Shown here: piece by piece, positions 1 through 64,000 of the stretch | Numbering within the stretch: position 1 is the first letter of the stretch | Layout of the letters: each line of letters begins with the position of its first letter | NCBI GenBank assembly: GCA_002783405.1 | Contig: PFGG01000021.1 | Coordinates: 1 to 64,000 of the forward strand | DNA length: 64,000 nucleotides | From: a bacterium (Candidatus Blackallbacteria) CG13_big_fil_rev_8_21_14_2_50_49_14 | GTDB lineage: Bacteria; Cyanobacteriota; Sericytochromatia; UBA7694 | Direction: 5' to 3' | Translations under genes and position numbers: made by a program | Notes under the pieces: generated by a model | What the model was told of the DNA's origin: nothing | Seen by the model: only the letters and a program-made list of their open reading frames with translations | Database searches by the model: none

Positions 1-965
1 AGGCTGAGCTTGTTGCTGAGGCTGAGCTTGTTGCTGAGGCTGAGCTTGTTGCTGAGGCTGAGCTTGTTGCTGAGGCTGAGCTTGTTGCTGAGGCTGAGCT
101 TATTGCTGAGACTGAGCTTGTTGCTGAGACTGAGCTTGTTGCTGAGGCTGAGCTTGCCCCTGAGGCTGAGCTTGTTGCTGAGGCTGAGCTTGTTGCTGAG
201 GCTGATGCTGAAAGCATTGCTGCTTCTTTGTTCGCTGAGCCTGCCCCTGAAGCTATTTTTGCTGAATCTTCAGATCCTGCTGACGCCTTATTTTCTAAGA
301 CGACAACAGAGAGTGATTCAGTGGCTTTGCCTGTTGCGCCGGTTTCCGAAACGGTTCAAGAGTCTGTTGAAGCACAGGATTTACGAGCCCGGATGGTGAT
401 ACGTCTGCAACGAGAACAAGTGCTTTTGTTTTCGCACCGCAGCCGCGTGATGCCTGCTTTGGAGGCTGCTTACCAGCAGCTCAGCCAGTCTTTTGCGCCC
501 TTGCTTTGGGAAAAATATCAAAAAGCACAGGAGCGGGCAGAATACAAGGCGCAGGAGTCAGAATGGCTTTTAAAACTTGCAAATCGACTTTTGCATGAGC
601 CTTTGGCTCCGTCTCACCGTGTTTTATTGAATTTACAGCGCTCAAATGATAAATGGAGCGAGATTTCTCATTTGCAGACGGGGCTTGAAACCTGTCTTGA
701 GAAATTGGTTAAAGAAAAAGACAGAGCTCAACAGGACTGCGAGCAATTGCAGGCCATGTTGGGATTGCCCGAATGGGCTGAATATCGGGAAACCTCTGAG
801 TTTCAAAAAGCTGAGCGGATGTTGGCGGCTGCTATTTCTCAATTGCAGACCGATCGTCCACTGGATTTAAAACCCGTTCTGAATGAATTGGCTTGGGTGG
901 CCCGAGTAATGAATAGCTGGAAGAATACTTCCAATCCTGAAGAAGAATCAATGGTAGCTTTATAA
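1..965 (+). CDS. Repeat-bearing protein of unknown function (5' truncated)
   Basis: The reading frame is open from base 3, so the true start lies before the window. The first 66 or so codons are a hexapeptide repeat (AELVAE, with single T/A/P variants), followed by an acidic Ala/Pro/Ser-rich linker and a helical C-terminal half of about 170 residues with long charged stretches suggestive of coiled coil. I see no membrane segment, signal or known enzymatic motif in the visible part. The stop codon touches the secD start (TAATG), so the two genes are probably translated together. Function unknown; an envelope or chaperone role is only suggested by the SecD neighbour. It could also be a low-complexity surface or cytoskeletal protein. 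Confidence 0.75.
   Translation, partial: AELVAEAELVAEAELVAEAELVAEAELVAEAELIAETELVAETELVAEAELAPEAELVAEAELVAEADAESIAASLFAEPAPEAIFAESSDPADALFSKTTTESDSVALPVAPVSETVQESVEAQDLRARMVIRLQREQVLLFSHRSRVMPALEAAYQQLSQSFAPLLWEKYQKAQERAEYKAQESEWLLKLANRLLHEPLAPSHRVLLNLQRSNDKWSEISHLQTGLETCLEKLVKEKDRAQQDCEQLQAMLGLPEWAEYRETSEFQKAERMLAAAISQLQTDRPLDLKPVLNELAWVARVMNSWKNTSNPEEESMVAL
3..200 (+). repeat. 18-bp in-frame tandem repeat, 11 units
   Basis: Eleven consecutive copies of an 18-nt unit (gctgagcttgttgctgag) lie head to tail, with a few single-base variants near units 6-9. The array begins at or before the window edge, so total copy number is unknown. Length is a multiple of three, so changes in copy number keep the reading frame of the host gene. 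It encodes repeated AELVAE. Confidence 0.95.
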
Positions 966-2245
966 TGGCAAATCGTGACAAATTCATGCTTCTTTTCCTG
1001 ATTATCCTGATTGGCGTGGCCTCTTGGATTATTGCCACAAAACCCATCAAACAGGGTTTGGATATTCAGGGCGGCATTCATCTGGTGGTTGAAGCCAAGG
1101 ATGTCAAAGAAAAAATTGTAGACAATAAGGTGGTTGAATCTGCCGTCAAAGTCAATCCTGAAGTGATGTTGGCGGCAATTGCCGTTGTGCGCCAGCGTGT
1201 CGATGGATTGGGGGTTGCTGAACCCATGATTCAGCTCAAAGGGGAGCGTCAGATCATTGTTGAGCTCCCAGGTATTAAAGATCCGCAGGATGCGGTCAAG
1301 TTGATTGGTGAAACCGCAAAATTGGATTTCCGTCGCCAAGACCCCAAAGACCCCAGCAAATGGGTGGAGACAGGGGTTTACGGCAAGATGCTCAAAGATG
1401 CCCGTGCCAATCTGCGTGGGGCCAGTGACTGGATCATTGAATTTGAATTCAATAAAGAAGGCGCGCAAAAGTTTGGCGATCTGACCACCGAACTGGTAGG
1501 ACAACCGCTGGGTATTTTTCTGGACAATAAATTGGTTTCGTCTCCACGCGTCAACAGTCCCATCACCGGAGGCTCGGGTCTGATCGAAGGGGGCTTTACC
1601 GCCGAAGACGCCAAGAAGCTCGCGATTCAGCTCAAGGCGGGTCAATTGCCTGTTCCTCTCGAAATGGTTGAAAACCGTACCGTGGGGCCCACCCTTGGGC
1701 AAGAAGCTGTTGAAAAGAGCTTCTTTGCGGGCATGGCCGGACTTTTCGTCGTGGTCATTTTTATGATTTGGTTTTACCGAATTCCGGGTGCCGTTGCTGA
1801 TATTGCCTTGGTTTTCTACTCTCTTTTGAACTTGGCAATCTTTAAACTGATTCCTGTTACTTTGACGGTTCCAGGGATTGCGGGTTTTATTCTCAGTATT
1901 GGGATGGCGGTGGATGCCAATATTCTGATCTTTGAGCGTACGAAAGAAGAGTTGCGCATGGGGAAATCGATTTTCAATGCGGTTGAGTCGGGTTTCCAAC
2001 GTGCTTTTTCTTCGATTTTTGACTCCAATACCACGACCTTGATCAGTTGTGCTGTTTTGTATTATTTCGGTACGGGTTTGATTCGTGGTTTTGCCGTTAC
2101 CTTGGCGATTGGGGTGATTATCAGTATGTTTACTGCGATTACGGTTTCCCGCACCCTGATGCGGATTGTGGTTCGCTTCAAAAAAATGAGAAATCCGTTG
2201 CTTTATGGGGTTAAGCCCATGCGTAAGCAGCAGACTGGAGCCTGA
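965..2245 (+). CDS. secD: Protein translocase subunit SecD
   Basis: SecD is the membrane partner of SecYEG that uses the proton gradient to help pull proteins across the membrane. This 426-residue protein has an N-terminal membrane segment (about residues 7-25) and then the conserved GLDIQGGIHLV box. A periplasmic P1/head region follows, and the C-terminal block has about five membrane segments including GMAVDANILIFER near residue 320, a SecD hallmark. It is on the short side for SecD but close to cyanobacterial-type lengths. The start is set by the TAATG junction with the preceding gene. No secF follows; the next gene is YbjN-like, so SecF must be encoded elsewhere or be absent. Confidence 0.95.
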   Translation: MANRDKFMLLFLIILIGVASWIIATKPIKQGLDIQGGIHLVVEAKDVKEKIVDNKVVESAVKVNPEVMLAAIAVVRQRVDGLGVAEPMIQLKGERQIIVELPGIKDPQDAVKLIGETAKLDFRRQDPKDPSKWVETGVYGKMLKDARANLRGASDWIIEFEFNKEGAQKFGDLTTELVGQPLGIFLDNKLVSSPRVNSPITGGSGLIEGGFTAEDAKKLAIQLKAGQLPVPLEMVENRTVGPTLGQEAVEKSFFAGMAGLFVVVIFMIWFYRIPGAVADIALVFYSLLNLAIFKLIPVTLTVPGIAGFILSIGMAVDANILIFERTKEELRMGKSIFNAVESGFQRAFSSIFDSNTTTLISCAVLYYFGTGLIRGFAVTLAIGVIISMFTAITVSRTLMRIVVRFKKMRNPLLYGVKPMRKQQTGA

Positions 2246-2249
2246 TGGG

Positions 2250-2708
2250 ATGCTCCCCCTATTTGCCTCGCCTGAGCAGCGTGTTCGCGCCCGGATTGCG
2301 CAATGTTTGCACGAAATGGTGGATATTGATACAGTCCTGATGGAAGACGATAATTACCGTTTAATCCGGGGCTCGGCGGTGCTTTACCTGAGCATTGCGC
2401 CTTGGGGGGCTCGGGAAGTGTTGGTTCGCTGCACTTCCTATGTGGTAGTGGGAGCAACGATTGATGCTGAACTCATGGCTTTTTTACTGGAATCCAATTC
2501 CCGTGTTACTTTTGGTGCCTTTTCGGTGGATGAGGATCAGGATATTCTGTTTGAATATGCCCTGATTGCAACCCATGCCAATAAGTATGAGCTGAAAGAG
2601 GCGATTAAGGCAGTGGCCAAAGCGGTTGATGATTATGATAATAAAATTATCAACCGCTGGGGTGGCGAAACCAGCTATAAGGTGCTCTTTGGTGTAGATG
2701 CCGATTGA
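2250..2708 (+). CDS. YbjN-family protein
   Basis: A soluble protein of 152 residues matching the YbjN/type III secretion chaperone-like fold by its pattern: alternating beta strands, a central segment rich in hydrophobic residues (VGATIDAELMAFLLESN), and FEYALIATHANKYELKEAI near the end. The start chosen is the ATG at 2250, preceded by TGGAG about 9 nt upstream; an upstream in-frame start inside secD is unlikely. It begins 4 nt after the secD stop, so co-transcription is likely. Proteins of this family are common in cyanobacteria and proteobacteria and lack a defined biochemical role; a chaperone or regulatory function is inferred only from the fold. Confidence 0.7.
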   Translation: MLPLFASPEQRVRARIAQCLHEMVDIDTVLMEDDNYRLIRGSAVLYLSIAPWGAREVLVRCTSYVVVGATIDAELMAFLLESNSRVTFGAFSVDEDQDILFEYALIATHANKYELKEAIKAVAKAVDDYDNKIINRWGGETSYKVLFGVDAD

Positions 2709-2741
2709 ATCCTGCCTCTTTTAAAATTTACACTCAATCTC

Positions 2742-2770
2742 TTGATATCCAGGATCAGAGGCGTTATACT
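2742..2770 (+). promoter_or_regulatory. Sigma70-type promoter for the two-component operon
   Basis: TTGATA at 2742-2747 and TATACT at 2765-2770 are separated by exactly 17 nt, a near-consensus housekeeping promoter. A perfect 12-bp palindrome (AGTATTAATACT, 2774-2785) covers the expected transcription start and could be an operator. The leader to the response-regulator start is about 145 nt and AT rich. Confidence 0.7.
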
Positions 2771-2922
2771 TCCAGTATTAATACTCTTTTAATAAATTTA
2801 ATTAATATTTTGTAATATTGTAGTTTGGGTTTGAGTTGTTTCCTATGGGCCCTGAAAGATTTGGGCGATCTCTTAAAACAACTGCAATATTAAGAGAATA
2901 TAGATACAAGGATATTTATTCT

Positions 2923-3639
2923 TTGAAAAGCGCAAAAGTTTTGGTGATAGATGATGAGCCTTCAATAACCAGCAGTATTAAGTACGGTCTGGAAAAAGAA
3001 GGTTATGTGGTTGTTACTGCAGACAATGGCACAGATGGCTGTGAATTGGCCCGTACTGAAAAACCAGATATCGTCGTATTGGATGTTATGCTCCCAGGCT
3101 TGGACGGATATGAGGTTTGCCGTATGATTCGTTCTGAATTGCCTGTGCCGATTATTATGCTGACTGCCAAAGGCGAGGAAATCGACAAAGTCGTAGGCTT
3201 GGAAGTCGGAGCTGACGAATATGTTACCAAACCCTTCAGCTTGCGCGAACTCCAAGCGCGGATCAAAGCTTTGCTGAGATTGGTTGCCCGTCATAAAAAC
3301 ACCAAAATGGTAGAACCCGATCGGATTGAAGTGGGAGAATTGGTGATTGATTTAAAACGCCATGAAGTCTTTTTAGATACCAAAAAAATCAATCTGACCC
3401 TGAAAGAATTTGAACTTTTGAAACTTTTGGCGCTGAATGCCAATAAAGTACTTTCCCGTGAATATCTGATTGAACAGGTTTGGGGTTATGATTTTACGGG
3501 AGAAGGTCGTACCGTGGACGTACATATCCATTGGTTGCGTGAAAAAATTGAAAAAGATCCGGAAAATCCGGTTCGTATTCAGACGGTGAGAGGCGTAGGC
3601 TATCGCTTTGAACGCCGTATCGGAAAACACGCAGACTAA
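2923..3639 (+). CDS. OmpR/PhoB-family response regulator
   Basis: DNA-binding response regulator of 238 residues. The receiver domain (about 4-118) shows the acidic pair D10/D11, phospho-acceptor D54 in VVLDVMLPG, T81 and K103 (YVTKPFS). The C-terminal winged helix (about 135-235) ends with the typical RTVDVHIHWLREKIE and VRGVGYRFE motifs. The chosen start is a TTG at 2923 with AAGGA 10 nt upstream, which gives the usual short lead before the first strand. A TTG at 2836 in the same frame would add 29 residues that do not resemble the family. It is followed 4 nt later by its sensor kinase. The order and domain types resemble PhoB-PhoR, but the input signal cannot be read from sequence. Confidence 0.93.
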   Translation: MKSAKVLVIDDEPSITSSIKYGLEKEGYVVVTADNGTDGCELARTEKPDIVVLDVMLPGLDGYEVCRMIRSELPVPIIMLTAKGEEIDKVVGLEVGADEYVTKPFSLRELQARIKALLRLVARHKNTKMVEPDRIEVGELVIDLKRHEVFLDTKKINLTLKEFELLKLLALNANKVLSREYLIEQVWGYDFTGEGRTVDVHIHWLREKIEKDPENPVRIQTVRGVGYRFERRIGKHAD

Positions 3640-3643
3640 CCTT

Positions 3644-5119
3644 ATGTCTGATTCTTCAGCCCAACTCACTGAATCCTCACCTTTTCTGCGCTTAAGTCTG
3701 TCCATTTTTTGGCAGGTTTTTGTGGCTTTGCTGCTTTTGATTACAGGCAGTCTTATCTTAGGAAGCCGTTTTCCTCATTTTGCCCCTTTTTGGAATATCT
3801 TGATGGGTTTGGTGGTGATCGGTCTGCTTTTTCAGGGCTTACAACGCCAAAGGCTGGTTTTAGAAAGTGTGGCTGATTCTCTGCGGGCTTTGGCACATGC
3901 CGATAACTTTCAGTTGCCTGCTGTTTTAGCGCGTTCAGAATTTTCGACTTTAAAAGAAGATCTTGAAAGTATTTCTGACTCTTTGCTTACACCTCAGCGG
4001 GCTTCTGCGAACACGGCCATGGTGCCTGTCGATTTAGAAAAAAATGAGCTCGAATCAATTATCCATTGTATGAACGATGGTCTGATTATTTATGACCGTG
4101 ATCTGAATGTGATTCTCTTGAATCCAGCCTTGGCTGAGATGTTGATTCCCAGCAATCCTGCCGCAACCGGACGCTTGATTCAGAATCCAGATGATAAGCT
4201 TTTATTTGAGCGCACCGTAGACCCTGCGACCATGAAAAAGATTCACAAGGCCATGACAGAAGAACCTCTTTTGCCACGCTGTGATTTGATCGAACTCAAA
4301 AATCCTGTTCAGTTTTTGAAACGGTATTCTTCTCCCCTGTATAACCGTTTTCATGAGCAGATTGGTCATGTGATTATTTATCACGATATTACCAAAGAAG
4401 TGCAGTCTGAAAAGGTGCGTTCTGAGTTTATTACCAATGCCTCGCATGAGTTAAGAACGCCTGTTGCCTCCATGAAACTTTTGCTTGAGTCATTGATGGT
4501 GGGAGCCAAAGATGATCCCAAGGTGCGTGATGAGTTTTTAAATAATCTCTTGCGGGAAGCGGATCGGATGCATGTTTTGGTCAATGATCTGCTTGACCTT
4601 TCTCGTTTGGAAGGCGCCCATGAAAAATTAAGGGTGACCGATATTGATCTGCGCAAAGTCGTACACGACGCAATTCAGACCGTAACCCCCCTGGCCCAGA
4701 AAAAAGGCATTGTACTGCGCGAAAATCTTGAAGAGGATTTGCATACCATTCTGGCCGACCAATTGCGTTTGTCGCAGGTCTTGGTGAATCTTGTCAATAA
4801 TGCTGTGAAGTTTACTCCCAATGGAGGTGAAATTCGCGTCATTGCCCGCCGCTTGAATGAAAAGAACGTGGAATTTAAGGTGCAGGATACAGGTATTGGG
4901 ATTCCTGAAGAAGATATTCCCTATATCTTTGACCGTTTTTATCGGGTCGAACAGAATCGCCAGCGGCGTCATAATTCAGGTGGTACAGGCCTGGGGCTCA
5001 CGATCACGAAACAGGTGGTTGAAATGCATGGGGGCAAAATCCATTGCAGCAGCAGTTCCAAGGGCACGACCTTTACCTTCACCATTCCGCAGAAACAAGT
5101 GGCTGTTCAACAGGTATAG
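3644..5119 (+). CDS. PAS-containing sensor histidine kinase (PhoR-like)
   Basis: Membrane sensor kinase of 491 residues, partner of the preceding regulator. Two membrane helices (about 18-40 and 48-65) are followed by a PAS domain (about 135-250). The HisKA domain carries the phospho-acceptor H268 in SHELRTP. The ATPase domain has the N box (NLVNNAVKF, N386), the G1 box (DTGIGIPEED), the F box and G2 (GGTGLGL). There is almost no periplasmic loop, as in PhoR-type kinases that sense through membrane partners or the PAS domain. The ATG at 3644 lies 4 nt after the regulator stop and has no clear ribosome-binding site, so translational coupling is likely. The 3' end overlaps the convergent gene by 13 bp. 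Confidence 0.92.
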   Translation: MSDSSAQLTESSPFLRLSLSIFWQVFVALLLLITGSLILGSRFPHFAPFWNILMGLVVIGLLFQGLQRQRLVLESVADSLRALAHADNFQLPAVLARSEFSTLKEDLESISDSLLTPQRASANTAMVPVDLEKNELESIIHCMNDGLIIYDRDLNVILLNPALAEMLIPSNPAATGRLIQNPDDKLLFERTVDPATMKKIHKAMTEEPLLPRCDLIELKNPVQFLKRYSSPLYNRFHEQIGHVIIYHDITKEVQSEKVRSEFITNASHELRTPVASMKLLLESLMVGAKDDPKVRDEFLNNLLREADRMHVLVNDLLDLSRLEGAHEKLRVTDIDLRKVVHDAIQTVTPLAQKKGIVLRENLEEDLHTILADQLRLSQVLVNLVNNAVKFTPNGGEIRVIARRLNEKNVEFKVQDTGIGIPEEDIPYIFDRFYRVEQNRQRRHNSGGTGLGLTITKQVVEMHGGKIHCSSSSKGTTFTFTIPQKQVAVQQV

Positions 5120-5463
5120 TCTAACTGGAAGCCTGTTTGTGCTAGAAAGCGCACAATCGAATGACGCGTAAAGGTACGATAGCGCAGCTCCTCTTTCAAA
5201 CACGTGCTCAAACGCTGCCACAGTGGGCGATCTCCGCTGACTTCTAAAACAAGGACCTCAGCCTGCTGAAAAACACGAAGCCTTTCGCTTGGGGCTTTTT
5301 CAGCCTGAAATACAATTTGAATCGTGATGGTTTTTTGATGGCCGTCTTCGCCCCAGAGGCTTTGCTGTTCACGGGCCTCTCCCTGATTGATCAGCAGGCG
5401 GGCCAGACGTGGAAAGGCGCCTTTTTCACCGGCGGGATAGAGAACCAAGTTTTGGAGGGCCAT
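5107..5463 (-). CDS. Small protein of unknown function
   Basis: A 118-residue soluble protein with mixed alpha/beta character and no motif I recognise. The ATG at 5463 is chosen because GAGGT (5471-5475 on the complementary strand) sits 7 nt upstream; the longer open frame to 5610 would run into the upstream CPBP gene. It lies 68 bp downstream of the protease gene on the same strand and probably shares its transcript. Its end overlaps the end of the sensor kinase gene from the other strand. Function unknown. Confidence 0.6.
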   Translation of the reverse strand: MALQNLVLYPAGEKGAFPRLARLLINQGEAREQQSLWGEDGHQKTITIQIVFQAEKAPSERLRVFQQAEVLVLEVSGDRPLWQRLSTCLKEELRYRTFTRHSIVRFLAQTGFQLDYTC

Positions 5464-5531
5464 GCTGTTTACCTCAACTGCGCTTTCAGACTGTATCGGT
5501 ATAAAAACAGAGGGGCTTAAATCGTGAAGGT

Positions 5532-6269
5532 TTAGCCGTGAAGCTTCTGCAGACTGGAGGCCAAATCCATCGTGATGGCCACGCCCCAATGCAGAAGCGC
5601 GCCCCCCCAAATCGAGCGGTTTTTCCAGGAAAGATAGCCCAGTGCCAAGCCTGCAAAAATGGCACCGATGGCTTCGCCCGCCGGTTTAGAAAAATGTACC
5701 ATGCAATAGGGTACTGCACTGATCAGAATGGCATAGGGGCCCAGGCGTTGGGCCGGACCAAAAAGCAAAAAGCCGCGAAAAAAGAACTCAACGGCGATAA
5801 AATGCATGCCATAGGCCAGTTCCCAGAGCAGGAAACCGCCAATACTGGCCGAAGCATAGGAGAAGAAAGGGTAGTACGACTTAAAGTGGGGATTGAAGGA
5901 TGCCAGAACAATCACGGGAACCATGACACTTAAAAGAATCAGATAAGGCCAGCCATGTTTGTGAAGGCCATTCCAAGCCAAACCATAGTCTCGCAGTTTT
6001 TCGCGGAAAACGAATTTGATCAAAAAGGCCGGCAGAATCAGATAAAAGAGCACAATCAAACCGCACCAACTCAGAGACTGGGGAATTTGTTCGGGAATGC
6101 GGCTGCCCAACCAGCGCAAAGAGGCCAAATAAAACTGTCCTGTTAAAAGCAATGCGGCAACGATATAGATTAAAAAGGGTTTGCGCTCCACTTGCCCTCG
6201 CAAAAATTGAAAATCTTCACGGTAGGAAGTTTCGGGGGTAATCGGTGAAAGTGGGTGAGGGGCTGACAT
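5532..6269 (-). CDS. CPBP-family intramembrane metalloprotease
   Basis: A 245-residue integral membrane protein with about seven hydrophobic segments. It matches the CAAX protease/bacteriocin-processing (CPBP, Abi) family: a glutamate-arginine motif in VEFFFRGFLL, a histidine in the YCMVHFSKP segment, and a final GALLHWGV histidine. The first motif has a single glutamate where many members have two. Members cleave prenylated or membrane-bound substrates, or act in bacteriocin self-immunity; the substrate here is unknown. The ATG at 6269 has GGAG 6 nt upstream and is preferred over a TTG four codons earlier. Confidence 0.85.
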   Translation of the reverse strand: MSAPHPLSPITPETSYREDFQFLRGQVERKPFLIYIVAALLLTGQFYLASLRWLGSRIPEQIPQSLSWCGLIVLFYLILPAFLIKFVFREKLRDYGLAWNGLHKHGWPYLILLSVMVPVIVLASFNPHFKSYYPFFSYASASIGGFLLWELAYGMHFIAVEFFFRGFLLFGPAQRLGPYAILISAVPYCMVHFSKPAGEAIGAIFAGLALGYLSWKNRSIWGGALLHWGVAITMDLASSLQKLHG

Positions 6270-6441
6270 GGGCTTCTCCAAATGGTATGCATTGCTGGTT
6301 CAGTATAGCATTCTCCCCCTCAGGCTTTTGAGCGCCAGGCAGAACCCAATCTGAGGTAAAGAAAATGTTTGAGCAAGATTAACAATAGTTTATCTTAGAT
6401 GGGAACCTAGAGACTCTTCGTTGCGTCCCTCTTTTTTTGGG

Positions 6442-6464
6442 TACAATGATGTAGCACGCAGGAG
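6442..6464 (+). promoter_or_regulatory. Candidate -10 element and ribosome-binding site for the DUF4912 gene
   Basis: A TACAAT hexamer (6442-6447) lies 26 nt before the start codon, preceded by TTGCGT (6421-6426) at a short 15-nt spacing. A GGAG ribosome-binding site is at 6461-6464. The rest of the 203-bp gap to the divergent protease gene shows nothing else clear. Confidence 0.4.
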
Positions 6465-6472
6465 AGAATATT

Positions 6473-8011
6473 ATGAAGAAAAATGAAAATTCCCCATCTG
6501 ATCCTTTGAAGAAGATGGGAAGAAAGAAACTGCGCCATTTAGCGCGCAAACACAAAATTAAAAACCCCCATTTGAAATCTCCTGCTGCGCTCCGGCGTGC
6601 GATTCGTCGCGCAGAAGCGCGGGAACAAGGCGTTGAAATCAAGCAAAAACCTTCATCTAAAACCCAGGCTGAACTGGCAGATGAGCGTCGGCAAGCCGAG
6701 TTAAAGGCCTATCAGGAGCACCGCTTCCGCTATCTGTATGCGCCTTCGCGTTTTGCGCATACCGGAACCCATGAAGAATATTTGCTTGAAAAAGACGAAG
6801 AACTGAATCTACCCGATTTTTACACTGAAAATGAAATTAAAATTCTGCCTGTTGATCCTTGGCAATACTATCTTTACTGGGATTTTGATACGGCGACTCT
6901 GGAAAAGGTCAAGCAGTATCTGGCTTGGGAAGAGACTTTTGTACTGCGTTCCTATGATGTGACCAGTATTGCCTTTGATGGTTCTAATGCGCATTCCAGT
7001 TGGGATGCCATTTGTCATCCCTTGATTCGGGAGTGGTATATCAACAGCCCGGTACACGATCGCCATGTCTGTGTGGAACTGGGCGTGATGCTGGAGGATG
7101 GGTTTGTGCCGCTCTTGCGCTCGAATACCGTCTATATCGCGCCCGCTGGAGTGTCTCCGATTCGCAGGGATCTTTTTGCCAAGTTTATCCCTCAACCGTC
7201 AGCACCGGCTGTGATTGCTGTGCCGCCCGTCCGTCCCCAAATTGCGGCCCGCCCCATGGCTCCCCAAATGGCTGAAGCTTTTTTCCAACCCTTTACCCCC
7301 ACACCTGTGCTCTTGCATCCCCGTCCTGAGCCCAAACGCATGCTTGACTTTGCAACGGCTCCCCGTTTTATTCCCGAGAATTTGATGCCTCCGTCTGAGC
7401 CTGCACGGCCTGTTCCCGCTCCGGTTCAGCCTGTTCAGGCCCCTGTGACCTGGCCTGTTTCCGAACCGAGTACGCCTGCCGCTGAGCCTGTTTTGGTGCC
7501 TGAAACCGTTTGGCAGAGTCGTGAAGCCCGTTGGTCTGAAGCTGAGGATGCCGAGGCCGCACGTGCGGCTGGGCGTGAAAGTATCCGCCAGTCGTTGGGG
7601 GTTCCTGAAGGGACTGAAATTCGCTGGTTCAGCGAGTTGCCAGCGGAGCTTTCGCCGATTATTTTTGAACAATGGATTACCGACCCTTACGACCAGGCGA
7701 TGTTTGTCTCTTATTCGATTTGGCCCTGGGAAATGACCGAATATCTGCCCTTGGGAGCCAGTGACTGGACGCTGCGGAAATTCTTAGGCGCAAGCCTCTT
7801 CAGTTGGTTTACACCGGGCGGCAGTGAGCGCATGCTGCGCTGGCAGCAATTCCCTGGCGCGAGTGAGGGCAGCCGGTGGCTGCGTCCGGTGGGTGCCAGT
7901 GAGCGTTCCTGGTCGGGTTCTCTGCAGCCGCCTGCGGCCCGTGAGGGCAGTGCTTGGCATGCCTGGCCCCAACGCCCCCTCAATTACAGTGGCAGGGGGT
8001 TGTTTGCATGA
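6473..8011 (+). CDS. DUF4912 domain protein with GAS repeats
   Basis: 512 residues in four parts. A basic helical N-terminus resembles a Rho-N/SAP-like fold (about 15-50). A DUF4912 domain (about 120-235) contains PVDPWQYYLYWDF and ends near NTVYIAPAG. A proline-rich linker covers about 240-345. The tail holds repeated GAS-type motifs (PLGASDW, FLGASLF, FPGASEG, PVGASER). DUF4912 proteins occur next to GH57 polysaccharide enzymes in cyanobacteria and Firmicutes, and their biochemical role is not established. The stop overlaps the start of the GH57 gene (ATGA), so the pair is translated together, which suggests a partner or targeting role in alpha-glucan metabolism. That role is an inference. 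Confidence 0.85.
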   Translation: MKKNENSPSDPLKKMGRKKLRHLARKHKIKNPHLKSPAALRRAIRRAEAREQGVEIKQKPSSKTQAELADERRQAELKAYQEHRFRYLYAPSRFAHTGTHEEYLLEKDEELNLPDFYTENEIKILPVDPWQYYLYWDFDTATLEKVKQYLAWEETFVLRSYDVTSIAFDGSNAHSSWDAICHPLIREWYINSPVHDRHVCVELGVMLEDGFVPLLRSNTVYIAPAGVSPIRRDLFAKFIPQPSAPAVIAVPPVRPQIAARPMAPQMAEAFFQPFTPTPVLLHPRPEPKRMLDFATAPRFIPENLMPPSEPARPVPAPVQPVQAPVTWPVSEPSTPAAEPVLVPETVWQSREARWSEAEDAEAARAAGRESIRQSLGVPEGTEIRWFSELPAELSPIIFEQWITDPYDQAMFVSYSIWPWEMTEYLPLGASDWTLRKFLGASLFSWFTPGGSERMLRWQQFPGASEGSRWLRPVGASERSWSGSLQPPAAREGSAWHAWPQRPLNYSGRGLFA

Positions 8012-9609
8012 GCATTCTGGGCTACCACGCCATGGTGCTGCACGCGCACCTTCCCTATGTGCGGCATCCTGAATACGATTATTTTCTTGAAGAACATTGG
8101 CTCTATGAAGCGATTACTGAAACCTATGTGCCGCTTTTGGTCATGTATGAGAACCTGGTCAATGAGGGCATTGATTTTCGTCTGACCATGACCATGACGC
8201 CCTCGTTGCTGGCGATGTTGGCAGATCCTCTGCTGCAGCAACGCTATCTGGTCTATATTGGGCGTTTGGTGGAACTTGCTGAAAAAGAAGTCTTCCGCAC
8301 CCAGGGAGATCCGCATTTTGAGCCTTTGGCCCGTTATTATGAACAACGTTTCAAAGCCACTCTGCATCTCTTTCAAAACACCTATAAATGCAATCTGGTG
8401 GAAGGTTTTAAACGCTTTCAGGATTTAGGCAATCTTGAAATTGTGACCTGTACTGCCACGCATGGCTTTTTACCCTTGTTTCAAATGTATCCTGAGGCCG
8501 TTCAGGCCCAGGTGCAGGTAGCTGCTCAGAGTTATAAAAGCCATTTTGGCAGGGGGCCACGTGGGATTTGGCTGGCAGAATGTGGTTATTACCCAGGTGC
8601 TGATCGCTTTGTGAAACAGGCGGGTATTGATTTCTTTTTTACCGATACCCATGGGATTGTCAATGCCACGCCCCGCCCCCGGTTTGGTGCCTATGCTCCG
8701 ATCTTCTGTCCTGACAGTGGTACTGCGGTTTTCTGCCGTGACCGTGAGTCTTCAGAGCAGGTCTGGAGCTCTGAACAGGGCTATCCAGGGGATTATTATT
8801 ACCGTGAATACTACCGCGATATTGGTTATGACCTGGATTTTGACTATATCAAAGACTATGTGCAGCCCGACGGCACGCGTAAAAATACAGGCATCAAGTA
8901 TTACCGCGTCACAGGCAAAACCGATAAAAAACAGCCTTATGACGTGGCCATGGCCCGTCAAAGAGCCGACTCTCATGCGGGGCACTTTGTCGGCTGCCGG
9001 GCTGAACAGATTACCAAACTGGCCCATCTCTTCGAAGGGCACCGTCCCTTGGTACTTTCACCCTATGATGCTGAACTCTATGGGCACTGGTGGTTTGAAG
9101 GCCCCGAATTTCTCAACCGCGTGATTCGCAAAGCCTATTACAACCAGAATGTCTATAAAATGACAACGCCCTATGAATATCTGCTCGAAAATCCCAGCCA
9201 GCAGATTGCTCAGCCTTCGGCCTCAAGTTGGGGAGCCAATGGCTATAACAGCTTCTGGCTGAATCCTACCAATGATAAAATCTACCGCCATTTGCACAAG
9301 GCCACTGAACGCATGATCGAGATGGCCTATCGTTATCAGGCGCCCCACCCTTTACAGGAGCGCGCTTTGAACCAGGCTGCACGTGAATTGTTGCTGGCCC
9401 AAAGCTCGGATTGGCCTTTTATTATGAAGACCGGCACGATGGTGGAATATGCGGTGAAGCGGGTGAAAACCCATTTACATCGCTTCAACGAACTCTATCA
9501 GGCCATTCATTCTGAAGCGATCAATGCGGCCTGGCTGACCAAGGTTGAATACCTCGATAATATCTTCCCTGAAGTCGATTACCGGGTTTACCAACTGAAG
9601 TCTTATTGA
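8008..9609 (+). CDS. GH57 1,4-alpha-glucan branching enzyme
   Basis: A 533-residue enzyme of glycoside hydrolase family 57 (DUF1957 group) that makes alpha-1,6 branches in glycogen-like glucans. The visible family motifs are HAHLPYVRHPE at the start, GIWLAECGYYPG with the likely catalytic nucleophile E191, and SPYDAELYGHWWFEG with the likely acid D354. The C-terminal helical region carries the aromatic and tryptophan residues typical of the branching-enzyme group. The ATG at 8008 forms an ATGA overlap with the DUF4912 gene and puts the first GH57 motif near residue 13, as expected. No glgA, glgC or glgP is in the window. The gene ends in a 7-bp convergent overlap with the cytochrome gene. Confidence 0.92.
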   Translation: MSILGYHAMVLHAHLPYVRHPEYDYFLEEHWLYEAITETYVPLLVMYENLVNEGIDFRLTMTMTPSLLAMLADPLLQQRYLVYIGRLVELAEKEVFRTQGDPHFEPLARYYEQRFKATLHLFQNTYKCNLVEGFKRFQDLGNLEIVTCTATHGFLPLFQMYPEAVQAQVQVAAQSYKSHFGRGPRGIWLAECGYYPGADRFVKQAGIDFFFTDTHGIVNATPRPRFGAYAPIFCPDSGTAVFCRDRESSEQVWSSEQGYPGDYYYREYYRDIGYDLDFDYIKDYVQPDGTRKNTGIKYYRVTGKTDKKQPYDVAMARQRADSHAGHFVGCRAEQITKLAHLFEGHRPLVLSPYDAELYGHWWFEGPEFLNRVIRKAYYNQNVYKMTTPYEYLLENPSQQIAQPSASSWGANGYNSFWLNPTNDKIYRHLHKATERMIEMAYRYQAPHPLQERALNQAARELLLAQSSDWPFIMKTGTMVEYAVKRVKTHLHRFNELYQAIHSEAINAAWLTKVEYLDNIFPEVDYRVYQLKSY

Positions 9610-10475
9610 GTAAGGGTCTGTAAATAGGCCCAAAGCGCTTTGATTTCGGTTTCCGTGTATTTGGCTGTCAGTGCCACAGGCATGGGGGCCTGAAGTTTTT
9701 GTCCCTGTGGGTTGAGACCCTCTTTCATGGCTTTGGTGAAGTCAACTTCTTTCCAACTGCCCAGACCCGTCTGAGTCAGATCTTTGGCTGGGGGCCAATC
9801 GGGAGGCCCTCCCGGAATCGGCCCCCCTTTCAAATCGGCGTGGTGACAGCCAATACAGGCTGTTTCAGCCAGATATTTTCCAAATTCAGCATTGGCCGCT
9901 TCTATGGGTTTCTTGTGAAAGGGAGCCTGATGGTTGATGACCTCTGCGGGCAGCAGGGGCGCTTTGCCTGTGGCCAAAAGCATAGAGGCGACAGGGCCCA
10001 GTTTCTGAGCCTGGTTGGCTTTCTCGACGGCTTTGATGCTGCGCAGATAGGCGACAACACTGGCCAGATCAGATTCACTTAGATACTGATAATCATGGGA
10101 GGGCATTAAAACCAGAGCTTGATTTTGTTTGCCAATGCCATGATGAATCGCTCTGGCAATTTCTCCATCGCTCCAGTCTTTCAGGGCTGCTGGGGTAATA
10201 TTACTTGCATAAATTCGTCCCATGGCAGGGTTGTCCATGACCGCTTTTCCTGCTAAATCGGCCCCATGGCAATCTACACAGCCATTGCGAACCTGTACAA
10301 TCCGTTCGCCCAAGGCCAAATCGATTTGGGCCTGTTTTGAAAAGGCAATCGGCTCAATCGGATAAGCTTTGCTGAGACGGCCTTGGGTATTCAATGAAAT
10401 CCAGCCAGCGCCTGCGGCAATGGCGATCACGGGGATGGAAAAAACAAGCGCAGTCCATTTGAGAATTTTATTCAC
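9603..10475 (-). CDS. Di-haem cytochrome c
   Basis: A 290-residue protein with an uncleaved signal anchor or signal peptide (about 8-27) and two haem c sites, CVDCH (66-70) and CIGCH (207-211). Each site is followed by a methionine-containing segment (LVLMPSHDY, then PMPVALTAKY) likely to give the distal ligand. The two similar halves suggest an internal duplication, as in alcohol-dehydrogenase-type and thiosulphate-linked cytochromes. It should sit on the periplasmic face and pass electrons to or from a respiratory partner not present here. The GTG at 10475 has GAGG 8 nt upstream and removes an N-terminal extension that does not look like coding sequence. Confidence 0.88.
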   Translation of the reverse strand: MNKILKWTALVFSIPVIAIAAGAGWISLNTQGRLSKAYPIEPIAFSKQAQIDLALGERIVQVRNGCVDCHGADLAGKAVMDNPAMGRIYASNITPAALKDWSDGEIARAIHHGIGKQNQALVLMPSHDYQYLSESDLASVVAYLRSIKAVEKANQAQKLGPVASMLLATGKAPLLPAEVINHQAPFHKKPIEAANAEFGKYLAETACIGCHHADLKGGPIPGGPPDWPPAKDLTQTGLGSWKEVDFTKAMKEGLNPQGQKLQAPMPVALTAKYTETEIKALWAYLQTLTQ

Positions 10476-10562
10476 AGGTTTAACCTCATCCTTGCAGGGT
10501 GGAGATATTTTAACCCATTTAACAAAAAAAAGCACGTACTCTTAAAGTGACGAAAAAATGAA

Positions 10563-10596
10563 AAACTGGAGTGAACAGTGAGTTTCACTCCAGTTT
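10563..10596 (-). terminator. Intrinsic terminator after the glycine-rich protein gene
   Basis: Perfect 13-bp stem (10563-10575 with 10584-10596) and an 8-nt loop. On the minus strand it is followed by a T-rich run. It lies 22 bp after the stop codon of the 10618-11151 gene and insulates the cytochrome gene from it. Confidence 0.75.
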
Positions 10597-10617
10597 GAAA
10601 TCAGAAAGAGCAGAGAT

Positions 10618-11151
10618 TTAATGTTTTACGGCAAAATTAGAACCGATGGCTCCACCAATGGCACCCGTTACGCCAAAGGCCAAAGCTGCGACTTTCATGG
10701 CGGCTCCAGGATTCATGCCTGATTTGCTAAGCGCAAGGCCGGTCAACGCTGCGCCAGCCAAAGCTGCCGCTCCCCCGCCATAAAGTGCGCCTTTGAGTTT
10801 GCTATCAGTGGTGCTTGCAGCCACTGCGCCGCCGACCAAACCACCCACTGCACCTGCTGCTGCAATGCCGAGGCCTGCCATTGCAGCACCAATGCCGCCC
10901 GTGCCAGAGCCTGCATGTTTAATCATATAAATGCCAACGGGAACTGTCGGCAGAGCAACTGCCAGTGCACCAGCGCCTGCGCCTTTGAGACCTGCTTTGA
11001 TATTGCTGGTATTGATTGAAATATTGATGCTGTCTTTGCTTGCTTCAGGAGCTGCCTGAACGGGCGCTTGGGCAGGTGTTTCTGTTTTGGGGGCTTGGGG
11101 AGCTGCTTGGGGCAGAAGGGTTTGGTTGGGGTTGATGGTGGTAATGCTCAT
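10618..11151 (-). CDS. Glycine-rich (glycine-zipper-like) membrane protein
   Basis: A 177-residue protein with a soluble Pro/Ala/Gln-rich N-terminus (about 1-45). A long Ala/Gly hydrophobic region (about 52-175) follows, with GxxxG-like spacing (GAGAGALAVA, GGIGAAMAGLG, GAVGGLVGGAVA, GAIGGAIGS). Such glycine zippers pack as membrane helices or pores. No signal peptide is apparent. AGAGGA lies 7 nt before the ATG, and the gene has its own terminator, so it is a single-gene unit. Function unknown. A similar small protein runs off the right end of this window. It could be a membrane-inserting or storage-type protein peculiar to this lineage. Confidence 0.75.
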   Translation of the reverse strand: MSITTINPNQTLLPQAAPQAPKTETPAQAPVQAAPEASKDSINISINTSNIKAGLKGAGAGALAVALPTVPVGIYMIKHAGSGTGGIGAAMAGLGIAAAGAVGGLVGGAVAASTTDSKLKGALYGGGAAALAGAALTGLALSKSGMNPGAAMKVAALAFGVTGAIGGAIGSNFAVKH

Positions 11152-11454
11152 TTGAAGAATCCTCTTTACGCTTTTTGATGATTTTGCAGTATTTACTGCT
11201 GATGATTAGATTATGGGTTGAAGGGGGAGCTTTCTTGTCTATTTTTTTGAACTTTAAATAAGACTTAGTCTTGTCTTATAGTTTATTTAGACTTGAAAGT
11301 AGATTTCTATTTAATTATTTTAGTTTTTGTGCTTTTTTGAGCAAAGAGGACTCATTTTGCCTGAATTAAACCTCTAGAATTCTGGCTGAGCTTTGTGGTT
11401 TGAGAGGGGCGGTTCAGAGATTGGGCTTAATTTTTCGCTTATTTGAGGGCTGTG
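11152..11454. other. 303-bp AT-rich gap with a 14-bp palindrome
   Basis: No convincing gene. This is the leader of the glycine-rich protein gene, with AGAGGA close to its ATG. A perfect palindromic element, GCAGTA-TT-TACTGC, lies at 11186-11199 and could bind a dimeric regulator. Further upstream are poly-A/T tracts, but no promoter pair good enough to name. No terminator for the upstream sugar-nucleotide genes is visible. Confidence 0.55.
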
Positions 11455-12186
11455 TCAATCTGGATTTTCAAGCTGGATGGGAAATTGTCTGCGCTGCAGC
11501 AGCGCTTGATTTTGCTTTTCCAAATAGGTTTTTGCTTGGGCTGCTTGCTCAGCGCTTTGGTTTTGTTCAGCGAATTTTTTTTCCTGTTTGAGTTGAGAAA
11601 TGCTTGATTCTACCACCTGGCGCAAGGTGATACTGAGAAGCCAAATATTGGATGGGGAATCTGGGCCAGAAGGCGTATAGGAACTCATATAGGCATAGCG
11701 TTTACCCAGAAAAAAATCTTTGCGGGTAGGAAATTTCAGGCGTTTGGGGTTTGGCCCGGAAAGTTTGCCATCATATAATTTCGAGCCTGAATAAATCAGG
11801 CGGGATTTTTGAAAGTCAGTCGCGATTTCTTCACCGTACATCAAGCTCAGCAGCCGAAGTGTGGTGGGGTTTTCGCGATCAAAAAGATTGAGGCTGTCGG
11901 GTGCTTGGGGCGGGACGTGCAGATAGATATTTTCGCCCATGACCAAGCCCTGGGCGTTGAACCAGGTTTCGAAAATGATCATGCGGCCCGCGCTCAGCGG
12001 TCGACCGACGCCCCATACCCCAGGTCGCTCAGGATCGGGATAGGGGCTTTGTTCAAGTAAAAAGGTGTGCTTTGTGAGCCATTGACGTACCGTCTGCTGG
12101 TTTTGGCCGGGTAAAGCCTGAGCCGGTATGCAAAATAAATTCAAGAGAGCGAAACTGCAGAGCAGCAGTTCTTGCAGCCTTTTCAT
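11455..12186 (-). CDS. Exported protein of unknown function
   Basis: A 243-residue protein with a clear signal peptide (basic MKR, hydrophobic core to about residue 22, cleavage after AQA). The mature part is mixed alpha/beta with several tyrosines and prolines, then a charged C-terminal helix (about 190-235) rich in Glu, Gln and Lys. I recognise no family. Its start overlaps the UDP-glucose dehydrogenase stop (ATGA), so it belongs to the sugar-nucleotide operon and may act in envelope polysaccharide handling. That is inference from position only. Confidence 0.65.
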   Translation of the reverse strand: MKRLQELLLCSFALLNLFCIPAQALPGQNQQTVRQWLTKHTFLLEQSPYPDPERPGVWGVGRPLSAGRMIIFETWFNAQGLVMGENIYLHVPPQAPDSLNLFDRENPTTLRLLSLMYGEEIATDFQKSRLIYSGSKLYDGKLSGPNPKRLKFPTRKDFFLGKRYAYMSSYTPSGPDSPSNIWLLSITLRQVVESSISQLKQEKKFAEQNQSAEQAAQAKTYLEKQNQALLQRRQFPIQLENPD

Positions 12187-13496
12187 GGGGCTTGAACAGG
12201 GGCTCGCCCAATACTGTCGTAATAAAAACCTTGGGCCTGAAGTTTGCCAGGATCAAAGATATTTCGGCCATCAATGATAATCGCCTGTTTCATCAAGGTT
12301 TTTAACTGGGGCAGATTGAGATAGCGGAATTCAGGCCATTCGGTGATAAACAGGGCGGCATCGGCCCCTTCGCAGGCCTGATAGGCGTCTGCTGCATAAT
12401 GGATCTGAGCCCCTAAGCGCTCTTTGACATGGGGCATGGCCACTGGATCATAGGCTCGAATCTGCGCGCCTTGGGCCAGCAAGGCTTCTATAATATACAG
12501 CGAAGGCGCTTCGCGAATATCATCGGTATGGGGTTTAAACGAGAGTCCCATCAGGGCAATTTCTTTGCCGTTCAGATTGCCAAGGGCGTTTTTGACTTTT
12601 TCAATAAAATGCTGGCGTTGCCGCAGGTTGATCTCCTGAACGGCTTTGAGCAGTGAAAAATCGTAACCATGCTCTTCGACGATATGAATAAAACCAGAAA
12701 GGTCTTTGGGGAAGCAGCTGCCGCCAAAACCAATCCCTGCACGCAAAAACTGTGAACCAATCCGTTTGTCCAAACCCATGCCGCGCGTGACCTTGCTGAT
12801 ATCCGCGCCTGTGCGCTCGCAGATCGTCGCCAAGGCGTTGGTAAAGGAAATCTTCATGGCCAGAAAGGCGTTGCTGGCATGTTTGATCAATTCTGCGCTG
12901 TTAATATCCGTGATCAACATGGGGGCATTCAAGGGGGCGTAGAGTTGAACCAGAAGGGAGGCGGCTCGTTCGCTGTTGACACCCAGCACCACCCGATCCG
13001 GTTGCATAAAATCCTGAAGGGCACTGCCTTCGGCCAGAAATTCAGGGTTGGAAGCCAAATCAAATTCAAGCGAGCGCTGAACAAGGTGTTTGCGTGCCAA
13101 GGCTTCCATCGATTCTGCTGTGCGGACTGGAACCGTGCTTTTTTCGACGATCAGTTTATAGCTTTGCATATTGCCGGCGATTTCTTTGATCACGCGTTCC
13201 ATGACCGAAAGATCGACACTGCCATCGGGGAGAGAGGGAGTGCCCACGCAGATAAAGAGAATATCTGCAAAATGCACACCATCGGCAATTTCTGAACTGA
13301 ATTTTAAACGCCCTTCGGCAACATTGGCCTGCAGCAGCTCTTCCAAACCCGGTTCGTAAATGGGCACCTGACCTGCCTGCAGGGCTTGAATTTTGGCGAG
13401 ATGATTGTCAATACAGAGTACCTCATGGCCCAACTCTGCCAGACAGGTGCCCGTGACCAGCCCCACGTAGCCTGAACCAATGATTGCAATTTTCAT
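12183..13496 (-). CDS. ugd: UDP-glucose 6-dehydrogenase
   Basis: Oxidises UDP-glucose to UDP-glucuronate with two NAD+. The 437-residue protein begins with the Rossmann motif GSGYVGLVTG, has the substrate and NAD segments SNPEFLAEGSA and EIPP-type loops, and carries the catalytic cysteine C261 in GFGGSCFPKD. Length and domain order match the UDPGDH/TuaD family. It overlaps the UDP-xylose synthase gene by 4 nt (start at 13496, upstream stop at 13493) and the next gene by ATGA. The product feeds the decarboxylase encoded just before it, which gives a two-step route to UDP-xylose. Confidence 0.95.
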   Translation of the reverse strand: MKIAIIGSGYVGLVTGTCLAELGHEVLCIDNHLAKIQALQAGQVPIYEPGLEELLQANVAEGRLKFSSEIADGVHFADILFICVGTPSLPDGSVDLSVMERVIKEIAGNMQSYKLIVEKSTVPVRTAESMEALARKHLVQRSLEFDLASNPEFLAEGSALQDFMQPDRVVLGVNSERAASLLVQLYAPLNAPMLITDINSAELIKHASNAFLAMKISFTNALATICERTGADISKVTRGMGLDKRIGSQFLRAGIGFGGSCFPKDLSGFIHIVEEHGYDFSLLKAVQEINLRQRQHFIEKVKNALGNLNGKEIALMGLSFKPHTDDIREAPSLYIIEALLAQGAQIRAYDPVAMPHVKERLGAQIHYAADAYQACEGADAALFITEWPEFRYLNLPQLKTLMKQAIIIDGRNIFDPGKLQAQGFYYDSIGRAPVQAP

Positions 13497-14434
13497 GTGA
13501 ATCTTTTCCGAAAATCTTCAAGGCTTAATTCCAGGCCTTCACGTAGACCCACTTCAGGCTGCCAGCCAATTCGGCTTTGAATTTTGCTAATATCGGGTCT
13601 GCGGCGTTCGGGATCATCCTGGCGGGGAGAGGAAACCGTTTTTAAACGAATCGGAAGGCCTGCAATCTCACAGATCGTGGTGGCCAAGGTTTCGATCGTG
13701 AACTCTTGGGGGTTGCCCAGATTAAAAATTTCAGCTTCGGTGTCTGGGGATTCCATCAGGCCCTGCAAACCCCTTGCCAGATCTTCGACATAGCAAAAAC
13801 TCCGTGTCTGTTGCCCTCCGCCATGCAAGACCAGGGCCTCTCCTTTGAGGGCTTGGTACAGGAATTCGGGGACGACCCGCCCATCATTGGCCATGCCTGG
13901 GCCATAGGTATTAAAGACCCGTGCAATGGTATAGGCCACGCCGTGTTGGTGTGCGTAATTGACAATCAAAGCTTCTCCGAAGCGTTTGCTTTCATCATAG
14001 CAACTGCGTGCGCCTACGGGATTGACGTGACCCCAATAGTTTTCAGTCTGGGGGTGAACGGCAGGATTGCCATAGACTTCAGAGGTCGAGGTATAGAGGA
14101 GTTTTGCCCCTTTTGCGCGGGTCAAATCGAGCAGGTTCCAGGTGCCCTGGGAATTGACCTGCATGATTTCAAGTGGAAGGGTCTCGAAATCCACAGGGCT
14201 GGCGGGGGAAGCCAAATGGTAAATTTGCGAGAAATCTTCGGCAGATTGAAGCGGCAGGCAGATATCGTGCTCAATAAACGTAAAGGCCGGGTGTTTCGAG
14301 AGCCTGGCGATATTTTCACGTGAACCCGTGCTCAGATTGTCAAGCCCCCAAACCGCGTGGCCGGCCTGGAGCAAGCGCTGGCAGAGGGTAGAACCGATTA
14401 AGCCTGCGGCACCTGCCACCAATACCTTTGCCAC
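13493..14434 (-). CDS. uxs: UDP-glucuronate decarboxylase (UDP-xylose synthase)
   Basis: An extended SDR enzyme that converts UDP-glucuronate to UDP-xylose through a bound 4-keto intermediate. With the GTG start at 14434 it has 313 residues, the usual length. It shows the Rossmann motif VAGAAGLIGS near the start, TSTSEVYG (about 115-122), the catalytic pair Y146/K150 in SCYDESK, and ARVFNTYGPGM. The longer open frame to 14557 would run into the glyoxalase gene and is not family-like. The GTG is 4 nt after the upstream stop with only a weak ribosome-binding site, which suggests coupled translation. With Ugd next in line the pathway is complete. No xylosyltransferase is adjacent. Confidence 0.9.
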   Translation of the reverse strand: MAKVLVAGAAGLIGSTLCQRLLQAGHAVWGLDNLSTGSRENIARLSKHPAFTFIEHDICLPLQSAEDFSQIYHLASPASPVDFETLPLEIMQVNSQGTWNLLDLTRAKGAKLLYTSTSEVYGNPAVHPQTENYWGHVNPVGARSCYDESKRFGEALIVNYAHQHGVAYTIARVFNTYGPGMANDGRVVPEFLYQALKGEALVLHGGGQQTRSFCYVEDLARGLQGLMESPDTEAEIFNLGNPQEFTIETLATTICEIAGLPIRLKTVSSPRQDDPERRRPDISKIQSRIGWQPEVGLREGLELSLEDFRKRFT

Positions 14435-14438
14435 GTGT

Positions 14439-14858
14439 TTACCACTCGCCGGTATTGGGCATTGAAAGCCAAGGCTCTGCCGGAGGCCGGGGATTGCCGG
14501 CCTGGAGCAGTTCGACAGAATGTCCGTCTGGCGATTTAATAAAGGCCATATACCCATCGCGGGGAGGGCGGTGAATCGTGACCCCTTGCGCTTCTAAGCG
14601 TGCACAGGTGGCATAGATATCGTCTACCTGAAAGGCCACATGGCCGAAAAACCGGCCAAGCGAATAGGGCTCTGTCTGATCCCAGTTCCAGGTCAGTTCG
14701 ATCACGGGCTGATCTGGTGCGGGGCCTAAAAAGACCAGACTGAAGCGCCCTTTTTCATAGTCGCTGCGGCGAATTTCCTGGAGCCCCAGCTTATTCACGA
14801 AAAAATCAAGCGCCTGCTCCAGGTCGCGGACCCGGAGCATGGTGTGCAGATATTTCAT
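14439..14858 (-). CDS. gloA: Lactoylglutathione lyase (glyoxalase I)
   Basis: A 139-residue VOC-fold enzyme that isomerises the methylglyoxal-thiol adduct to a lactoyl thioester. The four metal ligands of the GloA family are visible: a histidine in KYLHTMLRV, a glutamate in IELTWN, a histidine in GHVAFQV and a glutamate in SVELLQ. The fold shows the two babbb repeats. The start overlaps the stop of the SseB-like gene (TGATG), so the two are co-translated. Its presence suggests methylglyoxal detoxification with glutathione or another small thiol; the thiol is not identifiable here. Confidence 0.9.
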   Translation of the reverse strand: MKYLHTMLRVRDLEQALDFFVNKLGLQEIRRSDYEKGRFSLVFLGPAPDQPVIELTWNWDQTEPYSLGRFFGHVAFQVDDIYATCARLEAQGVTIHRPPRDGYMAFIKSPDGHSVELLQAGNPRPPAEPWLSMPNTGEW

Positions 14859-15643
14859 CAGATCAACCCAGGGAACTCTTGATTGAACATGACTTCCAGG
14901 CGCTCTGGCAGATCGAGGTTCTCACGCAAATATTTGACAAAACCTGCAGCAATTTCACCATATTGTGTTTCGGGCATTTCAGTATGAAAATTAATCGCCA
15001 GATAGGGCTGCATATTGCGCTGCTCGTCAAAAAGCGCAACCATTTCATAGTGCTTGATGCCCGGATTGGCGCTCAGAAAACCTTGAACCGTGTTTGTAAA
15101 ACCGGGCACATCTGACATATCAGCCAGACGAATCATAATGCTTTCGCCCTCTTCATAGGGCACATTGTGGGCGTAGCCTTCAAAGGGAACGGGAACGCCT
15201 TCAAACAGGCTTTTCAGCTCCATAATATTCAGTTCAATGGCGTTGTCTTGATAGGCATTGACCAGGGCGCCAATGACCTGTTCATTGTTGAGAATCAGCT
15301 GCATGGTATAGTAAAGGGCATTGCGGGCCGGCAGGGGGCAAACCTCTGCTTTGCCACTGTCTGCAAGCCACCCCTGTTCAGCTTGGGCTTTGCGTGCAAA
15401 TTCAGCCCGGGTAAAGAGGGCGACATAAACGCCACCTTCGGGGTGTTGCAGCATATGGCTGCTGACGGCTGCTTCGGGGGCAGGAGCCGTTTCATGATCG
15501 GGAAGCCCCAATGAGCGTGCCAGAGAGAAGTAAAAGCCGCCTTCTGGAAGCAGATTGACCAAACCCTCCACGTCTTTTTTCAGGCCACGTTTGGCCACTG
15601 TCAGGGCGTCGGTCAGATCCTGGAAGGGGGTTTGAACTGTCAT
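14858..15643 (-). CDS. SseB-like protein
   Basis: A 261-residue soluble protein resembling the SseB (enhanced serine sensitivity) family. A region near residues 65-100 (HPEGGVYVALFTRAEFARK) matches the SseB N-terminal pattern, and the C-terminal half (about 160-261) resembles its second domain (HYEMVALFDEQ, PYLAINF). The family is linked to serine tolerance in E. coli but its biochemistry is unknown. AGGAGA lies before the ATG. It leads a minus-strand run that continues through gloA, uxs, ugd and the exported protein, with overlaps throughout. Family assignment is moderately confident. Confidence 0.6.
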   Translation of the reverse strand: MTVQTPFQDLTDALTVAKRGLKKDVEGLVNLLPEGGFYFSLARSLGLPDHETAPAPEAAVSSHMLQHPEGGVYVALFTRAEFARKAQAEQGWLADSGKAEVCPLPARNALYYTMQLILNNEQVIGALVNAYQDNAIELNIMELKSLFEGVPVPFEGYAHNVPYEEGESIMIRLADMSDVPGFTNTVQGFLSANPGIKHYEMVALFDEQRNMQPYLAINFHTEMPETQYGEIAAGFVKYLRENLDLPERLEVMFNQEFPGLI

Positions 15644-15713
15644 TGAAAAATCTCCTGTCTGGTTAAAAGCTCTGCTTAAGTCGGCTTTGGATTGCGGACT
15701 CTCAACAGTCTTC

Positions 15714-15740
15714 AGTATACCAGAGCGGCTCTGTGGGCAA
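15714..15740 (-). promoter_or_regulatory. Candidate promoter with internal palindrome for the SseB-gloA-uxs-ugd run
   Basis: On the minus strand TTGCCC (15735-15740) and TATACT (15714-15719) are 15 nt apart, a short spacing. The spacer holds the inverted repeat CAGAGC-G-GCTCTG (15721-15733), a plausible operator. About 70 nt separate the -10 from the start codon. Confidence 0.4.
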
Positions 15741-15816
15741 GATTTTTAAGGCAGGGCAGAATAGATTTTCACTGAAATCGCAAGGGGTGCTCTGGCAAGC
15801 TTTTGCGATCAAGTTC

Positions 15817-15852
15817 TATACTTGTAATTGAGACAACTCATTTTCTCAGGAG
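15817..15852 (+). promoter_or_regulatory. Candidate -10 and ribosome-binding site for the 15860 gene
   Basis: TATACT at 15817-15822 with a poor -35 (TGGCAA at 15793-15798, 18-nt spacer). AGGAG at 15848-15852 lies 7 nt before a TTG start and decides that start over an upstream in-frame one. Confidence 0.35.
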
Positions 15853-15859
15853 TTTCGCT

Positions 15860-16408
15860 TTGCCTTTTTTAAAACCTACCAGTCAGATTACCTGGATCAA
15901 TCCTCAGGAGAGTCCAAAGCCCTCTAAGGCTTCGACCGCTGAGTCGCATGAACAGATTTTGAAAAAGGCAGATACCTTTATTCAGGGCTCGGTGGCCACC
16001 ACACAGAGAATTGAAGAAGCACTGGCCAATAATTCAGTTGAAACCATGCTGCAGCCGGTGACTTCTCAAACGCTCTTATTAACAGGCACCACCCGCCTAT
16101 TTTGTGCAGGCCACAGTCAGCTTGAAGCCTTGGTCAAAGGTGAAAAAACACTGTCTGAGGCAACCGGGGCGTTTAGTAGTGAAGCGGTCACGAGTCTTTT
16201 GGCAGGTTGTGCGCTGACCTTGGGAAAAGAAACTTCTACTTTGGTACTGGGGCGTTTGGGGCTGCCCGAATCTGCCGTGATGAGCATTGGTCTGTTTGCA
16301 GGCCTGACCTCCGATCAGGCGACCCAATGGATCTTTGAGCGCCAGGGCGCCAAACAGCAGATAGAAACTTCAGTTACAGGTTTTGCTCGGAATATTTTGG
16401 GGCATTAA
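15860..16408 (+). CDS. GEK-motif paralog family protein, short form
   Basis: A 182-residue protein of no family I know. It is a clear paralog of the C-terminal 155 residues of the protein encoded at 19086-20246. Shared landmarks are HEQILKKADTFIQGS near residue 31, the block LEALVKGEKTLSEATGAFSSEA, an Ala/Gly/Leu-rich hydrophobic stretch, and a QWIFERQG to FARNILG ending. The hydrophobic part looks like packed helices, and no signal peptide is seen. The TTG start at 15860 with AGGAG 7 nt upstream is chosen. The next gene starts 5 nt after its stop. Function unknown; its position beside the glycosyltransferase genes suggests a shared process. Confidence 0.7.
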   Translation: MPFLKPTSQITWINPQESPKPSKASTAESHEQILKKADTFIQGSVATTQRIEEALANNSVETMLQPVTSQTLLLTGTTRLFCAGHSQLEALVKGEKTLSEATGAFSSEAVTSLLAGCALTLGKETSTLVLGRLGLPESAVMSIGLFAGLTSDQATQWIFERQGAKQQIETSVTGFARNILGH

Positions 16409-16413
16409 ATTCA

Positions 16414-17367
16414 GTGGGTCCTTTTTTACCCACAGATTTGGTCTTTCCTGTTTGGGGAGATCTTCACACTTCGCTTCTGCTCAACTTCACGCTGCCTTCG
16501 TTGCTGGCGCCAGGCAATCTTCCCTTTTGGTCGGCTCAGACCCCTACCCGTTTAATTTTTTGGACTGTTTCAGAAGAGGCGGCTGTAATAGCCTCTGTTA
16601 TCAATCAGTGGGAATGGCCTGTCAACTGTTCATTTTTATTTCGCCCTTTGCCAGCAGATCCCCTGGATAAACCGCTGGAAGTTCGTCATTATTACCGTTC
16701 CAGTCTGGCTTACCAGGCGGCGATTGCCGAGGCGCGAGAAGCTGGCCATGCCGTGATGCCTTTAACGCCCGACCTGATACTTTCGTCTGAGGCCTTGCAT
16801 GGCTTGGCGGGCCTGCTTGAAGCTGAGCTGAGCGCTGTCTTTGCGCTCGGGTTGCGTTTGCATTATGAAACGGTCAGACCTCAGTTGCTTAAAAAAAAAG
16901 CAGGAAACCAACTGGTTTTAAGCGGATCTGAGTTGGTTCAGCTTCTGATTCAGCATATGCATGCCTATAACCGTGACTGTTTCTGGGATGCCGAGCAGTT
17001 TGCTCTTCAACCTGCTATGAGCGCAGACTGGTTGCCAGAGGGGGGATTTTGCGTGCAGGCCTTTCATTTGCATCCCCTTTATTTGCATCGTCCTTTGCCC
17101 TATCGTCTCAGTGAGCTTGAAAGTTATTTTCCAACTCTGGATGGATTGTATCTTCAGCAGTATGCGCGTTTTTCGACCGAAGGGCTTGAGATTGTTCAGG
17201 ATCGTTCTGCGCTGGTGGTTTCTTTTGGCTTTGATGGGCATCCTGTTTATGAGGCGCAAAGGGCAAGCTCACTTGAACGTCAACGCTTGATTCACGCTTT
17301 TTCGCAGCATTATTGTGAACCCATCCACCGCTGGTTTTATGAGCATGCTCTGTATTTTCAACCATGA
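16414..17367 (+). CDS. Unknown protein preceding a TPR-glycosyltransferase
   Basis: A 317-residue soluble protein starting with GTG, 5 nt after the preceding stop. The N-terminus (VFPVWGDLHTSLLLNF, LPSLLAPGNLPF) resembles a group of uncharacterised proteins found with TPR-type sugar transferases in proteobacteria; I recall the pattern but cannot name a defined family. The middle is helical, and the C-terminal third has many histidines and aromatics (AFHLHPLYLHRPLPY). It overlaps the TPR-glycosyltransferase gene by ATGA, so the two are translated together. A role with that enzyme, such as acceptor handling or sugar transfer, is inferred from coupling only. Confidence 0.6.
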   Translation: MGPFLPTDLVFPVWGDLHTSLLLNFTLPSLLAPGNLPFWSAQTPTRLIFWTVSEEAAVIASVINQWEWPVNCSFLFRPLPADPLDKPLEVRHYYRSSLAYQAAIAEAREAGHAVMPLTPDLILSSEALHGLAGLLEAELSAVFALGLRLHYETVRPQLLKKKAGNQLVLSGSELVQLLIQHMHAYNRDCFWDAEQFALQPAMSADWLPEGGFCVQAFHLHPLYLHRPLPYRLSELESYFPTLDGLYLQQYARFSTEGLEIVQDRSALVVSFGFDGHPVYEAQRASSLERQRLIHAFSQHYCEPIHRWFYEHALYFQP

Positions 17368-19019
17368 GAGGGGCTGCCTATTTTGAAAAAGCCTTGGATT
17401 TTTTTCAGCAGGGAGCCCTGGCACAGGCCAAGCAAACCTGCCGCTTGGGATTGGCTCAGGCACCCGCAAATTTTGAGGGCTGGCGGCTTTTGGCCCTGAT
17501 TTATCAGCGGGGCGGGCAGTCTGAAGCTGCACTGACAGCTTTGCACCAGGCTTTGAGACTTGCGCCTGAAGCCGCTGTTCTGTATTGCGATTTGGGTCAT
17601 TTTAGGGCGGAAAGCAAGGCGCCGGATCTAGCCCGCAGTGCGTATCGAAAGGCTTTGGTTTGCGATCCTGACTATTGGCTGGCCTGGTTGGGCTTGGGGC
17701 AGCTTGAGGCTGAATGGGGAACGGTGCAGGCTGCTTGGGGGGCCTGGTGGGAGGTCTTGCAGCGTGAACCTTTTCAGTATGAGGCGCTTTTGGGAATCTT
17801 GGAAATTTTGCGCAGACAAAAAAACTGGCAAGCAGCCGAGCAGATCGTTCAAAAAGCCTTGTCTGCTTCCTGTTTTAGCAAAGCACAGAGAGCCCGCCTG
17901 CTGACGCAGCAAGGGGTTCTCTGGCAGGATCAGGGGCTTTTTCAAGCCGCTTTAGGCGCCTTTGCGCAGGCGCGTGTGCTTCTACCTGAATTGGCAGATG
18001 CCTGCTTTGGTCAGGGAAGTGTTTTTCAGGAGCAGGGTGAACGAGAATTGGCCCGTGCCGCCTATCTTGAATGTCTGAAACTTCAGCCTTTGCACGCTGA
18101 AGCGCAGTTAAATCTGGGCTTGCTTGATCTTTCTGAGAGTAAATGGGAAAGCGGTTTTCAGCGTTTAGGCTGGCGAAAATTCACCCAGGGCTACCGGGGT
18201 GAAATTCTCCAACCCACTTGGCAGGGGGAAAGCTTGCGTGGCAAAACGCTTTTGGTTCAGGGAGAGTTGGGGCAGGGAGATATGCTGCTTTTTGCAAGAT
18301 TTTTACGCCCCGCCCTTCACCTGGCGAAAAAGGTGTATTTTCGGGGTTCTGAGACTTTGCTTCCCTTGCTGGAAACGATGCCGGGTTTGGAAACGGTTTC
18401 CTTAGAGGCACCTCTGCCGGTCTATGACAAGGCCTGTCTTCTGCTTGATTTACCTGCTTTGCTGGGGTTGCGCCCTCTGGATTGCCCCCCTCCCTATCTG
18501 CAGGTCGAACCCCTGAACAGGGCTCCTTTGGAGGTGCCTTTTCGCGCGCGCGTGGGGTTTTGTTGGCATGGTCAACTGCCTGAACGGCAACCCTTGCCCA
18601 CGGCACAGCGCATGGCGGCGCGTAAACAGATTCCCTTGGCGGCTTTCATACCCGTATTTCAGGCTTTGCCGGAACTGGCATTTTTCAGTCTGCAATGGCC
18701 AGAAGAACCTGAGCTTGCGCTTTACCCTGGGCTTTTTTCTCTGGCTGGAAGCTTTGAGAACTGGTTGGATACGGCACGTGCAATGGCCGCATTGGATCTG
18801 GTGATCAGTGCCGATACCGCCATTGCCCATTTGGCAGGGGCACTTGGGAAACCCGTTTTTTTACTTCTGCCTGAGCCAGCCTATTGGCTTTGGCCCGAAC
18901 GGGGAAGTGATTTTGACTGGTATCCCCGGCTGCGGATTTTCAGGCAAAGTCTGGCGGGAGATTGGTCTGATCCGATGGCAGAACTGAGCATGGCTTTGCG
19001 TGAAGGGTTTGGTTTCTAA
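17364..19019 (+). CDS. TPR protein with GT9/GT41-like glycosyltransferase domain
   Basis: A 551-residue protein. Residues about 1-270 are a run of some seven tetratricopeptide repeats (for example AALTALHQALRLAPEAAVLYCDLGHF). Residues about 285-551 resemble the ADP-heptose/GT9 and O-GlcNAc-transferase-like GT-B fold: GKTLLVQGELGQGDMLLFARF, VGFCWHGQ, and the nucleotide-sugar end motif ISADTAIAHLAGALGKPVFLLLP. Such TPR-GT fusions modify proteins (for example flagellin or pilin) or envelope glycans in other bacteria; substrate and sugar here are unknown. The ATG overlaps the preceding stop (ATGA). Confidence 0.8.
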   Translation: MRGAAYFEKALDFFQQGALAQAKQTCRLGLAQAPANFEGWRLLALIYQRGGQSEAALTALHQALRLAPEAAVLYCDLGHFRAESKAPDLARSAYRKALVCDPDYWLAWLGLGQLEAEWGTVQAAWGAWWEVLQREPFQYEALLGILEILRRQKNWQAAEQIVQKALSASCFSKAQRARLLTQQGVLWQDQGLFQAALGAFAQARVLLPELADACFGQGSVFQEQGERELARAAYLECLKLQPLHAEAQLNLGLLDLSESKWESGFQRLGWRKFTQGYRGEILQPTWQGESLRGKTLLVQGELGQGDMLLFARFLRPALHLAKKVYFRGSETLLPLLETMPGLETVSLEAPLPVYDKACLLLDLPALLGLRPLDCPPPYLQVEPLNRAPLEVPFRARVGFCWHGQLPERQPLPTAQRMAARKQIPLAAFIPVFQALPELAFFSLQWPEEPELALYPGLFSLAGSFENWLDTARAMAALDLVISADTAIAHLAGALGKPVFLLLPEPAYWLWPERGSDFDWYPRLRIFRQSLAGDWSDPMAELSMALREGFGF

Positions 19020-19042
19020 GCAAGCTGGCCCTGATCCTTGGG

Positions 19043-19079
19043 TATAATACTTCTAGCTCCTGACACAGAGGTTTATGGA
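19043..19079 (+). promoter_or_regulatory. TATAAT -10 element and leader of the 19086 gene
   Basis: A perfect TATAAT (19043-19048) lies about 38 nt before the start codon; no good -35 is seen. A four-codon open frame (ATG at 19075) ends in a TGA that overlaps the main ATG. The GGA inside it (19077-19079) is the closest ribosome-binding sequence. Confidence 0.45.
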
Positions 19080-19085
19080 TTCTCA

Positions 19086-20246
19086 ATGAAGATTTTTTCA
19101 TCTTCTTCCCAGATTGTACAAATTGAACCGATTGACTTGCCGGGTCAGCTGATCAAAACACCTGCGTTGAATCAGGAGGCACAATTCACCGCAAGCCCTT
19201 CTGAGGCTTTGAAGGAAGTCAGCCCAGGGATTGCCCCCCAGGAAAAATTGGCTCTTTCAGAAGCTGGCAGCTCTGAAAAAGGGGAAGCCAGCCCCAATCT
19301 GCCCTTGGTTGAGAATCCAGTCAAGCCCAATTCTGGTAAAAACCCCCTTCAAGCCATGGTTCAGGGCGAAAAACCTGTGGTCAAGGCCACCACTGAAATA
19401 GTCGGGAATATCGTCAATCAGGTTGTGACAGGCGGTGCTGCGGAGCCTGTTCAGGTACCCGCAGAGGCCGCCGCTGCTGTGGATGCTTCCTTGGATACTC
19501 CTGCTCCCCAGGCTGTTCCCCCTGCCCCGAAACCCGTTCAAGTAGCCCCCGCAGAGCAGACGAAAAAGAAAGCGGCTGAAATGCCTGCAAAACCCGTAGA
19601 AGCGAAGACCTCTCCAGATGCAAAAGCTCCTGACGAGGGAAAACCCTCTGAAGAAGCAAAGAACACAGTACCCGAACAGCCTGCTGCTCCGGTGCATGAA
19701 GAGGTTCTAACACAGAGCGACGCGATCGTAAAAGGAACCCTGCTGACCTTGCAGGCCATCAAAAACAAAAGTCTTGCTGAACCTGAGCCTGTGCCTGTTG
19801 CCCCTCAGCCTCTCTTGAAGGGGATGGCGGTTTCTACGATTGTGCCGATGATATCTTCTGGCAAAGACAATCTTCAGGCCGTGATTTCGGGAGAAAAAAC
19901 CGTGACCCAGGCTGTCGGTGCAGTCACCAGTGATGCGCTGGGAGCTGTGGTGATGAGCACTGCTTCAAATCTGGGGCAAAAACTTGCATCTTCAGCGGCA
20001 ACGGCTATGGGCGCACCCGCAGGTACGGCCGAGGCGGCTGGAATGGTTGCCGCTTTTGCTTCTTCACGTTTGAGTACCCTCGCACTGGAAGGATCAGGAG
20101 CCAAAATTGTGGTGATGGATCAAACCACCAATTGGCTTGAAAAAAATATTATCGGTGGGCAACCCGCTGAAGCCACAAACATAGAGAACCCCACTCCTGA
20201 GCCTGCTGACCTTGCTCCAGAACTTAAGCCGGTAGCGACGGAATAA
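19086..20246 (+). CDS. GEK-motif paralog family protein, long form with duplicated motif
   Basis: A 386-residue protein of unknown function. Residues about 84-117 (GKNPLQAMVQGEKPVVKAT and on) and 258-290 (GKDNLQAVISGEKTVTQAV and on) are two copies of the same motif. Between them is an Ala/Pro/Lys-rich disordered linker (about 118-200). Residues 204-357 align end to end with the 15860-16408 protein. The Ala/Gly-rich C-terminal block may form packed helices. No signal peptide. The ATG at 19086 is used rather than the upstream frame because of its ribosome-binding and -10 context. The 3' end overlaps the convergent kinase gene by 23 bp. Confidence 0.7.
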   Translation: MKIFSSSSQIVQIEPIDLPGQLIKTPALNQEAQFTASPSEALKEVSPGIAPQEKLALSEAGSSEKGEASPNLPLVENPVKPNSGKNPLQAMVQGEKPVVKATTEIVGNIVNQVVTGGAAEPVQVPAEAAAAVDASLDTPAPQAVPPAPKPVQVAPAEQTKKKAAEMPAKPVEAKTSPDAKAPDEGKPSEEAKNTVPEQPAAPVHEEVLTQSDAIVKGTLLTLQAIKNKSLAEPEPVPVAPQPLLKGMAVSTIVPMISSGKDNLQAVISGEKTVTQAVGAVTSDALGAVVMSTASNLGQKLASSAATAMGAPAGTAEAAGMVAAFASSRLSTLALEGSGAKIVVMDQTTNWLEKNIIGGQPAEATNIENPTPEPADLAPELKPVATE

Positions 20247-22743
20247 GGGGTTCCTCAAGGGTGCGTTCCTGGCAGAATTCGATACTGACTTCACGGTTGC
20301 GTGTATTTTGGGCTTGCAGGCAGCGCGCCTGCAAGGGGCCGATTTGATCCTGATCCAGCGTTCGCAAAGCCCCTGAAAAATTAAAACGTACTCCTGCGAA
20401 GATTTTTTCCAGTGCCAGAATCCGGCACTGCAGCGGTTGCTGGGAAAGCTTAATCTGTTCACGTAAAAACTGGACTTCGTCGGTGAGGGTATTGCCCTCC
20501 ACCATCAGGGCCGTGCGTTCAGCTTCGAGTTCTTTCTGGCGCTCTACCTGATCGCGGGCCTGGGTGCGGATATAAATCAAAGCTTTGATATTTTCTTCGA
20601 GTTTGCGTTTATTCAGTTTCAGCTCTTCATCCAGATCACTCAAGCGGGTTTCGACGATGGGATCCACGCCAATATAAAGGGTGGTGGTGGTACTGGAGGG
20701 CGAACCCAGGATGCGGGCCTTGATTAAATGCGCCGAGCTGATTTGCCCCCCGTTGATCTGACCTTTGCCATCATTGATGCCGACCAAAACGGGCCCCATA
20801 CTGCGTACCTGGCTGTGGAGCAGGCCTTCACAGACCCACAAACTGCCCTGGCATTCTACCTGGGCCTGTTGAATAAAATGGGCCCGAATTGTGCCTTTGG
20901 CCTTGAGCTGGGTCTTCTGGTTGCCAAAAACAGAGCCCAGAATCTGGATATTTCCGCCCGCTTCAAGCACTGCATCTTCAACGGAGCCCTGCACCAGAAT
21001 ATCGCCCCCGGCTTCGACCCGATAACCGCTGTGTACATTTCCCCTGACTACCACAGAGCCATCGAAGCAGATATTGCCACTTTTGACCCCGACTTCATCT
21101 AGGTGGATCAGATTTTCAACCCGCACGCTCTGAGCACCCCGGATCGGTTTTCCTGCTTGGGTTGCTACCAGCAGATGTGGGTTTTCGGGGTGAAGAGCTG
21201 TGCCCTTGCCTTCGAGCAGACGTTTTTCAAGCCCTTTGCGGGGCTGGAGCGCTTTTCCGCAGATATCTTTACCGGCTTGGCCTTCAGTGGGAGGATGGTG
21301 AAGCATCAGGGGAGTTCCCTCTGGAACTGAAACGAGCAGATTCAATTCTCTGAAATCTACCGAACCGTCTTCTGATTCTGCAGGGCCCTGATCAATGTCT
21401 GGGATCAGGTATTCCAGCCAGGCATCTTGGCCATGGCAAACAGGTTCTCCCTGGGCTATTTTTTCGCGTTCAAGAAAGCCCTGTTGGGCGGCTTTTTCAA
21501 TCGGCTCCTGAAGCAGGCCAGAGACAATGCCTGTGCGCTCTAAAAATGAATGAATGGCTTCATGAGTGGCGGTTTCGATGGCATAGAGAGGATCCAGACT
21601 CAGCCAGGCTTCGCTCCAATCGGGTTGAACTTCGAGGCTCAGGCCATGGGGCCGGTCACTGAAGAACAAGGGTTTGCGTCCGTTTTCAGAAGCGAGTCCT
21701 TCGGCCTGTAGAACGGTTTCCATTTTGCCCATAAACGGATTGGTTTGGGGGCTGAGATCGGCGAGTGCGCCGCCGATTCGGGTTTCAGAGGTCAAGCGGT
21801 TTCTGACCTGGCCGGTAGGGCGCTTGAGATAGACGCTGGCATCGGGGCGGGGTAGACCAGGGGCCAAGCCCGCACTTTCACCACTTTCAATTTTTTGCAG
21901 CAATTGACGTAAATCGTTGGCCACGTCTGTCATTTGCTGGTAGCGTTCTCCCCGTCGTTTGTGCAGCATGCGCAGGATCAGGGTATTGAGCTCAGGTCTG
22001 AGCTTGGGGTTGTGGCTGAGCGGAGGGGTGGGCTCTTGAGAGAGAATATTCATGATGGTTTTGCCCATGCTTTCGCCTTCAAAGGGCAGCTGGCCGGTAT
22101 AAATCTCGTAAAAGACCACGCCCAGAGAAAAGATGTCTGCGCGGTGATCGACCATGGCTGAATCCTGAAGCTGCTCGGGCGACATATACGAGAGGGTGCC
22201 CAGCATGGTGCCCGCCTGGGTCTGGAGCATGAAGTGTTCGCTGGTATTCATGCGGGCAATGCCAAAATCCATGATTTTGATCTGGTGCTGGGGAGTAATC
22301 AAAATATTATCGGGTTTGATATCGCGGTGTACGACTCCTGCCTGGTGTGCATAGGCCAAGGCCTCACAGCTCTGTATCAAAAGATCGAGTAGGGTGGTTT
22401 CGCTGAAAGCTTCTCCATGGGCGAGAATATCTTTCAGGGTTTGGCCATTGAGCAGTTCCATGACCAGATAATGCCGATCGGCTTCAGCCCCCGCTTCAAT
22501 CACACTGACAATGCCAGGATGTTTGAGCAGGCCGCCGGTATGGGCCTCTCGGCGAAAACGATCGATCATTTCCTGAGCATTTTGATCGGAAGCGTTCAGT
22601 TGCAGTTCTTTGATGGCTACTTCTGTCTTCCGGGCAGGATCCTCGGCCTTATAGACCACCCCCATGCCACCTCGGCCGATTTCTTCTTTCAGCCCGTATT
22701 TACCCAAAACAGTTCGGGTTTGTGTCATCATTGGCTTTCCCAT
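20224..22743 (-). CDS. Ser/Thr protein kinase fused to FapA (DUF342) domain
   Basis: An 839-residue fusion. Residues about 14-285 form a complete PknB-type kinase: glycine loop IGRGGMGVVY, K45 in VAIKELQL, HRDIKPDN with D141, DFG at 159-161 and SPE at 188-190. After a linker, residues about 370-740 match FapA/DUF342, with the GTPLMLHHPP and GKGT region and a repetitive right-handed beta-helix (GNICFDGSVVVRGNVHSG, GGDILVQGSVEDAVLEAGG, KGQINGGQISSAHLIKA). The C-terminal 90 residues are a coiled coil. No membrane helix is seen. FapA proteins are tied to flagellar or polar placement elsewhere. A kinase that phosphorylates or is scaffolded by a polymer-like beta-helix is inferred. The start could be the ATG at 22731 instead. 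Confidence 0.88.
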   Translation of the reverse strand: MGKPMMTQTRTVLGKYGLKEEIGRGGMGVVYKAEDPARKTEVAIKELQLNASDQNAQEMIDRFRREAHTGGLLKHPGIVSVIEAGAEADRHYLVMELLNGQTLKDILAHGEAFSETTLLDLLIQSCEALAYAHQAGVVHRDIKPDNILITPQHQIKIMDFGIARMNTSEHFMLQTQAGTMLGTLSYMSPEQLQDSAMVDHRADIFSLGVVFYEIYTGQLPFEGESMGKTIMNILSQEPTPPLSHNPKLRPELNTLILRMLHKRRGERYQQMTDVANDLRQLLQKIESGESAGLAPGLPRPDASVYLKRPTGQVRNRLTSETRIGGALADLSPQTNPFMGKMETVLQAEGLASENGRKPLFFSDRPHGLSLEVQPDWSEAWLSLDPLYAIETATHEAIHSFLERTGIVSGLLQEPIEKAAQQGFLEREKIAQGEPVCHGQDAWLEYLIPDIDQGPAESEDGSVDFRELNLLVSVPEGTPLMLHHPPTEGQAGKDICGKALQPRKGLEKRLLEGKGTALHPENPHLLVATQAGKPIRGAQSVRVENLIHLDEVGVKSGNICFDGSVVVRGNVHSGYRVEAGGDILVQGSVEDAVLEAGGNIQILGSVFGNQKTQLKAKGTIRAHFIQQAQVECQGSLWVCEGLLHSQVRSMGPVLVGINDGKGQINGGQISSAHLIKARILGSPSSTTTTLYIGVDPIVETRLSDLDEELKLNKRKLEENIKALIYIRTQARDQVERQKELEAERTALMVEGNTLTDEVQFLREQIKLSQQPLQCRILALEKIFAGVRFNFSGALRTLDQDQIGPLQARCLQAQNTRNREVSIEFCQERTLEEPLIPSLPA

Positions 22744-22860
22744 GAATTTTCAACATCTGCTTGTATCCCGTTACGCAACGGGCAGGCAGGTGAATACCCT
22801 GCCAGATTTGACTCTACTATACACGGTCAAACCTGAAATTAAGCAGAATTTTATGAAAAT

Positions 22861-23571
22861 TTAGAGTTTGCGGCTATCAAAACCTGAAAAAAGCGGGCCA
22901 CCGGCAGCTTCTAGCAGGGTGGTACAAAAATCAATTAGAGGGCTTTTCTGGTTGTGACAATAGAAGTTTTCCAAGGCTGTTTGCAAGAGAATGGCCTGAT
23001 CTGGTGCGGCTTTGTGCAGGGCACGCCAGAGCCATTTGCCTTGGCCACTCCAGGCAGATTGTTGGGCCAGGTAAAAATCTGCTGCATGTTGCGCCAAAAG
23101 CGGGGCAATCTGTAGGTTTTCTTCACGATTTTCGCAACCGCGAAAGTCGTCGAGTAGATCTGTCAGATAGTAGCGTGCACGGGTCTCTTCTGAGGGGCTC
23201 AGTGGGGGTGGGCCTTTTTCAAGCAGTTCAAAGGCCCTTTGTTTGATCGTTTCGGCTTGATCATCCTTTTGGCTCAGAATCAGCCCCTCAAAACACATCT
23301 GTACCAAAGACGGCCTTCGCCTTTGAATATCGCTGGTGAAATAGTCCTCCAGGGAGCTGGGGGTATGCACAAAGAACTCAACCGGCCAAACCCCTACCAT
23401 TTCAGAACAGCGATAGGGAGCATCGGGTTCTGAATGGGTAACGATGACGATATCCAAATCGGAGGTGGCTGTGCCCTCTCCCCGAACAATGCTGCCCGCA
23501 AGAAAGGCCGCCAGACAATCTGGATACCGGGTCTGAATCAGACGGCTGGCGGTGATTTGCGGATTGCTCAC
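22861..23571 (-). CDS. Nucleotidyltransferase-domain protein
   Basis: A protein of about 236 residues with the DNA polymerase beta-type nucleotidyltransferase signature GSIVRGEGTATSDLDIVIV (GS motif plus D-x-D), followed by a helical C-terminal half of about 120 residues. Such two-part proteins resemble aminoglycoside-type or DUF4111-like transferases and stand-alone MNT proteins; the substrate is unknown and no HEPN partner gene is adjacent. The start is unsure: GTG at 23571 is 4 nt after the clpP stop, whereas a TTG at 23601 would overlap clpP by 26 nt. Neither has a clear ribosome-binding site. It is probably co-transcribed with clpP. Confidence 0.75.
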   Translation of the reverse strand: MSNPQITASRLIQTRYPDCLAAFLAGSIVRGEGTATSDLDIVIVTHSEPDAPYRCSEMVGVWPVEFFVHTPSSLEDYFTSDIQRRRPSLVQMCFEGLILSQKDDQAETIKQRAFELLEKGPPPLSPSEETRARYYLTDLLDDFRGCENREENLQIAPLLAQHAADFYLAQQSAWSGQGKWLWRALHKAAPDQAILLQTALENFYCHNQKSPLIDFCTTLLEAAGGPLFSGFDSRKL

Positions 23572-23575
23572 GGCT

Positions 23576-24205
23576 TTAAGCGCGGGGAGGACGTTCGACA
23601 ACTTTGTCGATCAGGCCATATTCCAAGGCTTCTTCGGGTGACATGAAGAAATCGCGCTCCACATCGGCTTCGATTTTTTCAAGCGGTTGATCGGTATGAA
23701 ACGCCATCAGACCGTTAAGACGGTTGCGCAGGCGTACAATTTCAGCGGCTTGGATTTCAATATCCGTGGCCTGTCCACCGGCTCCCCCGTGGGGTTGATG
23801 AATCATGATGCGGGCATTGGGCAAGGACATGCGTTTGCCTTTTTCACCCCCCGCCAGCAGAAAGGCGCCCATGCTGGAAGCCTGGCCAATACAGATCGTG
23901 GAAACCGGGCTTTTAATATGCTGCATGGTATCGTAAATGGCGAAACCTGCGGTGATAATCCCACCTGGTGAGTTGATATACAGGGCAATATCCTTTTCAT
24001 TGTCTTCGGCATCGAGAAAGAGCAGCTGGGCGATGATCACATTGGCCAGGGGCTCGTCAATTTCGTCTCCAAGCAGGATAATCCGTGATTTGAGCAGACG
24101 TGAGAAAATATCATAGCCGCGCTCACCCTGGGCGGTGTTTTCAAAAACATAGGGCACAATCACGCGGTCGTTGCGTTCGGGGATCAGGCGATTGAGTTCG
24201 TTCAT
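23576..24205 (-). CDS. clpP: ATP-dependent Clp protease proteolytic subunit
   Basis: The 209-residue serine protease subunit that forms the 14-mer barrel used by ClpX or ClpA/C. The catalytic triad is visible: S111 in [10 protein letters not shown]136 in MIHQPHGG, and D185 in [18 protein letters not shown] and the C-terminal GLIDKVVE are standard family motifs. The N-terminus ([31 protein letters not shown]) is about 15 residues longer than the E. coli mature form, similar to other propeptide-bearing members. No clpX is adjacent; the divergent neighbour is bolA, which is often near clp genes in other bacteria. Confidence 0.96.
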
Positions 24206-24305
24206 GGTCTAAAAAGCCTTTGTTGAGGATTTCACTCATGATACCACTGTCCTGGGGGGGGTGGCAGCTTGCTATACTGGGAATATCTTCTACAGGAGGC
24301 CTGAT

Positions 24306-24623
24306 ATGCAGGTTCAACACGACTTAGAATCCAGATTGAGCGAGGCCCTGGCCCCCCTGCACCTGGAAGTACTCAATGAAAGCCACAAACACAGTGGCCC
24401 AGCTGGCGATTCTCATTTCAAGGTGATTGCCGTATCGGATCACTTTGAAGGGCAAAACCGGGTGGCCCGCCATCGCCAGATCAACGCCCTTTTGGCAGAT
24501 TTGATTGGCCAGCCGATTCACGCGCTTTCACTGCAATTGTTTACCCCTTCAGAATGGGCGGCCCGTGCCGAAGTGGCTTTGCCCTCTCCTCCCTGCCGGG
24601 GCGGATCGAAGCACGCGCATTGA
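24306..24623 (+). CDS. bolA: BolA family protein
   Basis: A 105-residue BolA-fold protein: VLNESHKHSG near residue 20, SHFKVIAVSDHFEGQNRVARHRQIN (the class II KH-like helix-turn region), and IHALSLQLFTPSEW. BolA proteins work with monothiol glutaredoxins in iron-sulphur cluster handling and affect cell shape in E. coli. The ATG at 24306 has AGGAGG 6 nt upstream, so the longer upstream frame is rejected. A TATACT (24273-24278) is a possible -10. The final 15 residues are Pro/Gly rich and not conserved in the family. The gene is transcribed away from clpP. Confidence 0.9.
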   Translation: MQVQHDLESRLSEALAPLHLEVLNESHKHSGPAGDSHFKVIAVSDHFEGQNRVARHRQINALLADLIGQPIHALSLQLFTPSEWAARAEVALPSPPCRGGSKHAH

Positions 24624-24639
24624 AGGGCTTTGCCAGGGC

Positions 24640-25461
24640 CTAAGGTTTGTTTGTGATGCCCTTGGGCAGGTAATGGGTTTTTAAAACGTTTTCCAAGCCT
24701 GAAAGCGCGGAGGGGGCCTCAAGCAAGGGGGCTTGCGCCTGTGCCAATTCCCCCACCCGCGCCCGGTTGCGCGCCTTTTGCAAAGGAGCCGGTGGGCCGG
24801 GTGCATGCAGCAGATGCTCGGCCCAGGCATCCAGGCTGAAGCCCAGTCGGAACCCTGCTTTGACCAGGCGGTTGCCCAGATCCACGTCCTCCCAGCCAGG
24901 CCCTTGAAAACCCGTATCAAAACCGCCCACCGCTTCAAACAGGCTGCGGGGCAGTGCACAATTGCCACTCCAGGCGAAGAGCTGGGGGGTTTCTTCCCAT
25001 TTGGGCAGCACTTGAAAGCTGTTTTGGTGATAGATAAAACGCAAATCCTGAGCAAAGACCTTTTTTTCAGGAAAAAAATAAGAAGGGGCGATCCACGGGG
25101 TTTGATGCCCCACATAGCCAAAAAAAGGCAGTTGGGGGTGGGCTTGAAAATGGGCGGCATAGGCTTCCAGGCCCTGGGGCTGCAGCAGAATATCGCCATC
25201 GAGAAAAATCAGAAAATCCCCTCTGGCCCGACGGGCTCCCTGGTTACGGGAGCGGGCCACACAGAAATCACGGGGACGGCTGTGGTAGCACAGGGGCAGA
25301 CGGGAGCTGAAGCGTTCTGCGCAGGCTTGAGAATCGCTCTGACCATCTTCTTCCACCCAAATTTCATGGGCAGGCAGGCTTTGGCGCGTCAGCATTTCCA
25401 GGCAATAGCCCAGATTTTCAGCCCGACCGGGTGAGGTGCAGATGATGATGCTCAGGCGCAT
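24640..25461 (-). CDS. Family 2 glycosyltransferase
   Basis: A 273-residue GT-A enzyme: N-terminal SIIICTSPGRAENL, an acidic EEDGQSD, the nucleotide-binding LDGDI (DxD equivalent), and the galactosyltransferase-type C-terminal motif GPGWEDVDLGNRL. This is the arrangement seen in chondroitin-synthase-like GT2 enzymes. No membrane segment, so it is cytoplasmic. It starts directly after the ywbE stop and ends a five-gene minus-strand run. It is a clear relative of the glycosyltransferase at 59836-60732 (shared ARSRNQG and GWEDVD/GEEDVE motifs). Acceptor unknown. Confidence 0.87.
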   Translation of the reverse strand: MRLSIIICTSPGRAENLGYCLEMLTRQSLPAHEIWVEEDGQSDSQACAERFSSRLPLCYHSRPRDFCVARSRNQGARRARGDFLIFLDGDILLQPQGLEAYAAHFQAHPQLPFFGYVGHQTPWIAPSYFFPEKKVFAQDLRFIYHQNSFQVLPKWEETPQLFAWSGNCALPRSLFEAVGGFDTGFQGPGWEDVDLGNRLVKAGFRLGFSLDAWAEHLLHAPGPPAPLQKARNRARVGELAQAQAPLLEAPSALSGLENVLKTHYLPKGITNKP

Positions 25462-25653
25462 TCAGCCAATGACCTGAACGCGCCCCACTTCTCCATTGGT
25501 GAGTCTGACCTTGATGCCATGGGGGTGTGTGCCTGATTTGGTGAGAATATCCTGCACAATGCCCTCGGTCAGTTTGCCGGTACGCTGGTCTTTTTTGAGC
25601 ACGATTTGAACCTTTAAACCAGCTCGGATATCCTGGCGGTTTTTGCCGTTCAT
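25462..25653 (-). CDS. ywbE: YwbE family protein
   Basis: A 63-residue protein matching the YwbE (DUF2196) family: NRQDIRAGLKVQIVLKKDQRTGKLTEG, then GTHPHGIKVRLTNGEVGRVQ. The fold is a small SH3-like beta barrel, and the function is unknown; nucleic-acid binding has been proposed for similar barrels. The ATG at 25653 lies 5 nt after the SLH-protein stop. Full length for the family. Confidence 0.88.
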   Translation of the reverse strand: MNGKNRQDIRAGLKVQIVLKKDQRTGKLTEGIVQDILTKSGTHPHGIKVRLTNGEVGRVQVIG

Positions 25654-25658
25654 CAAAT

Positions 25659-26405
25659 TTACTGTGCGGCCGTTTTGGCGTTGGCTTCAGGGGCTTTCGC
25701 AAGACGGGTTTTGAGCAGATCGCTGATGCGGCAGAGTGCTGCAGCCAGTTCATAACGGCTGACCGGGGCTTCAGGCCGGAAGGTATGGTCATGGTAGAGA
25801 TTCATAAACTGGTAGCGGTTCAGTGCTGCCTCGATATACGGAGAAAAGGCTGAACGCGACTCTACGTCCTGGGCTTTTTGTACCAGACGGATTTTTTCTT
25901 CGATCTGCTGGCCCGAGGTGGCTTCGGCCTTCATCAGCAGTTCACTCAGCACATAGGCCACGTGTTTGCGGGAGATGGGCAGATCGCCATTGGGGGCATC
26001 TGCCGTAAACATCATGCCGGCCAGATTGTATTCCTGCAAGAGGGTGCGCACATAGGGATAGGCCCAGTGCTCAGGCAAGGCAGGAACGGGCCGCTCGGGG
26101 TTGACATCGGGTTGGATCTTGATTTCATAGCCCAAACGAATTTGGTTCAAGAGTTTATTGGCAATTGAGGCCAGGGCAAAACGACTGACTTTCCAGTCGC
26201 CTCGAAAGGTATGATCGGTATAACCGCCCATCAGGCGGTCTTCATTGACGATTTTGCCCACGCAATCAAAGCACCAGTGGGAAGCGGAGATGTCGACCAA
26301 ATACGTGCTGGGGGGAGCTGTCTGCTCTTCAGCCTGGACCGGTTGAGCAGCCAGAGCGCTGGTTGCCAGCAAGCCGGCTGTTAAGAGGCGGTATATCGAT
26401 CCCAT
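25659..26405 (-). CDS. Exported S-layer-homology (SLH) domain protein
   Basis: A 248-residue protein with a signal peptide (hydrophobic core to about residue 18, cleavage near VQA). Three SLH-like repeats follow: SASHWCFDCVGKIV to DWKVSRFALASI, PEHWAYPYVRTLL to PISRKHVAYVLSELL, and SPYIEAALNRYQFM to APVSRYELAAALCRI. SLH modules bind peptidoglycan-linked polymers or outer-membrane anchors. The protein is little more than the three repeats, so it may be an adaptor. It overlaps the coaE 3' end by 25 nt; AGGTGA is a usable ribosome-binding site. Confidence 0.85.
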   Translation of the reverse strand: MGSIYRLLTAGLLATSALAAQPVQAEEQTAPPSTYLVDISASHWCFDCVGKIVNEDRLMGGYTDHTFRGDWKVSRFALASIANKLLNQIRLGYEIKIQPDVNPERPVPALPEHWAYPYVRTLLQEYNLAGMMFTADAPNGDLPISRKHVAYVLSELLMKAEATSGQQIEEKIRLVQKAQDVESRSAFSPYIEAALNRYQFMNLYHDHTFRPEAPVSRYELAAALCRISDLLKTRLAKAPEANAKTAAQ

Positions 26406-27010
26406 TTCAGTTCACCTAAAATCCAGTTTAGCTGTTCCCGTGTATTTTCAAGGTCTCGACTGTTATCGATCACTTCATCGGCTTTCTCTGCCTTGATTTC
26501 TATCGATAACTGCGCTCTGATGCGGATTTCAGCCTCTTCTGGCGTGAATCCATTGCGGGCCATCAGGCGCTCTTTCTGAACAGCCTCAGGACAGTATACC
26601 ACAATCGTTTTATCGACAAAATGGGCCATATTCACCTCATAGAGCAAGGGAATAACGAACACCAGCAGATAATTTTTATTTCTGTCTTTTTCCTGCGCGC
26701 GGATCGCTGTCTCCAACTGATGCAGGGCTTCTTTTACGGCAGGGTGCACCAGGCTGTTGAGTTGCTCACGCAGGTTGTCGTCAGCAAAGATACGGGCTCC
26801 CAGAATGCGGCGGTCAATCGGGCCGCCTGGGGCGCTGAGAATCTCTGTTCCAAAGGCCTCTACTACTGCCTGGTAAACCGGTTGACCGGGTTCCATCAGC
26901 TGATGGGCAAGCAGATCGGTATCGATAACGTAAGCCCCCTGTTTTTCGAGCATTTGGGCAACGACGGACTTGCCTGTGGCAATGCCGCCGGTCAGACCGA
27001 TTCTGAACAT
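26381..27010 (-). CDS. coaE: Dephospho-CoA kinase
   Basis: Last enzyme of coenzyme A synthesis; it phosphorylates the 3'-hydroxyl of dephospho-CoA. The 209-residue protein has the P-loop GLTGGIATGKS at residues 5-15, DTDLLAHQLMEPG (the substrate aspartate near 31), and the LID-like segment around RLMARNGFTPEEA. Family length. It starts 1 nt after the mlaD-like stop and overlaps the SLH gene at its 3' end. The link between CoA synthesis and its neighbours appears to be operon economy rather than a shared pathway. Confidence 0.95.
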   Translation of the reverse strand: MFRIGLTGGIATGKSVVAQMLEKQGAYVIDTDLLAHQLMEPGQPVYQAVVEAFGTEILSAPGGPIDRRILGARIFADDNLREQLNSLVHPAVKEALHQLETAIRAQEKDRNKNYLLVFVIPLLYEVNMAHFVDKTIVVYCPEAVQKERLMARNGFTPEEAEIRIRAQLSIEIKAEKADEVIDNSRDLENTREQLNWILGELKWDRYTAS

Positions 27011-27011
27011 G

Positions 27012-28136
27012 CTAAAAGAGTTTCAGCTTTTCAATATTGACTTTGACGCCTTCATCCTGCAGCAATTGCCGGATCTTTTTCTCGTTCAGCAATTGGTTGG
27101 CGTTTTCAAGCACAGGGTCGAGCCGATCCAGGCTGTTGCCCACTTTGCCCATCAGCTTATCCGCATTGCCCAGCACAGGCGTGAGCTGATCCAAAACCGC
27201 AGGCAGGCGGTCGAGGGTGGCCGGTGCTTTGCGCAGCAGGGGCGGAACCTCTGAAAGCGTGGCATTCAGGTTGGGAATCAGATCGGGATGGCGGCTGAGC
27301 GTGTCGGTAAAGTCAGCTGCATTTTTGCTGATAGAATCAATACGCTTGGCCAATTGGGGGCCATTTTCGCTGAGGGGCCCGGTAATGCTGTGCACTTCTC
27401 CTGAAACGGCCTGTAAACTTTTGAGCAGGCCCGGTGCATCTTTGCCCAGACTGGCACTGGCCACGCGCAGGTTGGCGATAATGCTGTCGATGGAGTTGCC
27501 GTTGCGGCTGAGCAGACGGTTGGCCTGAGCGGAAACACCGTCGAGATTTTTGATCATGCGGTTGAGTTCGGTTTCGTTATTGCTGACTGTGCGCATCAGT
27601 ACTGAAGAGCCTTTGATCAGATCGCCCATTTCACGTTCTTTGCCTTTGACGGCCACGGCGAAGGTATGCAGCAGGGTATTGAGATCATCGGGATCGAGTT
27701 TGGTCAGGACCGGAGCGAGGTGATTCAGCACTTCATCCAGATCCACGGGGGTCATGGTTTCTTTGATTTCTTCACCACTCTGCATCAGGGGGGCGCTGTC
27801 AGAACCGGGCAGGACGGCAATGTATTTTTCACCCAATAAACTTTTGGAACGAATTTCGGCCCGGGCATCGCTGTGCAGTTTGACATCGGGTTTGATGATC
27901 ATATGCATCAGGGCTCTGCCAGCCTGAACTTCCATTTTTTCAACGTGACCAATTTCAATGCCGGCCATCATCACGGGGGCGTCTTTGACGACACCTGAGG
28001 CGCTGTTGAAAACTGCTTTGACTTTGGTGGAGTCACCCAGTTGAAATTTGCCGAGGGTCAGCGACATATATGCGAGTAAAATGCCCGCGCTCAGAATAAA
28101 TGCGCCGAGGGAGAGTTCTTTCCAGTGTTTTACCAT
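27012..28136 (-). CDS. MCE/MlaD-family lipid-transport protein
   Basis: A 374-residue protein with an N-terminal membrane anchor (about 8-28) and one MCE domain (about 36-115), with the conserved VVKDAPVMMAGIEIGHVEKMEV and SLLGEKYIAVLPGS. A long alpha-helical tail (about 135-374) has repeated LDRLPAVLDQLTPVL-like segments. MCE proteins form hexameric rings or tubes that move phospholipids between membranes with MlaE/MlaF-type ABC transporters. No mlaE or mlaF homolog is adjacent. It supports a two-membrane envelope. The gene leads the minus-strand run to coaE and is divergent from fabG. Confidence 0.88.
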   Translation of the reverse strand: MVKHWKELSLGAFILSAGILLAYMSLTLGKFQLGDSTKVKAVFNSASGVVKDAPVMMAGIEIGHVEKMEVQAGRALMHMIIKPDVKLHSDARAEIRSKSLLGEKYIAVLPGSDSAPLMQSGEEIKETMTPVDLDEVLNHLAPVLTKLDPDDLNTLLHTFAVAVKGKEREMGDLIKGSSVLMRTVSNNETELNRMIKNLDGVSAQANRLLSRNGNSIDSIIANLRVASASLGKDAPGLLKSLQAVSGEVHSITGPLSENGPQLAKRIDSISKNAADFTDTLSRHPDLIPNLNATLSEVPPLLRKAPATLDRLPAVLDQLTPVLGNADKLMGKVGNSLDRLDPVLENANQLLNEKKIRQLLQDEGVKVNIEKLKLF

Positions 28137-28274
28137 GGGTTGTGCCTTGTATTATCTTCGTCTCTGCTCTTGTCACAGGGCGTGACAAATAAATATTCTA
28201 GCATTGTTTTGAGTCTGTCCCAAGTCAAGGCAGTGAGAGTATACTGGACAGGAATCATTTACAGGAAGAAAACG

Positions 28275-29027
28275 ATGGCTGAACTGTCAGGAAAAGTCGC
28301 ACTGGTGACGGGAAGTTCACGGGGGATTGGCCGTGCTTGCGTGCTCAAGCTTGCCGAAGCCGGGGCCCGTGTGGTGATCAATTATTTTTCTCATGAAGAA
28401 GCGGCCCGCGAAGTGCAGGCCCTGATTGCAGAAAAATGGGGCGGGGAGTCGCTGTGTATTCGTGCGGATATTTCGCAGGCGGAGCAGGTTCAGGCGCTTT
28501 TTGATCAAATCATGGAGCGCTGGGGGCGGCTGGATATTCTTGTCAACAATGCCGGCATCACCCGCGATGGATTGTTGCTGCGCATGCAGGAATCCGATTG
28601 GGACGACGTGGTCTCGACCAATCTGCGCGGACTTTTTCATTGCACCAAACGGGCGGCCAAGATTATGCTGCGTCAAAAAAGTGGCAGAATCGTCAATCTT
28701 TCTTCTGTGGTGGGTCAAATTGGCAATGAAGGCCAGACCAACTATGCCACCACCAAAGCGGGGATTTTGGGCTTTACCCGCAGTGTGGCACTTGAGCTGG
28801 CTTCACGTGGCATTGCGGTCAATGCAGTGGCCCCTGGCTATATTGATTCTGAAATGACCGATGGCCTGACTGAGGCCAAACGGGCTGAAGTGATCCAAAA
28901 AATACCTTTTCAGCGATTTGGGCGCTGTGATGAGGTGGCAGAAATGGTATTATTCCTATCATCGGAACGTTGCCAATATCTGACCGGCCAGACCATCAAT
29001 ATTGATGGCGGCATGGTGATGAAATAA
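28275..29027 (+). CDS. fabG: 3-oxoacyl-[ACP] reductase
   Basis: A 250-residue short-chain dehydrogenase for the first reduction in fatty-acid elongation. The motifs are TGSSRGIGRA (12-21), NNAGITRDGLLLRM, and the S144-Y157-K161 triad in NLSSVVGQIG and YATTK, with the C-terminal LTGQTINIDGGMVM. The ATG at 28275 has AGGAA 7 nt upstream; the long upstream frame is non-coding leader. A TATACT at 28240-28245 may be the -10. It is followed 27 nt later by acpP and then fabF, a partial fab cluster without fabD or fabH. Confidence 0.95.
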   Translation: MAELSGKVALVTGSSRGIGRACVLKLAEAGARVVINYFSHEEAAREVQALIAEKWGGESLCIRADISQAEQVQALFDQIMERWGRLDILVNNAGITRDGLLLRMQESDWDDVVSTNLRGLFHCTKRAAKIMLRQKSGRIVNLSSVVGQIGNEGQTNYATTKAGILGFTRSVALELASRGIAVNAVAPGYIDSEMTDGLTEAKRAEVIQKIPFQRFGRCDEVAEMVLFLSSERCQYLTGQTINIDGGMVMK

Positions 29028-29054
29028 AGCGCAGAGTTTATAAGGAGAGCAGTG

Positions 29055-29294
29055 ATGAGTAAAGACGAAATTCTCGAAAAGATCCGCAGCATTGTGGTGG
29101 AACAACTGGGGGTAGAAGCCAGTCAGGTGACTCCCGACGCCAATTTTATCAATGACCTGGGAGCTGATTCGCTCGGCACCGTCGAATTGATCATGTCGCT
29201 TGAAGAAGCCTTTGATATCGATATCCCCGATGACAAGGCCGAACAGATCCGCACCGTGGGCGACGCCCTGGTTTATATTGAACAGCATGCCTGA
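29055..29294 (+). CDS. acpP: Acyl carrier protein
   Basis: A 79-residue acidic protein that carries the growing acyl chain on a phosphopantetheine arm. The attachment serine is S39 in [10 protein letters not shown]. The flanking helices ([13 protein letters not shown] and [27 protein letters not shown]) are canonical. AAGGAG lies 7 nt before the ATG at 29055. Its last 8 nt overlap the fabF start, so production of the two proteins is coupled. Confidence 0.97.
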
Positions 29295-30540
29295 GCCTTG
29301 TCTTCAGCGTGTGGTGGTGACAGGGGCGGGTGTGATCTCGCCTCTGGGCAATAATCTGCCTGATTTCTGGCGCAATCTGCTGGCGGGTGAAAATGGCATC
29401 AGCACCATCACCCGTTTTGATACCACCGGCTTTCCAACCCGGATTGCGGGTCAGGTCAAAGATTTTGACGTGCATGCCTGGATTGAACACAAAGAAGCCC
29501 GGCGCATGGCCCCTTTTACCCAGTTTGCTGTAGGGGCAGCTCTTGAGGCGCTGCAGCGTGCGGGCCTGAAAATCGATGCAGGCAATGCCGATCAGATTGG
29601 GGTCAGCCTGGGCTGTGGAATTGGCGGCATGCAGGTAATTGAAGATCAGCACCGGATTTTGCTTGAAAAAGGCCCCCATCGGGTTTCTCCGCTTTTGATT
29701 CCCATGTTTATTCCCAATATGGCAGCCGGGCAGGTTGCGATTCAGACGGGTGCACGGGGGCCGAATAATTGTCCGGTGACAGCCTGTGCTTCAGCCTCGC
29801 ATGCGATTGGCGATGCCTTTCGAATTTTGCAGCGCGGTGATGCCCAGGCCATGATTACAGGCGGAACCGAAGCCGCGATTACGCCGCTGAGCATGGCGGG
29901 TTTTGCTTCGGCCAAGACCATGTCGACCCGCAATGACGATCCTGAACACGCCAGCCGCCCCTTTGACCGTCAGCGCGATGGCTTTGTGATGGGAGAAGGT
30001 TCGGGGATTTTGATTCTTGAAACCCTGAGCCATGCCCAGGCCCGTGGCGCTGAAATCCTGGCCGAGGTGGCTGGATTTGGCATGACGGGCGATGCCTACC
30101 ATATTACCGCACCCTCTCCCGATGGCGAAGGCTTGGTGCGGGCCATACAGATTGCCTTGAAAGATGCGGCTCTCAGCCCCTTTGAGATAGATTATATCAA
30201 CGCCCATGGCACTTCCACCCCTCTCAACGATATCACCGAGACCAAGGCCATTCATCAGGTTTTTGCCGAGGCGGCCAGCCAATTGGTGGTGAGTTCGACC
30301 AAGTCTATGACCGGGCATTTGCTCGGTGCGGCGGGGGGCATTGAGGCGATTGCCTCAGTGATGAGCCTGCGTGAGCAGATTGTGCATCCCACGCGCAATT
30401 TTGAGGAATCAGACCCCGAATGCGATTTGGATTACGTGCCCGGTCAGGCCCGCAAAATGCAGGTGCGGGCGGTGCTCAGCAATAATATGGGATTTGGCGG
30501 CCACAATGCCTGCCTGGTCTTCAAACGCTTTGAAGCCTGA
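29287..30540 (+). CDS. fabF: 3-oxoacyl-[ACP] synthase II
   Basis: A 417-residue condensing enzyme that adds a malonyl-ACP-derived two-carbon unit. The catalytic C167 sits in [16 protein letters not shown]. The histidines are in [11 protein letters not shown] and [11 protein letters not shown], and the C-terminal [15 protein letters not shown] is standard. The ATG at 29287 inside acpP gives the usual N-terminus ([15 protein letters not shown]). It converges with phhA, with only 3 bp between stop codons. Confidence 0.96.
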
Positions 30541-30543
30541 GCC

Positions 30544-31389
30544 TTAGAGTAAGCCGAGTTTTCCGCCTGCCCAGTTTTCAAAGCCCTCTTTCAGCGCTTC
30601 AAAGGAATCCACCACAAAAAGCACAGGCTGCAAATGCCAGACCTCGTAGGGGTGATCTCCCATGACTTCAGGGTCGAAGGGCAGGAGCTTGACCTCATGG
30701 CCGAGGGCATGAAAGGTCTCTTTATAGGACGAGACGATGCCATTGCCGTAGATGCGGGGTTCGCCCTTTTCGCGCACCAGGCCAAATTCGACCGTAAACC
30801 AATGAAAACTTTCGAGTTGACGGCGCTTCAGGCCTGTGGCTTTGAGCGAGGCCTGACCGTAGCGCTGGTAAAAGTCGGCGAAATCGGGTTCGGTGATCAT
30901 GGGCAGGTGCCCGAAGATATCGTGAAAAAGGTCGGGCGCAGGGGTATAGTCGAGTTCATGTCGCTCGCGGATATAATCTGTGGAAGGAAAGACCCGCTGG
31001 GCCAGCAATTCAAAGAAATCCTGCTCATGCAGCAAACCGGGAGTGCGGGCCACGCGCCATTGGGTGGTGGCTTCGAGGGTCTTGCTCAGTTCGGGCAGAC
31101 TGGGAATCCGATCGGGGGGCAATTTGAGGGCTTCAAGCCCTTTTAGAAAGGCCTGACAGGCCCGGCCGGGTAAGATCTCAAGCTGCCGTTGCAGCAGGTA
31201 TTGCCAAACGGCCTGTTGATCAGGGGTATAGCTGGGCACTTCAATTTCGTCCCCAATCGGAAGGGGACTGTCGATCTTGATCGGGATACAGCGGGGATCT
31301 TTGCCTTCCAAGCCTGCCCGTTCATAGGCAGAGAGTTGTTCTGGGGCTTGAAAGTCTCCCTCTGAGAGGGCGGCTCCTGGGTCTGACAT
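30544..31389 (-). CDS. phhA: Phenylalanine 4-monooxygenase
   Basis: A 281-residue iron- and tetrahydropterin-dependent hydroxylase that turns phenylalanine into tyrosine. The iron ligands are H156 and H161 in PDLFHDIFGHLP and E201 in WFTVEFGL. The pterin region and the GIVSSYKE segment are also present. The bacterial single-domain form lacks the regulatory ACT domain of animal enzymes, as here. No pterin-carbinolamine dehydratase (phhB) or tyrosine-degradation gene is adjacent, so it stands alone between fabF and the accessory island. Confidence 0.94.
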   Translation of the reverse strand: MSDPGAALSEGDFQAPEQLSAYERAGLEGKDPRCIPIKIDSPLPIGDEIEVPSYTPDQQAVWQYLLQRQLEILPGRACQAFLKGLEALKLPPDRIPSLPELSKTLEATTQWRVARTPGLLHEQDFFELLAQRVFPSTDYIRERHELDYTPAPDLFHDIFGHLPMITEPDFADFYQRYGQASLKATGLKRRQLESFHWFTVEFGLVREKGEPRIYGNGIVSSYKETFHALGHEVKLLPFDPEVMGDHPYEVWHLQPVLFVVDSFEALKEGFENWAGGKLGLL

Positions 31390-31540
31390 GGCGCACCTCC
31401 AATATGACGCTTGAAATCCTTGCTGTTTCTATCATACCTTGAAAGGTGGGCTTTTCGTCAGGGTGTGACTCTCTGTCCGTTTTCTTTTGTGAAATGATTT
31501 AGGTAGATGGAACAAACTCAATTTTTTCATACACTTACCT

Positions 31541-32203
31541 TCATTTATCACTTTTTATCGATTTATCATAACAGCCAGCTAACCCACCTCCATCAGGAGG
31601 GCAATAACCATTGGACTGAGTATCAGTTGAAGTATTGGGATAAGGTATAGGAGCACCAAATTGGGAACCACACTGACCAAATTCATCAGGTAGAGTCTCT
31701 AAAGTTACTTTATTACTACGAATCACAGATTTGTTCCTGCTAAGAATAGCTTCTGCATAGACCGCATACTTTATGTTTGTTCCTTGAATAGGAACAGAAC
31801 ATAAGTCCAGTCTATTTAAAAAATCATTTATTTGTGCTACTGAATTCAACTGAACCGGTCCGACACGATATGGGGAATAATCTGCCCCTTCGACATAATA
31901 TTGATATTGCAACCCTTCATTTTGAGGAATGCAATTATTGGCATCAACGTAAAGCTCAAAAGTTTTGGCTGTATCATAGGAGCCCGGTTTCACAAATTTT
32001 ACACGCCCCACTTCCAGCTTCATTTGACATGAAGAGATCATGGTATCTTTTTCATTCTGACTAGCTTGAACACTACTTGATGAAGTAGACGGAAACGGTT
32101 TATTCACCGAAGTTCCCATTGGTAGGCAACCAAATAGTACACAAAAGTATAAGGCATAAGTAATTTTGTATGAGAAACAAAGTCTTATCTTTTTTATTAT
32201 CAT
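31541..32203 (-). CDS. Predicted lipoprotein of unknown function
   Basis: A 220-residue exported protein with a hydrophobic N-terminal segment (about 12-25) ending in a lipobox-like LFGC, so C26 is probably lipidated. A Ser/Thr/Gln-rich linker is followed by a domain with five or six further cysteines, including a C-terminal CPPDGGGLAGC, which suggests disulphides. I recognise no family. The gene is distinctly AT rich compared with phhA and marks the start of the accessory island, consistent with transfer. The ribosome-binding site is weak. Confidence 0.6.
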   Translation of the reverse strand: MIIKKIRLCFSYKITYALYFCVLFGCLPMGTSVNKPFPSTSSSSVQASQNEKDTMISSCQMKLEVGRVKFVKPGSYDTAKTFELYVDANNCIPQNEGLQYQYYVEGADYSPYRVGPVQLNSVAQINDFLNRLDLCSVPIQGTNIKYAVYAEAILSRNKSVIRSNKVTLETLPDEFGQCGSQFGAPIPYPNTSTDTQSNGYCPPDGGGLAGCYDKSIKSDK

Positions 32204-32215
32204 ACTTAGAAGGAT

Positions 32216-32400
32216 CCCTTTTAAACCAAGCTATTCTTTGAACTGGCAGGGCTGAACTTTTTACCCTTTAAAGCCCAGCCACTTCTTCAGGGCTCAGGCC
32301 GGTATAACGGCAGATATTGGCAAGAGGCATGCCATCGGCCTTCATCTGCCGGGCAGTTTCGCGCTTGCCTTCTAATTGACCTTCCTGGCGACCTTCTTGC
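32216..32400 (-). repeat. Direct repeat copy 1: Rpn gene 3' end
   Basis: About 185 bp including the last 120 or so bases of the Rpn gene and about 50 bp after its stop. It is nearly identical to 34562-34770 in the same orientation, apart from scattered substitutions and a 20-nt insertion in the second copy. The two copies bracket the toxin/immunity genes, about 2.3 kb apart. Confidence 0.85.
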
Positions 32401-33152
32401 CGCCCCTGCTGACGGCTTTCTTGCCTTGTCTGCTGTAGGCGCTCTTCAACCTCGTCTTTAACCAGTTCCAGCATCGTTTGACGCAATGATTGACGTTCAG
32501 CGGCTAATCCCATCTGAAGCAGCACCTCCTCTGTATCTTGTGGATGAACCAATTCCATGATTGTGAGCATGGCTTCGAGCCAATCGGCCCTTTGTTCTGA
32601 TTCTAACACGTGCTTGAAGATTTCTTGTAAGGCTTTTCCTGACTTGATAAAAAGTTTGAGTTGGCTATAGGGCAATTCGGCAGGCAGGTTGTTATAGGCC
32701 AGAACAAATAAGGGAAACAGGGTTTGGGCTTGCCAGAAACCGGGTAGAATTTCCTGCAGCTTAATCTGGTAGTGATTGAGAGCCTGTTTCAGTGTGGGGG
32801 TTAAAGAAGGCAGTACCAGCCAGGAACTGAGATGATCACTGTAACCAATTTTGAATTTCACCCGGTAGAGCAGGGTATAGGCCAGTAACACTTCAAAATC
32901 TCCTGGTTTAAGCGGATCGGCAATCGATTTGAACTCAAGTAGATTCTGATCGCTTAAGTGTTTCCAGAGGGGGTGGGTTTTCCATTCTCCCTGGCGATCC
33001 TGAGGCGAAATAATCACTAGATCTGCCTTGAGGGGCAGTTTGCCGAGTTTGGGATCTTCAATCACCTCAAGTCCGAGTGTGCTGAGGGTTTCACGCATCA
33101 ATTGCTTAAATGCATCATCCCAAGGAATCTGTTCAGCGTTTTGTTTGCTCAT
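32268..33152 (-). CDS. Rpn-family recombination-promoting nuclease (putative)
   Basis: A 294-residue protein resembling the Rpn/YhgA-like PD-(D/E)XK nuclease group, which includes many proteins once labelled putative transposases. A core with ADLVIISP and LLEFKSIADPLKPGDFEVLLAYTLLYR (acid-E-x-K) near residues 45-100 is followed by a helical region. The typical Arg/Gln/Glu-rich tail (RQEGRQEGQLEGKRETARQ) precedes a final helix with LANICRYTGLSPEEVAGL. Rpn proteins in E. coli increase RecA-independent recombination or limit phages. The ATG at 33152 is chosen because upstream residues are not family-like. The gene is divergent from the toxin gene. Confidence 0.75.
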   Translation of the reverse strand: MSKQNAEQIPWDDAFKQLMRETLSTLGLEVIEDPKLGKLPLKADLVIISPQDRQGEWKTHPLWKHLSDQNLLEFKSIADPLKPGDFEVLLAYTLLYRVKFKIGYSDHLSSWLVLPSLTPTLKQALNHYQIKLQEILPGFWQAQTLFPLFVLAYNNLPAELPYSQLKLFIKSGKALQEIFKHVLESEQRADWLEAMLTIMELVHPQDTEEVLLQMGLAAERQSLRQTMLELVKDEVEERLQQTRQESRQQGRQEGRQEGQLEGKRETARQMKADGMPLANICRYTGLSPEEVAGL

Positions 33153-33169
33153 GTGGGATAGTTTAGCAG

Positions 33170-33718
33170 GTGAAAATTGAGTCTTCTGTTGTCTGGCGCA
33201 CAGGGGTTGCTCATCTGAAAATGACTGAAAATACAATGGTGTTCGGCTTAACGAGGGCGTTGACAAAGAATCTCAAAGCTACCGATGAAAGGTGTGCCGA
33301 CTCCAGTTATCACCCCACAGCAAAGCTGGTTGATGCAAACGGCAATCCAATTAAATCCATTCGTAGTGGCTATGAACAAGCACATCATGTCATTCCCTTG
33401 AATTATGATGGGATGAATGATGTACATCAAATTATGGCAGCCTGTGATATAGACATCGATCTGCCAGACAATGGGGCATGTATGGATACCCCCAGTCATA
33501 ACCAGACAAAAACCTATCAAAAAGATAATCCTGACGCTTATATTATGCAGATTTTAGATAAATTTAAGAAGAGTAATGTAGAGAAACCTGATGGAAGCAT
33601 TGACTGTGACAAGGTTCGAGATAAATTGAGTAAAATTAAACAGCATTTGAAAGAACAGAATCTGATTTCACAAAGTGGCAATGCATTTAAGGTGGATTTG
33701 GGAGGTTTAGGGTTATGA
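33170..33718 (+). CDS. AHH-type HNH/EndoVII nuclease toxin (orphan C-terminal module)
   Basis: An open frame of 182 residues from a GTG at 33170; ATGs at 33221 and 33236 are equally possible and leave more room for a divergent promoter. Near residue 71 is EQAHHVIPLNYDG, the conserved AHH motif of polymorphic-toxin nucleases in the HNH/EndoVII superfamily. Further residues expected of the domain follow (THNQ-like segment SHNQTKTY). There is no signal, RHS, PAAR or other delivery domain, so only the toxin module is present. It overlaps the immunity gene by ATGA. The region is AT rich, suggesting acquisition. It may be a displaced toxin cassette or an intracellular toxin-antitoxin-like pair. Confidence 0.75.
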   Translation: MKIESSVVWRTGVAHLKMTENTMVFGLTRALTKNLKATDERCADSSYHPTAKLVDANGNPIKSIRSGYEQAHHVIPLNYDGMNDVHQIMAACDIDIDLPDNGACMDTPSHNQTKTYQKDNPDAYIMQILDKFKKSNVEKPDGSIDCDKVRDKLSKIKQHLKEQNLISQSGNAFKVDLGGLGL

Positions 33719-34359
33719 GTCACTTAACAAAGGTTTATTGGCTTTCGCAACCTCCACGTCGTGCTGGTTTTCAGAGATTGAAGAGAGATTCATGGTTAGA
33801 GGACTGGAATTATATTGAGGCTGTTAGTGTTCATCGACTTGATCATGAGCAAGAAATCCGAATTCTGCCTTATTTTTTGCATTCAGGTAAATTTAGCGAC
33901 TTTGCTTTTGGAGGTGTTGGCCTTCTCTGGTTCAATCAGCATGTGGTTGATGTCTTTGGCGATGAACTGCTGGAATATGGGCGACTTTACCCAATCGATG
34001 TGCAAGATGCCCCCTCGCAGTATTACTTTTATCATGTCACCAAATTGGTGAAGGCGATGGATTTAGAGGCTGTTTCCAAGCTTGACTCTCGCTACCAGCC
34101 GGGTCAGCCGTATAATTCAATTTCAAGCAGTAAATTTGAATTTATCTCTGAGAATATTCAAGACCTGCTGGTCTTCAAAGATATTCAGCAGGATCCAGGG
34201 CATCGAATTATTTTTCTCGGCCAGCGCTTTGTGGATATTCTCAAAAAGCACAAGTTTACGGGGGTGCATAAAGATACCTTCAAGCCGATCTGGCCCCGGC
34301 CTGAACCCGCCCAGATCCAAACCGGGCCACGGATTGACCTGGCGGATCTAAATCTGTAA
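33715..34359 (+). CDS. Imm11 (DUF1629) family immunity protein
   Basis: A 214-residue soluble protein matching the Imm11/DUF1629 pattern: an N-terminal segment, then WFNQHVVDVFGDELLEYGRLYPIDV, the HVTKLVKAMDLEAVSKLDSRY region, and the C-terminal FKDIQQDPGHRIIFLGQRFVDILKKHKFTGV. Proteins of this family neutralise toxins of polymorphic systems and sit directly after them, as here with a 4-nt overlap. It should bind the AHH nuclease encoded upstream. The last 20 residues are a Pro/Arg-rich tail. Confidence 0.75.
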   Translation: MSHLTKVYWLSQPPRRAGFQRLKRDSWLEDWNYIEAVSVHRLDHEQEIRILPYFLHSGKFSDFAFGGVGLLWFNQHVVDVFGDELLEYGRLYPIDVQDAPSQYYFYHVTKLVKAMDLEAVSKLDSRYQPGQPYNSISSSKFEFISENIQDLLVFKDIQQDPGHRIIFLGQRFVDILKKHKFTGVHKDTFKPIWPRPEPAQIQTGPRIDLADLNL

Positions 34360-34561
34360 GTAAGGGCAAACTTTGACAAGCACATGATGGAAAGAGAAAG
34401 CCAGCAGAGCCCCTGGGGAGTGGCGGGTAACTGGAGCGACACCGCGCCAGGATGGCACAAACGGTGGAGCGGAACTTAGTTTGCACTGCACACGATGTGC
34501 AGTGCAAGCGGCCCGACACCCCCAGCGGGCCTGCGGTTTGTACCTCTATCTAATAGAATGA
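34360..34561. other. Unexplained ~200-bp block in the island
   Basis: No open frame of note. The block is richer in G+C than the toxin genes beside it and contains several short palindromes (for example CCCCTGGGG) and two GGAGCG copies about 30 nt apart. It also contains the long inverted repeat listed separately. It is bounded on the right by the decayed Rpn copy. It could be the remains of a mobile element or a structured RNA; I cannot tell which. Confidence 0.5.
34481..34507. repeat. Perfect 27-nt inverted repeat
   Basis: TTGCACTGCACA, a 3-nt spacer CGA, then TGTGCAGTGCAA. The 12-bp arms are perfect. No T-run follows on either strand, so it is a poor intrinsic terminator. It could be a recombinase or dimeric regulator site, or a REP-like hairpin. 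Confidence 0.85.
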
Positions 34562-34615
34562 ACCCTTTTAAACCAAGTTATTCTTTGAACTGGCAGGGCT
34601 GAACTTTTTAATCCT

Positions 34616-34911
34616 TTAAAGCCCAGCCACTCCTTCAGGGCTCAGGCCGGTATAACGGCAGATATTGGCAAGGGGCATGCCATCGGCCTTCATAACCATG
34701 AAGGGCACAATGTCTGCCGGGCAGTTTCGCGCCTGCCTTCTAATTGACCTTCTTGGCGGCCTTCCTGCTTGCCAGAGGATTTTTGAGCCTGAATGAAAGG
34801 AATCTTATCACCCAGATCGGGAGACTTTTCCTGGCGTTGCTCAACGACCCAGGCCACGTTCTCTTTTTCGCTTTCTAAGATTTGAATCACAGCCTCGGCC
34901 TCCTGTTTATG
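34616..34911 (-). pseudogene. Decayed 3' fragment of an Rpn-family gene
   Basis: The last 25 codons (MKADGMPLANICRYTGLSPE and on) match the intact Rpn gene at 32268-33152. Before them a 20-nt insertion (34694-34713) shifts the frame and brings in a stop, and further upstream only about 60 codons of a related C-terminal region remain (ILESEKENVAWVVEQRQEK, then the Arg/Gln/Glu-rich tail). The catalytic domain is missing altogether. The similarity continues about 50 bp past the stop, to 34562, so this is a duplicated and broken paralog in the same orientation as copy 1. Confidence 0.8.
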
Positions 34912-34946
34912 TTATGTGATGTTTAAAACCCTGAGCGAGGTCTCAT

Positions 34947-35771
34947 ATGAACGCACTTGAAATTCCCTTTCGCTTTGAGCACCATTTATTGGTTTTTGAG
35001 GGGCGGCTTCAAAAGGGACAGACAGTGACACTGACCCTGGATACCTTTGCCTGGCCCCATGTGCTGCGTACAGAGCTGGGCCAGGCCCAGAACTGGCTGA
35101 CGGGACATACCGAAAGCTCAGAAGGGGTGGCTGGGCTTTCTGAAACCCAGCGGGCTGAAATTCCAGAACTGTGGCTGGGGCAGACGGTGTTTAGAAATCT
35201 GGAGGCCCTCTGTGATCCCTTGGTGGGCCCCATCCCCTTTGACCTGATGTTGGGGGCTCCTCTGCTGGCGGATTGGGTGGTGCAGATTGATTATCCTGCC
35301 AAAATTCTGCGCTTGATCGAACCTGAATGCTGGCAACCCGAAGTGGGGGCTGAGGTCTTTGAGTTGAAGACTTTTGAGCCCGGTTTGCCCGTTTTGCACC
35401 AGCAATTGAGGCTGGGAGGCGAGACGATTCCCTGGGCCTTGCTGGATACTGGCAACAATGCGGCCCTGGTTTTTTCAGCCGAATTGGCAAAAAAACTTGG
35501 TTTGACCCCCGAAGGGGCAGCCCAGGGCGGGGGCTTTGGCGGGCAGGAGATGGGTTTCAGTCGCCTGACCCTGCCCCGGCTTGAGCTGGGTGGCCAGATC
35601 TGGAAAGATCTTCAGGCCATTCTGCTGCCACCTGAAGCCTCTCCTCTTTTGAACCAGCCAGATCGGGTTTTGCTGGGCAACGCTCTTTTTCAAGCCCAGG
35701 TTGCAACCTGGGCTTTGCCCCACAGTATGTGGTGTTTAACTTCAAGCCCTGTTTTGAGAGCACCTTGCTGA
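34947..35771 (+). CDS. Retropepsin-like aspartic protease, probably frameshifted at the 3' end
   Basis: A 274-residue protein with two lobes of the bacterial aspartyl-protease type. The second lobe carries an intact LLDTGNNAAL (D167); the first has a degenerate LDTFAWP (D32, glycine replaced), so the first site is altered. Signature strands such as LMLGAPLL and LLGNALF are visible. GAGG lies 6 nt before the ATG. The annotated C-terminus after LLGNALF looks unnatural. The +2 frame instead gives FAPQYVVFNFKPCFESTLL, ending at 35791, which resembles the usual final strand of this fold. A one- or two-base change between about 35670 and 35710 is likely. Confidence 0.7.
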   Translation: MNALEIPFRFEHHLLVFEGRLQKGQTVTLTLDTFAWPHVLRTELGQAQNWLTGHTESSEGVAGLSETQRAEIPELWLGQTVFRNLEALCDPLVGPIPFDLMLGAPLLADWVVQIDYPAKILRLIEPECWQPEVGAEVFELKTFEPGLPVLHQQLRLGGETIPWALLDTGNNAALVFSAELAKKLGLTPEGAAQGGGFGGQEMGFSRLTLPRLELGGQIWKDLQAILLPPEASPLLNQPDRVLLGNALFQAQVATWALPHSMWCLTSSPVLRAPC

Positions 35772-35780
35772 GGCGAGGGC

Positions 35781-36377
35781 TTAAATTTTGAAACGGAACC
35801 CGAGAATATCTCCCTGACCGTTATAGCCCAGGGTGGCTTCTAAATTGGGGCTGATATGCCAGGCGACTTCGGCCCCTGCTGCGGGCGGGAAAAAATTCTG
35901 AAAGACCAACTGATTCAGATTTCCGTTGAAGAAATTATAACCCGGCACCAAATTAACTCTGGCTGTGAGATGTTCGTTGAAGCGATAGGCCATGGCCAGC
36001 CCCACTTCAATCCCCAGCCAGCGGGAGACGGTCAGATCACGGAAATTGGCGTCTCCCCAAACCCCCAGAATGAGACTCAGGGAAAACCCTCCATCGTGGT
36101 AATAGTGGTGATCATGGTAGAGATTGGTCATTAGACGCAGGTCATAGCGGCTGCTGAGGTCGGTCCAGCCATTGACAAGAAAGGGCAAACCAGCAGAGAC
36201 GCCCAAGGTGGTTCGGGGGAATAATTCCAGATCCAGGGCTGCGCTGGGGCCAATCCCAATCGCAAACGAAGAATGGCTGCCATCGGCCTTGGGCATCGAA
36301 GAGGCCTGAGCAGGGGGGGCGGTGAGCAGGGCTGTGCTGAGCAGGGCGGACAGGGTGAGTAAGAGCGCTTTTTTCAT
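35781..36377 (-). CDS. Predicted outer-membrane beta-barrel protein
   Basis: A 198-residue exported protein. The ATG at 36377 gives a good signal peptide (MKKALLLTLSALLSTALL, cleavage near AQA) with AAGGA upstream; the longer frame is not used. The mature part alternates hydrophobic and polar residues with aromatic belts (FSLSLILGVWGDANF, GLAMAYRFNEHLTARVNL, EVAWHISPNLEATLGYN) and ends in FRFKI, a barrel-like C-terminal pattern. It has a histidine/tyrosine cluster YHDHHYYHD. No family name can be given. It converges with the aspartic protease gene and lies after the ribosomal-operon terminator, so it needs its own promoter. Confidence 0.65.
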   Translation of the reverse strand: MKKALLLTLSALLSTALLTAPPAQASSMPKADGSHSSFAIGIGPSAALDLELFPRTTLGVSAGLPFLVNGWTDLSSRYDLRLMTNLYHDHHYYHDGGFSLSLILGVWGDANFRDLTVSRWLGIEVGLAMAYRFNEHLTARVNLVPGYNFFNGNLNQLVFQNFFPPAAGAEVAWHISPNLEATLGYNGQGDILGFRFKI

Positions 36378-36464
36378 GGTTTGAAGTGTCCTTTCTGAAA
36401 TCTCAATTTGATCATAAGGGATGGGGTTGGGATAAACTATGATCTGGGACAAGTCGACAAACCA

Positions 36465-36494
36465 AAAGCCCCTCGAAATCTTTCGAGGGGCTTT
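36465..36494 (-). terminator. Intrinsic terminator of the ribosomal protein-secY-adk operon
   Basis: A perfect 14-bp stem (36465-36478 with 36481-36494) with a GC-rich core (GCCCCTCG) and minimal loop, ending in a short T tract on the minus strand. It lies 19 bp after the adk stop and closes the long minus-strand operon. Confidence 0.85.
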
Positions 36495-36512
36495 GCAATG
36501 GGTTTTTAAAAA

Positions 36513-37160
36513 TCAGCGATGTGCTTCAATGGCCTTGAGAATTTCTTCCGTTACCAGGGCCACATCCTGTTCACCGTGGATATTGACCAGCTTGCCGGTC
36601 TTCTCGTAATAGGCGATCAGGGGTTGGGTCTGGTCTTGGTAGACCTTCAGGCGGTTCTGAACCGATTCCGGTTTGTCATCGTCGCGCTGATAGAGGTCAT
36701 ACTTCTCAGGATCATCAGGTGGGCTGAACTTCAGATTGAAGATCTTGCCGGTCTTGCGACAGGTTCTGCGCAAGGTCAGACGATCCATCAGCAGATCCAG
36801 GGGCACGTCGATATTCAAAACCACGGTCAGACCCAGGTCGATTTCTGCCAGCAGTTGATCCAGAGCCTCGGCCTGGGCCAGGGTACGGGGAAAACCGTCC
36901 ATGATCCAGTTGGCGGGAAAATCTGCTTCAGAGAATTTTTCCTTGATCAGTCCGATGATCACGTCATCGGGAACCAAAGCGCCCTGATCCATAAAGGATT
37001 TGGCTTTCAGTCCCATTTCAGTGCCCTCGCGGGCAGCCTGACGGAGAATATCTCCGGTCGAGACATGCGCTGCTTCAAAGCGCTCTGCAATCAGGTGCGC
37101 CTGGGTGCCTTTGCCAGCACCGGGGGCTCCGAGAAAAATCAGATGAATGCCTTTGCTCAT
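36513..37160 (-). CDS. adk: Adenylate kinase
   Basis: A 215-residue enzyme that interconverts ATP, AMP and ADP. It has the P-loop GAPGAGKGTQ at residues 11-20, the AMP-site DGFPRTLAQA, and a long-form LID domain (about 123-165) with CRKTGKIF but without the four zinc cysteines. The gene overlaps secY by 4 nt and ends the operon, the classical position after secY. Its ATG overlap implies translational coupling. Confidence 0.96.
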   Translation of the reverse strand: MSKGIHLIFLGAPGAGKGTQAHLIAERFEAAHVSTGDILRQAAREGTEMGLKAKSFMDQGALVPDDVIIGLIKEKFSEADFPANWIMDGFPRTLAQAEALDQLLAEIDLGLTVVLNIDVPLDLLMDRLTLRRTCRKTGKIFNLKFSPPDDPEKYDLYQRDDDKPESVQNRLKVYQDQTQPLIAYYEKTGKLVNIHGEQDVALVTEEILKAIEAHR

Positions 37161-38464
37161 GTGGTAAATCCTTCATACTGTCTTGCAAGCAGGTGGGTTT
37201 GCAATTGATTGAAGAGATCAATCGCGACCCCAACCATGATCAGAATCGCGGTTGAGCCAACGCGTTGCAGGGTGGTGACCCCAGTAATTTCGACCATGAC
37301 CATCGGGAAAATGACGATCAAAGCCAGAAAGATCGCGCCGCAGAACGTGATTCTTTTCAGAACCATATCCAGGTATTCGGCGGTCGGACGACCGGGACGG
37401 TAGCCTGGGATATAGCTGCCGTAGCGTTTGAGGTTATTGGCGATTTCCTGGGGATTGAGAATCAGGGAGGCATAGAAGAATGAGAAGAAGAAAATCAATC
37501 CGGTAAAGAAAACACCATAACCCGGTTGCTGGGTTAAAAATTCCGTGACGGTCTTCAAAAGCTTGGCATTGGGTGCAAACTGTTGAATTGTCGCGGGAAA
37601 AAGCAGCACCGAAGACGCGAAGATAATCGGCATCACGCCCCCTTGGCTGATGCGGAAGGGAAGATAGGTGCCTCGGCCTCCATACATGCGGTTGCCCACC
37701 TGTTTCTTTGCCGATTGCACGGGTATCTTGCGTGCGCCCTCAGAAGCATAGACAATCACCACCAGCAATACCAGATAGGACAGAACCAAGAGTCCTACAG
37801 AGAACCAATTCGAGGCTCCCTGGTTGACCAGTTCAATCGTGTTTTGAATATACTGTGGAATAGCGGCCACGATCCCGATAAAAATCAGGAGGGATGCGCC
37901 ATTGCCAATGCCGTATTCGGTCATCATTTCGCCGATCCACATGACCAAAACAGTACCTGCGACAAGCAGGGCAACGGTATTGATAATGAACAGAAGCGGC
38001 ATGCTGCCGGTTGCGGGATGACTGGGAACTGCGCCACTGCGCCAAAGCCAGACAGACATCCCCACTGCCTGGACGGTTCCTAGGATAACGGTTAAATAGC
38101 GGGTAATTTGAGCGATCTGCCTTCGCCCAGCCTCTCCGCCTTCTTTTTGCATCTCCTCGAGTTTGGGAATGACCGTTGCCATCAACTGCATAATAATCGA
38201 TGCGTTGATATACGGGAGAATGCCCATGGCAAAGATCGAAAACTTTGCCAACGCCCCCCCTGCAAACAAATCGACAAACTGGAGCAGACTGCCCTGGCGA
38301 AAGAGATTCGCAATAATATTGGCGTCCAGACCACTCACGGGAATCTGAACGCCAAATCTGACCAGGAATATCATTCCCAGGGTAAAAAATATCTTAAATT
38401 TCAGCCCGGAAGCCTGCCACATTTCCATGAGGACTTCCGGGCGGAGAGCTTGATCGCGTCTCAT
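37157..38464 (-). CDS. secY: Protein translocase subunit SecY
   Basis: The 435-residue channel subunit of the Sec translocon, with ten membrane helices. Family landmarks are FGVQIPVSGLD after the first helix, GILPYINASIIMQL, and the plug region. The cytoplasmic loop GARKIPVQSAKKQVGN and SYIPGYRPGRPTAEYL are also standard. It overlaps rplO (ATGA) at its start and adk at its end. SecD is encoded 35 kb away in this window; no secE or secG is seen. Confidence 0.97.
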   Translation of the reverse strand: MRRDQALRPEVLMEMWQASGLKFKIFFTLGMIFLVRFGVQIPVSGLDANIIANLFRQGSLLQFVDLFAGGALAKFSIFAMGILPYINASIIMQLMATVIPKLEEMQKEGGEAGRRQIAQITRYLTVILGTVQAVGMSVWLWRSGAVPSHPATGSMPLLFIINTVALLVAGTVLVMWIGEMMTEYGIGNGASLLIFIGIVAAIPQYIQNTIELVNQGASNWFSVGLLVLSYLVLLVVIVYASEGARKIPVQSAKKQVGNRMYGGRGTYLPFRISQGGVMPIIFASSVLLFPATIQQFAPNAKLLKTVTEFLTQQPGYGVFFTGLIFFFSFFYASLILNPQEIANNLKRYGSYIPGYRPGRPTAEYLDMVLKRITFCGAIFLALIVIFPMVMVEITGVTTLQRVGSTAILIMVGVAIDLFNQLQTHLLARQYEGFTT

Positions 38465-38904
38465 ACGATCTGGACAGAACCACCTGCGGCTTCAATCTTT
38501 TCCTTGGCAGAAGGAGTGACATAGCTGGCAGTAATGTTCAGGGGTTTACTCAGTTCCCCATGACCCAAGACACGCAAACCGTCGCTGCGGCCATCGATCA
38601 AGCTTTTGTCAGCCAATGCAGCGAAATCAACGCTGGCACCAGATTCAAAAACCTCATTCAAGCGGCCGACATTGACAATCGCCCAGTTGGAGCGATAAGG
38701 CATGACGAAATGCTTCTTCTTGGGAAGACGACGATAAAGAGGCATCTGACCGCCTTCAAAACCGGCTTTCTTTTCGGGACCAGAACGTTGGCCCTGACCG
38801 CGGTGACCCCGGGTAGAGGTTTTACCCATACCTGAGCCCATACCACGACCAACGCGTTTGCGCTTGGCCCGTTTTGTATTACGGGATAAATCTTGCAATT
38901 TCAT
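38461..38904 (-). CDS. rplO: 50S ribosomal protein L15
   Basis: A 147-residue protein with the basic glycine-rich N-terminal extension (KRVGRGMGSGMGKTSTRGHRGQG) that reaches into the 23S rRNA core, followed by a globular domain (RLPKKKHF and on). It acts late in 50S assembly. It follows rpsE with an 18-bp gap, where most bacteria have rpmD (L30); no L30 gene fits there. It overlaps secY by 4 nt. Confidence 0.97.
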   Translation of the reverse strand: MKLQDLSRNTKRAKRKRVGRGMGSGMGKTSTRGHRGQGQRSGPEKKAGFEGGQMPLYRRLPKKKHFVMPYRSNWAIVNVGRLNEVFESGASVDFAALADKSLIDGRSDGLRVLGHGELSKPLNITASYVTPSAKEKIEAAGGSVQIV

Positions 38905-38922
38905 TTCACAAATTCCTCTTTA

Positions 38923-39438
38923 TCAGACTGGGCGGCCAGAGACAATTTCTTTTGCACTCAGGCCACGGGAAGCGGAGATCTGCTCAATGGTCCGCAGTTC
39001 TTTGAGACCCTCGATTGCCGCACGGGCATTGTTCAAGGGAGACTTGGAACCCAGGCATTTGGCGGTAGCGTTCTTGATGCCGGCGGCTTCAAGTACGATA
39101 CGCACGGCACCCCCGGCGATAACACCTGTACCCTGACGGGCAGGCTTCACCAGGACGCTGGCTGAACCAAAGCGAGCATTTACGGGATGGGGAATGGTGG
39201 TGTTCACGATCGGAACCTGAATCAGGTTCTTACGGGCATCTGACATTCCTTTTTGAATGGCACCAACGACATCGCTGGATTTGCCAACGCCAACACCAAC
39301 CTGTCCTTCACCATCACCAACGATGGTAATAACACGGAAGCTCAGACGTTTTCCGCCCTTGACAACTTTTGTCACACGGCGGACCTGGACTACTTTTTCA
39401 GTCCACTGGGAATCGGTTTCGTTTTGTTTTTTGACCAC
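38923..39438 (-). CDS. rpsE: 30S ribosomal protein S5
   Basis: A 171-residue protein at the mRNA entry side, important for translational accuracy. It shows the dsRBD-like region [35 protein letters not shown] (the loop where ram and spectinomycin-resistance changes occur) and a C-terminal domain with [12 protein letters not shown]. It lies 19 bp after rplR. Confidence 0.97.
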
Positions 39439-39457
39439 GTTCTTTACTCCTCTAACC

Positions 39458-39823
39458 TTAGAAACTCAGACCGTTTTCACGGGCAGCTTCAGCCAGGGCC
39501 GCAACGCGACCATGGTATTTATTGCCACCCCGGTCAAAAACCACCTGAGTGATTCCCAGTTCCAGGGCTTTTTTAGCAATCCGGGAACCGACAACTTTCG
39601 CTCCCTCGATATTGCCAAAGTACTCACCCTGAGTTTTCACATCGGGTTCAACCGAAGAGGCTGCTACCAGGGTATGTCCCTGCACATCATCAATGATCTG
39701 GGCATAGATATGTTGATGGCTACGGAATACGGACAGCCGGGGACGATCAGCGGTACCGTTGATTTTTTTACGTGCACGAACTTGGCGGCGCTTACGTTCG
39801 GCACGACGGGTTTCAATACTCAT
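39458..39823 (-). CDS. rplR: 50S ribosomal protein L18
   Basis: A 121-residue protein that binds 5S rRNA with L5 and L25 and brings it into the central protuberance. A basic N-terminus ([15 protein letters not shown]) and [18 protein letters not shown] and [26 protein letters not shown] are typical. It sits between rplF and rpsE in the usual spc order. Confidence 0.97.
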
Positions 39824-39835
39824 CTTGGCCTCCGA

Positions 39836-40372
39836 CTACTTCTTACCTGATTTGCCGGCTTTTCTGCGGACGACTTCGCCCACATACCGGATACCCTTGC
39901 CTTTATAAGGCTCGGGTTTGCGTACCGCGCGGATCTTTGCCGCAATATTGCCCACGAGTTCTTTGTCAATGCCCTTGACGTGGATCTTGGTGGGGCCTTC
40001 GGTTTCGATCACGATACCAGGAGGCGCTTCAATTTCGATCGGGTGTGAATAACCCGCATTGAGAACGATATTGGAACCTTTCAGAGCGGCTTTGTAACCG
40101 ACCCCGATCATTTCCAGGGATTTGGAGAAGCCGTTGTTGACACCTTCTACCATATTGGCCAGCAAGGAACGATAGAGACCATGCAGGGCACGGGCTTGCT
40201 TGCTGTCATCTTTGCGCATAACGCTTAAGACACCATCTGCAACTTCAACGGAAACTTCAGAGCGCAGTTCCTGAGAGAGTTCACCCTTCGGACCTTTGAC
40301 TTTAACGACGTTACCATTGACTTCGACAGTGGCTTTCGCGAGTGTAATGGGTTTCTTACCAATTCGTGACAT
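39836..40372 (-). CDS. rplF: 50S ribosomal protein L6
   Basis: A 178-residue protein near the sarcin-ricin loop and factor-binding site. It consists of two similar domains and ends with the conserved [15 protein letters not shown] and a basic tail. The start MSRIGKKPI is the family norm. Twelve bp separate it from rplR. Confidence 0.97.
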
Positions 40373-40381
40373 TGCTTTTAC

Positions 40382-40774
40382 CTACCATACATAACACAGT
40401 AATTCGCCACCGACTTTAAGACGGCGGGCCTGGTGACCGGTAAGGATGCCACGGGAGGTGGATACCACAGCAACACCCATTCCGCCCATCACACGCGGTA
40501 CTTCTTGCGTACCGACATAGACGCGACGGCCAGGTTTGCTGACCCGTTTGAGCCCCTGAATGACGGAGCGGCCTTCATGGTACTTAAGAACCAGCTTAAT
40601 TTTCTTAAATTTGTCATCGCTGACTTCATAGAAATCGGTGATATAACCGTTTTCTTTGAGAACACGGGATACTTCCCGTTTAATTTTTGAGTGGGGTACT
40701 TCCACGGACTCTTTGCGCAGCATCAGGGCGTTACGAACCCGGGTAAGCATATCACTGATAGGATCTGTAACCAT
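40382..40774 (-). CDS. rpsH: 30S ribosomal protein S8
   Basis: A 130-residue primary 16S rRNA-binding protein (helix 21) and, in many bacteria, the repressor of its own spc operon mRNA. The C-terminal VVSTSRGILTGHQARR motif is the RNA-binding signature. Whether it regulates this operon cannot be judged here. It lies 9 bp before rplF. Confidence 0.97.
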   Translation of the reverse strand: MVTDPISDMLTRVRNALMLRKESVEVPHSKIKREVSRVLKENGYITDFYEVSDDKFKKIKLVLKYHEGRSVIQGLKRVSKPGRRVYVGTQEVPRVMGGMGVAVVSTSRGILTGHQARRLKVGGELLCYVW

Positions 40775-40786
40775 AATTCTCTCCTC

Positions 40787-40972
40787 TTACCAACTGGACT
40801 TCTTCACACCCGGCAGCAGACCACGGTGTGCGTTTTCACGCAAACAGACGCGGCAGAGGCCGAAATAGCGATAATAGGCTTTGGGGCGACCGCAGGTACG
40901 GCAACGGTTGTGTTGACGCACTTTGTATTTGGGCGGGCGCTTGGATTTTTCGATCATTGATGTTCTTGCCAT
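40787..40972 (-). CDS. rpsN: 30S ribosomal protein S14, zinc type
   Basis: A 61-residue S14 of the short, zinc-binding form: CxxC in NRCRTCGRP and CxxC in GLCRVCLRE, with about twelve residues between pairs. It acts in late 30S head assembly. The short in-operon form is common in Firmicutes and many deep-branching phyla, whereas oxygenic cyanobacteria use the long zinc-free form elsewhere. That makes it a useful marker of where this organism sits. Confidence 0.96.
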
Positions 40973-40981
40973 TATTGTCTC

Positions 40982-41542
40982 CTACTTCCGAAACGGCATT
41001 CCAAAATGTTTGAGCAAGGCATAGGCTTCCTGGTCATTTTTAGCGGTGGTTACGAAGGTGATGTTCATACCACGTACCTTGTCGACCTTGTCATAGCTGA
41101 TTTCAGGGAAAATCAACTGTTCTTTAAGACCAATCGTGTAATTTCCACGTTGATCAAAAGCCTTGTTGGATACACCCCGGAAGTCACGAATCCGTGGCAG
41201 GGCCAGGGATACCAGACGATCAAGAAACTCATACATGCGATCGCCACGCAATGTTACCTTCAGACCAATGGGCATGCCCTGGCGAAGTTTAAAGTTGGCA
41301 ATAGATTTTTTTGCTTTTACCACGATGGGCTTTTGACCTGCAATGGTCGCCAGATCATTCTGGGCAAACTCAAGGGCTTTGTGATTCTGGATGTATTCGC
41401 CAAGACCAATGCTGACAACGATCTTCTCGAGTTTGGGCACATCCATGATATTTGCATATTGAAATTCGTCTTTCAATTGCGGGTGAATGCGATCGCGATA
41501 GATCTGCTTAAGTCTTGGTAACATCTTTGCTTCTGCAACCAT
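40982..41542 (-). CDS. rplE: 50S ribosomal protein L5
   Basis: A 186-residue 5S rRNA-binding protein of the central protuberance. Family motifs are [28 protein letters not shown] and [21 protein letters not shown]. The ATG at 41542 is preferred to a TTG three codons upstream: AAGGAG is 11 nt from the ATG but only 2-3 nt from the TTG. It is 9 bp ahead of rpsN. Confidence 0.96.
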
Positions 41543-41575
41543 ACTTAGCAATACTCCTTAAAAAATATTTATAAA

Positions 41576-41932
41576 TTAATTATCGAGCGTTTCGCCCGAT
41601 TTATGAGAAACACGAACTTTTTGGCCGTTTTCAAGCTCTTTATGACGTACACGTACGCCTTTTTTCAGACTGGGGTCATAGAGCATGACGCGGGAACGAT
41701 GAATGGGAGCCTCTTTTTTAACGAGAGACCCTTTTTGACCTTGCATCGTTGGCTTTTGGTGACGGGTGACAATATGTACACCTTCCACAACCACGCGGTT
41801 GGTTTTGGGGATAACCCGCAGAACCTTACCTACTTTACCACGATCAGCATCTCTACCGGAAATAACCACGACCTGATCGCCTTTTTTGACGGTCAGACGA
41901 CGGTGCTGTTTTTCAGTTCTATTTGAAGCCAT
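41576..41932 (-). CDS. rplX: 50S ribosomal protein L24
   Basis: A 118-residue assembly-initiating protein that binds the 5' end of 23S rRNA and lies by the tunnel exit. The N-terminal KOW motif (KKGDQVVVISGRDADRGKVGKVLRV) is clear, followed by IVTRHQKPTMQGQKG. It begins 2 bp after rplN. Confidence 0.96.
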   Translation of the reverse strand: MASNRTEKQHRRLTVKKGDQVVVISGRDADRGKVGKVLRVIPKTNRVVVEGVHIVTRHQKPTMQGQKGSLVKKEAPIHRSRVMLYDPSLKKGVRVRHKELENGQKVRVSHKSGETLDN

Positions 41933-41934
41933 GA

Positions 41935-42303
41935 TTACAGTACCTCCGGCGCAAGTGAGACAATTTTCATATAATTCTTTTCCCGAAGTTCACGGGCCAC
42001 AGGGCCAAAAACACGGGTTCCAATCGGGTTGCCATCGTTGTTGACGATGACAGCAGCATTTTCATCAAAACGAATACGAGAACCGTCTTTGCGGTGAATC
42101 TGGTGCTTGGTACGCACGACAACAGCTTTGACGACCTGGCTCTTTTTGACAGGCATATTGGGGGTGGCTTCTTTAACGACAGCCACGATGGTATCTCCCA
42201 CATGGGCGTAACGCCGACCTGAGCTGCCCAGCACATTGATGCAGAGCAGTTCTTTTGCGCCGGTATTATCAGCGACAGCGAGACGACTTTCTTGCTGAAT
42301 CAT
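41935..42303 (-). CDS. rplN: 50S ribosomal protein L14
   Basis: A 122-residue, highly conserved intersubunit-bridge protein: [62 protein letters not shown]. It contacts 16S helix 14. Its position after rpsQ and before rplX is the standard order. Confidence 0.97.
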
Positions 42304-42320
42304 AACAAATCTCCTTAAGA

Positions 42321-42572
42321 TTAGGCCTGAGAACCAGCGTCAACCACTTCCAGCAAACGGAAATGCTTGTCACGGCTCATGGGGCGACACTCTACGATAC
42401 GGACCAAATCCCCAGCCTTGGAAAGCTCTTGTTCATCATGGAACTTATAGCGCTTTCTGCGAGACTGCACCTTTTTATAGATCGGGTGTGTGGGGAAGCG
42501 TTCGACCTCCGCAATACGGGTTTTCTGCATTTTATCACTGACGACCTTACCGGTCAGAACACGTTTAGGCAT
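42321..42572 (-). CDS. rpsQ: 30S ribosomal protein S17
   Basis: An 83-residue OB-fold protein that binds the 16S 5' domain. The start [18 protein letters not shown] at 42572 fits the family and has AAGGAG about 10 nt upstream; the longer frame would lie inside rpmC. It overlaps the rpmC end by 8 nt, implying coupling. The [23 protein letters not shown] segment is typical. Confidence 0.96.
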
Positions 42573-42786
42573 TGACTTCTTCTCCTTCCAATTCACGTTC
42601 CCGCAGCAAGGTGTTGATACGGGCTACTTTTTGCCGCAACAGACGCAGACGGGCAGTATTGGAAAGCTGACGTGTTGCCATCCATTGGAACTTCAAATTA
42701 AAAAGTTCCTGTTTGGCTTCCTGACGCTCATCCAGCAATTCCTGCTGGGAAAGTTCGCGCAAACGACTTATTTCTTGTTTAGACAT
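42565..42786 (-). CDS. rpmC: 50S ribosomal protein L29
   Basis: A 73-residue two-helix protein at the tunnel exit beside L23. [33 protein letters not shown] and [13 protein letters not shown] are family features. The ATG at 42786 follows the rplP stop by 1 nt. The upstream frame is the rplP region and not part of this gene. Confidence 0.95.
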
Positions 42787-42787
42787 T

Positions 42788-43231
42788 TTATTCTTCGCCT
42801 CCTTCAGCTTGAGCAGCCTCTTGCTCTTCGCGGGTGACAAAGCGGGTTTTAATCGGCAGTTTGGCACTGGCCAGACGCATCGCTTTACGGGCTACTTCTT
42901 CGGGTACACCGGCCAGTTCAAACATGATACGACCGGGTTTGACAACGGCTACCCAATACTCGGGTGAACCTTTACCACTGCCCATCCGGGTTTCAGCGGG
43001 TTTTGCTGTGATCGGTTTGTCAGGAAAAATACGGATATGTACTTTCCCGCCACGACGTACAGAACGTGTCATGGCCCGACGTGCAGCTTCAATCTGGCGG
43101 GCGGTAATCCAGGCAGGCTCCAGACCTTGCAGTCCGAATTCGCCAAAGGCGACAGTCGTACCGCGGGTTTCCTTGCCCTTCATGCGGCCCCGCATCTGCT
43201 TTCTGTACTTTGTACGTTTAGGCATTAGCAT
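42788..43231 (-). CDS. rplP: 50S ribosomal protein L16
   Basis: A 147-residue protein near the A-site tRNA elbow that helps organise the peptidyl-transferase region. The [19 protein letters not shown] start at 43231 agrees with family N-termini and has GAGG 9 nt upstream. [33 protein letters not shown] and [17 protein letters not shown] are conserved. It overlaps rpsC by 14 nt. Confidence 0.97.
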
Positions 43232-43886
43232 GGGAAGGGACCTCTTTTTTCGACTCTTTTTCTTTCAGCTTTTCGCCGTGATAAACCCATACTTTGATAC
43301 CGATAATTCCGAAAACGGTTTTGGCTTCAAAGAAACCATAGTCAATATCGGCACGCAGGGTGTGCAGCGGAATACGACCTTCACGCAGCCACTCGGTACG
43401 GGCAATATCTGCACCAGCCAGACGGCCGGCGATCATGATTTTAATACCCTGGGCACCTGAATTCATGGCCCGGGACATGGACTGCTTCATGACACGACGG
43501 AAAGCGACACGTTTTTCCAACTGTACAGCCGCAGCTTCAGCAATCAGCTGAGCGTTGGTTTCAACAGATTTGACTTCCTGTACATTCATCTGAACTTTTT
43601 TGTTCAGTTCCTGGAAAAGCTTCTGACGCAGTTCCTCAATATTTTTACCGCCACGGCCGACAACCATGCCGGGTTTGGCAGTAAGGATGGTTACTTCTAC
43701 CTGGTTGGACTTGCGTTCAACTTCAATATCAGCAATACCTGCAGCGGAGAGCTGTTTTTTTACAATCTCACGAATACGACGATCTTCCTGGATCAGGTCG
43801 GGATAATTCTTGGGTGAAAACCAACGGCTTTTCCAATTTTTGGTAATCCCTAAACGAAATCCAATAGGGTGTACTTTCTGGCCCAT
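43218..43886 (-). CDS. rpsC: 30S ribosomal protein S3
   Basis: A 222-residue protein at the mRNA entry with a KH domain ([18 protein letters not shown]) and a C-terminal domain ([23 protein letters not shown]). The start [20 protein letters not shown] is the usual one. It is the partner of S10 and S14 in the 30S head. Confidence 0.97.
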
Positions 43887-43895
43887 ATTGTCTCC

Positions 43896-44246
43896 TTACT
43901 TCTTCTTCGGCCCAACGGCGATGGTGACATGGCTGGAGCGCTTTTTGATCATATAGGCGCGGCCCTGTGCACGGGGCTGAACCCGGCGCAGTGTGCGGCC
44001 ACCATCTACAAAAGCTTCAACCACATAGAGTTCTTCCACATCCAACATATTGTTGTTTTCTGCATTTGAAAGTGCAGAGTGGAGAACCTTTTCAATAATC
44101 CGGGCAGCTTTATGCGGCATGAACTTGAGGTGGTCCAACGCATCAAGTCCATTCATTCCCCGGACCAGATTCATCACCCGTCTCAGCTTGAAGGGTGACA
44201 TGCTGACATTCTTGGCAATTGCCTTGACTTTAACTGGGTTACTCAC
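43896..44246 (-). CDS. rplV: 50S ribosomal protein L22
   Basis: A 116-residue protein whose hairpin lines the nascent-chain tunnel (macrolide-resistance region near RVQPRAQGRAYMIKKRSSHVTI). The globular part has SPFKLRRVMNLVRG and VLHSALSNAENN. It is 9 bp ahead of rpsC and follows rpsS. Confidence 0.97.
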   Translation of the reverse strand: MSNPVKVKAIAKNVSMSPFKLRRVMNLVRGMNGLDALDHLKFMPHKAARIIEKVLHSALSNAENNNMLDVEELYVVEAFVDGGRTLRRVQPRAQGRAYMIKKRSSHVTIAVGPKKK

Positions 44247-44261
44247 GGTATGTTCCTCATT

Positions 44262-44540
44262 CTATCGGCGTGATACGGTTTTTTCACCGGCGTGGCCACG
44301 GAACATACGGGTGGGAACAAATTCGCCCAACCGGTAGTCAACCATGTTTTCAGTCACGAAGATGGGCACATGTTTGCGGCCATTATAAACGGCAATGGTG
44401 TGTCCAATCATATCCGGTGTAATGGTGGAGGCGCGGGACCAGGTTTTAATGACGCGCTTCTCATTTTTATCATTCATGCGCTCAATTTTCTTAAGCAGCT
44501 TTTCCTGAATAAAAGGTCCTTTTTTTACAGAACGGCTCAT
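44262..44540 (-). CDS. rpsS: 30S ribosomal protein S19
   Basis: A 92-residue head protein that contacts S13 and the A-site finger. [62 protein letters not shown] and the basic C-terminus match the family. It is full length. Confidence 0.97.
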
Positions 44541-44555
44541 TGGTCGCTGTCTCCT

Positions 44556-45392
44556 TTATCGTGCGTTCCGGCTAACGCGCTTCTGTGTAATGAAGCGGTC
44601 GCTCGGTTTTTTCTTGCGGGTGCGGAAGCCCATAGCAGGCTGACCCCAGGGGGTCTGTGCCTTACCACCGACGGGTGCTTTACCCTCACCACCACCATGT
44701 GGGTGATCGCAGGGGTTCATCACAACACCGCGGTTGTGGGGCCGACGGCCCATGTGACGTTTACGACCGGCTTTACCAATCGAAACGTTTTTAAAATCGG
44801 CATTGCCCAGCGAACCAATGGTGGCCCGGCAATTTTTGGAAACCATACGCACTTCGCCAGAAGGCAGCTTGATTTGAACGTACTCGCCGTCCTTTGCCAC
44901 AAGCTGAGCGGATGTTCCGGCCGCACGGGCCATCTGTCCACCCCGGCCGGGCTGAAGCTCCACGTTATGAATCACTGTACCCAGAGGAATATCTTTCAGA
45001 ACCATGGCATGCCCTGGTTTGATGTCAGCCTGTTCACCGGCAAGCACTTCATCGCCAACTTTTAAACCCTGGGGAGCCAGGATATAGCGTTTTTCGCCAT
45101 CGGCATAGTGAAGTAAGGCAATATTGGCTGTGCGGTTGGGATCGTATTCGATCGTTGCCACTTTAGCAGGAATATTGTCTTTATTACGCTTGAAGTCAAT
45201 CAGGCGGTAATGACGTTTATGACCACCCCCCCGGAAGCGGGATGTAATCCGTCCGGTATTGTTGCGGCCACCTGTTTTCTTCAGAGGTACCAGCAGTGAT
45301 TTTTCGGGCGTAGAGGTTGTGATTTCCTCATATGTAAGCCGGCTCATATTGCGTTGGCCAGCAGTTGTTGGTTTTAAAACTCGAATACCCAT
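44556..45392 (-). CDS. rplB: 50S ribosomal protein L2
   Basis: A 278-residue protein needed for subunit joining and peptidyl-transferase activity. The conserved C-terminal loop [20 protein letters not shown] carries the functionally important histidine. [17 protein letters not shown] and [18 protein letters not shown] are also typical. It starts 16 bp after rplW. Confidence 0.98.
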
Positions 45393-45408
45393 AGTGTTTC
45401 ACCACTTC

Positions 45409-45687
45409 CTAAATCGCGAGATCAATTTTGTGACCAGCTTTAAGGGTCACAATTGCTTTTTTGCGGGCTTTCCGCTTACGGGCACGACTCCCAAAAGGGC
45501 GTTGCTCCGGCTTGACATTCAGAGTGCGAACCTTGTCGACGTCCACTTTAAAAATGGTGCTGACGGCTTTCGCGATCTCAACTTTGTTTGCTTTTGTATC
45601 CACTTCAAAGACGTACTGGTTATCGGCACCCAAGAGGGTCGATTTTTCAGTAATCAGAGGATATTTTACGATGGTATAGGGATCCAT
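45409..45687 (-). CDS. rplW: 50S ribosomal protein L23
   Basis: A 92-residue protein at the tunnel exit that docks the signal recognition particle and trigger factor. The start MDPYTIVKYPLITEKST at 45687 is family-like; the upstream extension lies in rplD and is dropped. YVFEVDTKANKVEIAKAVSTIFKVDVDKVRTLNV and the basic RARKRKARKKAIVTLK are conserved. Confidence 0.96.
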   Translation of the reverse strand: MDPYTIVKYPLITEKSTLLGADNQYVFEVDTKANKVEIAKAVSTIFKVDVDKVRTLNVKPEQRPFGSRARKRKARKKAIVTLKAGHKIDLAI

Positions 45688-45688
45688 A

Positions 45689-46309
45689 TCAGACAATCCT
45701 TCCTTCCAGTAACTGCAGAGAACCTTCAGCAACCAGCAGAGTGTCATGTTTCAGGACATCTACTACACCTACGTTTTTGGGGCTGACGACAGAAACCTGA
45801 CGCAGATTACGGGTCACCTTATGCAAGGCTTCGTTATAATCAGCAATCACCAGAACTTTCTGATCAGCAAGGCCCATTTTTCCGAGCAGAGCCAGGAATT
45901 CAGAGGTCTTGTTCAGGTTCAGAGTGGCGTCTTCGACGACAACGGCGCTTTCACGTTTAACGGAGAGCGCAGAGCTCAGCGCACGAAATGCCATTTTACG
46001 GTTCAGACTGGTTTCAAAGCTGTGGGGTCTTGGACCAAAGGAAACACCGCCCCCACGCCAAATCGACGAGGTACGGCTACCGGCACGGGCGCGGCCTGTG
46101 CCTTTTTGTTTCCAGGGTTTCTTACCACCACCGCGTACTTCAGAGCGGGTTTTGGTGCAGGCAGTTCCCAGACGGGCATTGTTCAATTGACGAACAGAAG
46201 CCATATGCATCAAATCGACATTGGGTTCAGCGCCCCAGAGCAGATCAGCACCTTCGATGCTGACGTATCCCTGGCTGGACGCTTCAAACTTTTTCAATTC
46301 AACGGACAT
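45689..46309 (-). CDS. rplD: 50S ribosomal protein L4
   Basis: A 206-residue protein whose long loop reaches the tunnel constriction (KTRSEVRGGGKKPWKQKGTGRARAGS, the macrolide-linked loop). In E. coli it represses the S10 operon; the leader here is not examined for that. Its start overlaps the rplC stop by 1 nt. Confidence 0.97.
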   Translation of the reverse strand: MSVELKKFEASSQGYVSIEGADLLWGAEPNVDLMHMASVRQLNNARLGTACTKTRSEVRGGGKKPWKQKGTGRARAGSRTSSIWRGGGVSFGPRPHSFETSLNRKMAFRALSSALSVKRESAVVVEDATLNLNKTSEFLALLGKMGLADQKVLVIADYNEALHKVTRNLRQVSVVSPKNVGVVDVLKHDTLLVAEGSLQLLEGRIV

Positions 46310-46953
46310 TAGGCTTTCCCTCCTTTAACAACAGGAACAATTTTAACGACTGCACCTGTAGAACCGGGAACAGCTCCTTTTACCAACAGCAGATTGCGTT
46401 CGGTATCCACCTGAACCACCTGCAGATTTGTGGTCGTAACTACCTTATTGGGTTTACGGCCAGACATCTTGACGCCTTTGTATACGCGTCCAGGTGTAGT
46501 ACCGGCACCAATGGAGCCGGGAATACGGTGGGACTTGGAACCATGACTCATGGGACCACGACCGAAATGATGGCGTTTGGTAGCTCCCATAAAGCCTTTG
46601 CCAATGGGTTTGCCCTGAACATTGATGGCCTGGCCTACGCTGAACTGACTGACTGTCAATTCTGCGCCGACTTCAAACCCATCGGTGCTCTGTGTACGAA
46701 ATTCAACCAGGCGTCGAGTTGTATGGACACCCGCTTTTTTAAAATGACCTTGCTGAGGCTTGTTCAAACGATGCTTCGGAACCGATTCAAAACCGACCTG
46801 CAAAGCCGAATACCCATCGGTATCCGGCTTCTTGACCTGAACGATCGGGCAGGGGCCGGCCTGAATAACTGTGACCGGCACACTGTTTCCCGTTTCATCG
46901 AAGACATGTGTCATCCCCAGTTTGGTACCTATAAGTCCTACATTAGAACTCAT
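46309..46953 (-). CDS. rplC: 50S ribosomal protein L3
   Basis: A 214-residue assembly-initiating protein near the peptidyl-transferase centre. GLIGTKLGMTHVFDETG at the start and the loop GRGPMSHGSKSHRIPGSIGAGTTPGRVYKG are diagnostic. It follows rpsJ after a 48-bp gap containing a purine-rich ribosome-binding site. Confidence 0.97.
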   Translation of the reverse strand: MSSNVGLIGTKLGMTHVFDETGNSVPVTVIQAGPCPIVQVKKPDTDGYSALQVGFESVPKHRLNKPQQGHFKKAGVHTTRRLVEFRTQSTDGFEVGAELTVSQFSVGQAINVQGKPIGKGFMGATKRHHFGRGPMSHGSKSHRIPGSIGAGTTPGRVYKGVKMSGRKPNKVVTTTNLQVVQVDTERNLLLVKGAVPGSTGAVVKIVPVVKGGKA

Positions 46954-47001
46954 CGGGGTTATGTCTCCTTACTTTCTTCTTTTGCAACTGTAGTCATTTG
47001 T

Positions 47002-47310
47002 CTACAGCTTTACTTCGATATCGACGCCAGCAGGCAGGTCCATGTGCATCAGCGCATCAACCGTCTTCGTGGAGGGTTCCAGAATGTCCAGCAAACGCTT
47101 GTGGGTACGAATCTCGAAATGTTCCCGAGATTTCTTATCCACGTGCGGTGAACGCAGAACACAAAACACGTTCTTGCGGATGGGCAGCGGCACCGGACCT
47201 ACTACTTTGGCGTCGGTACGGCGAGCGGTTTCCACAATACGACGCGCGGACTCGTCCAGCAAACGATGATCGTAGGATTTTAACCTGATTCTGATTTTTT
47301 GACCTGCCAT
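47002..47310 (-). CDS. rpsJ: 30S ribosomal protein S10 (NusE)
   Basis: A 102-residue head protein that also works in transcription antitermination with Nus[28 protein letters not shown] and [35 protein letters not shown] are conserved. It comes 11 bp after tuf, the fused str-S10 arrangement also seen in cyanobacteria and others. Confidence 0.97.
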
Positions 47311-47321
47311 ACTAACAATCC

Positions 47322-48554
47322 TTATTCTTCTTCTTTAATATCAGCCAGGATGCTGGTTACGACGCCTGAACCGACCGTACGGCCGCCTTCACGAATCGCG
47401 AAACGCATTCCTTCTTCAATAGCGACGGGTTTCTGCAGAACGACTACCATTTCGATATTGTCGCCAGGCATAACCATTTCTACGCCTTCGGGCAGTTTGC
47501 ACTCACCAGTTACGTCGGTGGTACGAACATAGAACTGAGGGCGATAGCCGGGGAAGAACGGTGTGTGACGACCGCCTTCTTCTTTTTTCAATACGTAGAC
47601 TTGCGCATTGAAGTGGTTGTGGGGCTTAATGGAGCCGGGTTTAGCGACTACCTGTCCACGTTCCACGTCATCTTTGCTGATACCACGCATCAGGATGCCC
47701 ACGTTGTCACCAGCCAGACCTTCGTCCAGGGTTTTACGGAACATTTCAACACCGGTAACGACGGTTTTACGGGTATCACCCAGACCGACGATTTCTACTT
47801 CTTCACCGACTTTGCAGCGACCGCGTTCGATACGGCCGGTTGCTACAGTACCACGACCGGTGATGGTGAAAACATCTTCCACTGCCATCAGCAGGGGTTT
47901 GTCCACATCACGTGCGGGGTCGGGAATATAAGAGTCAACGGCATCCATCAGAGCCCAGACTTTGTCAACCCACTCATTTTCACCACGTTGGGTTTTGGGG
48001 TTGCCAGCCATAGCTTCCATGGCTTTGAAGCCAGAACCAGCTACGATAGGAATATCATCGCCGGGGAACTCATATTCGTTCAGCAGTTCGCGCAGTTCCA
48101 TTTCAACCAACTCGATCAGCTCAGGGTCATCTACCTGGTCGATCTTGTTGAGGAAGCAGACCATGCTGGGAACGCCAACCTGACGGGCCAAGAGGATGTG
48201 TTCACGGGTCTGGGGCATGGGGCCGTCAGAAGCAGACACAACCAGAATCGCGCCGTCCATCTGAGCTGCACCGGTAATCATGTTCTTGATGTAGTCAGCG
48301 TGTCCGGGGCAGTCAACGTGAGCATAGTGACGTTTTTCGGTTTCATACTCAACGTGGCTGGTATTGATGGTGATACCACGCGCTTTTTCTTCGGGGGCAT
48401 TGTCAATCTGGTCATAGCCGCGTGCCACGCCGCCACCTGCTGCTGCCAGCGCCATGGTAATAGCTGCTGTCAGAGTGGTTTTGCCGTGGTCAACGTGGCC
48501 AATGGTGCCAATATTGACGTGCGGTTTATTACGTTCAAATTTTTCTCTCGCCAT
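47322..48554 (-). CDS. tuf: Elongation factor Tu
   Basis: A 410-residue GTPase that brings aminoacyl-tRNA to the ribosome. G motifs are [22 protein letters not shown] and NKID, with a SAL-equivalent AGSGFKAME. The protein is about 15 residues longer than E. coli EF-Tu, because of a longer segment near [22 protein letters not shown], as in cyanobacterial EF-Tu (409 residues). It sits between fusA and rpsJ. A candidate internal promoter and hairpin lie upstream. Confidence 0.98.
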
Positions 48555-48592
48555 ACTGAATCTCCTAGGTCACAATATAATTTGTTATTTAA

Positions 48593-48620
48593 CTTATATT
48601 TAACTTGGCCTAAATATCAA
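48593..48620 (-). promoter_or_regulatory. Candidate internal promoter for tuf
   Basis: On the minus strand TTGATA (48615-48620) and TATAAG (48593-48598) are 16 nt apart, in the AT-rich fusA-tuf gap. A 9-bp stem (48606-48614 with 48632-48640) overlaps the -35 region. A separate tuf promoter would fit the need for excess EF-Tu. Confidence 0.35.
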
Positions 48621-48645
48621 TTTTAATCAATTTTAGGCCAGATGT

Positions 48646-50739
48646 CTATACCTTTGCTTTGCCAGATGCGTACACAACGGCTTCAGCGACATTCTTGGGA
48701 ACTTCGGCATAATGAGAAAACTCCATGCTGAAGGTTCCGCGCCCCTGGGTCATGGAGCGTACATCGGTTGCATAGCCAAACATCTCAGCCAGCGGTACCG
48801 ACGCGTGAATTTTCTGGAGGCCACCATCTTCGGCTTCCATGCTCTTGAGTTCGCCACGACGACGGCCTTGCAGGTCGCCCATGACATCCCCCATGTTATT
48901 TTCGGGCACAATGACTTCCAGACTCATACGCGGCTCCAACAGGTAAGGATTGGCTTTGCGCATGGATTCTTTAAAACCCATTGAACCGGCAATCCGGAAG
49001 GCCATATCTGAAGAGTCCACTTCGTGGAAGGAGCCGTCATACAGGGTGACCTTGATGCCAATGGCGGGGAATCCAGCCACAACACCTGAGGTCATTGCAT
49101 CACGCATGCCACCTTCAACGGCGGGGATATATTCCTTCGGAATGACACCACCGACAATTTCGCTGACAAATACAAAGTCTTCTTCAGACTCGGCAGGCAG
49201 GGGTTCCATACGAACACGGATGTGTGCATATTGACCACGACCACCAGATTGTTTAACGAACTTGGTTTCATTTTCAACTTTGCTGCGAATGGTTTCGCGG
49301 TAAGAAATCTGGGGCTTACCAACGTTACAGCCTACGTTGAACTCACGGACCAGACGGTCGGCGATGATTTCAAGGTGAAGTTCACCCATGCCGGAAATAA
49401 TCGTTTCGCCTGTTTCATGATCCACTTTCACGCGGAAAGTGGGATCTTCTTCAGCCAGACGTCCAAGGGCAGCAGACAGTTTGTCGCGATCCGCCTGGGT
49501 TTTGGGCTCAACAGCCACAGAAACAACGGGCTCAGGGAAGACCATGCTTTCAAGGATGACGGGTTTGTTTTCGTTACAGAGGGTGTCCCCTGTGGTGGTG
49601 TTGCGCAGGCCAATGGCTGCGGCCAAATCACCGGCATAAACCGCGTCAATTTCAAGACGTTGATCCGCACGCATCTGTACCAGACGGGAAATGCGCTCTT
49701 TATGGCCTTTGGTGGAGTTGTAGACATAGCTGCCCTTTTCCAGGGTGCCAGAATAGCAACGGATAAAGGTCAGTTTACCGATAAAGGGATCGGTAATGAT
49801 CTTGAACGCCAAAGCAGAAAAGGGCTCGTCATCTTTGGGATAGAGCAGAACTTCTTCGTCTTCTTTTGACATGTCCTGTACAGGAGGCACGTCAAGGGGA
49901 GAAGGCAGATAGTCGAGAACCGCGTCGAGCAGGAGCTGAACGCCTTTGTTTTTAAAGGCGGTTCCGCAGAATACAGGGGTCAGCTTGGTGGCGATAACGG
50001 CTTGGCGCATGGCTTTTTTAAGCTCATCTACGCTGATTTCTTCGCCTTCCATATATTTGGTCAGCAAAGCGTCATCTTGTTCAGAGGCTGCTTCGATCAA
50101 TTCTTCGCGATATTTTTCAACATCTTTCAGCATATGCTCAGGAATGGGCAGTTCGCGGATATCTTCGCCGAGGTCATCATAATAGCCATAAGCTTTTTGG
50201 GTGACCAAATCGACAATACCGAAAAACTCTTCATTCTGGAAAATGGGCAGTTGAGCAGGAATAGCCCGGTCGTTCAGGCGTTCGCGTACTTTTTCGAAGG
50301 CGCGTACATAGTTGGCGCCGGGACGGTCCATTTTATTGACGAAGATAATGCGGGGAACCTTATAACGGTTGGCCTGGCGCCAGACGGTTTCAGATTGGGG
50401 TTGTACACCGGCTACCGCGCAGAGTACGCCCACCATGCCATCGAGTACACGCAGAGAGCGTTCTACTTCAACGGTGAAATCCACGTGACCAGGGGTATCA
50501 ATGATATTGATACGGTGATTTTTCCACTCAGATGTAATCGCAGCGGAGGTAATGGTGATGCCGCGTTCACGTTCCTGAACCATATAATCTGTTACGGCAG
50601 TACCATCGTGAACTTCACCGATTTTGTGTACCATGCCGGTGTAATAGAGAATACGTTCGGTGGTGGTGGTTTTACCGGCGTCAATATGGGCAACAATCCC
50701 AATATTGCGGACGGTATCAATTTTTACTTTCCTAGACAT
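48646..50739 (-). CDS. fusA: Elongation factor G
   Basis: A 697-residue translocase GTPase. G motifs [45 protein letters not shown] and NKMDRPGA are at the N-terminus. Domain IV includes [15 protein letters not shown] and [18 protein letters not shown]. Standard length and order after rpsG, so this is the main EF-G rather than a paralog with altered function. Confidence 0.98.
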
Positions 50740-50765
50740 ATAAGTAACTTCTGTATCCTTGTCGC

Positions 50766-51236
50766 TTAATAACGGTAATGCGCGAAAGCACGGTTGGCAT
50801 CTGCCATTTTGTGTGTGTCTTCACGCTTTTTGACGCTGGCACCCGTATTGTTGTGGGCATCCATAATTTCTGCAGACAGTTGGTCGATCATGGATTTACC
50901 ATTGCGTGCACGTGCGTGCTTGATTAACCAACGCAGGGCCAGGGCGGTACCGCGCTCCAGGGAAACTTCAATCGGCACCTGATAGGTTGCGCCACCCACA
51001 CGACGGGGTTTGACTTCAATCATGGGACGAATATTGCTCAAAGCCTGCTCAAAAACTTCAATGCCGGGTTTGTTCAGCTTTTCTTCGGCGCGAGACAGGG
51101 CTTTGTAAACAATGTTTTCAGCCACGGTCTTTTTACCGCGCATCATCATGCAATTGATGAATTTGGAAAGAACTTCACTGCGGTATACGGCATCAGGTGC
51201 AGGAATCCGCTTTTTGATTTTCGCTCTTCTGGGCAT
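50766..51236 (-). CDS. rpsG: 30S ribosomal protein S7
   Basis: A 156-residue primary 16S-binding protein that nucleates head assembly. [32 protein letters not shown]-type segment ([16 protein letters not shown]) and [21 protein letters not shown] match the family. It follows rpsL by 15 bp. In E. coli S7 represses the str operon. Confidence 0.98.
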
Positions 51237-51251
51237 AGGATCACCTTTTCA

Positions 51252-51647
51252 CTACTTTTTCGCTGCTGTTTTGGATTTTTTGGGCGGCTTCGCACCATAC
51301 TTGGAACGGCCTTGGGCACGGTTGGCTGCGCCATTGGTATCCAGGGTTCCACGCACGATGTGATAACGCACACCAGGCAAGTCTTTTACACGGCCACCGC
51401 GAATCAAGACCACAGAGTGTTCCTGGAGATTGTGACCAATCCCGGGAATATATGCGGTTACTTCGATTTTGCTGGTCAAGCGGACACGAGCCACTTTGCG
51501 CAGGGCGGAGTTCGGTTTCTTCGGTGTCATGGTGAACACACGGGTGCACACCCCTCTACGTTGAGGGCACTGCTTTAAAGCGGGTGACTTGGATTTATAG
51601 GTCACCGCTTTTCTGGGTTTCCGGATTAACTGATTGATTGTAGGCAA
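51252..51647 (-). CDS. rpsL: 30S ribosomal protein S12
   Basis: A 131-residue decoding-centre protein. The two loops tied to streptomycin response are [15 protein letters not shown] and [18 protein letters not shown]. The start is an unusual TTG at 51647 (protein begins [12 protein letters not shown], exactly the family start) with a full AGGAGG 7 nt upstream (51655-51660). It is the first gene of the minus-strand operon that ends at adk. Confidence 0.97.
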
Positions 51648-51727
51648 GAGAGTCCCTCCTCACTGGTTTAGAAAGCTTTAAATTCAGGATAAATCGGAAT
51701 AATGAAAACAGTATATTCAGGAAACGA

Positions 51728-51757
51728 AGTATACCAATAGAATTGAGGCGATGTCTA
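51728..51757 (-). promoter_or_regulatory. Promoter of the rpsL-adk operon
   Basis: On the minus strand TAGACA (51752-51757), an 18-nt spacer and TATACT (51728-51733) form a good sigma70-type promoter about 80 nt before rpsL. A second TATACT (51710-51715) downstream lacks a clear -35. Confidence 0.65.
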
Positions 51758-51793
51758 CCATATTCAGCGGCTTTGCGGGAAAAAAAGTGATCC

Positions 51794-51820
51794 TGATCTC
51801 TTTCAGCTCTCGAAAGAGAT
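51794..51820 (-). terminator. Intrinsic terminator after the HAMP-protein gene
   Basis: A 10-bp stem (51794-51803 with 51811-51820) with a 7-nt loop, followed on the minus strand after about 9 nt by a run of seven T. It lies 85 bp after the HAMP gene stop and just before the rpsL promoter, so it separates the two units. Confidence 0.65.
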
Positions 51821-51904
51821 CCTAGTGCCTTAAATTTTTTCAAAAACAAGCCAATAAAAGGCTTTCTGCCAGACTTATGTGCACATGAAGGCCATTTTAA
51901 CTGC

Positions 51905-52456
51905 CTATTTTAACTTGTACTTTAAGCCCGTCTCTTCAATTTTTTGACGAAGATCCTGTAAAGATTCTTCAAGTTCAGAAGTGGGAAGTTCTGCTTTGTT
52001 CTGAATTTGGCTGACCAGAAAATCCACTTTGGCAAGAATGGCTTCGGTTTTCTGGGTCTCAATCACCAGGCTGTTGCGCAGGTGATCGAGCAGGTGGTTG
52101 ACTTCTTCGGCCAGCTCCTGCAATTCGTCATCGGTGCGCAGAAAAACGCGCAGACTCAAATCTTTTTCATCGATAATCTGGCGGAAGCTTTTCTCGATCT
52201 TGTAGATCGGGCCCGCGATTTTATGGGTAAAGAGAATACTGATACCCGCCACCAGAACGACAAAGCCTATTGCCAGCAGGAGCAGGTATATAAGTGAAAA
52301 GCCCGGTGTGCCATTTTTCAACAGGGGGGCAATCAATGAAAGAATAACCCCCAGATTTAGGCCCACGCCAATCGCCAATACAAACATAAACGCGTATTTG
52401 GTCTGAAGGTCGGGTTTTACAAAATACTGCGTACGACGGTAGGCGCGCTCAGCCAT
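51905..52456 (-). CDS. HAMP-domain membrane protein
   Basis: A 183-residue protein with two membrane helices (about 24-45 and 56-78) joined by a short loop. A HAMP domain (about 80-132, with KIAGPIYKIEKSFRQI and DELQELAEEVNHLLDHLR) and a coiled-coil tail follow. There is no kinase, cyclase or methyl-accepting domain, so it resembles a stand-alone signal-relay or scaffolding protein. It follows the pilin-like gene by 13 bp and probably shares its transcript, suggesting a role at the pilus or cell envelope. Confidence 0.75.
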   Translation of the reverse strand: MAERAYRRTQYFVKPDLQTKYAFMFVLAIGVGLNLGVILSLIAPLLKNGTPGFSLIYLLLLAIGFVVLVAGISILFTHKIAGPIYKIEKSFRQIIDEKDLSLRVFLRTDDELQELAEEVNHLLDHLRNSLVIETQKTEAILAKVDFLVSQIQNKAELPTSELEESLQDLRQKIEETGLKYKLK

Positions 52457-52469
52457 TCTTTACCTCATC

Positions 52470-52928
52470 CTATCCATTGCTCATGGTAAAAACTTTACCA
52501 CTTTTTTTATGCAGATTGCCGGTGCTGTCATAGCCAAAAATATAATATTTATCATTGTTTGAGATCGGTTGGTAGGTCACCATGCCAGCAGGGCCCGTGG
52601 TGCCCACATAATCGATCGCCCATTTTCCGCTTTCGACATTGCCACGGGCATTGTTATAGGGGTTTGTCATGATTTTGTTGTAATTTTTGTTTGTGGCTTC
52701 ATGGCCTAAGGTTAAAAGATTTTCAGGGTAGATCTTGTTGTCAATATGGTAGGTTTCCAACATAATGCGCAAAGCCCGCGCATTGCTTTCCATTGCAGAG
52801 TCTTTGGCGCGGTCTTTGTTTGAAATGAAATTGGGCAAAGCAACCAATACCAAAATCGAGATGATCAGCGCGACCGCTAAAATCTCGTAAATGGTCATTC
52901 CCTGTTGATTAGGTTTTCTGTGTGGCAT
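52470..52928 (-). CDS. Type IV pilin-like protein
   Basis: A 152-residue prepilin-like protein. The leader MPHRKPNQQG is followed by the cleavage site and MTIYEILAVALIISILVLVALPNF, with the conserved glutamate at +5 and the hydrophobic helix. The C-terminal domain (about 45-152) is a type II secretion/minor pilin-like beta region (NKIYPENLLTLG, NNARGNVESGKWAIDYVG). The ATG at 52928 lies 20 nt inside the rsfS end. No pilus motor, secretin or prepilin peptidase gene is in the window. Confidence 0.83.
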   Translation of the reverse strand: MPHRKPNQQGMTIYEILAVALIISILVLVALPNFISNKDRAKDSAMESNARALRIMLETYHIDNKIYPENLLTLGHEATNKNYNKIMTNPYNNARGNVESGKWAIDYVGTTGPAGMVTYQPISNNDKYYIFGYDSTGNLHKKSGKVFTMSNG

Positions 52929-53289
52929 GGCTCCAGAGCTCTTCCAGATTATAAAATACGCGTTGGCTTTCCTGCATAACATGCACGACCATGAAACCAA
53001 GGTCAATTAAGATCCAAGAGCCTTCGCTTTTGCCTTCATTGCTGTAAACATGTAAATTTTGTTCTTTGGCATATTGATCTACGGTACCAGCCAAAGCCTG
53101 GCAATGGGTGCGGGAGTTTGCACCAGCGACCAGAAAATAATCTGCGACTGAGGATTTTTCTCTTAAATCGAGAGTGGCCAAATCCAGGGCCTTTTTTTCT
53201 TCGAGTAATTCCTGAATGGCCTTTAAGTGTAGGGCAACATCACTGTCGGTCAGCAGGTTTTGCGGTGCTTGTATTTGGTTTTCAGACAT
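52909..53289 (-). CDS. rsfS: Ribosomal silencing factor RsfS
   Basis: A 126-residue protein that binds L14 and blocks subunit joining in slow growth. The family core is visible: EEKKALDLATLDLREKSSVADYFLVAGANSRTHCQALAGTV and GKSEGSWILIDLGFMVVHVMQESQRVFYNLEELW. An N-terminal extension of about 20 residues precedes it. It has a good promoter upstream and overlaps the pilin-like gene by 20 nt. Usually this gene lies by nadD; here it does not. Confidence 0.94.
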   Translation of the reverse strand: MSENQIQAPQNLLTDSDVALHLKAIQELLEEKKALDLATLDLREKSSVADYFLVAGANSRTHCQALAGTVDQYAKEQNLHVYSNEGKSEGSWILIDLGFMVVHVMQESQRVFYNLEELWSHATQKT

Positions 53290-53393
53290 TCTTTTAATTT
53301 CACGTTTTTAAATTTGGTTCAAGCCTTTGAGCGGTTTGAACACTGCTTTTTTCGAGGAACCTTGCATGATTTCAGGTTCTTGACAATAGGGCC

Positions 53394-53421
53394 ATTATAT
53401 CACAGCCATCTGGGGAGTTAA
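53394..53421 (-). promoter_or_regulatory. Extended -10 promoter for rsfS
   Basis: On the minus strand a perfect TATAAT (53394-53399) with an extended TGn, a 16-nt spacer and TTAACT (53416-53421). It is about 105 nt ahead of the rsfS start and likely drives rsfS, the pilin-like gene and the HAMP gene. Confidence 0.65.
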
Positions 53422-53431
53422 GCCCTCGGCT

Positions 53432-54289
53432 CTATGCGTTTTTTTTCTGGTAATGCACTTGAAACTGGATTTGGCGTGTTTGAATTTGATAGGACAATCC
53501 CTTGAACCAGCTTTTCAGCAGGGGGTGAAGGGGCAGCAGCTGATCGGCATGAAACCAGCGAAAGGGCTGTTTGTTTTCGAGCACCAGATCCTTTTCTAGG
53601 GCCCAACTGGCCGCCTGCAATCCCAAGGGGTTGACCAGATCGCGCTGCATGGCGAGCAGGCGGCCTTCATGGGCAGGATCGAGAAAATGAAAGGCCTGTT
53701 TGTACATGATCGCGTTGTGTAGCCAAGCAGGCTGAGTTAAAACCCCATCCAAACCGAGTCTTTCTGCGGAGATCTGGATCAGGGCCATGACGAATTTTCC
53801 CATGCCGAGACCCGGGTGGGTTTGACCTGGCAGGGGCCGTTTCTGCTGGCTGAAGGAAGCCTGCGGATTCTGTAAGCAGACCCATTCAACCGCGAGAAAC
53901 TGAAAGGCGTGTCCCGCCAGGCTGGGGCAAAGGCGATCATCAAAATTGAATTTCCGGCGTTTCATGACCACTTCGTGCAAGAGGCGTTCTTCTGAAATTT
54001 CTCCGGCGTAAAGGGCCAGACGGTGCTGGTAGGGATCTTCGGTATCCAGTTGCATGCGAATATCGCTGAATCCCCGTTTTTCCAGTTCCCTGTAAATGCC
54101 ATATTCGTGCAGGGCATAGTCGAGACCTTCGGGGGAATAATAGGCCAAAAAATAGGGCTGACCGCGCTTTTCAGGGGGGATATTCAGACTTTCAAGATCA
54201 TCCAGGCGCAAGAGACTGTCTTCGGCGTAGTGCAAGCGGTATTCAGATAGGCGTCGGGCAATGGCCCGCTGGCGTTGGATAAAAGACAT
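53432..54289 (-). CDS. Protein of unknown function
   Basis: A 285-residue soluble protein with mixed alpha/beta character. Segments such as YFLAYYSPEGLDYALHEYGIYRELEKRGFSDIRMQLD and THPGLGMGKFVMALIQISAERLGLDGVL look well ordered, but I recognise no family or active-site motif. The charged MKRRKFNFDDRLCPSLAGHAFQFLAVEWV is distinctive. It stands alone between the rsfS promoter region and the acyl-CoA dehydrogenase terminator. A distant acyltransferase-like fold is possible, but I have no firm basis for that. Confidence 0.55.
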   Translation of the reverse strand: MSFIQRQRAIARRLSEYRLHYAEDSLLRLDDLESLNIPPEKRGQPYFLAYYSPEGLDYALHEYGIYRELEKRGFSDIRMQLDTEDPYQHRLALYAGEISEERLLHEVVMKRRKFNFDDRLCPSLAGHAFQFLAVEWVCLQNPQASFSQQKRPLPGQTHPGLGMGKFVMALIQISAERLGLDGVLTQPAWLHNAIMYKQAFHFLDPAHEGRLLAMQRDLVNPLGLQAASWALEKDLVLENKQPFRWFHADQLLPLHPLLKSWFKGLSYQIQTRQIQFQVHYQKKNA

Positions 54290-54370
54290 GTATTAGGAAA
54301 CCGATTGAATTTTAATCCTCAAGCATGAGGTCTGCTTTTCAGCTTAGCGTATCCCTCTCCCTTTCAACAA

Positions 54371-54411
54371 ATTCAGGGTTTCAGTGAATCTTCTTCACTG
54401 AAACCCTGAAT
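54371..54411 (-). terminator. Hairpin terminator after acyl-CoA dehydrogenase
   Basis: A perfect 18-bp stem (54371-54388 with 54394-54411) with a 5-nt loop, 15 bp after the acyl-CoA dehydrogenase stop. The T run on the minus strand is weak (AATTTGTTG), so it may act as a transcript-end stabiliser as much as a terminator. Confidence 0.65.
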
Positions 54412-54425
54412 GTCTGCTTTTTAAC

Positions 54426-56162
54426 TTAAGAAGCGCTGGTTGCCATTTCTTTGCGCTTGGGCATGTCTTCAAAGGTGCCCAGATCAAAGATTTTGGGTTG
54501 GAAACCCCCGTCTTCGTAGAGGGTATCGGCCAGGCGGGTCAGATAGGGATCGTGGTTCAAATCAAACTGATCCATATTGCGTTCAATCCGTTCAAAGGCC
54601 ATCCGGCAGAAGGAGCGGGTCAGATAGAGTTCGGTTTTGGCTTCTTCTTTGGTCTTGCCCATCTCCAGCAGAGCCGAAGTGCGTGAGAGCATGGCGGCCA
54701 TGACGTAAAGATCAATCACGCTGTCGGCAATGCGCTTTTGGTGAAGTTGCAGCATGATCACGTCTTTTTTATAGATCCGCAGCAATTGCATGGCGTAGGC
54801 ACTGAGCTTGTCGACACCTTTGCAGAAGAGTTGGGATTCTTTCTGCAGCAGGCTGTGCGCCTTGGTCATGCGGGCGGGGGTCAAGGTTTTTTGTGCATAG
54901 CCTCGCAACCCAGCTTTTTTCAGGAATTTGCCCAGAGATTTCAAGCCTTCAAGTGAAATCATGGCGCGTGAAATTTCACTGGTGCCTTCAATGATCAGGC
55001 CCAGACGGGCATCGCGCATAAAGCGCTCAATCGGCAGTTCGCGGATATAGCCCATGCCGCCATGAATCTGCATGGCTTCGTCGCAGATTTTCCAAAGCGA
55101 TTCGGTGCTGAAGACTTTGGCAACAGCGGCTTCAATCGCGTAATCTTCCATGCCATTGTCGACCAGACCGGCGGTCAGATAGCCGACGCACTGCATGCCA
55201 TAGGCCAGCATCGACATATTGGCGATTTTTTCTTTGATCAGGTCAAACTGGCCGATATGTTTGCCGAACTGCTTGCGCTCATTGGCGTATTTGACGCTCA
55301 TATCAATCAAGTGCTTGGCCACGCCAAAAGAGGCTGTAGAGGTGCTTAAACGGCCATTGTTGAGAATTTCCATGGCAACTTTGAAGCCTTTACCCACTTC
55401 ACCGAGCACGTTTTCCACAGGCACTTTGACATTTTCAAAGAAGACCATGGTGGTGGAAGAACCCTTCCAGCCCATTTTCTGTTCTTCGGGGCCACTGCTG
55501 ACACCGCCCAGATCACGGGTCACCATAAAGGCTGTGATTTTGTCCTGTTTCAGTCCGCCTTCTTCAACGGAGGTCTGGGCAAAAACCGTATAGAAATCGG
55601 CAAAACCACCGTTGGTGATAAATTGCTTTTCACCGTTGAGAATAAAATGACTGCCGTCTTCACTTAAAACGGCACGGGTGCGGATACTGGCGGCATCGGA
55701 ACCGGAATTGGGTTCGGTCAGACAGAAGGCCGCAATCATTTCTCCGCTGGCCAGTTTGGGCAGATATTTCTTTTTCTGGGTTTCATTTCCAGCCAAGAGC
55801 AGGCCCTTCATGCCGATGCTTTGATGCCCCCCCACTGTGGCGGCTACGGCACTGCCTAAAACAGCCAGATCTTCAAGTACACGGGCATAGCCAGAAATAC
55901 TCAGGCCAATGCCTTCATGCTCTTCTGGAATAATCAGGCCAAAAAGACCCAATTCTTTCATTTCTTCAAGCACTTCAGCTGGCAGTTTTTCGTCTTTGTC
56001 GATTTTATCGGGATTGATGCCTTTGCCAAAAGCTTTGATACTGGCGGAAATCATTTCAATGGTTTCCTGTTCTTCGGCCTTCATGCGTGGAAAAGGAAAG
56101 ATAATTTCATCCAGCACATCGCCCATGAACAAATTACGGAGAAAGCCATTTTTGTCAGACAT
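54426..56162 (-). CDS. Acyl-CoA dehydrogenase with C-terminal extension
   Basis: A 578-residue FAD enzyme that oxidises acyl-CoA to trans-2-enoyl-CoA. Core motifs are AFCLTEPNSGSDAASIRT (FAD and substrate), MGWKGSSTTMVFFENVKVP, QIHGGMGYIRELPIERFMRDARL and the catalytic-region EGTSEISRAM. A helical extension of about 170 residues follows, as in VLCAD/ACAD9-like or DUF5915-type long forms. No enoyl-CoA hydratase or thiolase is adjacent, and no ETF gene is near. Start MSDKNGF follows a ribosome-binding region with GAAAGGG. Confidence 0.93.
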   Translation of the reverse strand: MSDKNGFLRNLFMGDVLDEIIFPFPRMKAEEQETIEMISASIKAFGKGINPDKIDKDEKLPAEVLEEMKELGLFGLIIPEEHEGIGLSISGYARVLEDLAVLGSAVAATVGGHQSIGMKGLLLAGNETQKKKYLPKLASGEMIAAFCLTEPNSGSDAASIRTRAVLSEDGSHFILNGEKQFITNGGFADFYTVFAQTSVEEGGLKQDKITAFMVTRDLGGVSSGPEEQKMGWKGSSTTMVFFENVKVPVENVLGEVGKGFKVAMEILNNGRLSTSTASFGVAKHLIDMSVKYANERKQFGKHIGQFDLIKEKIANMSMLAYGMQCVGYLTAGLVDNGMEDYAIEAAVAKVFSTESLWKICDEAMQIHGGMGYIRELPIERFMRDARLGLIIEGTSEISRAMISLEGLKSLGKFLKKAGLRGYAQKTLTPARMTKAHSLLQKESQLFCKGVDKLSAYAMQLLRIYKKDVIMLQLHQKRIADSVIDLYVMAAMLSRTSALLEMGKTKEEAKTELYLTRSFCRMAFERIERNMDQFDLNHDPYLTRLADTLYEDGGFQPKIFDLGTFEDMPKRKEMATSAS

Positions 56163-56381
56163 TGAAAATACCCTTTCAGATTAAGGTTGCGAGCCGGTGC
56201 TTAAACTTAAGAAAATAAAGGACAGAAATACATTTGTATGCACCGCGTCAATTATAAGCATAGCCAAGGATCCGCTCCTGCGTCAAGGCAAAATAAAGGA
56301 TTCTGTTTTGAAGCTTTGACTGGCTGGTTTAGGTTTTGCGACGTATGCTGGAGCATTACCCCCTTTGAGGAAAGAAAATTC

Positions 56382-56762
56382 ATGCAACCCTTATTTGTTC
56401 TGTATGTGGCCGATCAAGTGAAAAGCGCTGGTTTTTACCGGGTGGTTCTGGATTTGGAACCGTGTTTGGATGTGCCGGGAATGACCCAATTTGAACTCCA
56501 TCAGGGCAGTCTTTTGGGACTGATGCCTGAAACTGGAATTCAACGGCTTTTAGGGGATCAAATTCCTGATTTGTCTTTGTTCAGGGGAGTGCCTCGGGCA
56601 GAACTGTATCTGAGAGTTGCCGAACCTCAGCGATATCATGCCCGGGTGCTTGCCCAGGGGGGGAAAGAGCTAAGCCCTCTGCAAAAGCGTGGCTGGGGAG
56701 ACCTGGCTGCCTATAGTCAGGATTTGGATGGACATGTTCTGGCGTTTGCACGGTCTGTTTAA
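56382..56762 (+). CDS. VOC-family protein (glyoxalase/bleomycin-resistance fold)
   Basis: A 126-residue protein with one vicinal-oxygen-chelate fold: QPLFVLYVADQVKSAGFYRVVLDLEP, then AELYLRVAEPQRYHARVLAQGGKEL and RGWGDLAAYSQDLDGHVLAFAR. The usual metal-binding glutamate near the end of the second half is replaced by an AFAR ending, so metal binding is unclear. GAGG is 11 nt before the ATG at 56382. It may bind or break down a small toxic compound; no substrate is indicated. Confidence 0.75.
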   Translation: MQPLFVLYVADQVKSAGFYRVVLDLEPCLDVPGMTQFELHQGSLLGLMPETGIQRLLGDQIPDLSLFRGVPRAELYLRVAEPQRYHARVLAQGGKELSPLQKRGWGDLAAYSQDLDGHVLAFARSV

Positions 56763-56846
56763 GAGTTGTGATCTCTGTACCCTTTGTGGTTTATTGAGTA
56801 GCGATCCCCTTGATTGAAAACCTATACTTTTCAGGACGTTTTAGAC

Positions 56847-58997
56847 ATGCAAACACCTCTTTTCCTGAATTCATTCAAACACCGCTTTCAGGTGTTTACC
56901 TGCACACTAATTACAGGAGCTCTGACAATGACCTTTTCCCTTCCTTCTGTACAGGCCGCCGCTCCTCCCCAGGCCCCTGTACACCCTCAAAAACTTGAAA
57001 AACATGGCGATGTCCGGGTGGATAATTATTATTGGTTACGCAATTATCCCCAAGACCCCGCCGTTTTGAAATACCTTCAGGCTGAAAATGCCTATACCGA
57101 TGCCATGATGGCGGATACCGAGGCGCTTCAAGATAAGCTTTACTTGGAAATGGTGGGGCATATGGTCGAAAAAGACCGGAGTGTTCCCCACCAAAAGGGC
57201 GATTATTTTTACTATTCGCGGATTGACCCCGGTCAGAATTATCAGGTGTATTGCCGCCGCAAGGGCAGCATGCAAGGCCCTGAAGAAGTGCTGCTCGATC
57301 TGAATCTCGAAGCTACGGATCAGGACTTTATGGATCTGGGCATTTATGAAGTCAGCCCCGATCAACGCTATTTGGCCTATTCACTGGATACCACCGGTGC
57401 TGAATCTTTTACCCTACATATCAAGGATTTGCAGACCGGCCAGGTTTTATCGGAGCAAATCCCCCAGACCTATTACGCCGTTGAATGGGCTGCCGATAGC
57501 AAAACCCTGTTTTATAACGTGATTGACTCAGCCAATCGCCCCTACCGTTTGTATCGGCATACGGTTGGCAGTGAGCCGAATAAAGATCTGCTGGTCTTTG
57601 AAGAGCCTGATGAACGCTATAACGTAGAAATAAAAAAAACAGCCAGTGGCAAATATCTGATTCTGCAGATTGAAAGCCTGACCACGACTGAGTGTCTCTA
57701 CCTGCCTGCCGATCAGCCCACGGCTGCCCCCGTGATGATTCAGGCCCGGCGAGAAGGAATCGAATACCATGTTCAGGACAGCGGCTCCCGTTTTTTGATC
57801 CATACCAATGATGGGGCTCTGAATTTTACGCTTAAGCAGGCCCCAATTCAAAGCCCCGATGCCAGCCACTGGCAGTCGTTGGTGGTTGAACGGCCCGACG
57901 CCAAATTGGAGCACCTCAAGGTTTTTGATCAGTGGCTGGCCATGATTTACCGCACCGATGCCCGCCAGGAAGTGCGCGTTCAGCATTTGATCACGGGCAA
58001 AACAGCCACTGTCGATTTTCCTGAACAGAATTTTTCAGTTTGGCCCAGCACCGATCAGGATTTCGCCAAAAATATTCTGCGGGTGAGCTATTCTTCGATG
58101 TTGACCCCCAAGTCAGTCTTTGACGTGCATCTTGAGAACCAAAGCCTTGAATTGCGCAAACAGACGTCTGTGCCCGGTTATGAACCCACCCGCTATGTCA
58201 CTGAACGGATTTATGCCACCGCGCCCGATGGGGTCAAGGTGCCTGTCTCTTTGATCTATAAAAGAGGGCTGAAAAAGCAGGGCAAGAATCCCGCCCTGCT
58301 CTATAGCTATGGGGCCTATGGTTCCAGCACGGATACGGATTTTGATTCGGATCGGATTTCACTGCTGGAACGTGGCTTTGTTTTTGCGCTGGCGCATATC
58401 CGGGGTGGAGAAGACATGGGCCGCAAATGGTATTTGGAGGGCAAACTGCAAAAGAAACGCAATACCTTTAGCGATTTTGTTGCCAGTGCTGAGGCTTTGA
58501 TTCAGGGGGGCTTTACCTCTCCCCAGCAGTTGGTGATTGAAGGGGGCAGTGCCGGGGGGCTCTTGATGGGCGCGGTCACCAATCTGCGCCCAGATTTGTT
58601 CAAGGGCGTGATTGCCGATGTGCCCTTTGTTGATGCCCTGACCACCATGCTTGATCCCGGCTTGCCCTTGACGGTGATTGAATACGATGAGTGGGGCAAC
58701 CCCAATAAAAAACCGGATTATGACTATATCAAATCCTATTCCCCCTATGATAATCTGGCCGCCAAAGCCTATCCCAATATGCTGGTGCTGGCGGGTTTAA
58801 ATGATCCCCGCGTCAAGTATTGGGAGCCCGCCAAATATGTTGCCAAAATGCGGGCCTTGAAAACTGATCAGAATCTTCTGATGCTGCAGACCCATATGAG
58901 TGCCGGTCATGGGGGCGCTTCAGGCCGCTATGATTTTCTCAAGGAAGTGGCTTTTAAATACGCCTTCTTCTGCAAAGTTTTGGGCATTCAGCATTAA
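56847..58997 (+). CDS. Exported prolyl oligopeptidase (S9A)
   Basis: A 716-residue serine peptidase with an N-terminal signal (about 1-36, cleavage near VQA), a seven-bladed propeller (about 60-420) and a C-terminal hydrolase domain. The catalytic triad is S568 in EGGSAGGLLMG, D653 in LNDPRVKYWEP and H688 in SAGHGGASGRYD. The ALAHIRGGEDMGRKWYLEGKLQKKRNTFSDF block marks the oligopeptidase B/prolyl oligopeptidase group. It should cut short peptides in the periplasm. The ATG at 56847 with AGGAC 9 nt upstream is preferred over TTG 56814. Confidence 0.92.
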   Translation: MQTPLFLNSFKHRFQVFTCTLITGALTMTFSLPSVQAAAPPQAPVHPQKLEKHGDVRVDNYYWLRNYPQDPAVLKYLQAENAYTDAMMADTEALQDKLYLEMVGHMVEKDRSVPHQKGDYFYYSRIDPGQNYQVYCRRKGSMQGPEEVLLDLNLEATDQDFMDLGIYEVSPDQRYLAYSLDTTGAESFTLHIKDLQTGQVLSEQIPQTYYAVEWAADSKTLFYNVIDSANRPYRLYRHTVGSEPNKDLLVFEEPDERYNVEIKKTASGKYLILQIESLTTTECLYLPADQPTAAPVMIQARREGIEYHVQDSGSRFLIHTNDGALNFTLKQAPIQSPDASHWQSLVVERPDAKLEHLKVFDQWLAMIYRTDARQEVRVQHLITGKTATVDFPEQNFSVWPSTDQDFAKNILRVSYSSMLTPKSVFDVHLENQSLELRKQTSVPGYEPTRYVTERIYATAPDGVKVPVSLIYKRGLKKQGKNPALLYSYGAYGSSTDTDFDSDRISLLERGFVFALAHIRGGEDMGRKWYLEGKLQKKRNTFSDFVASAEALIQGGFTSPQQLVIEGGSAGGLLMGAVTNLRPDLFKGVIADVPFVDALTTMLDPGLPLTVIEYDEWGNPNKKPDYDYIKSYSPYDNLAAKAYPNMLVLAGLNDPRVKYWEPAKYVAKMRALKTDQNLLMLQTHMSAGHGGASGRYDFLKEVAFKYAFFCKVLGIQH

Positions 58998-59000
58998 GCC

Positions 59001-59813
59001 ATGAGCGCCCCGATCCGCTTCAGTGATTCTGAGCAGCAGGCCGGGGCGCCTTTTCGTGCCCATACTGAACAGATGGTCAATGCCATGAACACTTGTGGCT
59101 GCGTGGTTTTAGAGAATTTTCTCCCCCGTGGTTTCGTGGATAAGCTGGCGAATGCTTTTTTTGAGCGGATCGCGGGTTGGGATGAAACCACCCTGATTCA
59201 AAAGGGCAAACCGGTCGGCGAGCGCCGTTTCATGTACCTTCAACCCTTGGCAGGGCCGTTTGCCGAACCCCGGCTGTATGCCAATGCTCTGGTTCTGCCG
59301 GCACTTCAAGCCCTTTTGGGGGAGCACTGTGTGATCAGCACGCTCAGTATTGTCATGGCCCTGCCTGGAGCGGGAGCCCAGCGCATGCACCGCGACAATG
59401 CCCTGCCCTTTGGCGAAGATCCGCTTTCAGGACAAGTGCCTCCTCTGGCGATCAATCTTGCGATTCCCCTGGTGGATTTGAATGAAACCACGGGAGCGAC
59501 TGCGCAGCATTTGGGGTCTCACCGTAAAATCCGTCCCTCTTCAACCTTTGGCTTTGAAGATGCGCCCGTGGCGTATCTGCGCAAAGGTGATGCCTATTTA
59601 ATGGATTACCGTCTGGTGCATGCGGGAACTCCCAATCGGGGAACCCTGCCCCGCCCGATCATTTATTTGATCTATGCCCGCCATTGGTATCTCGATGCCG
59701 AAAACCACCTCGATCAAAAGCAAAACTATCTGCTGGTTCCCGACAGCACCCTTCAGAAAGCCACCCCTGAACAGGCCCATCTGCTCAGCCGGGCCAGGCT
59801 ACGCCAGCCTTAA
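59001..59813 (+). CDS. Phytanoyl-CoA dioxygenase family protein
   Basis: A 270-residue Fe(II)/2-oxoglutarate oxygenase (PhyH family). The iron-binding facial triad is H130-x-D132 in QRMHRDNALPF and H207 in LVHAGTPNRG, with R218 as the likely 2-oxoglutarate ligand. It starts 3 nt after the oligopeptidase stop and is followed 22 nt later by a glycosyltransferase, so the three may be one transcript. PhyH enzymes hydroxylate very diverse substrates; this one may act in secondary metabolism or on an envelope compound. Confidence 0.87.
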   Translation: MSAPIRFSDSEQQAGAPFRAHTEQMVNAMNTCGCVVLENFLPRGFVDKLANAFFERIAGWDETTLIQKGKPVGERRFMYLQPLAGPFAEPRLYANALVLPALQALLGEHCVISTLSIVMALPGAGAQRMHRDNALPFGEDPLSGQVPPLAINLAIPLVDLNETTGATAQHLGSHRKIRPSSTFGFEDAPVAYLRKGDAYLMDYRLVHAGTPNRGTLPRPIIYLIYARHWYLDAENHLDQKQNYLLVPDSTLQKATPEQAHLLSRARLRQP

Positions 59814-59835
59814 TTTCGCCCAGAAAGAAGTTCTT

Positions 59836-60732
59836 ATGCCTTTGCCTGTGCTCTCTGTGATTATCTCGACCTCTGCCGGGCGACAGGACCATCTTGACCA
59901 TTGTCTTCAAGCTTTGGCGCGGCAAACCCTTCAGAATTTTGAAGTTCTGGTGATGGACGATGGTTCTGAAGGCATGGCGACAAGGCTGAAAGCCTTTGAA
60001 GGGCTTTGGCCCCGCCTGGAATACCATCGCCGTGCTGTGGACTATAATCTTTCCCGTTCCCGCAATCGGGGAGCCGCTCTGGCCCAAGCCGATACCCTGG
60101 TCTTTGTGAATGGCGATGTGCTTTTAAACCCCCATGCGCTTGAAAACTATGCCCTCACACTTGAGCGTTTGCCCGAGGCGCTTTGCTGGGGATACGTGGG
60201 TTGCCGCAAAAGCGTGAGCGCAGCTTCACTTTGGTTTGAAGGGGTGGAGGTCAATTGGCTCGATTTTCGCTTTTTTCCGCTTTCTGAGAGCGAACTCTAT
60301 CTGAACCCCGGTTTGAAATATGCGCCCCATACCTTGGCCAGTGGCCATCATTTTGCACTCCGACGTTCGAGTTGGCAGACTTTGGGCCCTTTAGACGAAA
60401 GTTTTCAGTTTTGGGGCGAAGAAGATGTCGAATACGCCCTGCGCGGATTGTTGGCCCAGAGGCCGATGGTATTTTTGGGCGATGCCTGGGCTGAGCATCA
60501 GGTACACGCCTATGGCGAAGTTTTTCATGTGCAGGCTCCCCAGGCGCTTGAGCAAAAAATCAATAAAATTATTGCCATGGAAAATCGCTTAAATCAAGCT
60601 CAAAAATCAATGAATGACCTGATTTATATCATTTTTGAACGTGAGCAGGCTGGCTTTTACAAGAGCCTGCAAAGCCATTATCTGTGGCAGAATCCCGATG
60701 CGATCATCCGTGAGATGGGGAAAATGCCTTAA
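59836..60732 (+). CDS. Family 2 glycosyltransferase
   Basis: A 298-residue GT-A enzyme: SVIISTSAGRQDHL, VMDDGSEG, LSRSRNRGAALAQ, the metal-binding FVNGDV (DxD equivalent) and the C-terminal WGEEDVEYALRGLL. A helical tail follows (about 245-298, with MENRLNQAQKSMNDLIYIIFE). It is paralogous to the enzyme at 24640-25461. The ATG at 59836 is 22 nt after the PhyH stop. The acceptor is unknown. Confidence 0.87.
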   Translation: MPLPVLSVIISTSAGRQDHLDHCLQALARQTLQNFEVLVMDDGSEGMATRLKAFEGLWPRLEYHRRAVDYNLSRSRNRGAALAQADTLVFVNGDVLLNPHALENYALTLERLPEALCWGYVGCRKSVSAASLWFEGVEVNWLDFRFFPLSESELYLNPGLKYAPHTLASGHHFALRRSSWQTLGPLDESFQFWGEEDVEYALRGLLAQRPMVFLGDAWAEHQVHAYGEVFHVQAPQALEQKINKIIAMENRLNQAQKSMNDLIYIIFEREQAGFYKSLQSHYLWQNPDAIIREMGKMP

Positions 60733-60829
60733 TATTACTTAATGAACGCCTGGATCTAAAAACTTGTCGCTATCCTCCGACGTATGGTCAACTGATATAC
60801 ACATTCTGCCCCTTTTTCGGAGTTTTTTA

Positions 60830-62641
60830 ATGAATCCACAAATCAACGATGTCAATATTCAGATTGCCACCGTCAACGGAACAGGCAGTCAATCCGCCAA
60901 TTTGATCCTGATGCGCTCGATTTTCAATATGGGAATTCCCGTCGCAGCCAAGAATCTTTTCCCTTCCAATATCGCTGGTTTGCCCACCTGGTACACGATC
61001 CGTGCCCACCACAAGGGCTATCAGGCCAGCAAACAAGACATTGACTTCATGGTGATCATGAATCCCGATACGGTTTACAGCGATATCCGTGGCCTGCGCC
61101 CCGGTGCTGTACTGATTCACGATGTCGGCATGAAACTTGACCATGCCCTGCGTGAAGACCATATCAACTACGGTATTCCCTTCAATACCCTGGTGAACCA
61201 GGCCACTGACAATGTCAAGCTCAAGAAAAAAGTGATCAATATGATCTATGTGGGGGTTCTGGCCCATCTGCTCGACCTGGATCCTGCCGCCGTTGACAAA
61301 GCGGTGCGTAAACAGTTTGGCAAGAAAGAAAAAGTAGTTGAACTCAATGCCCGCGCAATTGAAGTCGGCCGTGCCTGGGCCGCTGAAAATCTTGAGAAAA
61401 AAGATCCCTTCAAGCTTGAGGCCATGGACGCCACTTCTGATAAGATTCTGATTGAAGGCAATACCGCTTCTGCCCTGGGTGCGCTGATGGGTGGCTGTAC
61501 TTTTCTTTCTTGGTACCCGATTACTCCTTCCAGCAGTGTTTGCGAAACCCTGATCAGCTATTTTGAAAAATACCGCAAAGACCCCGCCACAGGCGCCAAC
61601 CTCTTTGCCTCTGTGCAGGCAGAAGATGAAATTGCCGCGATTGGCATGATTCTCGGCGCTGGTTGGGCCGGTGCCCGTTCCATGACCGCCACATCAGGCC
61701 CTGGCATTTCGCTGATGTCTGAACTGGCGGGCTATGGCTACTATACTGAAATTCCCGCCGTGATCGTTGATGTTCAGCGCATGGGCCCCAGCACAGGCTT
61801 GCCCACCCGCACCTCTCAAGGCGATTTGCTCTCGACCTATTATCTCTCCCATGGCGATACCCAGCACCCGCTGCTTTTCCCCAGCTCGATGGAAGAGTGC
61901 TATGAAATGGGACAGCAGTCCTTTGACCTGGCTGAGCAACTGCAAACTCCGGTTTTTGTGATGAGTGAGCTGGATTTGGGCATGAATACCTGGATGAGCA
62001 AACCCTTCAACTATCCCACCCAACCCTATGCCCGTGGCAAGGTCTTGGATGCCGAAGCCCTGAGCAAGGTTGCAGATTTTGGCCGTTATGCCGATGTGGA
62101 TGGCGATGGGGTTCCCTATCGTACTCTGCCCGGCACGCGCCATGAAAAAGCCCCTTATTTTACCCGCGGATCGGGCCATGATGCCCAGGCCAGATACAGT
62201 GAAAAACCTGAAGACTGGCAAGCCGGTATGGAGCGCCTGCTGCGCAAGCTGGATACGGCACGTCAGTTGGTGCCTGCTCCCGTACTGAAATTGGCAGAGC
62301 AGCCTTCTGAAATGGGTTTGATCTACTACGGTTCTACCCGTTGGCCGCTGGAAGAAGCTCTGGATTTGCTCGCGGAACAAGGCATCAAGCCTGATTGTCT
62401 GCGAATTCGCGCTTTGCCCGCCCAGGCTGAAGTGGAAGAGTTTATCGCCAAACACCCCCATACCTATGTGGTGGAACAGAACCGCGATGGCCAGATGGCC
62501 CGGATTCTGGGCGCGACTTTCCCGGCCTTGGCCGCCCGCCTGCGTTCGATTTTACACTTCGACGGCTCTTTCCTGGATGCCCGTACGATTGTGTCTCAAT
62601 TGCTGAAACTTGAAAAAGGAAGTGAACTGGCTCATGTCTGA
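60830..62641 (+). CDS. korA: 2-oxoacid:ferredoxin oxidoreductase, fused gamma-alpha subunit
   Basis: A 603-residue subunit that oxidises a 2-oxoacid (most likely 2-oxoglutarate) to acyl-CoA, giving electrons to ferredoxin. The N-terminal gamma domain (about 10-190) has VNGTGSQSANLILMRS and the NIAGLPTWYTIRAHHKGY CoA-side region. The alpha part has EGNTASALGALMGGCTFLSWYPITPSSSVCETL and ATSGPGISLMSELAGYG. GGAG lies 7 nt before the ATG at 60830. The beta gene follows with an 8-nt overlap. Substrate choice between 2-oxoglutarate and other oxoacids is not certain. Confidence 0.9.
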   Translation: MNPQINDVNIQIATVNGTGSQSANLILMRSIFNMGIPVAAKNLFPSNIAGLPTWYTIRAHHKGYQASKQDIDFMVIMNPDTVYSDIRGLRPGAVLIHDVGMKLDHALREDHINYGIPFNTLVNQATDNVKLKKKVINMIYVGVLAHLLDLDPAAVDKAVRKQFGKKEKVVELNARAIEVGRAWAAENLEKKDPFKLEAMDATSDKILIEGNTASALGALMGGCTFLSWYPITPSSSVCETLISYFEKYRKDPATGANLFASVQAEDEIAAIGMILGAGWAGARSMTATSGPGISLMSELAGYGYYTEIPAVIVDVQRMGPSTGLPTRTSQGDLLSTYYLSHGDTQHPLLFPSSMEECYEMGQQSFDLAEQLQTPVFVMSELDLGMNTWMSKPFNYPTQPYARGKVLDAEALSKVADFGRYADVDGDGVPYRTLPGTRHEKAPYFTRGSGHDAQARYSEKPEDWQAGMERLLRKLDTARQLVPAPVLKLAEQPSEMGLIYYGSTRWPLEEALDLLAEQGIKPDCLRIRALPAQAEVEEFIAKHPHTYVVEQNRDGQMARILGATFPALAARLRSILHFDGSFLDARTIVSQLLKLEKGSELAHV

Positions 62642-63686
62642 AACAGTAACCCCCTCTAAACCCGCTCCCAAAACCAATCGCATCGGCTTGACCCGCGATG
62701 ATTATAAGGGCGGCCCCACGACTCTTTGTCCGGGTTGTGGTCACAATGCCATTTCCAACCATATTATCCAGGCCGCTTATGAGGCCGGCGTAGATCCCTT
62801 TACCCTGGGTAAATTCAGTGGGATTGGCTGCTCCAGCAAAACCCCCGCTTATTTTATTTCCAAGGCCCATGCCTTTAACTCAGCCCATGGCCGCATGCCG
62901 TCAATTGCCACCGGCGCGCTCTTGGCCAATCACAAGCTGGTCGGCCTGGCTGTCAGCGGAGATGGCGATACTGCGAGTATCGGCATGGGGCAGTTTGCCC
63001 ACTTGATCCGCCGCAACCTGGACATGGTGTATATCATTGAAAACAACGGCGTTTATGGTCTGACCAAAGGTCAGTTCTCTGCCACCGCTGATGAAGGCTC
63101 TGTGCTCAAAAAAGGCAGCGAAAATCCCTTTGAAGCGATTGACCTCTGTGGTCTGGCCGTGGAATTGGGCTGCGGCTTTGTTGCGCGTTCTTTCTCCGGC
63201 GATAAAAAGCAATTGGTGCCTTTGATTCAGGCCGCTTTCTCACACAAGGGAACCGCTGTGATTGACGTGATCAGCCCCTGTGTGACCTTCAATGACCATG
63301 AAGGTTCTACCCGCAGCTATGACTACGTCAAAGACCACGACAAACCTTTGCAGGAAATCGACTTTATTCCCTATTATGAAGAGATTCAGGTCGATTATGA
63401 AGCGGGCAATGTGATTGATGTCAAACTGCACGATGGTTCACATCTGGCCCTGAAAAAGCTCGATCGCGATTATGATCCCACCAGCAAGCTGGAAGCCCTG
63501 CGTCTGGTGCATGAATCCCGCGAAGACAAGCATCTGCTGACAGGCTTGATTTATCACAATCCGAACAAGCCCTCCTTTGAGCAGTTACTGAATCTGCCCG
63601 AAACCCCAATCTGGAGTTTGGGCGAAAGCGAACTGCGTCTGAGCGAAGAGCAGTTCAATGGCATTATGCAGAGCATGATGGGCTAA
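62634..63686 (+). CDS. korB: 2-oxoacid:ferredoxin oxidoreductase, beta subunit
   Basis: The 350-residue thiamine-diphosphate subunit. It has CPGCGHNAISNHII (iron-sulphur and TPP region) near residue 32, the TPP-Mg motif GDGDTASIGMGQFAHLIRRNLDMVYIIENNGVYGLTKGQ, and VIDVISPCVTFNDHEGSTRSYDYVK. It pairs with the fused alpha subunit upstream, overlapping it by 8 nt, giving an alpha-gamma/beta two-gene system. The complex is oxygen-sensitive in many organisms but also occurs in aerobes. Confidence 0.92.
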   Translation: MSETVTPSKPAPKTNRIGLTRDDYKGGPTTLCPGCGHNAISNHIIQAAYEAGVDPFTLGKFSGIGCSSKTPAYFISKAHAFNSAHGRMPSIATGALLANHKLVGLAVSGDGDTASIGMGQFAHLIRRNLDMVYIIENNGVYGLTKGQFSATADEGSVLKKGSENPFEAIDLCGLAVELGCGFVARSFSGDKKQLVPLIQAAFSHKGTAVIDVISPCVTFNDHEGSTRSYDYVKDHDKPLQEIDFIPYYEEIQVDYEAGNVIDVKLHDGSHLALKKLDRDYDPTSKLEALRLVHESREDKHLLTGLIYHNPNKPSFEQLLNLPETPIWSLGESELRLSEEQFNGIMQSMMG

Positions 63687-63768
63687 GTTTCAGCCTTTGC
63701 TGATAGCCCCAAGCCTTGGAAATTCTTCTCAGTGGAAGTTTTTTCAGGGCTTTGTTTTTTGAATTGAC
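63687..63768. other. Gap between korB and the edge gene
   Basis: 82 bp with T-rich runs and a weak hairpin near 63718-63740 but no convincing terminator or promoter. Confidence 0.4.
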
Positions 63769-64000
63769 TTATTTTTTTTGACTGGCGTAGATAGCGATCC
63801 CTGCACCAATAGCAGCCCCAACACCGATGGCTGTAGCTGAAACGGCTGGGTATCCGAAAAATAGGGTAGAAGGCAATCCTGCCCAGGTGCTTTTGGCCGC
63901 AATCAGGGTACTGGCTGCAGAGGTCAGAATGCCAGCGGTTCCTCCACCAATCAAAGCCCCTCCCACTGTGTTTTTGATGGGTTTCAGATCTTCATGTTTT
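63769..64000 (-). CDS. Glycine-rich small membrane protein (truncated by window edge)
   Basis: The frame is open from the right edge (KHEDLKPIKNT precedes the first possible GTG start at 63966), so the real start is probably outside. The visible part has two Gly/Ala-rich hydrophobic stretches (GGALIGGGTAGILTSAAS and AIGVGAAIGAGIAIYAS) with GxxxG spacing, ending in QKK. It resembles the 10618-11151 protein in type (basic/polar N-terminus, glycine-zipper hydrophobic C-terminus). Function unknown; homology to that protein is possible but not demonstrated from so short a stretch. Confidence 0.6.
   Translation of the reverse strand, partial: KHEDLKPIKNTVGGALIGGGTAGILTSAASTLIAAKSTWAGLPSTLFFGYPAVSATAIGVGAAIGAGIAIYASQKK

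Follow-up and report, generated by a model that had tools for sequence, protein, structure and literature searches.

Does the frame at positions 20224..22743 of the window, the whole 64,000-nucleotide stretch analysed here, encode one protein in which a Ser/Thr kinase is joined to FapA, and what could such a partner do for a kinase? FapA, formerly DUF342, is a flagellar-operon protein that is widely conserved but little studied, and how it acts is poorly understood. In other kinases, on/off switching is the task of NHL, PASTA and PAS modules. Work on Vibrio vulnificus reports that FapA acts in flagellar assembly, that HubP recruits it to the pole and that EIIA-Glc, when dephosphorylated, binds it (PMC6877527, PMC12918733); fapA lies within the flagellar operons of diverse bacteria (PMC11607428). 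No description of DUF342/FapA joined to a kinase was found in the open literature searched; the combination is new, and both component families are already known.

A kinase and a FapA protein in one frame

The gene lies on the minus strand (20224..22743) and forms a single frame of 839 codons with no internal stops. The first ATG of the frame is at 22743, but the ATG at 22728, where both the profile and the orthologues start, is most likely the true start (834 aa). Residue numbers refer to the 839-aa frame, in which residues 290–357 correspond to residues 285–352 of the AlphaFold2 model. Pfam placed three domains along the protein, all encoded on the minus strand: Pkinase (PF00069) at aa 17–269 (21937..22695; E = 2.9e-56, 191.2 bits against a cut-off of 31.7), FapA_N (PF20250) at aa 369–534 (21142..21639; E = 4.7e-36, 124.3 bits against 27), and the FapA beta-solenoid (PF03961) at aa 546–805 (20329..21108; E = 3.3e-59, 201.2 bits against 31), whose Pfam boundaries take in a helical hairpin at aa 695–768 (20440..20661, minus strand). 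The gene product is a single intact protein: a bacterial signalling kinase joined to the flagellum-assembly scaffold FapA. This agrees with the preliminary description, which had read the frame as a kinase with all its catalytic motifs followed by a FapA/DUF342 partner; the solenoid it recognised is present, and FapA_N, which it did not name, is a separate domain.

The catalytic motifs were located as the G-loop GRGGMG (residue 23), VAIK with K45, HRDIKPDN (139), DFG (159) and SPEQ (188), and they are kept across the five fusion orthologues with conservative changes only. Together with the PF00069 score, they place the protein among the PknB-type Ser/Thr kinases, its kinase function being predicted from sequence. 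The nearest solved structures, by sequence and by fold, are Mycobacterium tuberculosis PknB and PknA, and a Foldseek comparison of PknB with the fusion model gave a TMt of 0.86. T175, invariant in the five orthologues, occupies an activation-loop position in the alignment to PknB. Although the fusion resembles PknB/Stk1-type kinases in having a kinase domain with all motifs, it differs from them in lacking a transmembrane segment and PASTA repeats: the Pfam scan found no such repeats, the PASTA-kinase model for Stk1/PknB sensu stricto (NF033483) gave 305.6 bits against an equivalog cut-off of 450, and a 19-residue Kyte-Doolittle scan found no stretch above 1.2 that would mark a membrane helix. 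The cytosolic location suggested earlier fits this profile.

With PF20250 followed by PF03961, both over cut-off, the C-terminal half belongs to the FapA family, and it falls within the FapA tree. Its layout, FapA_N followed by a beta-solenoid with a helical hairpin, is that of FapA from V. vulnificus and Borrelia; relative to stand-alone FapA, the kinase and linker stand in place of about the first 65–90 residues. The beta-solenoid is a fold type common to the MinC C-terminal domain and bactofilins, but the match to bactofilin is not significant (PF04519, 10.9 bits against a cut-off of 27.9), and that to MinC also falls below its threshold (PF03775, 25.2 bits against 33.2). By sequence, the only PDB entry matched by the solenoid was MinC, weakly (E = 1e-4), and these alignments suggest a related fold only.

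The AlphaFold2 model comprises the kinase, a disordered linker and a well-predicted FapA half. The linker (aa 290–357; 21673..21876, minus strand) is predicted to be disordered (pLDDT < 50), and the placing of the kinase relative to FapA is of low confidence (pTM 0.50), which is what structure prediction of the join, proposed in the preliminary description, delivers. Modelled alone, the FapA half reached a mean pLDDT of 86.4 and showed, in order, an N-terminal alpha/beta domain, a strand-rich solenoid, the helical hairpin and C-terminal strands. A PDB fold search with this half returned no match at E ≤ 0.001, and the best 50 matches of the whole model were kinases only. The same description had imagined a polymer-tethered kinase; the bactofilin score, the fold search and the lack of any bactofilin over cut-off in the class, which leaves the fusion no bactofilin partner there, lend this no direct support.

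The source genome is a draft assembly in 84 contigs, and an assembly or annotation error joining two neighbouring genes was considered; no support for it was found. A stop or sequencing error at residues 290–370 was looked for and none was present, and the fusion is continuous in four other, separately assembled genomes. The two same-genus copies differ by a dN of about 0.22 and a dS of about 1.9, a saturated value that makes the dN/dS comparison a rough guide only. Both halves are under purifying selection, with kinase, solenoid and hairpin all constrained; the hairpin is the most strongly conserved part between these two copies (85%). Because the orthologues are full length, the frame has no stop and both halves are under purifying selection, an artefact is excluded, its chance being negligible.

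Distribution and origin of the fusion

The full-length fusion was present in all five sampled genomes of the family, which span four genera of Candidatus Sericytochromatia, at 806–839 aa and 43–72% identity. Conservation is uneven along the chain: the solenoid is 47–79% identical, FapA_N, which diverges faster, 37–61%, and the linker, the least conserved part, 25–59%. Relatives in public genomes come from Candidatus Sericytochromatia / Cyanobacteria MAGs (JADMKE010000004.1, CAJYHH010000535.1, JACYMC010000139.1 and DLGM01000422.1).

Across the class, 5 of 18 genomes carry the fusion, all in one family; most of the other 13 have both FapA genes and PknB-type kinases, but as separate proteins. 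Among 386 genomes of the phylum outside the family, no match spanned both halves. The phyla of three distant FapA matches, about 800 genomes in total, yielded no fusion either: none in 393 genomes for a Spirochaetota match, none in 398 for a Paucibacter match, and none in 14 for an Omnitrophota match, the last survey lacking a positive control. Scoring in the three large surveys was limited to the two top candidates of each genome. Plasmids contained no fusion at 80% coverage. An 853-aa FapA frame in a genome of the class (G001), which by its length resembled a second fusion, proved to have no kinase and to consist of repeated FapA_N-like units plus FapA. Within the genomes sampled, the fusion is conserved and restricted to one family of uncultured non-photosynthetic cyanobacteria.

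Phylogenetic analysis traced the two halves to different relatives. All five FapA halves fall in a single clade (support 90/87) whose sister is the stand-alone FapA1 of the same family (that group 100/99; 39–42% identity to the C-terminal half); FapA2, the HEAT-linked FapA and the FapAs from other families lie elsewhere in the tree. The kinase domains fall among the Pkinase-NHL kinases found class-wide, with weaker support as one group (76/92); their closest non-fused relatives are a Pkinase-NHL protein on another contig of the same genome (C48, 53% identity) and a G001 protein (51%). Unlike these kinases, the fusion ends in FapA and not in an NHL propeller. In a BLAST comparison with a FapA from another genome (G014), the alignment starts at fusion residue 341, which places the joint inside the disordered linker, somewhere from about residue 285 to residue 340.

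The fusion apparently arose once, and its history is most simply explained by a single event in the family's ancestor. The propeller of a duplicated Pkinase-NHL kinase would have been lost, and a FapA1-like gene would have supplied FapA_N-FapA in its stead, without the first 65–90 residues of the donor.

Flagellar context and possible roles of the FapA half

No flagellar gene adjoins the fusion. Its neighbours, named by eye, are a nucleotidyltransferase-like gene, a ClpP-like gene and a convergent gene for an Ala-rich protein; since they are common to the same-genus genome only, the fusion lies outside any conserved operon, and an operon was dropped as a functional clue. The earlier statement that no flagellar gene is nearby thus stands for the stretch examined, but such genes occur elsewhere in the genome. 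One contig (C57) carries a flagellar operon with fliF, fliE, flgC, flgB, a sigma factor, flgI, flgH, flgA, flgG and flhA; Pfam identified flhA, and the other names were given by eye from the sequences. FlhA-type genes are present in all five fusion genomes. The check proposed earlier, for flagellar or bactofilin genes in the genome, was accordingly positive for the former and negative for the latter.

In the source genome and its congener G015, FapA1 and FapA2 are tandem genes. Pfam-confirmed motB, motA, flgE and flgD lie a few kb away, and a gene judged by eye to be FliL-like is also near. The link to motility that had been suspected gains substance here, the FapA half of the fusion being sister to a FapA encoded in this neighbourhood. 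This context was seen within the source genus only; the 15 kb around the FapA1/FapA2 pair of G016 held no flagellar genes. Two elements of the Vibrio system are missing: the source genome has no EIIA-Glc, which removes PTS control of the Vibrio kind, and the five fusion-bearing genomes have no FlhF over cut-off, which removes FlhF-based polarity and leaves the polar role once suggested unsupported. FlhF passed the cut-off in 9 of the 18 class genomes. For these reasons the V. vulnificus mode is not transferable as such.

Because the FapA half is a close sister of a flagellar-adjacent FapA, and FapA has a published flagellar role, we read this half as an address: a cytosolic kinase would be brought to FapA sites and phosphorylate FapA paralogues or flagellar assembly proteins nearby, a reading to which we assign a probability of about 0.45. 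Under this model, a FapA scaffold would have taken the place of the usual C-terminal NHL propeller of a Ser/Thr kinase. Through FapA_N, beta-solenoid and hairpin, the kinase would then be brought to the sites where the stand-alone FapA proteins of the lineage act, which are most probably those of flagellar assembly. The FapA half may also gather kinase domains, favouring activation in trans on the PknB-type activation loop at T175, and the candidate substrates would be those within reach of a flexible linker of about 70 residues. The architecture, the conservation in five of five genomes, the relatives of both halves and the co-presence of flagellar genes support the model; the position of the fusion away from flagellar genes, the confinement of the flagellar FapA1/FapA2 context to one genus, and the lack of EIIA-Glc and FlhF that bars a direct copy of the Vibrio mode, count against it. 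Its single apparent origin and retention in one family suggest that phosphorylation is probably delivered where FapA sits.

The main rival, somewhat unlikely in our estimate, treats the FapA half as an input, with FapA_N binding a signalling partner and switching a kinase whose targets could be unrelated to flagella. FapA occupies the position of the NHL module in the sister kinases, where that module is presumably an input; in V. vulnificus, binding between FapA and EIIA-Glc depends on phosphorylation state; and the faster divergence of FapA_N relative to the solenoid could be that of a module specific to its partner. However, the known FapA ligand, EIIA-Glc, is absent, and a disordered linker of 70 residues suits tethering more than conformational coupling. 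Phosphorylation turned inwards is very improbable: the kinase would modify its own linker or FapA half and so toggle FapA binding or assembly, with no other substrate. Kinase and FapA do share one chain, and region 285–365 contains 12 Ser/Thr residues, but the linker is the part that conservation has touched least.

It is also possible, though unlikely, that the fusion regulates some other structure, such as the envelope, a type III-like export system or cell shape, the FapA-like solenoids of the lineage having spread beyond flagella. The source genome has six FapA genes (the fusion and five others) whose surroundings differ, one of them adjoining the gene for a HEAT-repeat protein; no bactofilin over cut-off occurs in the class; the solenoid is similar in sequence to MinC-C; and the fusion gene lies outside any flagellar cluster. 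Yet the nearest relative of its FapA half is the flagellar-adjacent FapA1 and not one of the other paralogues, and every fusion genome has FlhA-type genes. Returning to the address model, a narrower version is doubtful: lineage-specific control of flagellar assembly in which phosphorylation at FapA sites replaces the Vibrio EIIA-Glc switch, in genomes that have flagellar genes with neither EIIA-Glc nor an FlhF over cut-off.

A FapA-kinase fusion fixed in a family suggests that signalling enzymes can use FapA as an address or as a platform on which to dock. It offers an experimental handle on how FapA acts, and ties eukaryotic-like kinases, unusually numerous here, to a cell structure. Should FapA be just a further accessory module of the kind that bacterial kinases carry, the significance would be modest.

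Related kinase, FapA and FlhA-type genes

The source genome (G000) is unusually kinase-rich, with about 40 Ser/Thr kinase matches, and some of its frames hold two kinase domains (e.g. on C16, C69 and C74). A second full-length FlhA/FHIPEP gene (G000:C55, L113 9977–12148) is flanked by the genes for a response regulator and a 1269-aa protein, and none of the genes around it was recognised as flagellar; two full-length FHIPEP genes are likewise present in each of G015, G016 and G017. At family level, FlhF over cut-off is absent from f1, f2 and f3, of which f1 and f3 have full-length FlhA-type genes.

Several FapA proteins depart from the usual layout. The HEAT-linked paralogue (G000:C65, L104 5331–9871) overlaps end-to-start with the gene for a 989-aa HEAT-repeat protein, likely as a two-gene unit. 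A 597-aa FapA-like protein (G000:C11:88683–89444, L006/L007) matches the solenoid in two separate pieces, and similar split matches occur in G015 and G014. The kinase-free FapA protein of G001 described above (L040 8149–10686; 845 aa from the first start) apparently has, by eye, three FapA_N-like units before the solenoid. Within the window, the Ala/Gly-rich proteins at 15803–16408 and 19038–20246 seem mutually related, because both match one G015 protein in BLAST (L036 8606–9691; 28.7% and 58.6%).
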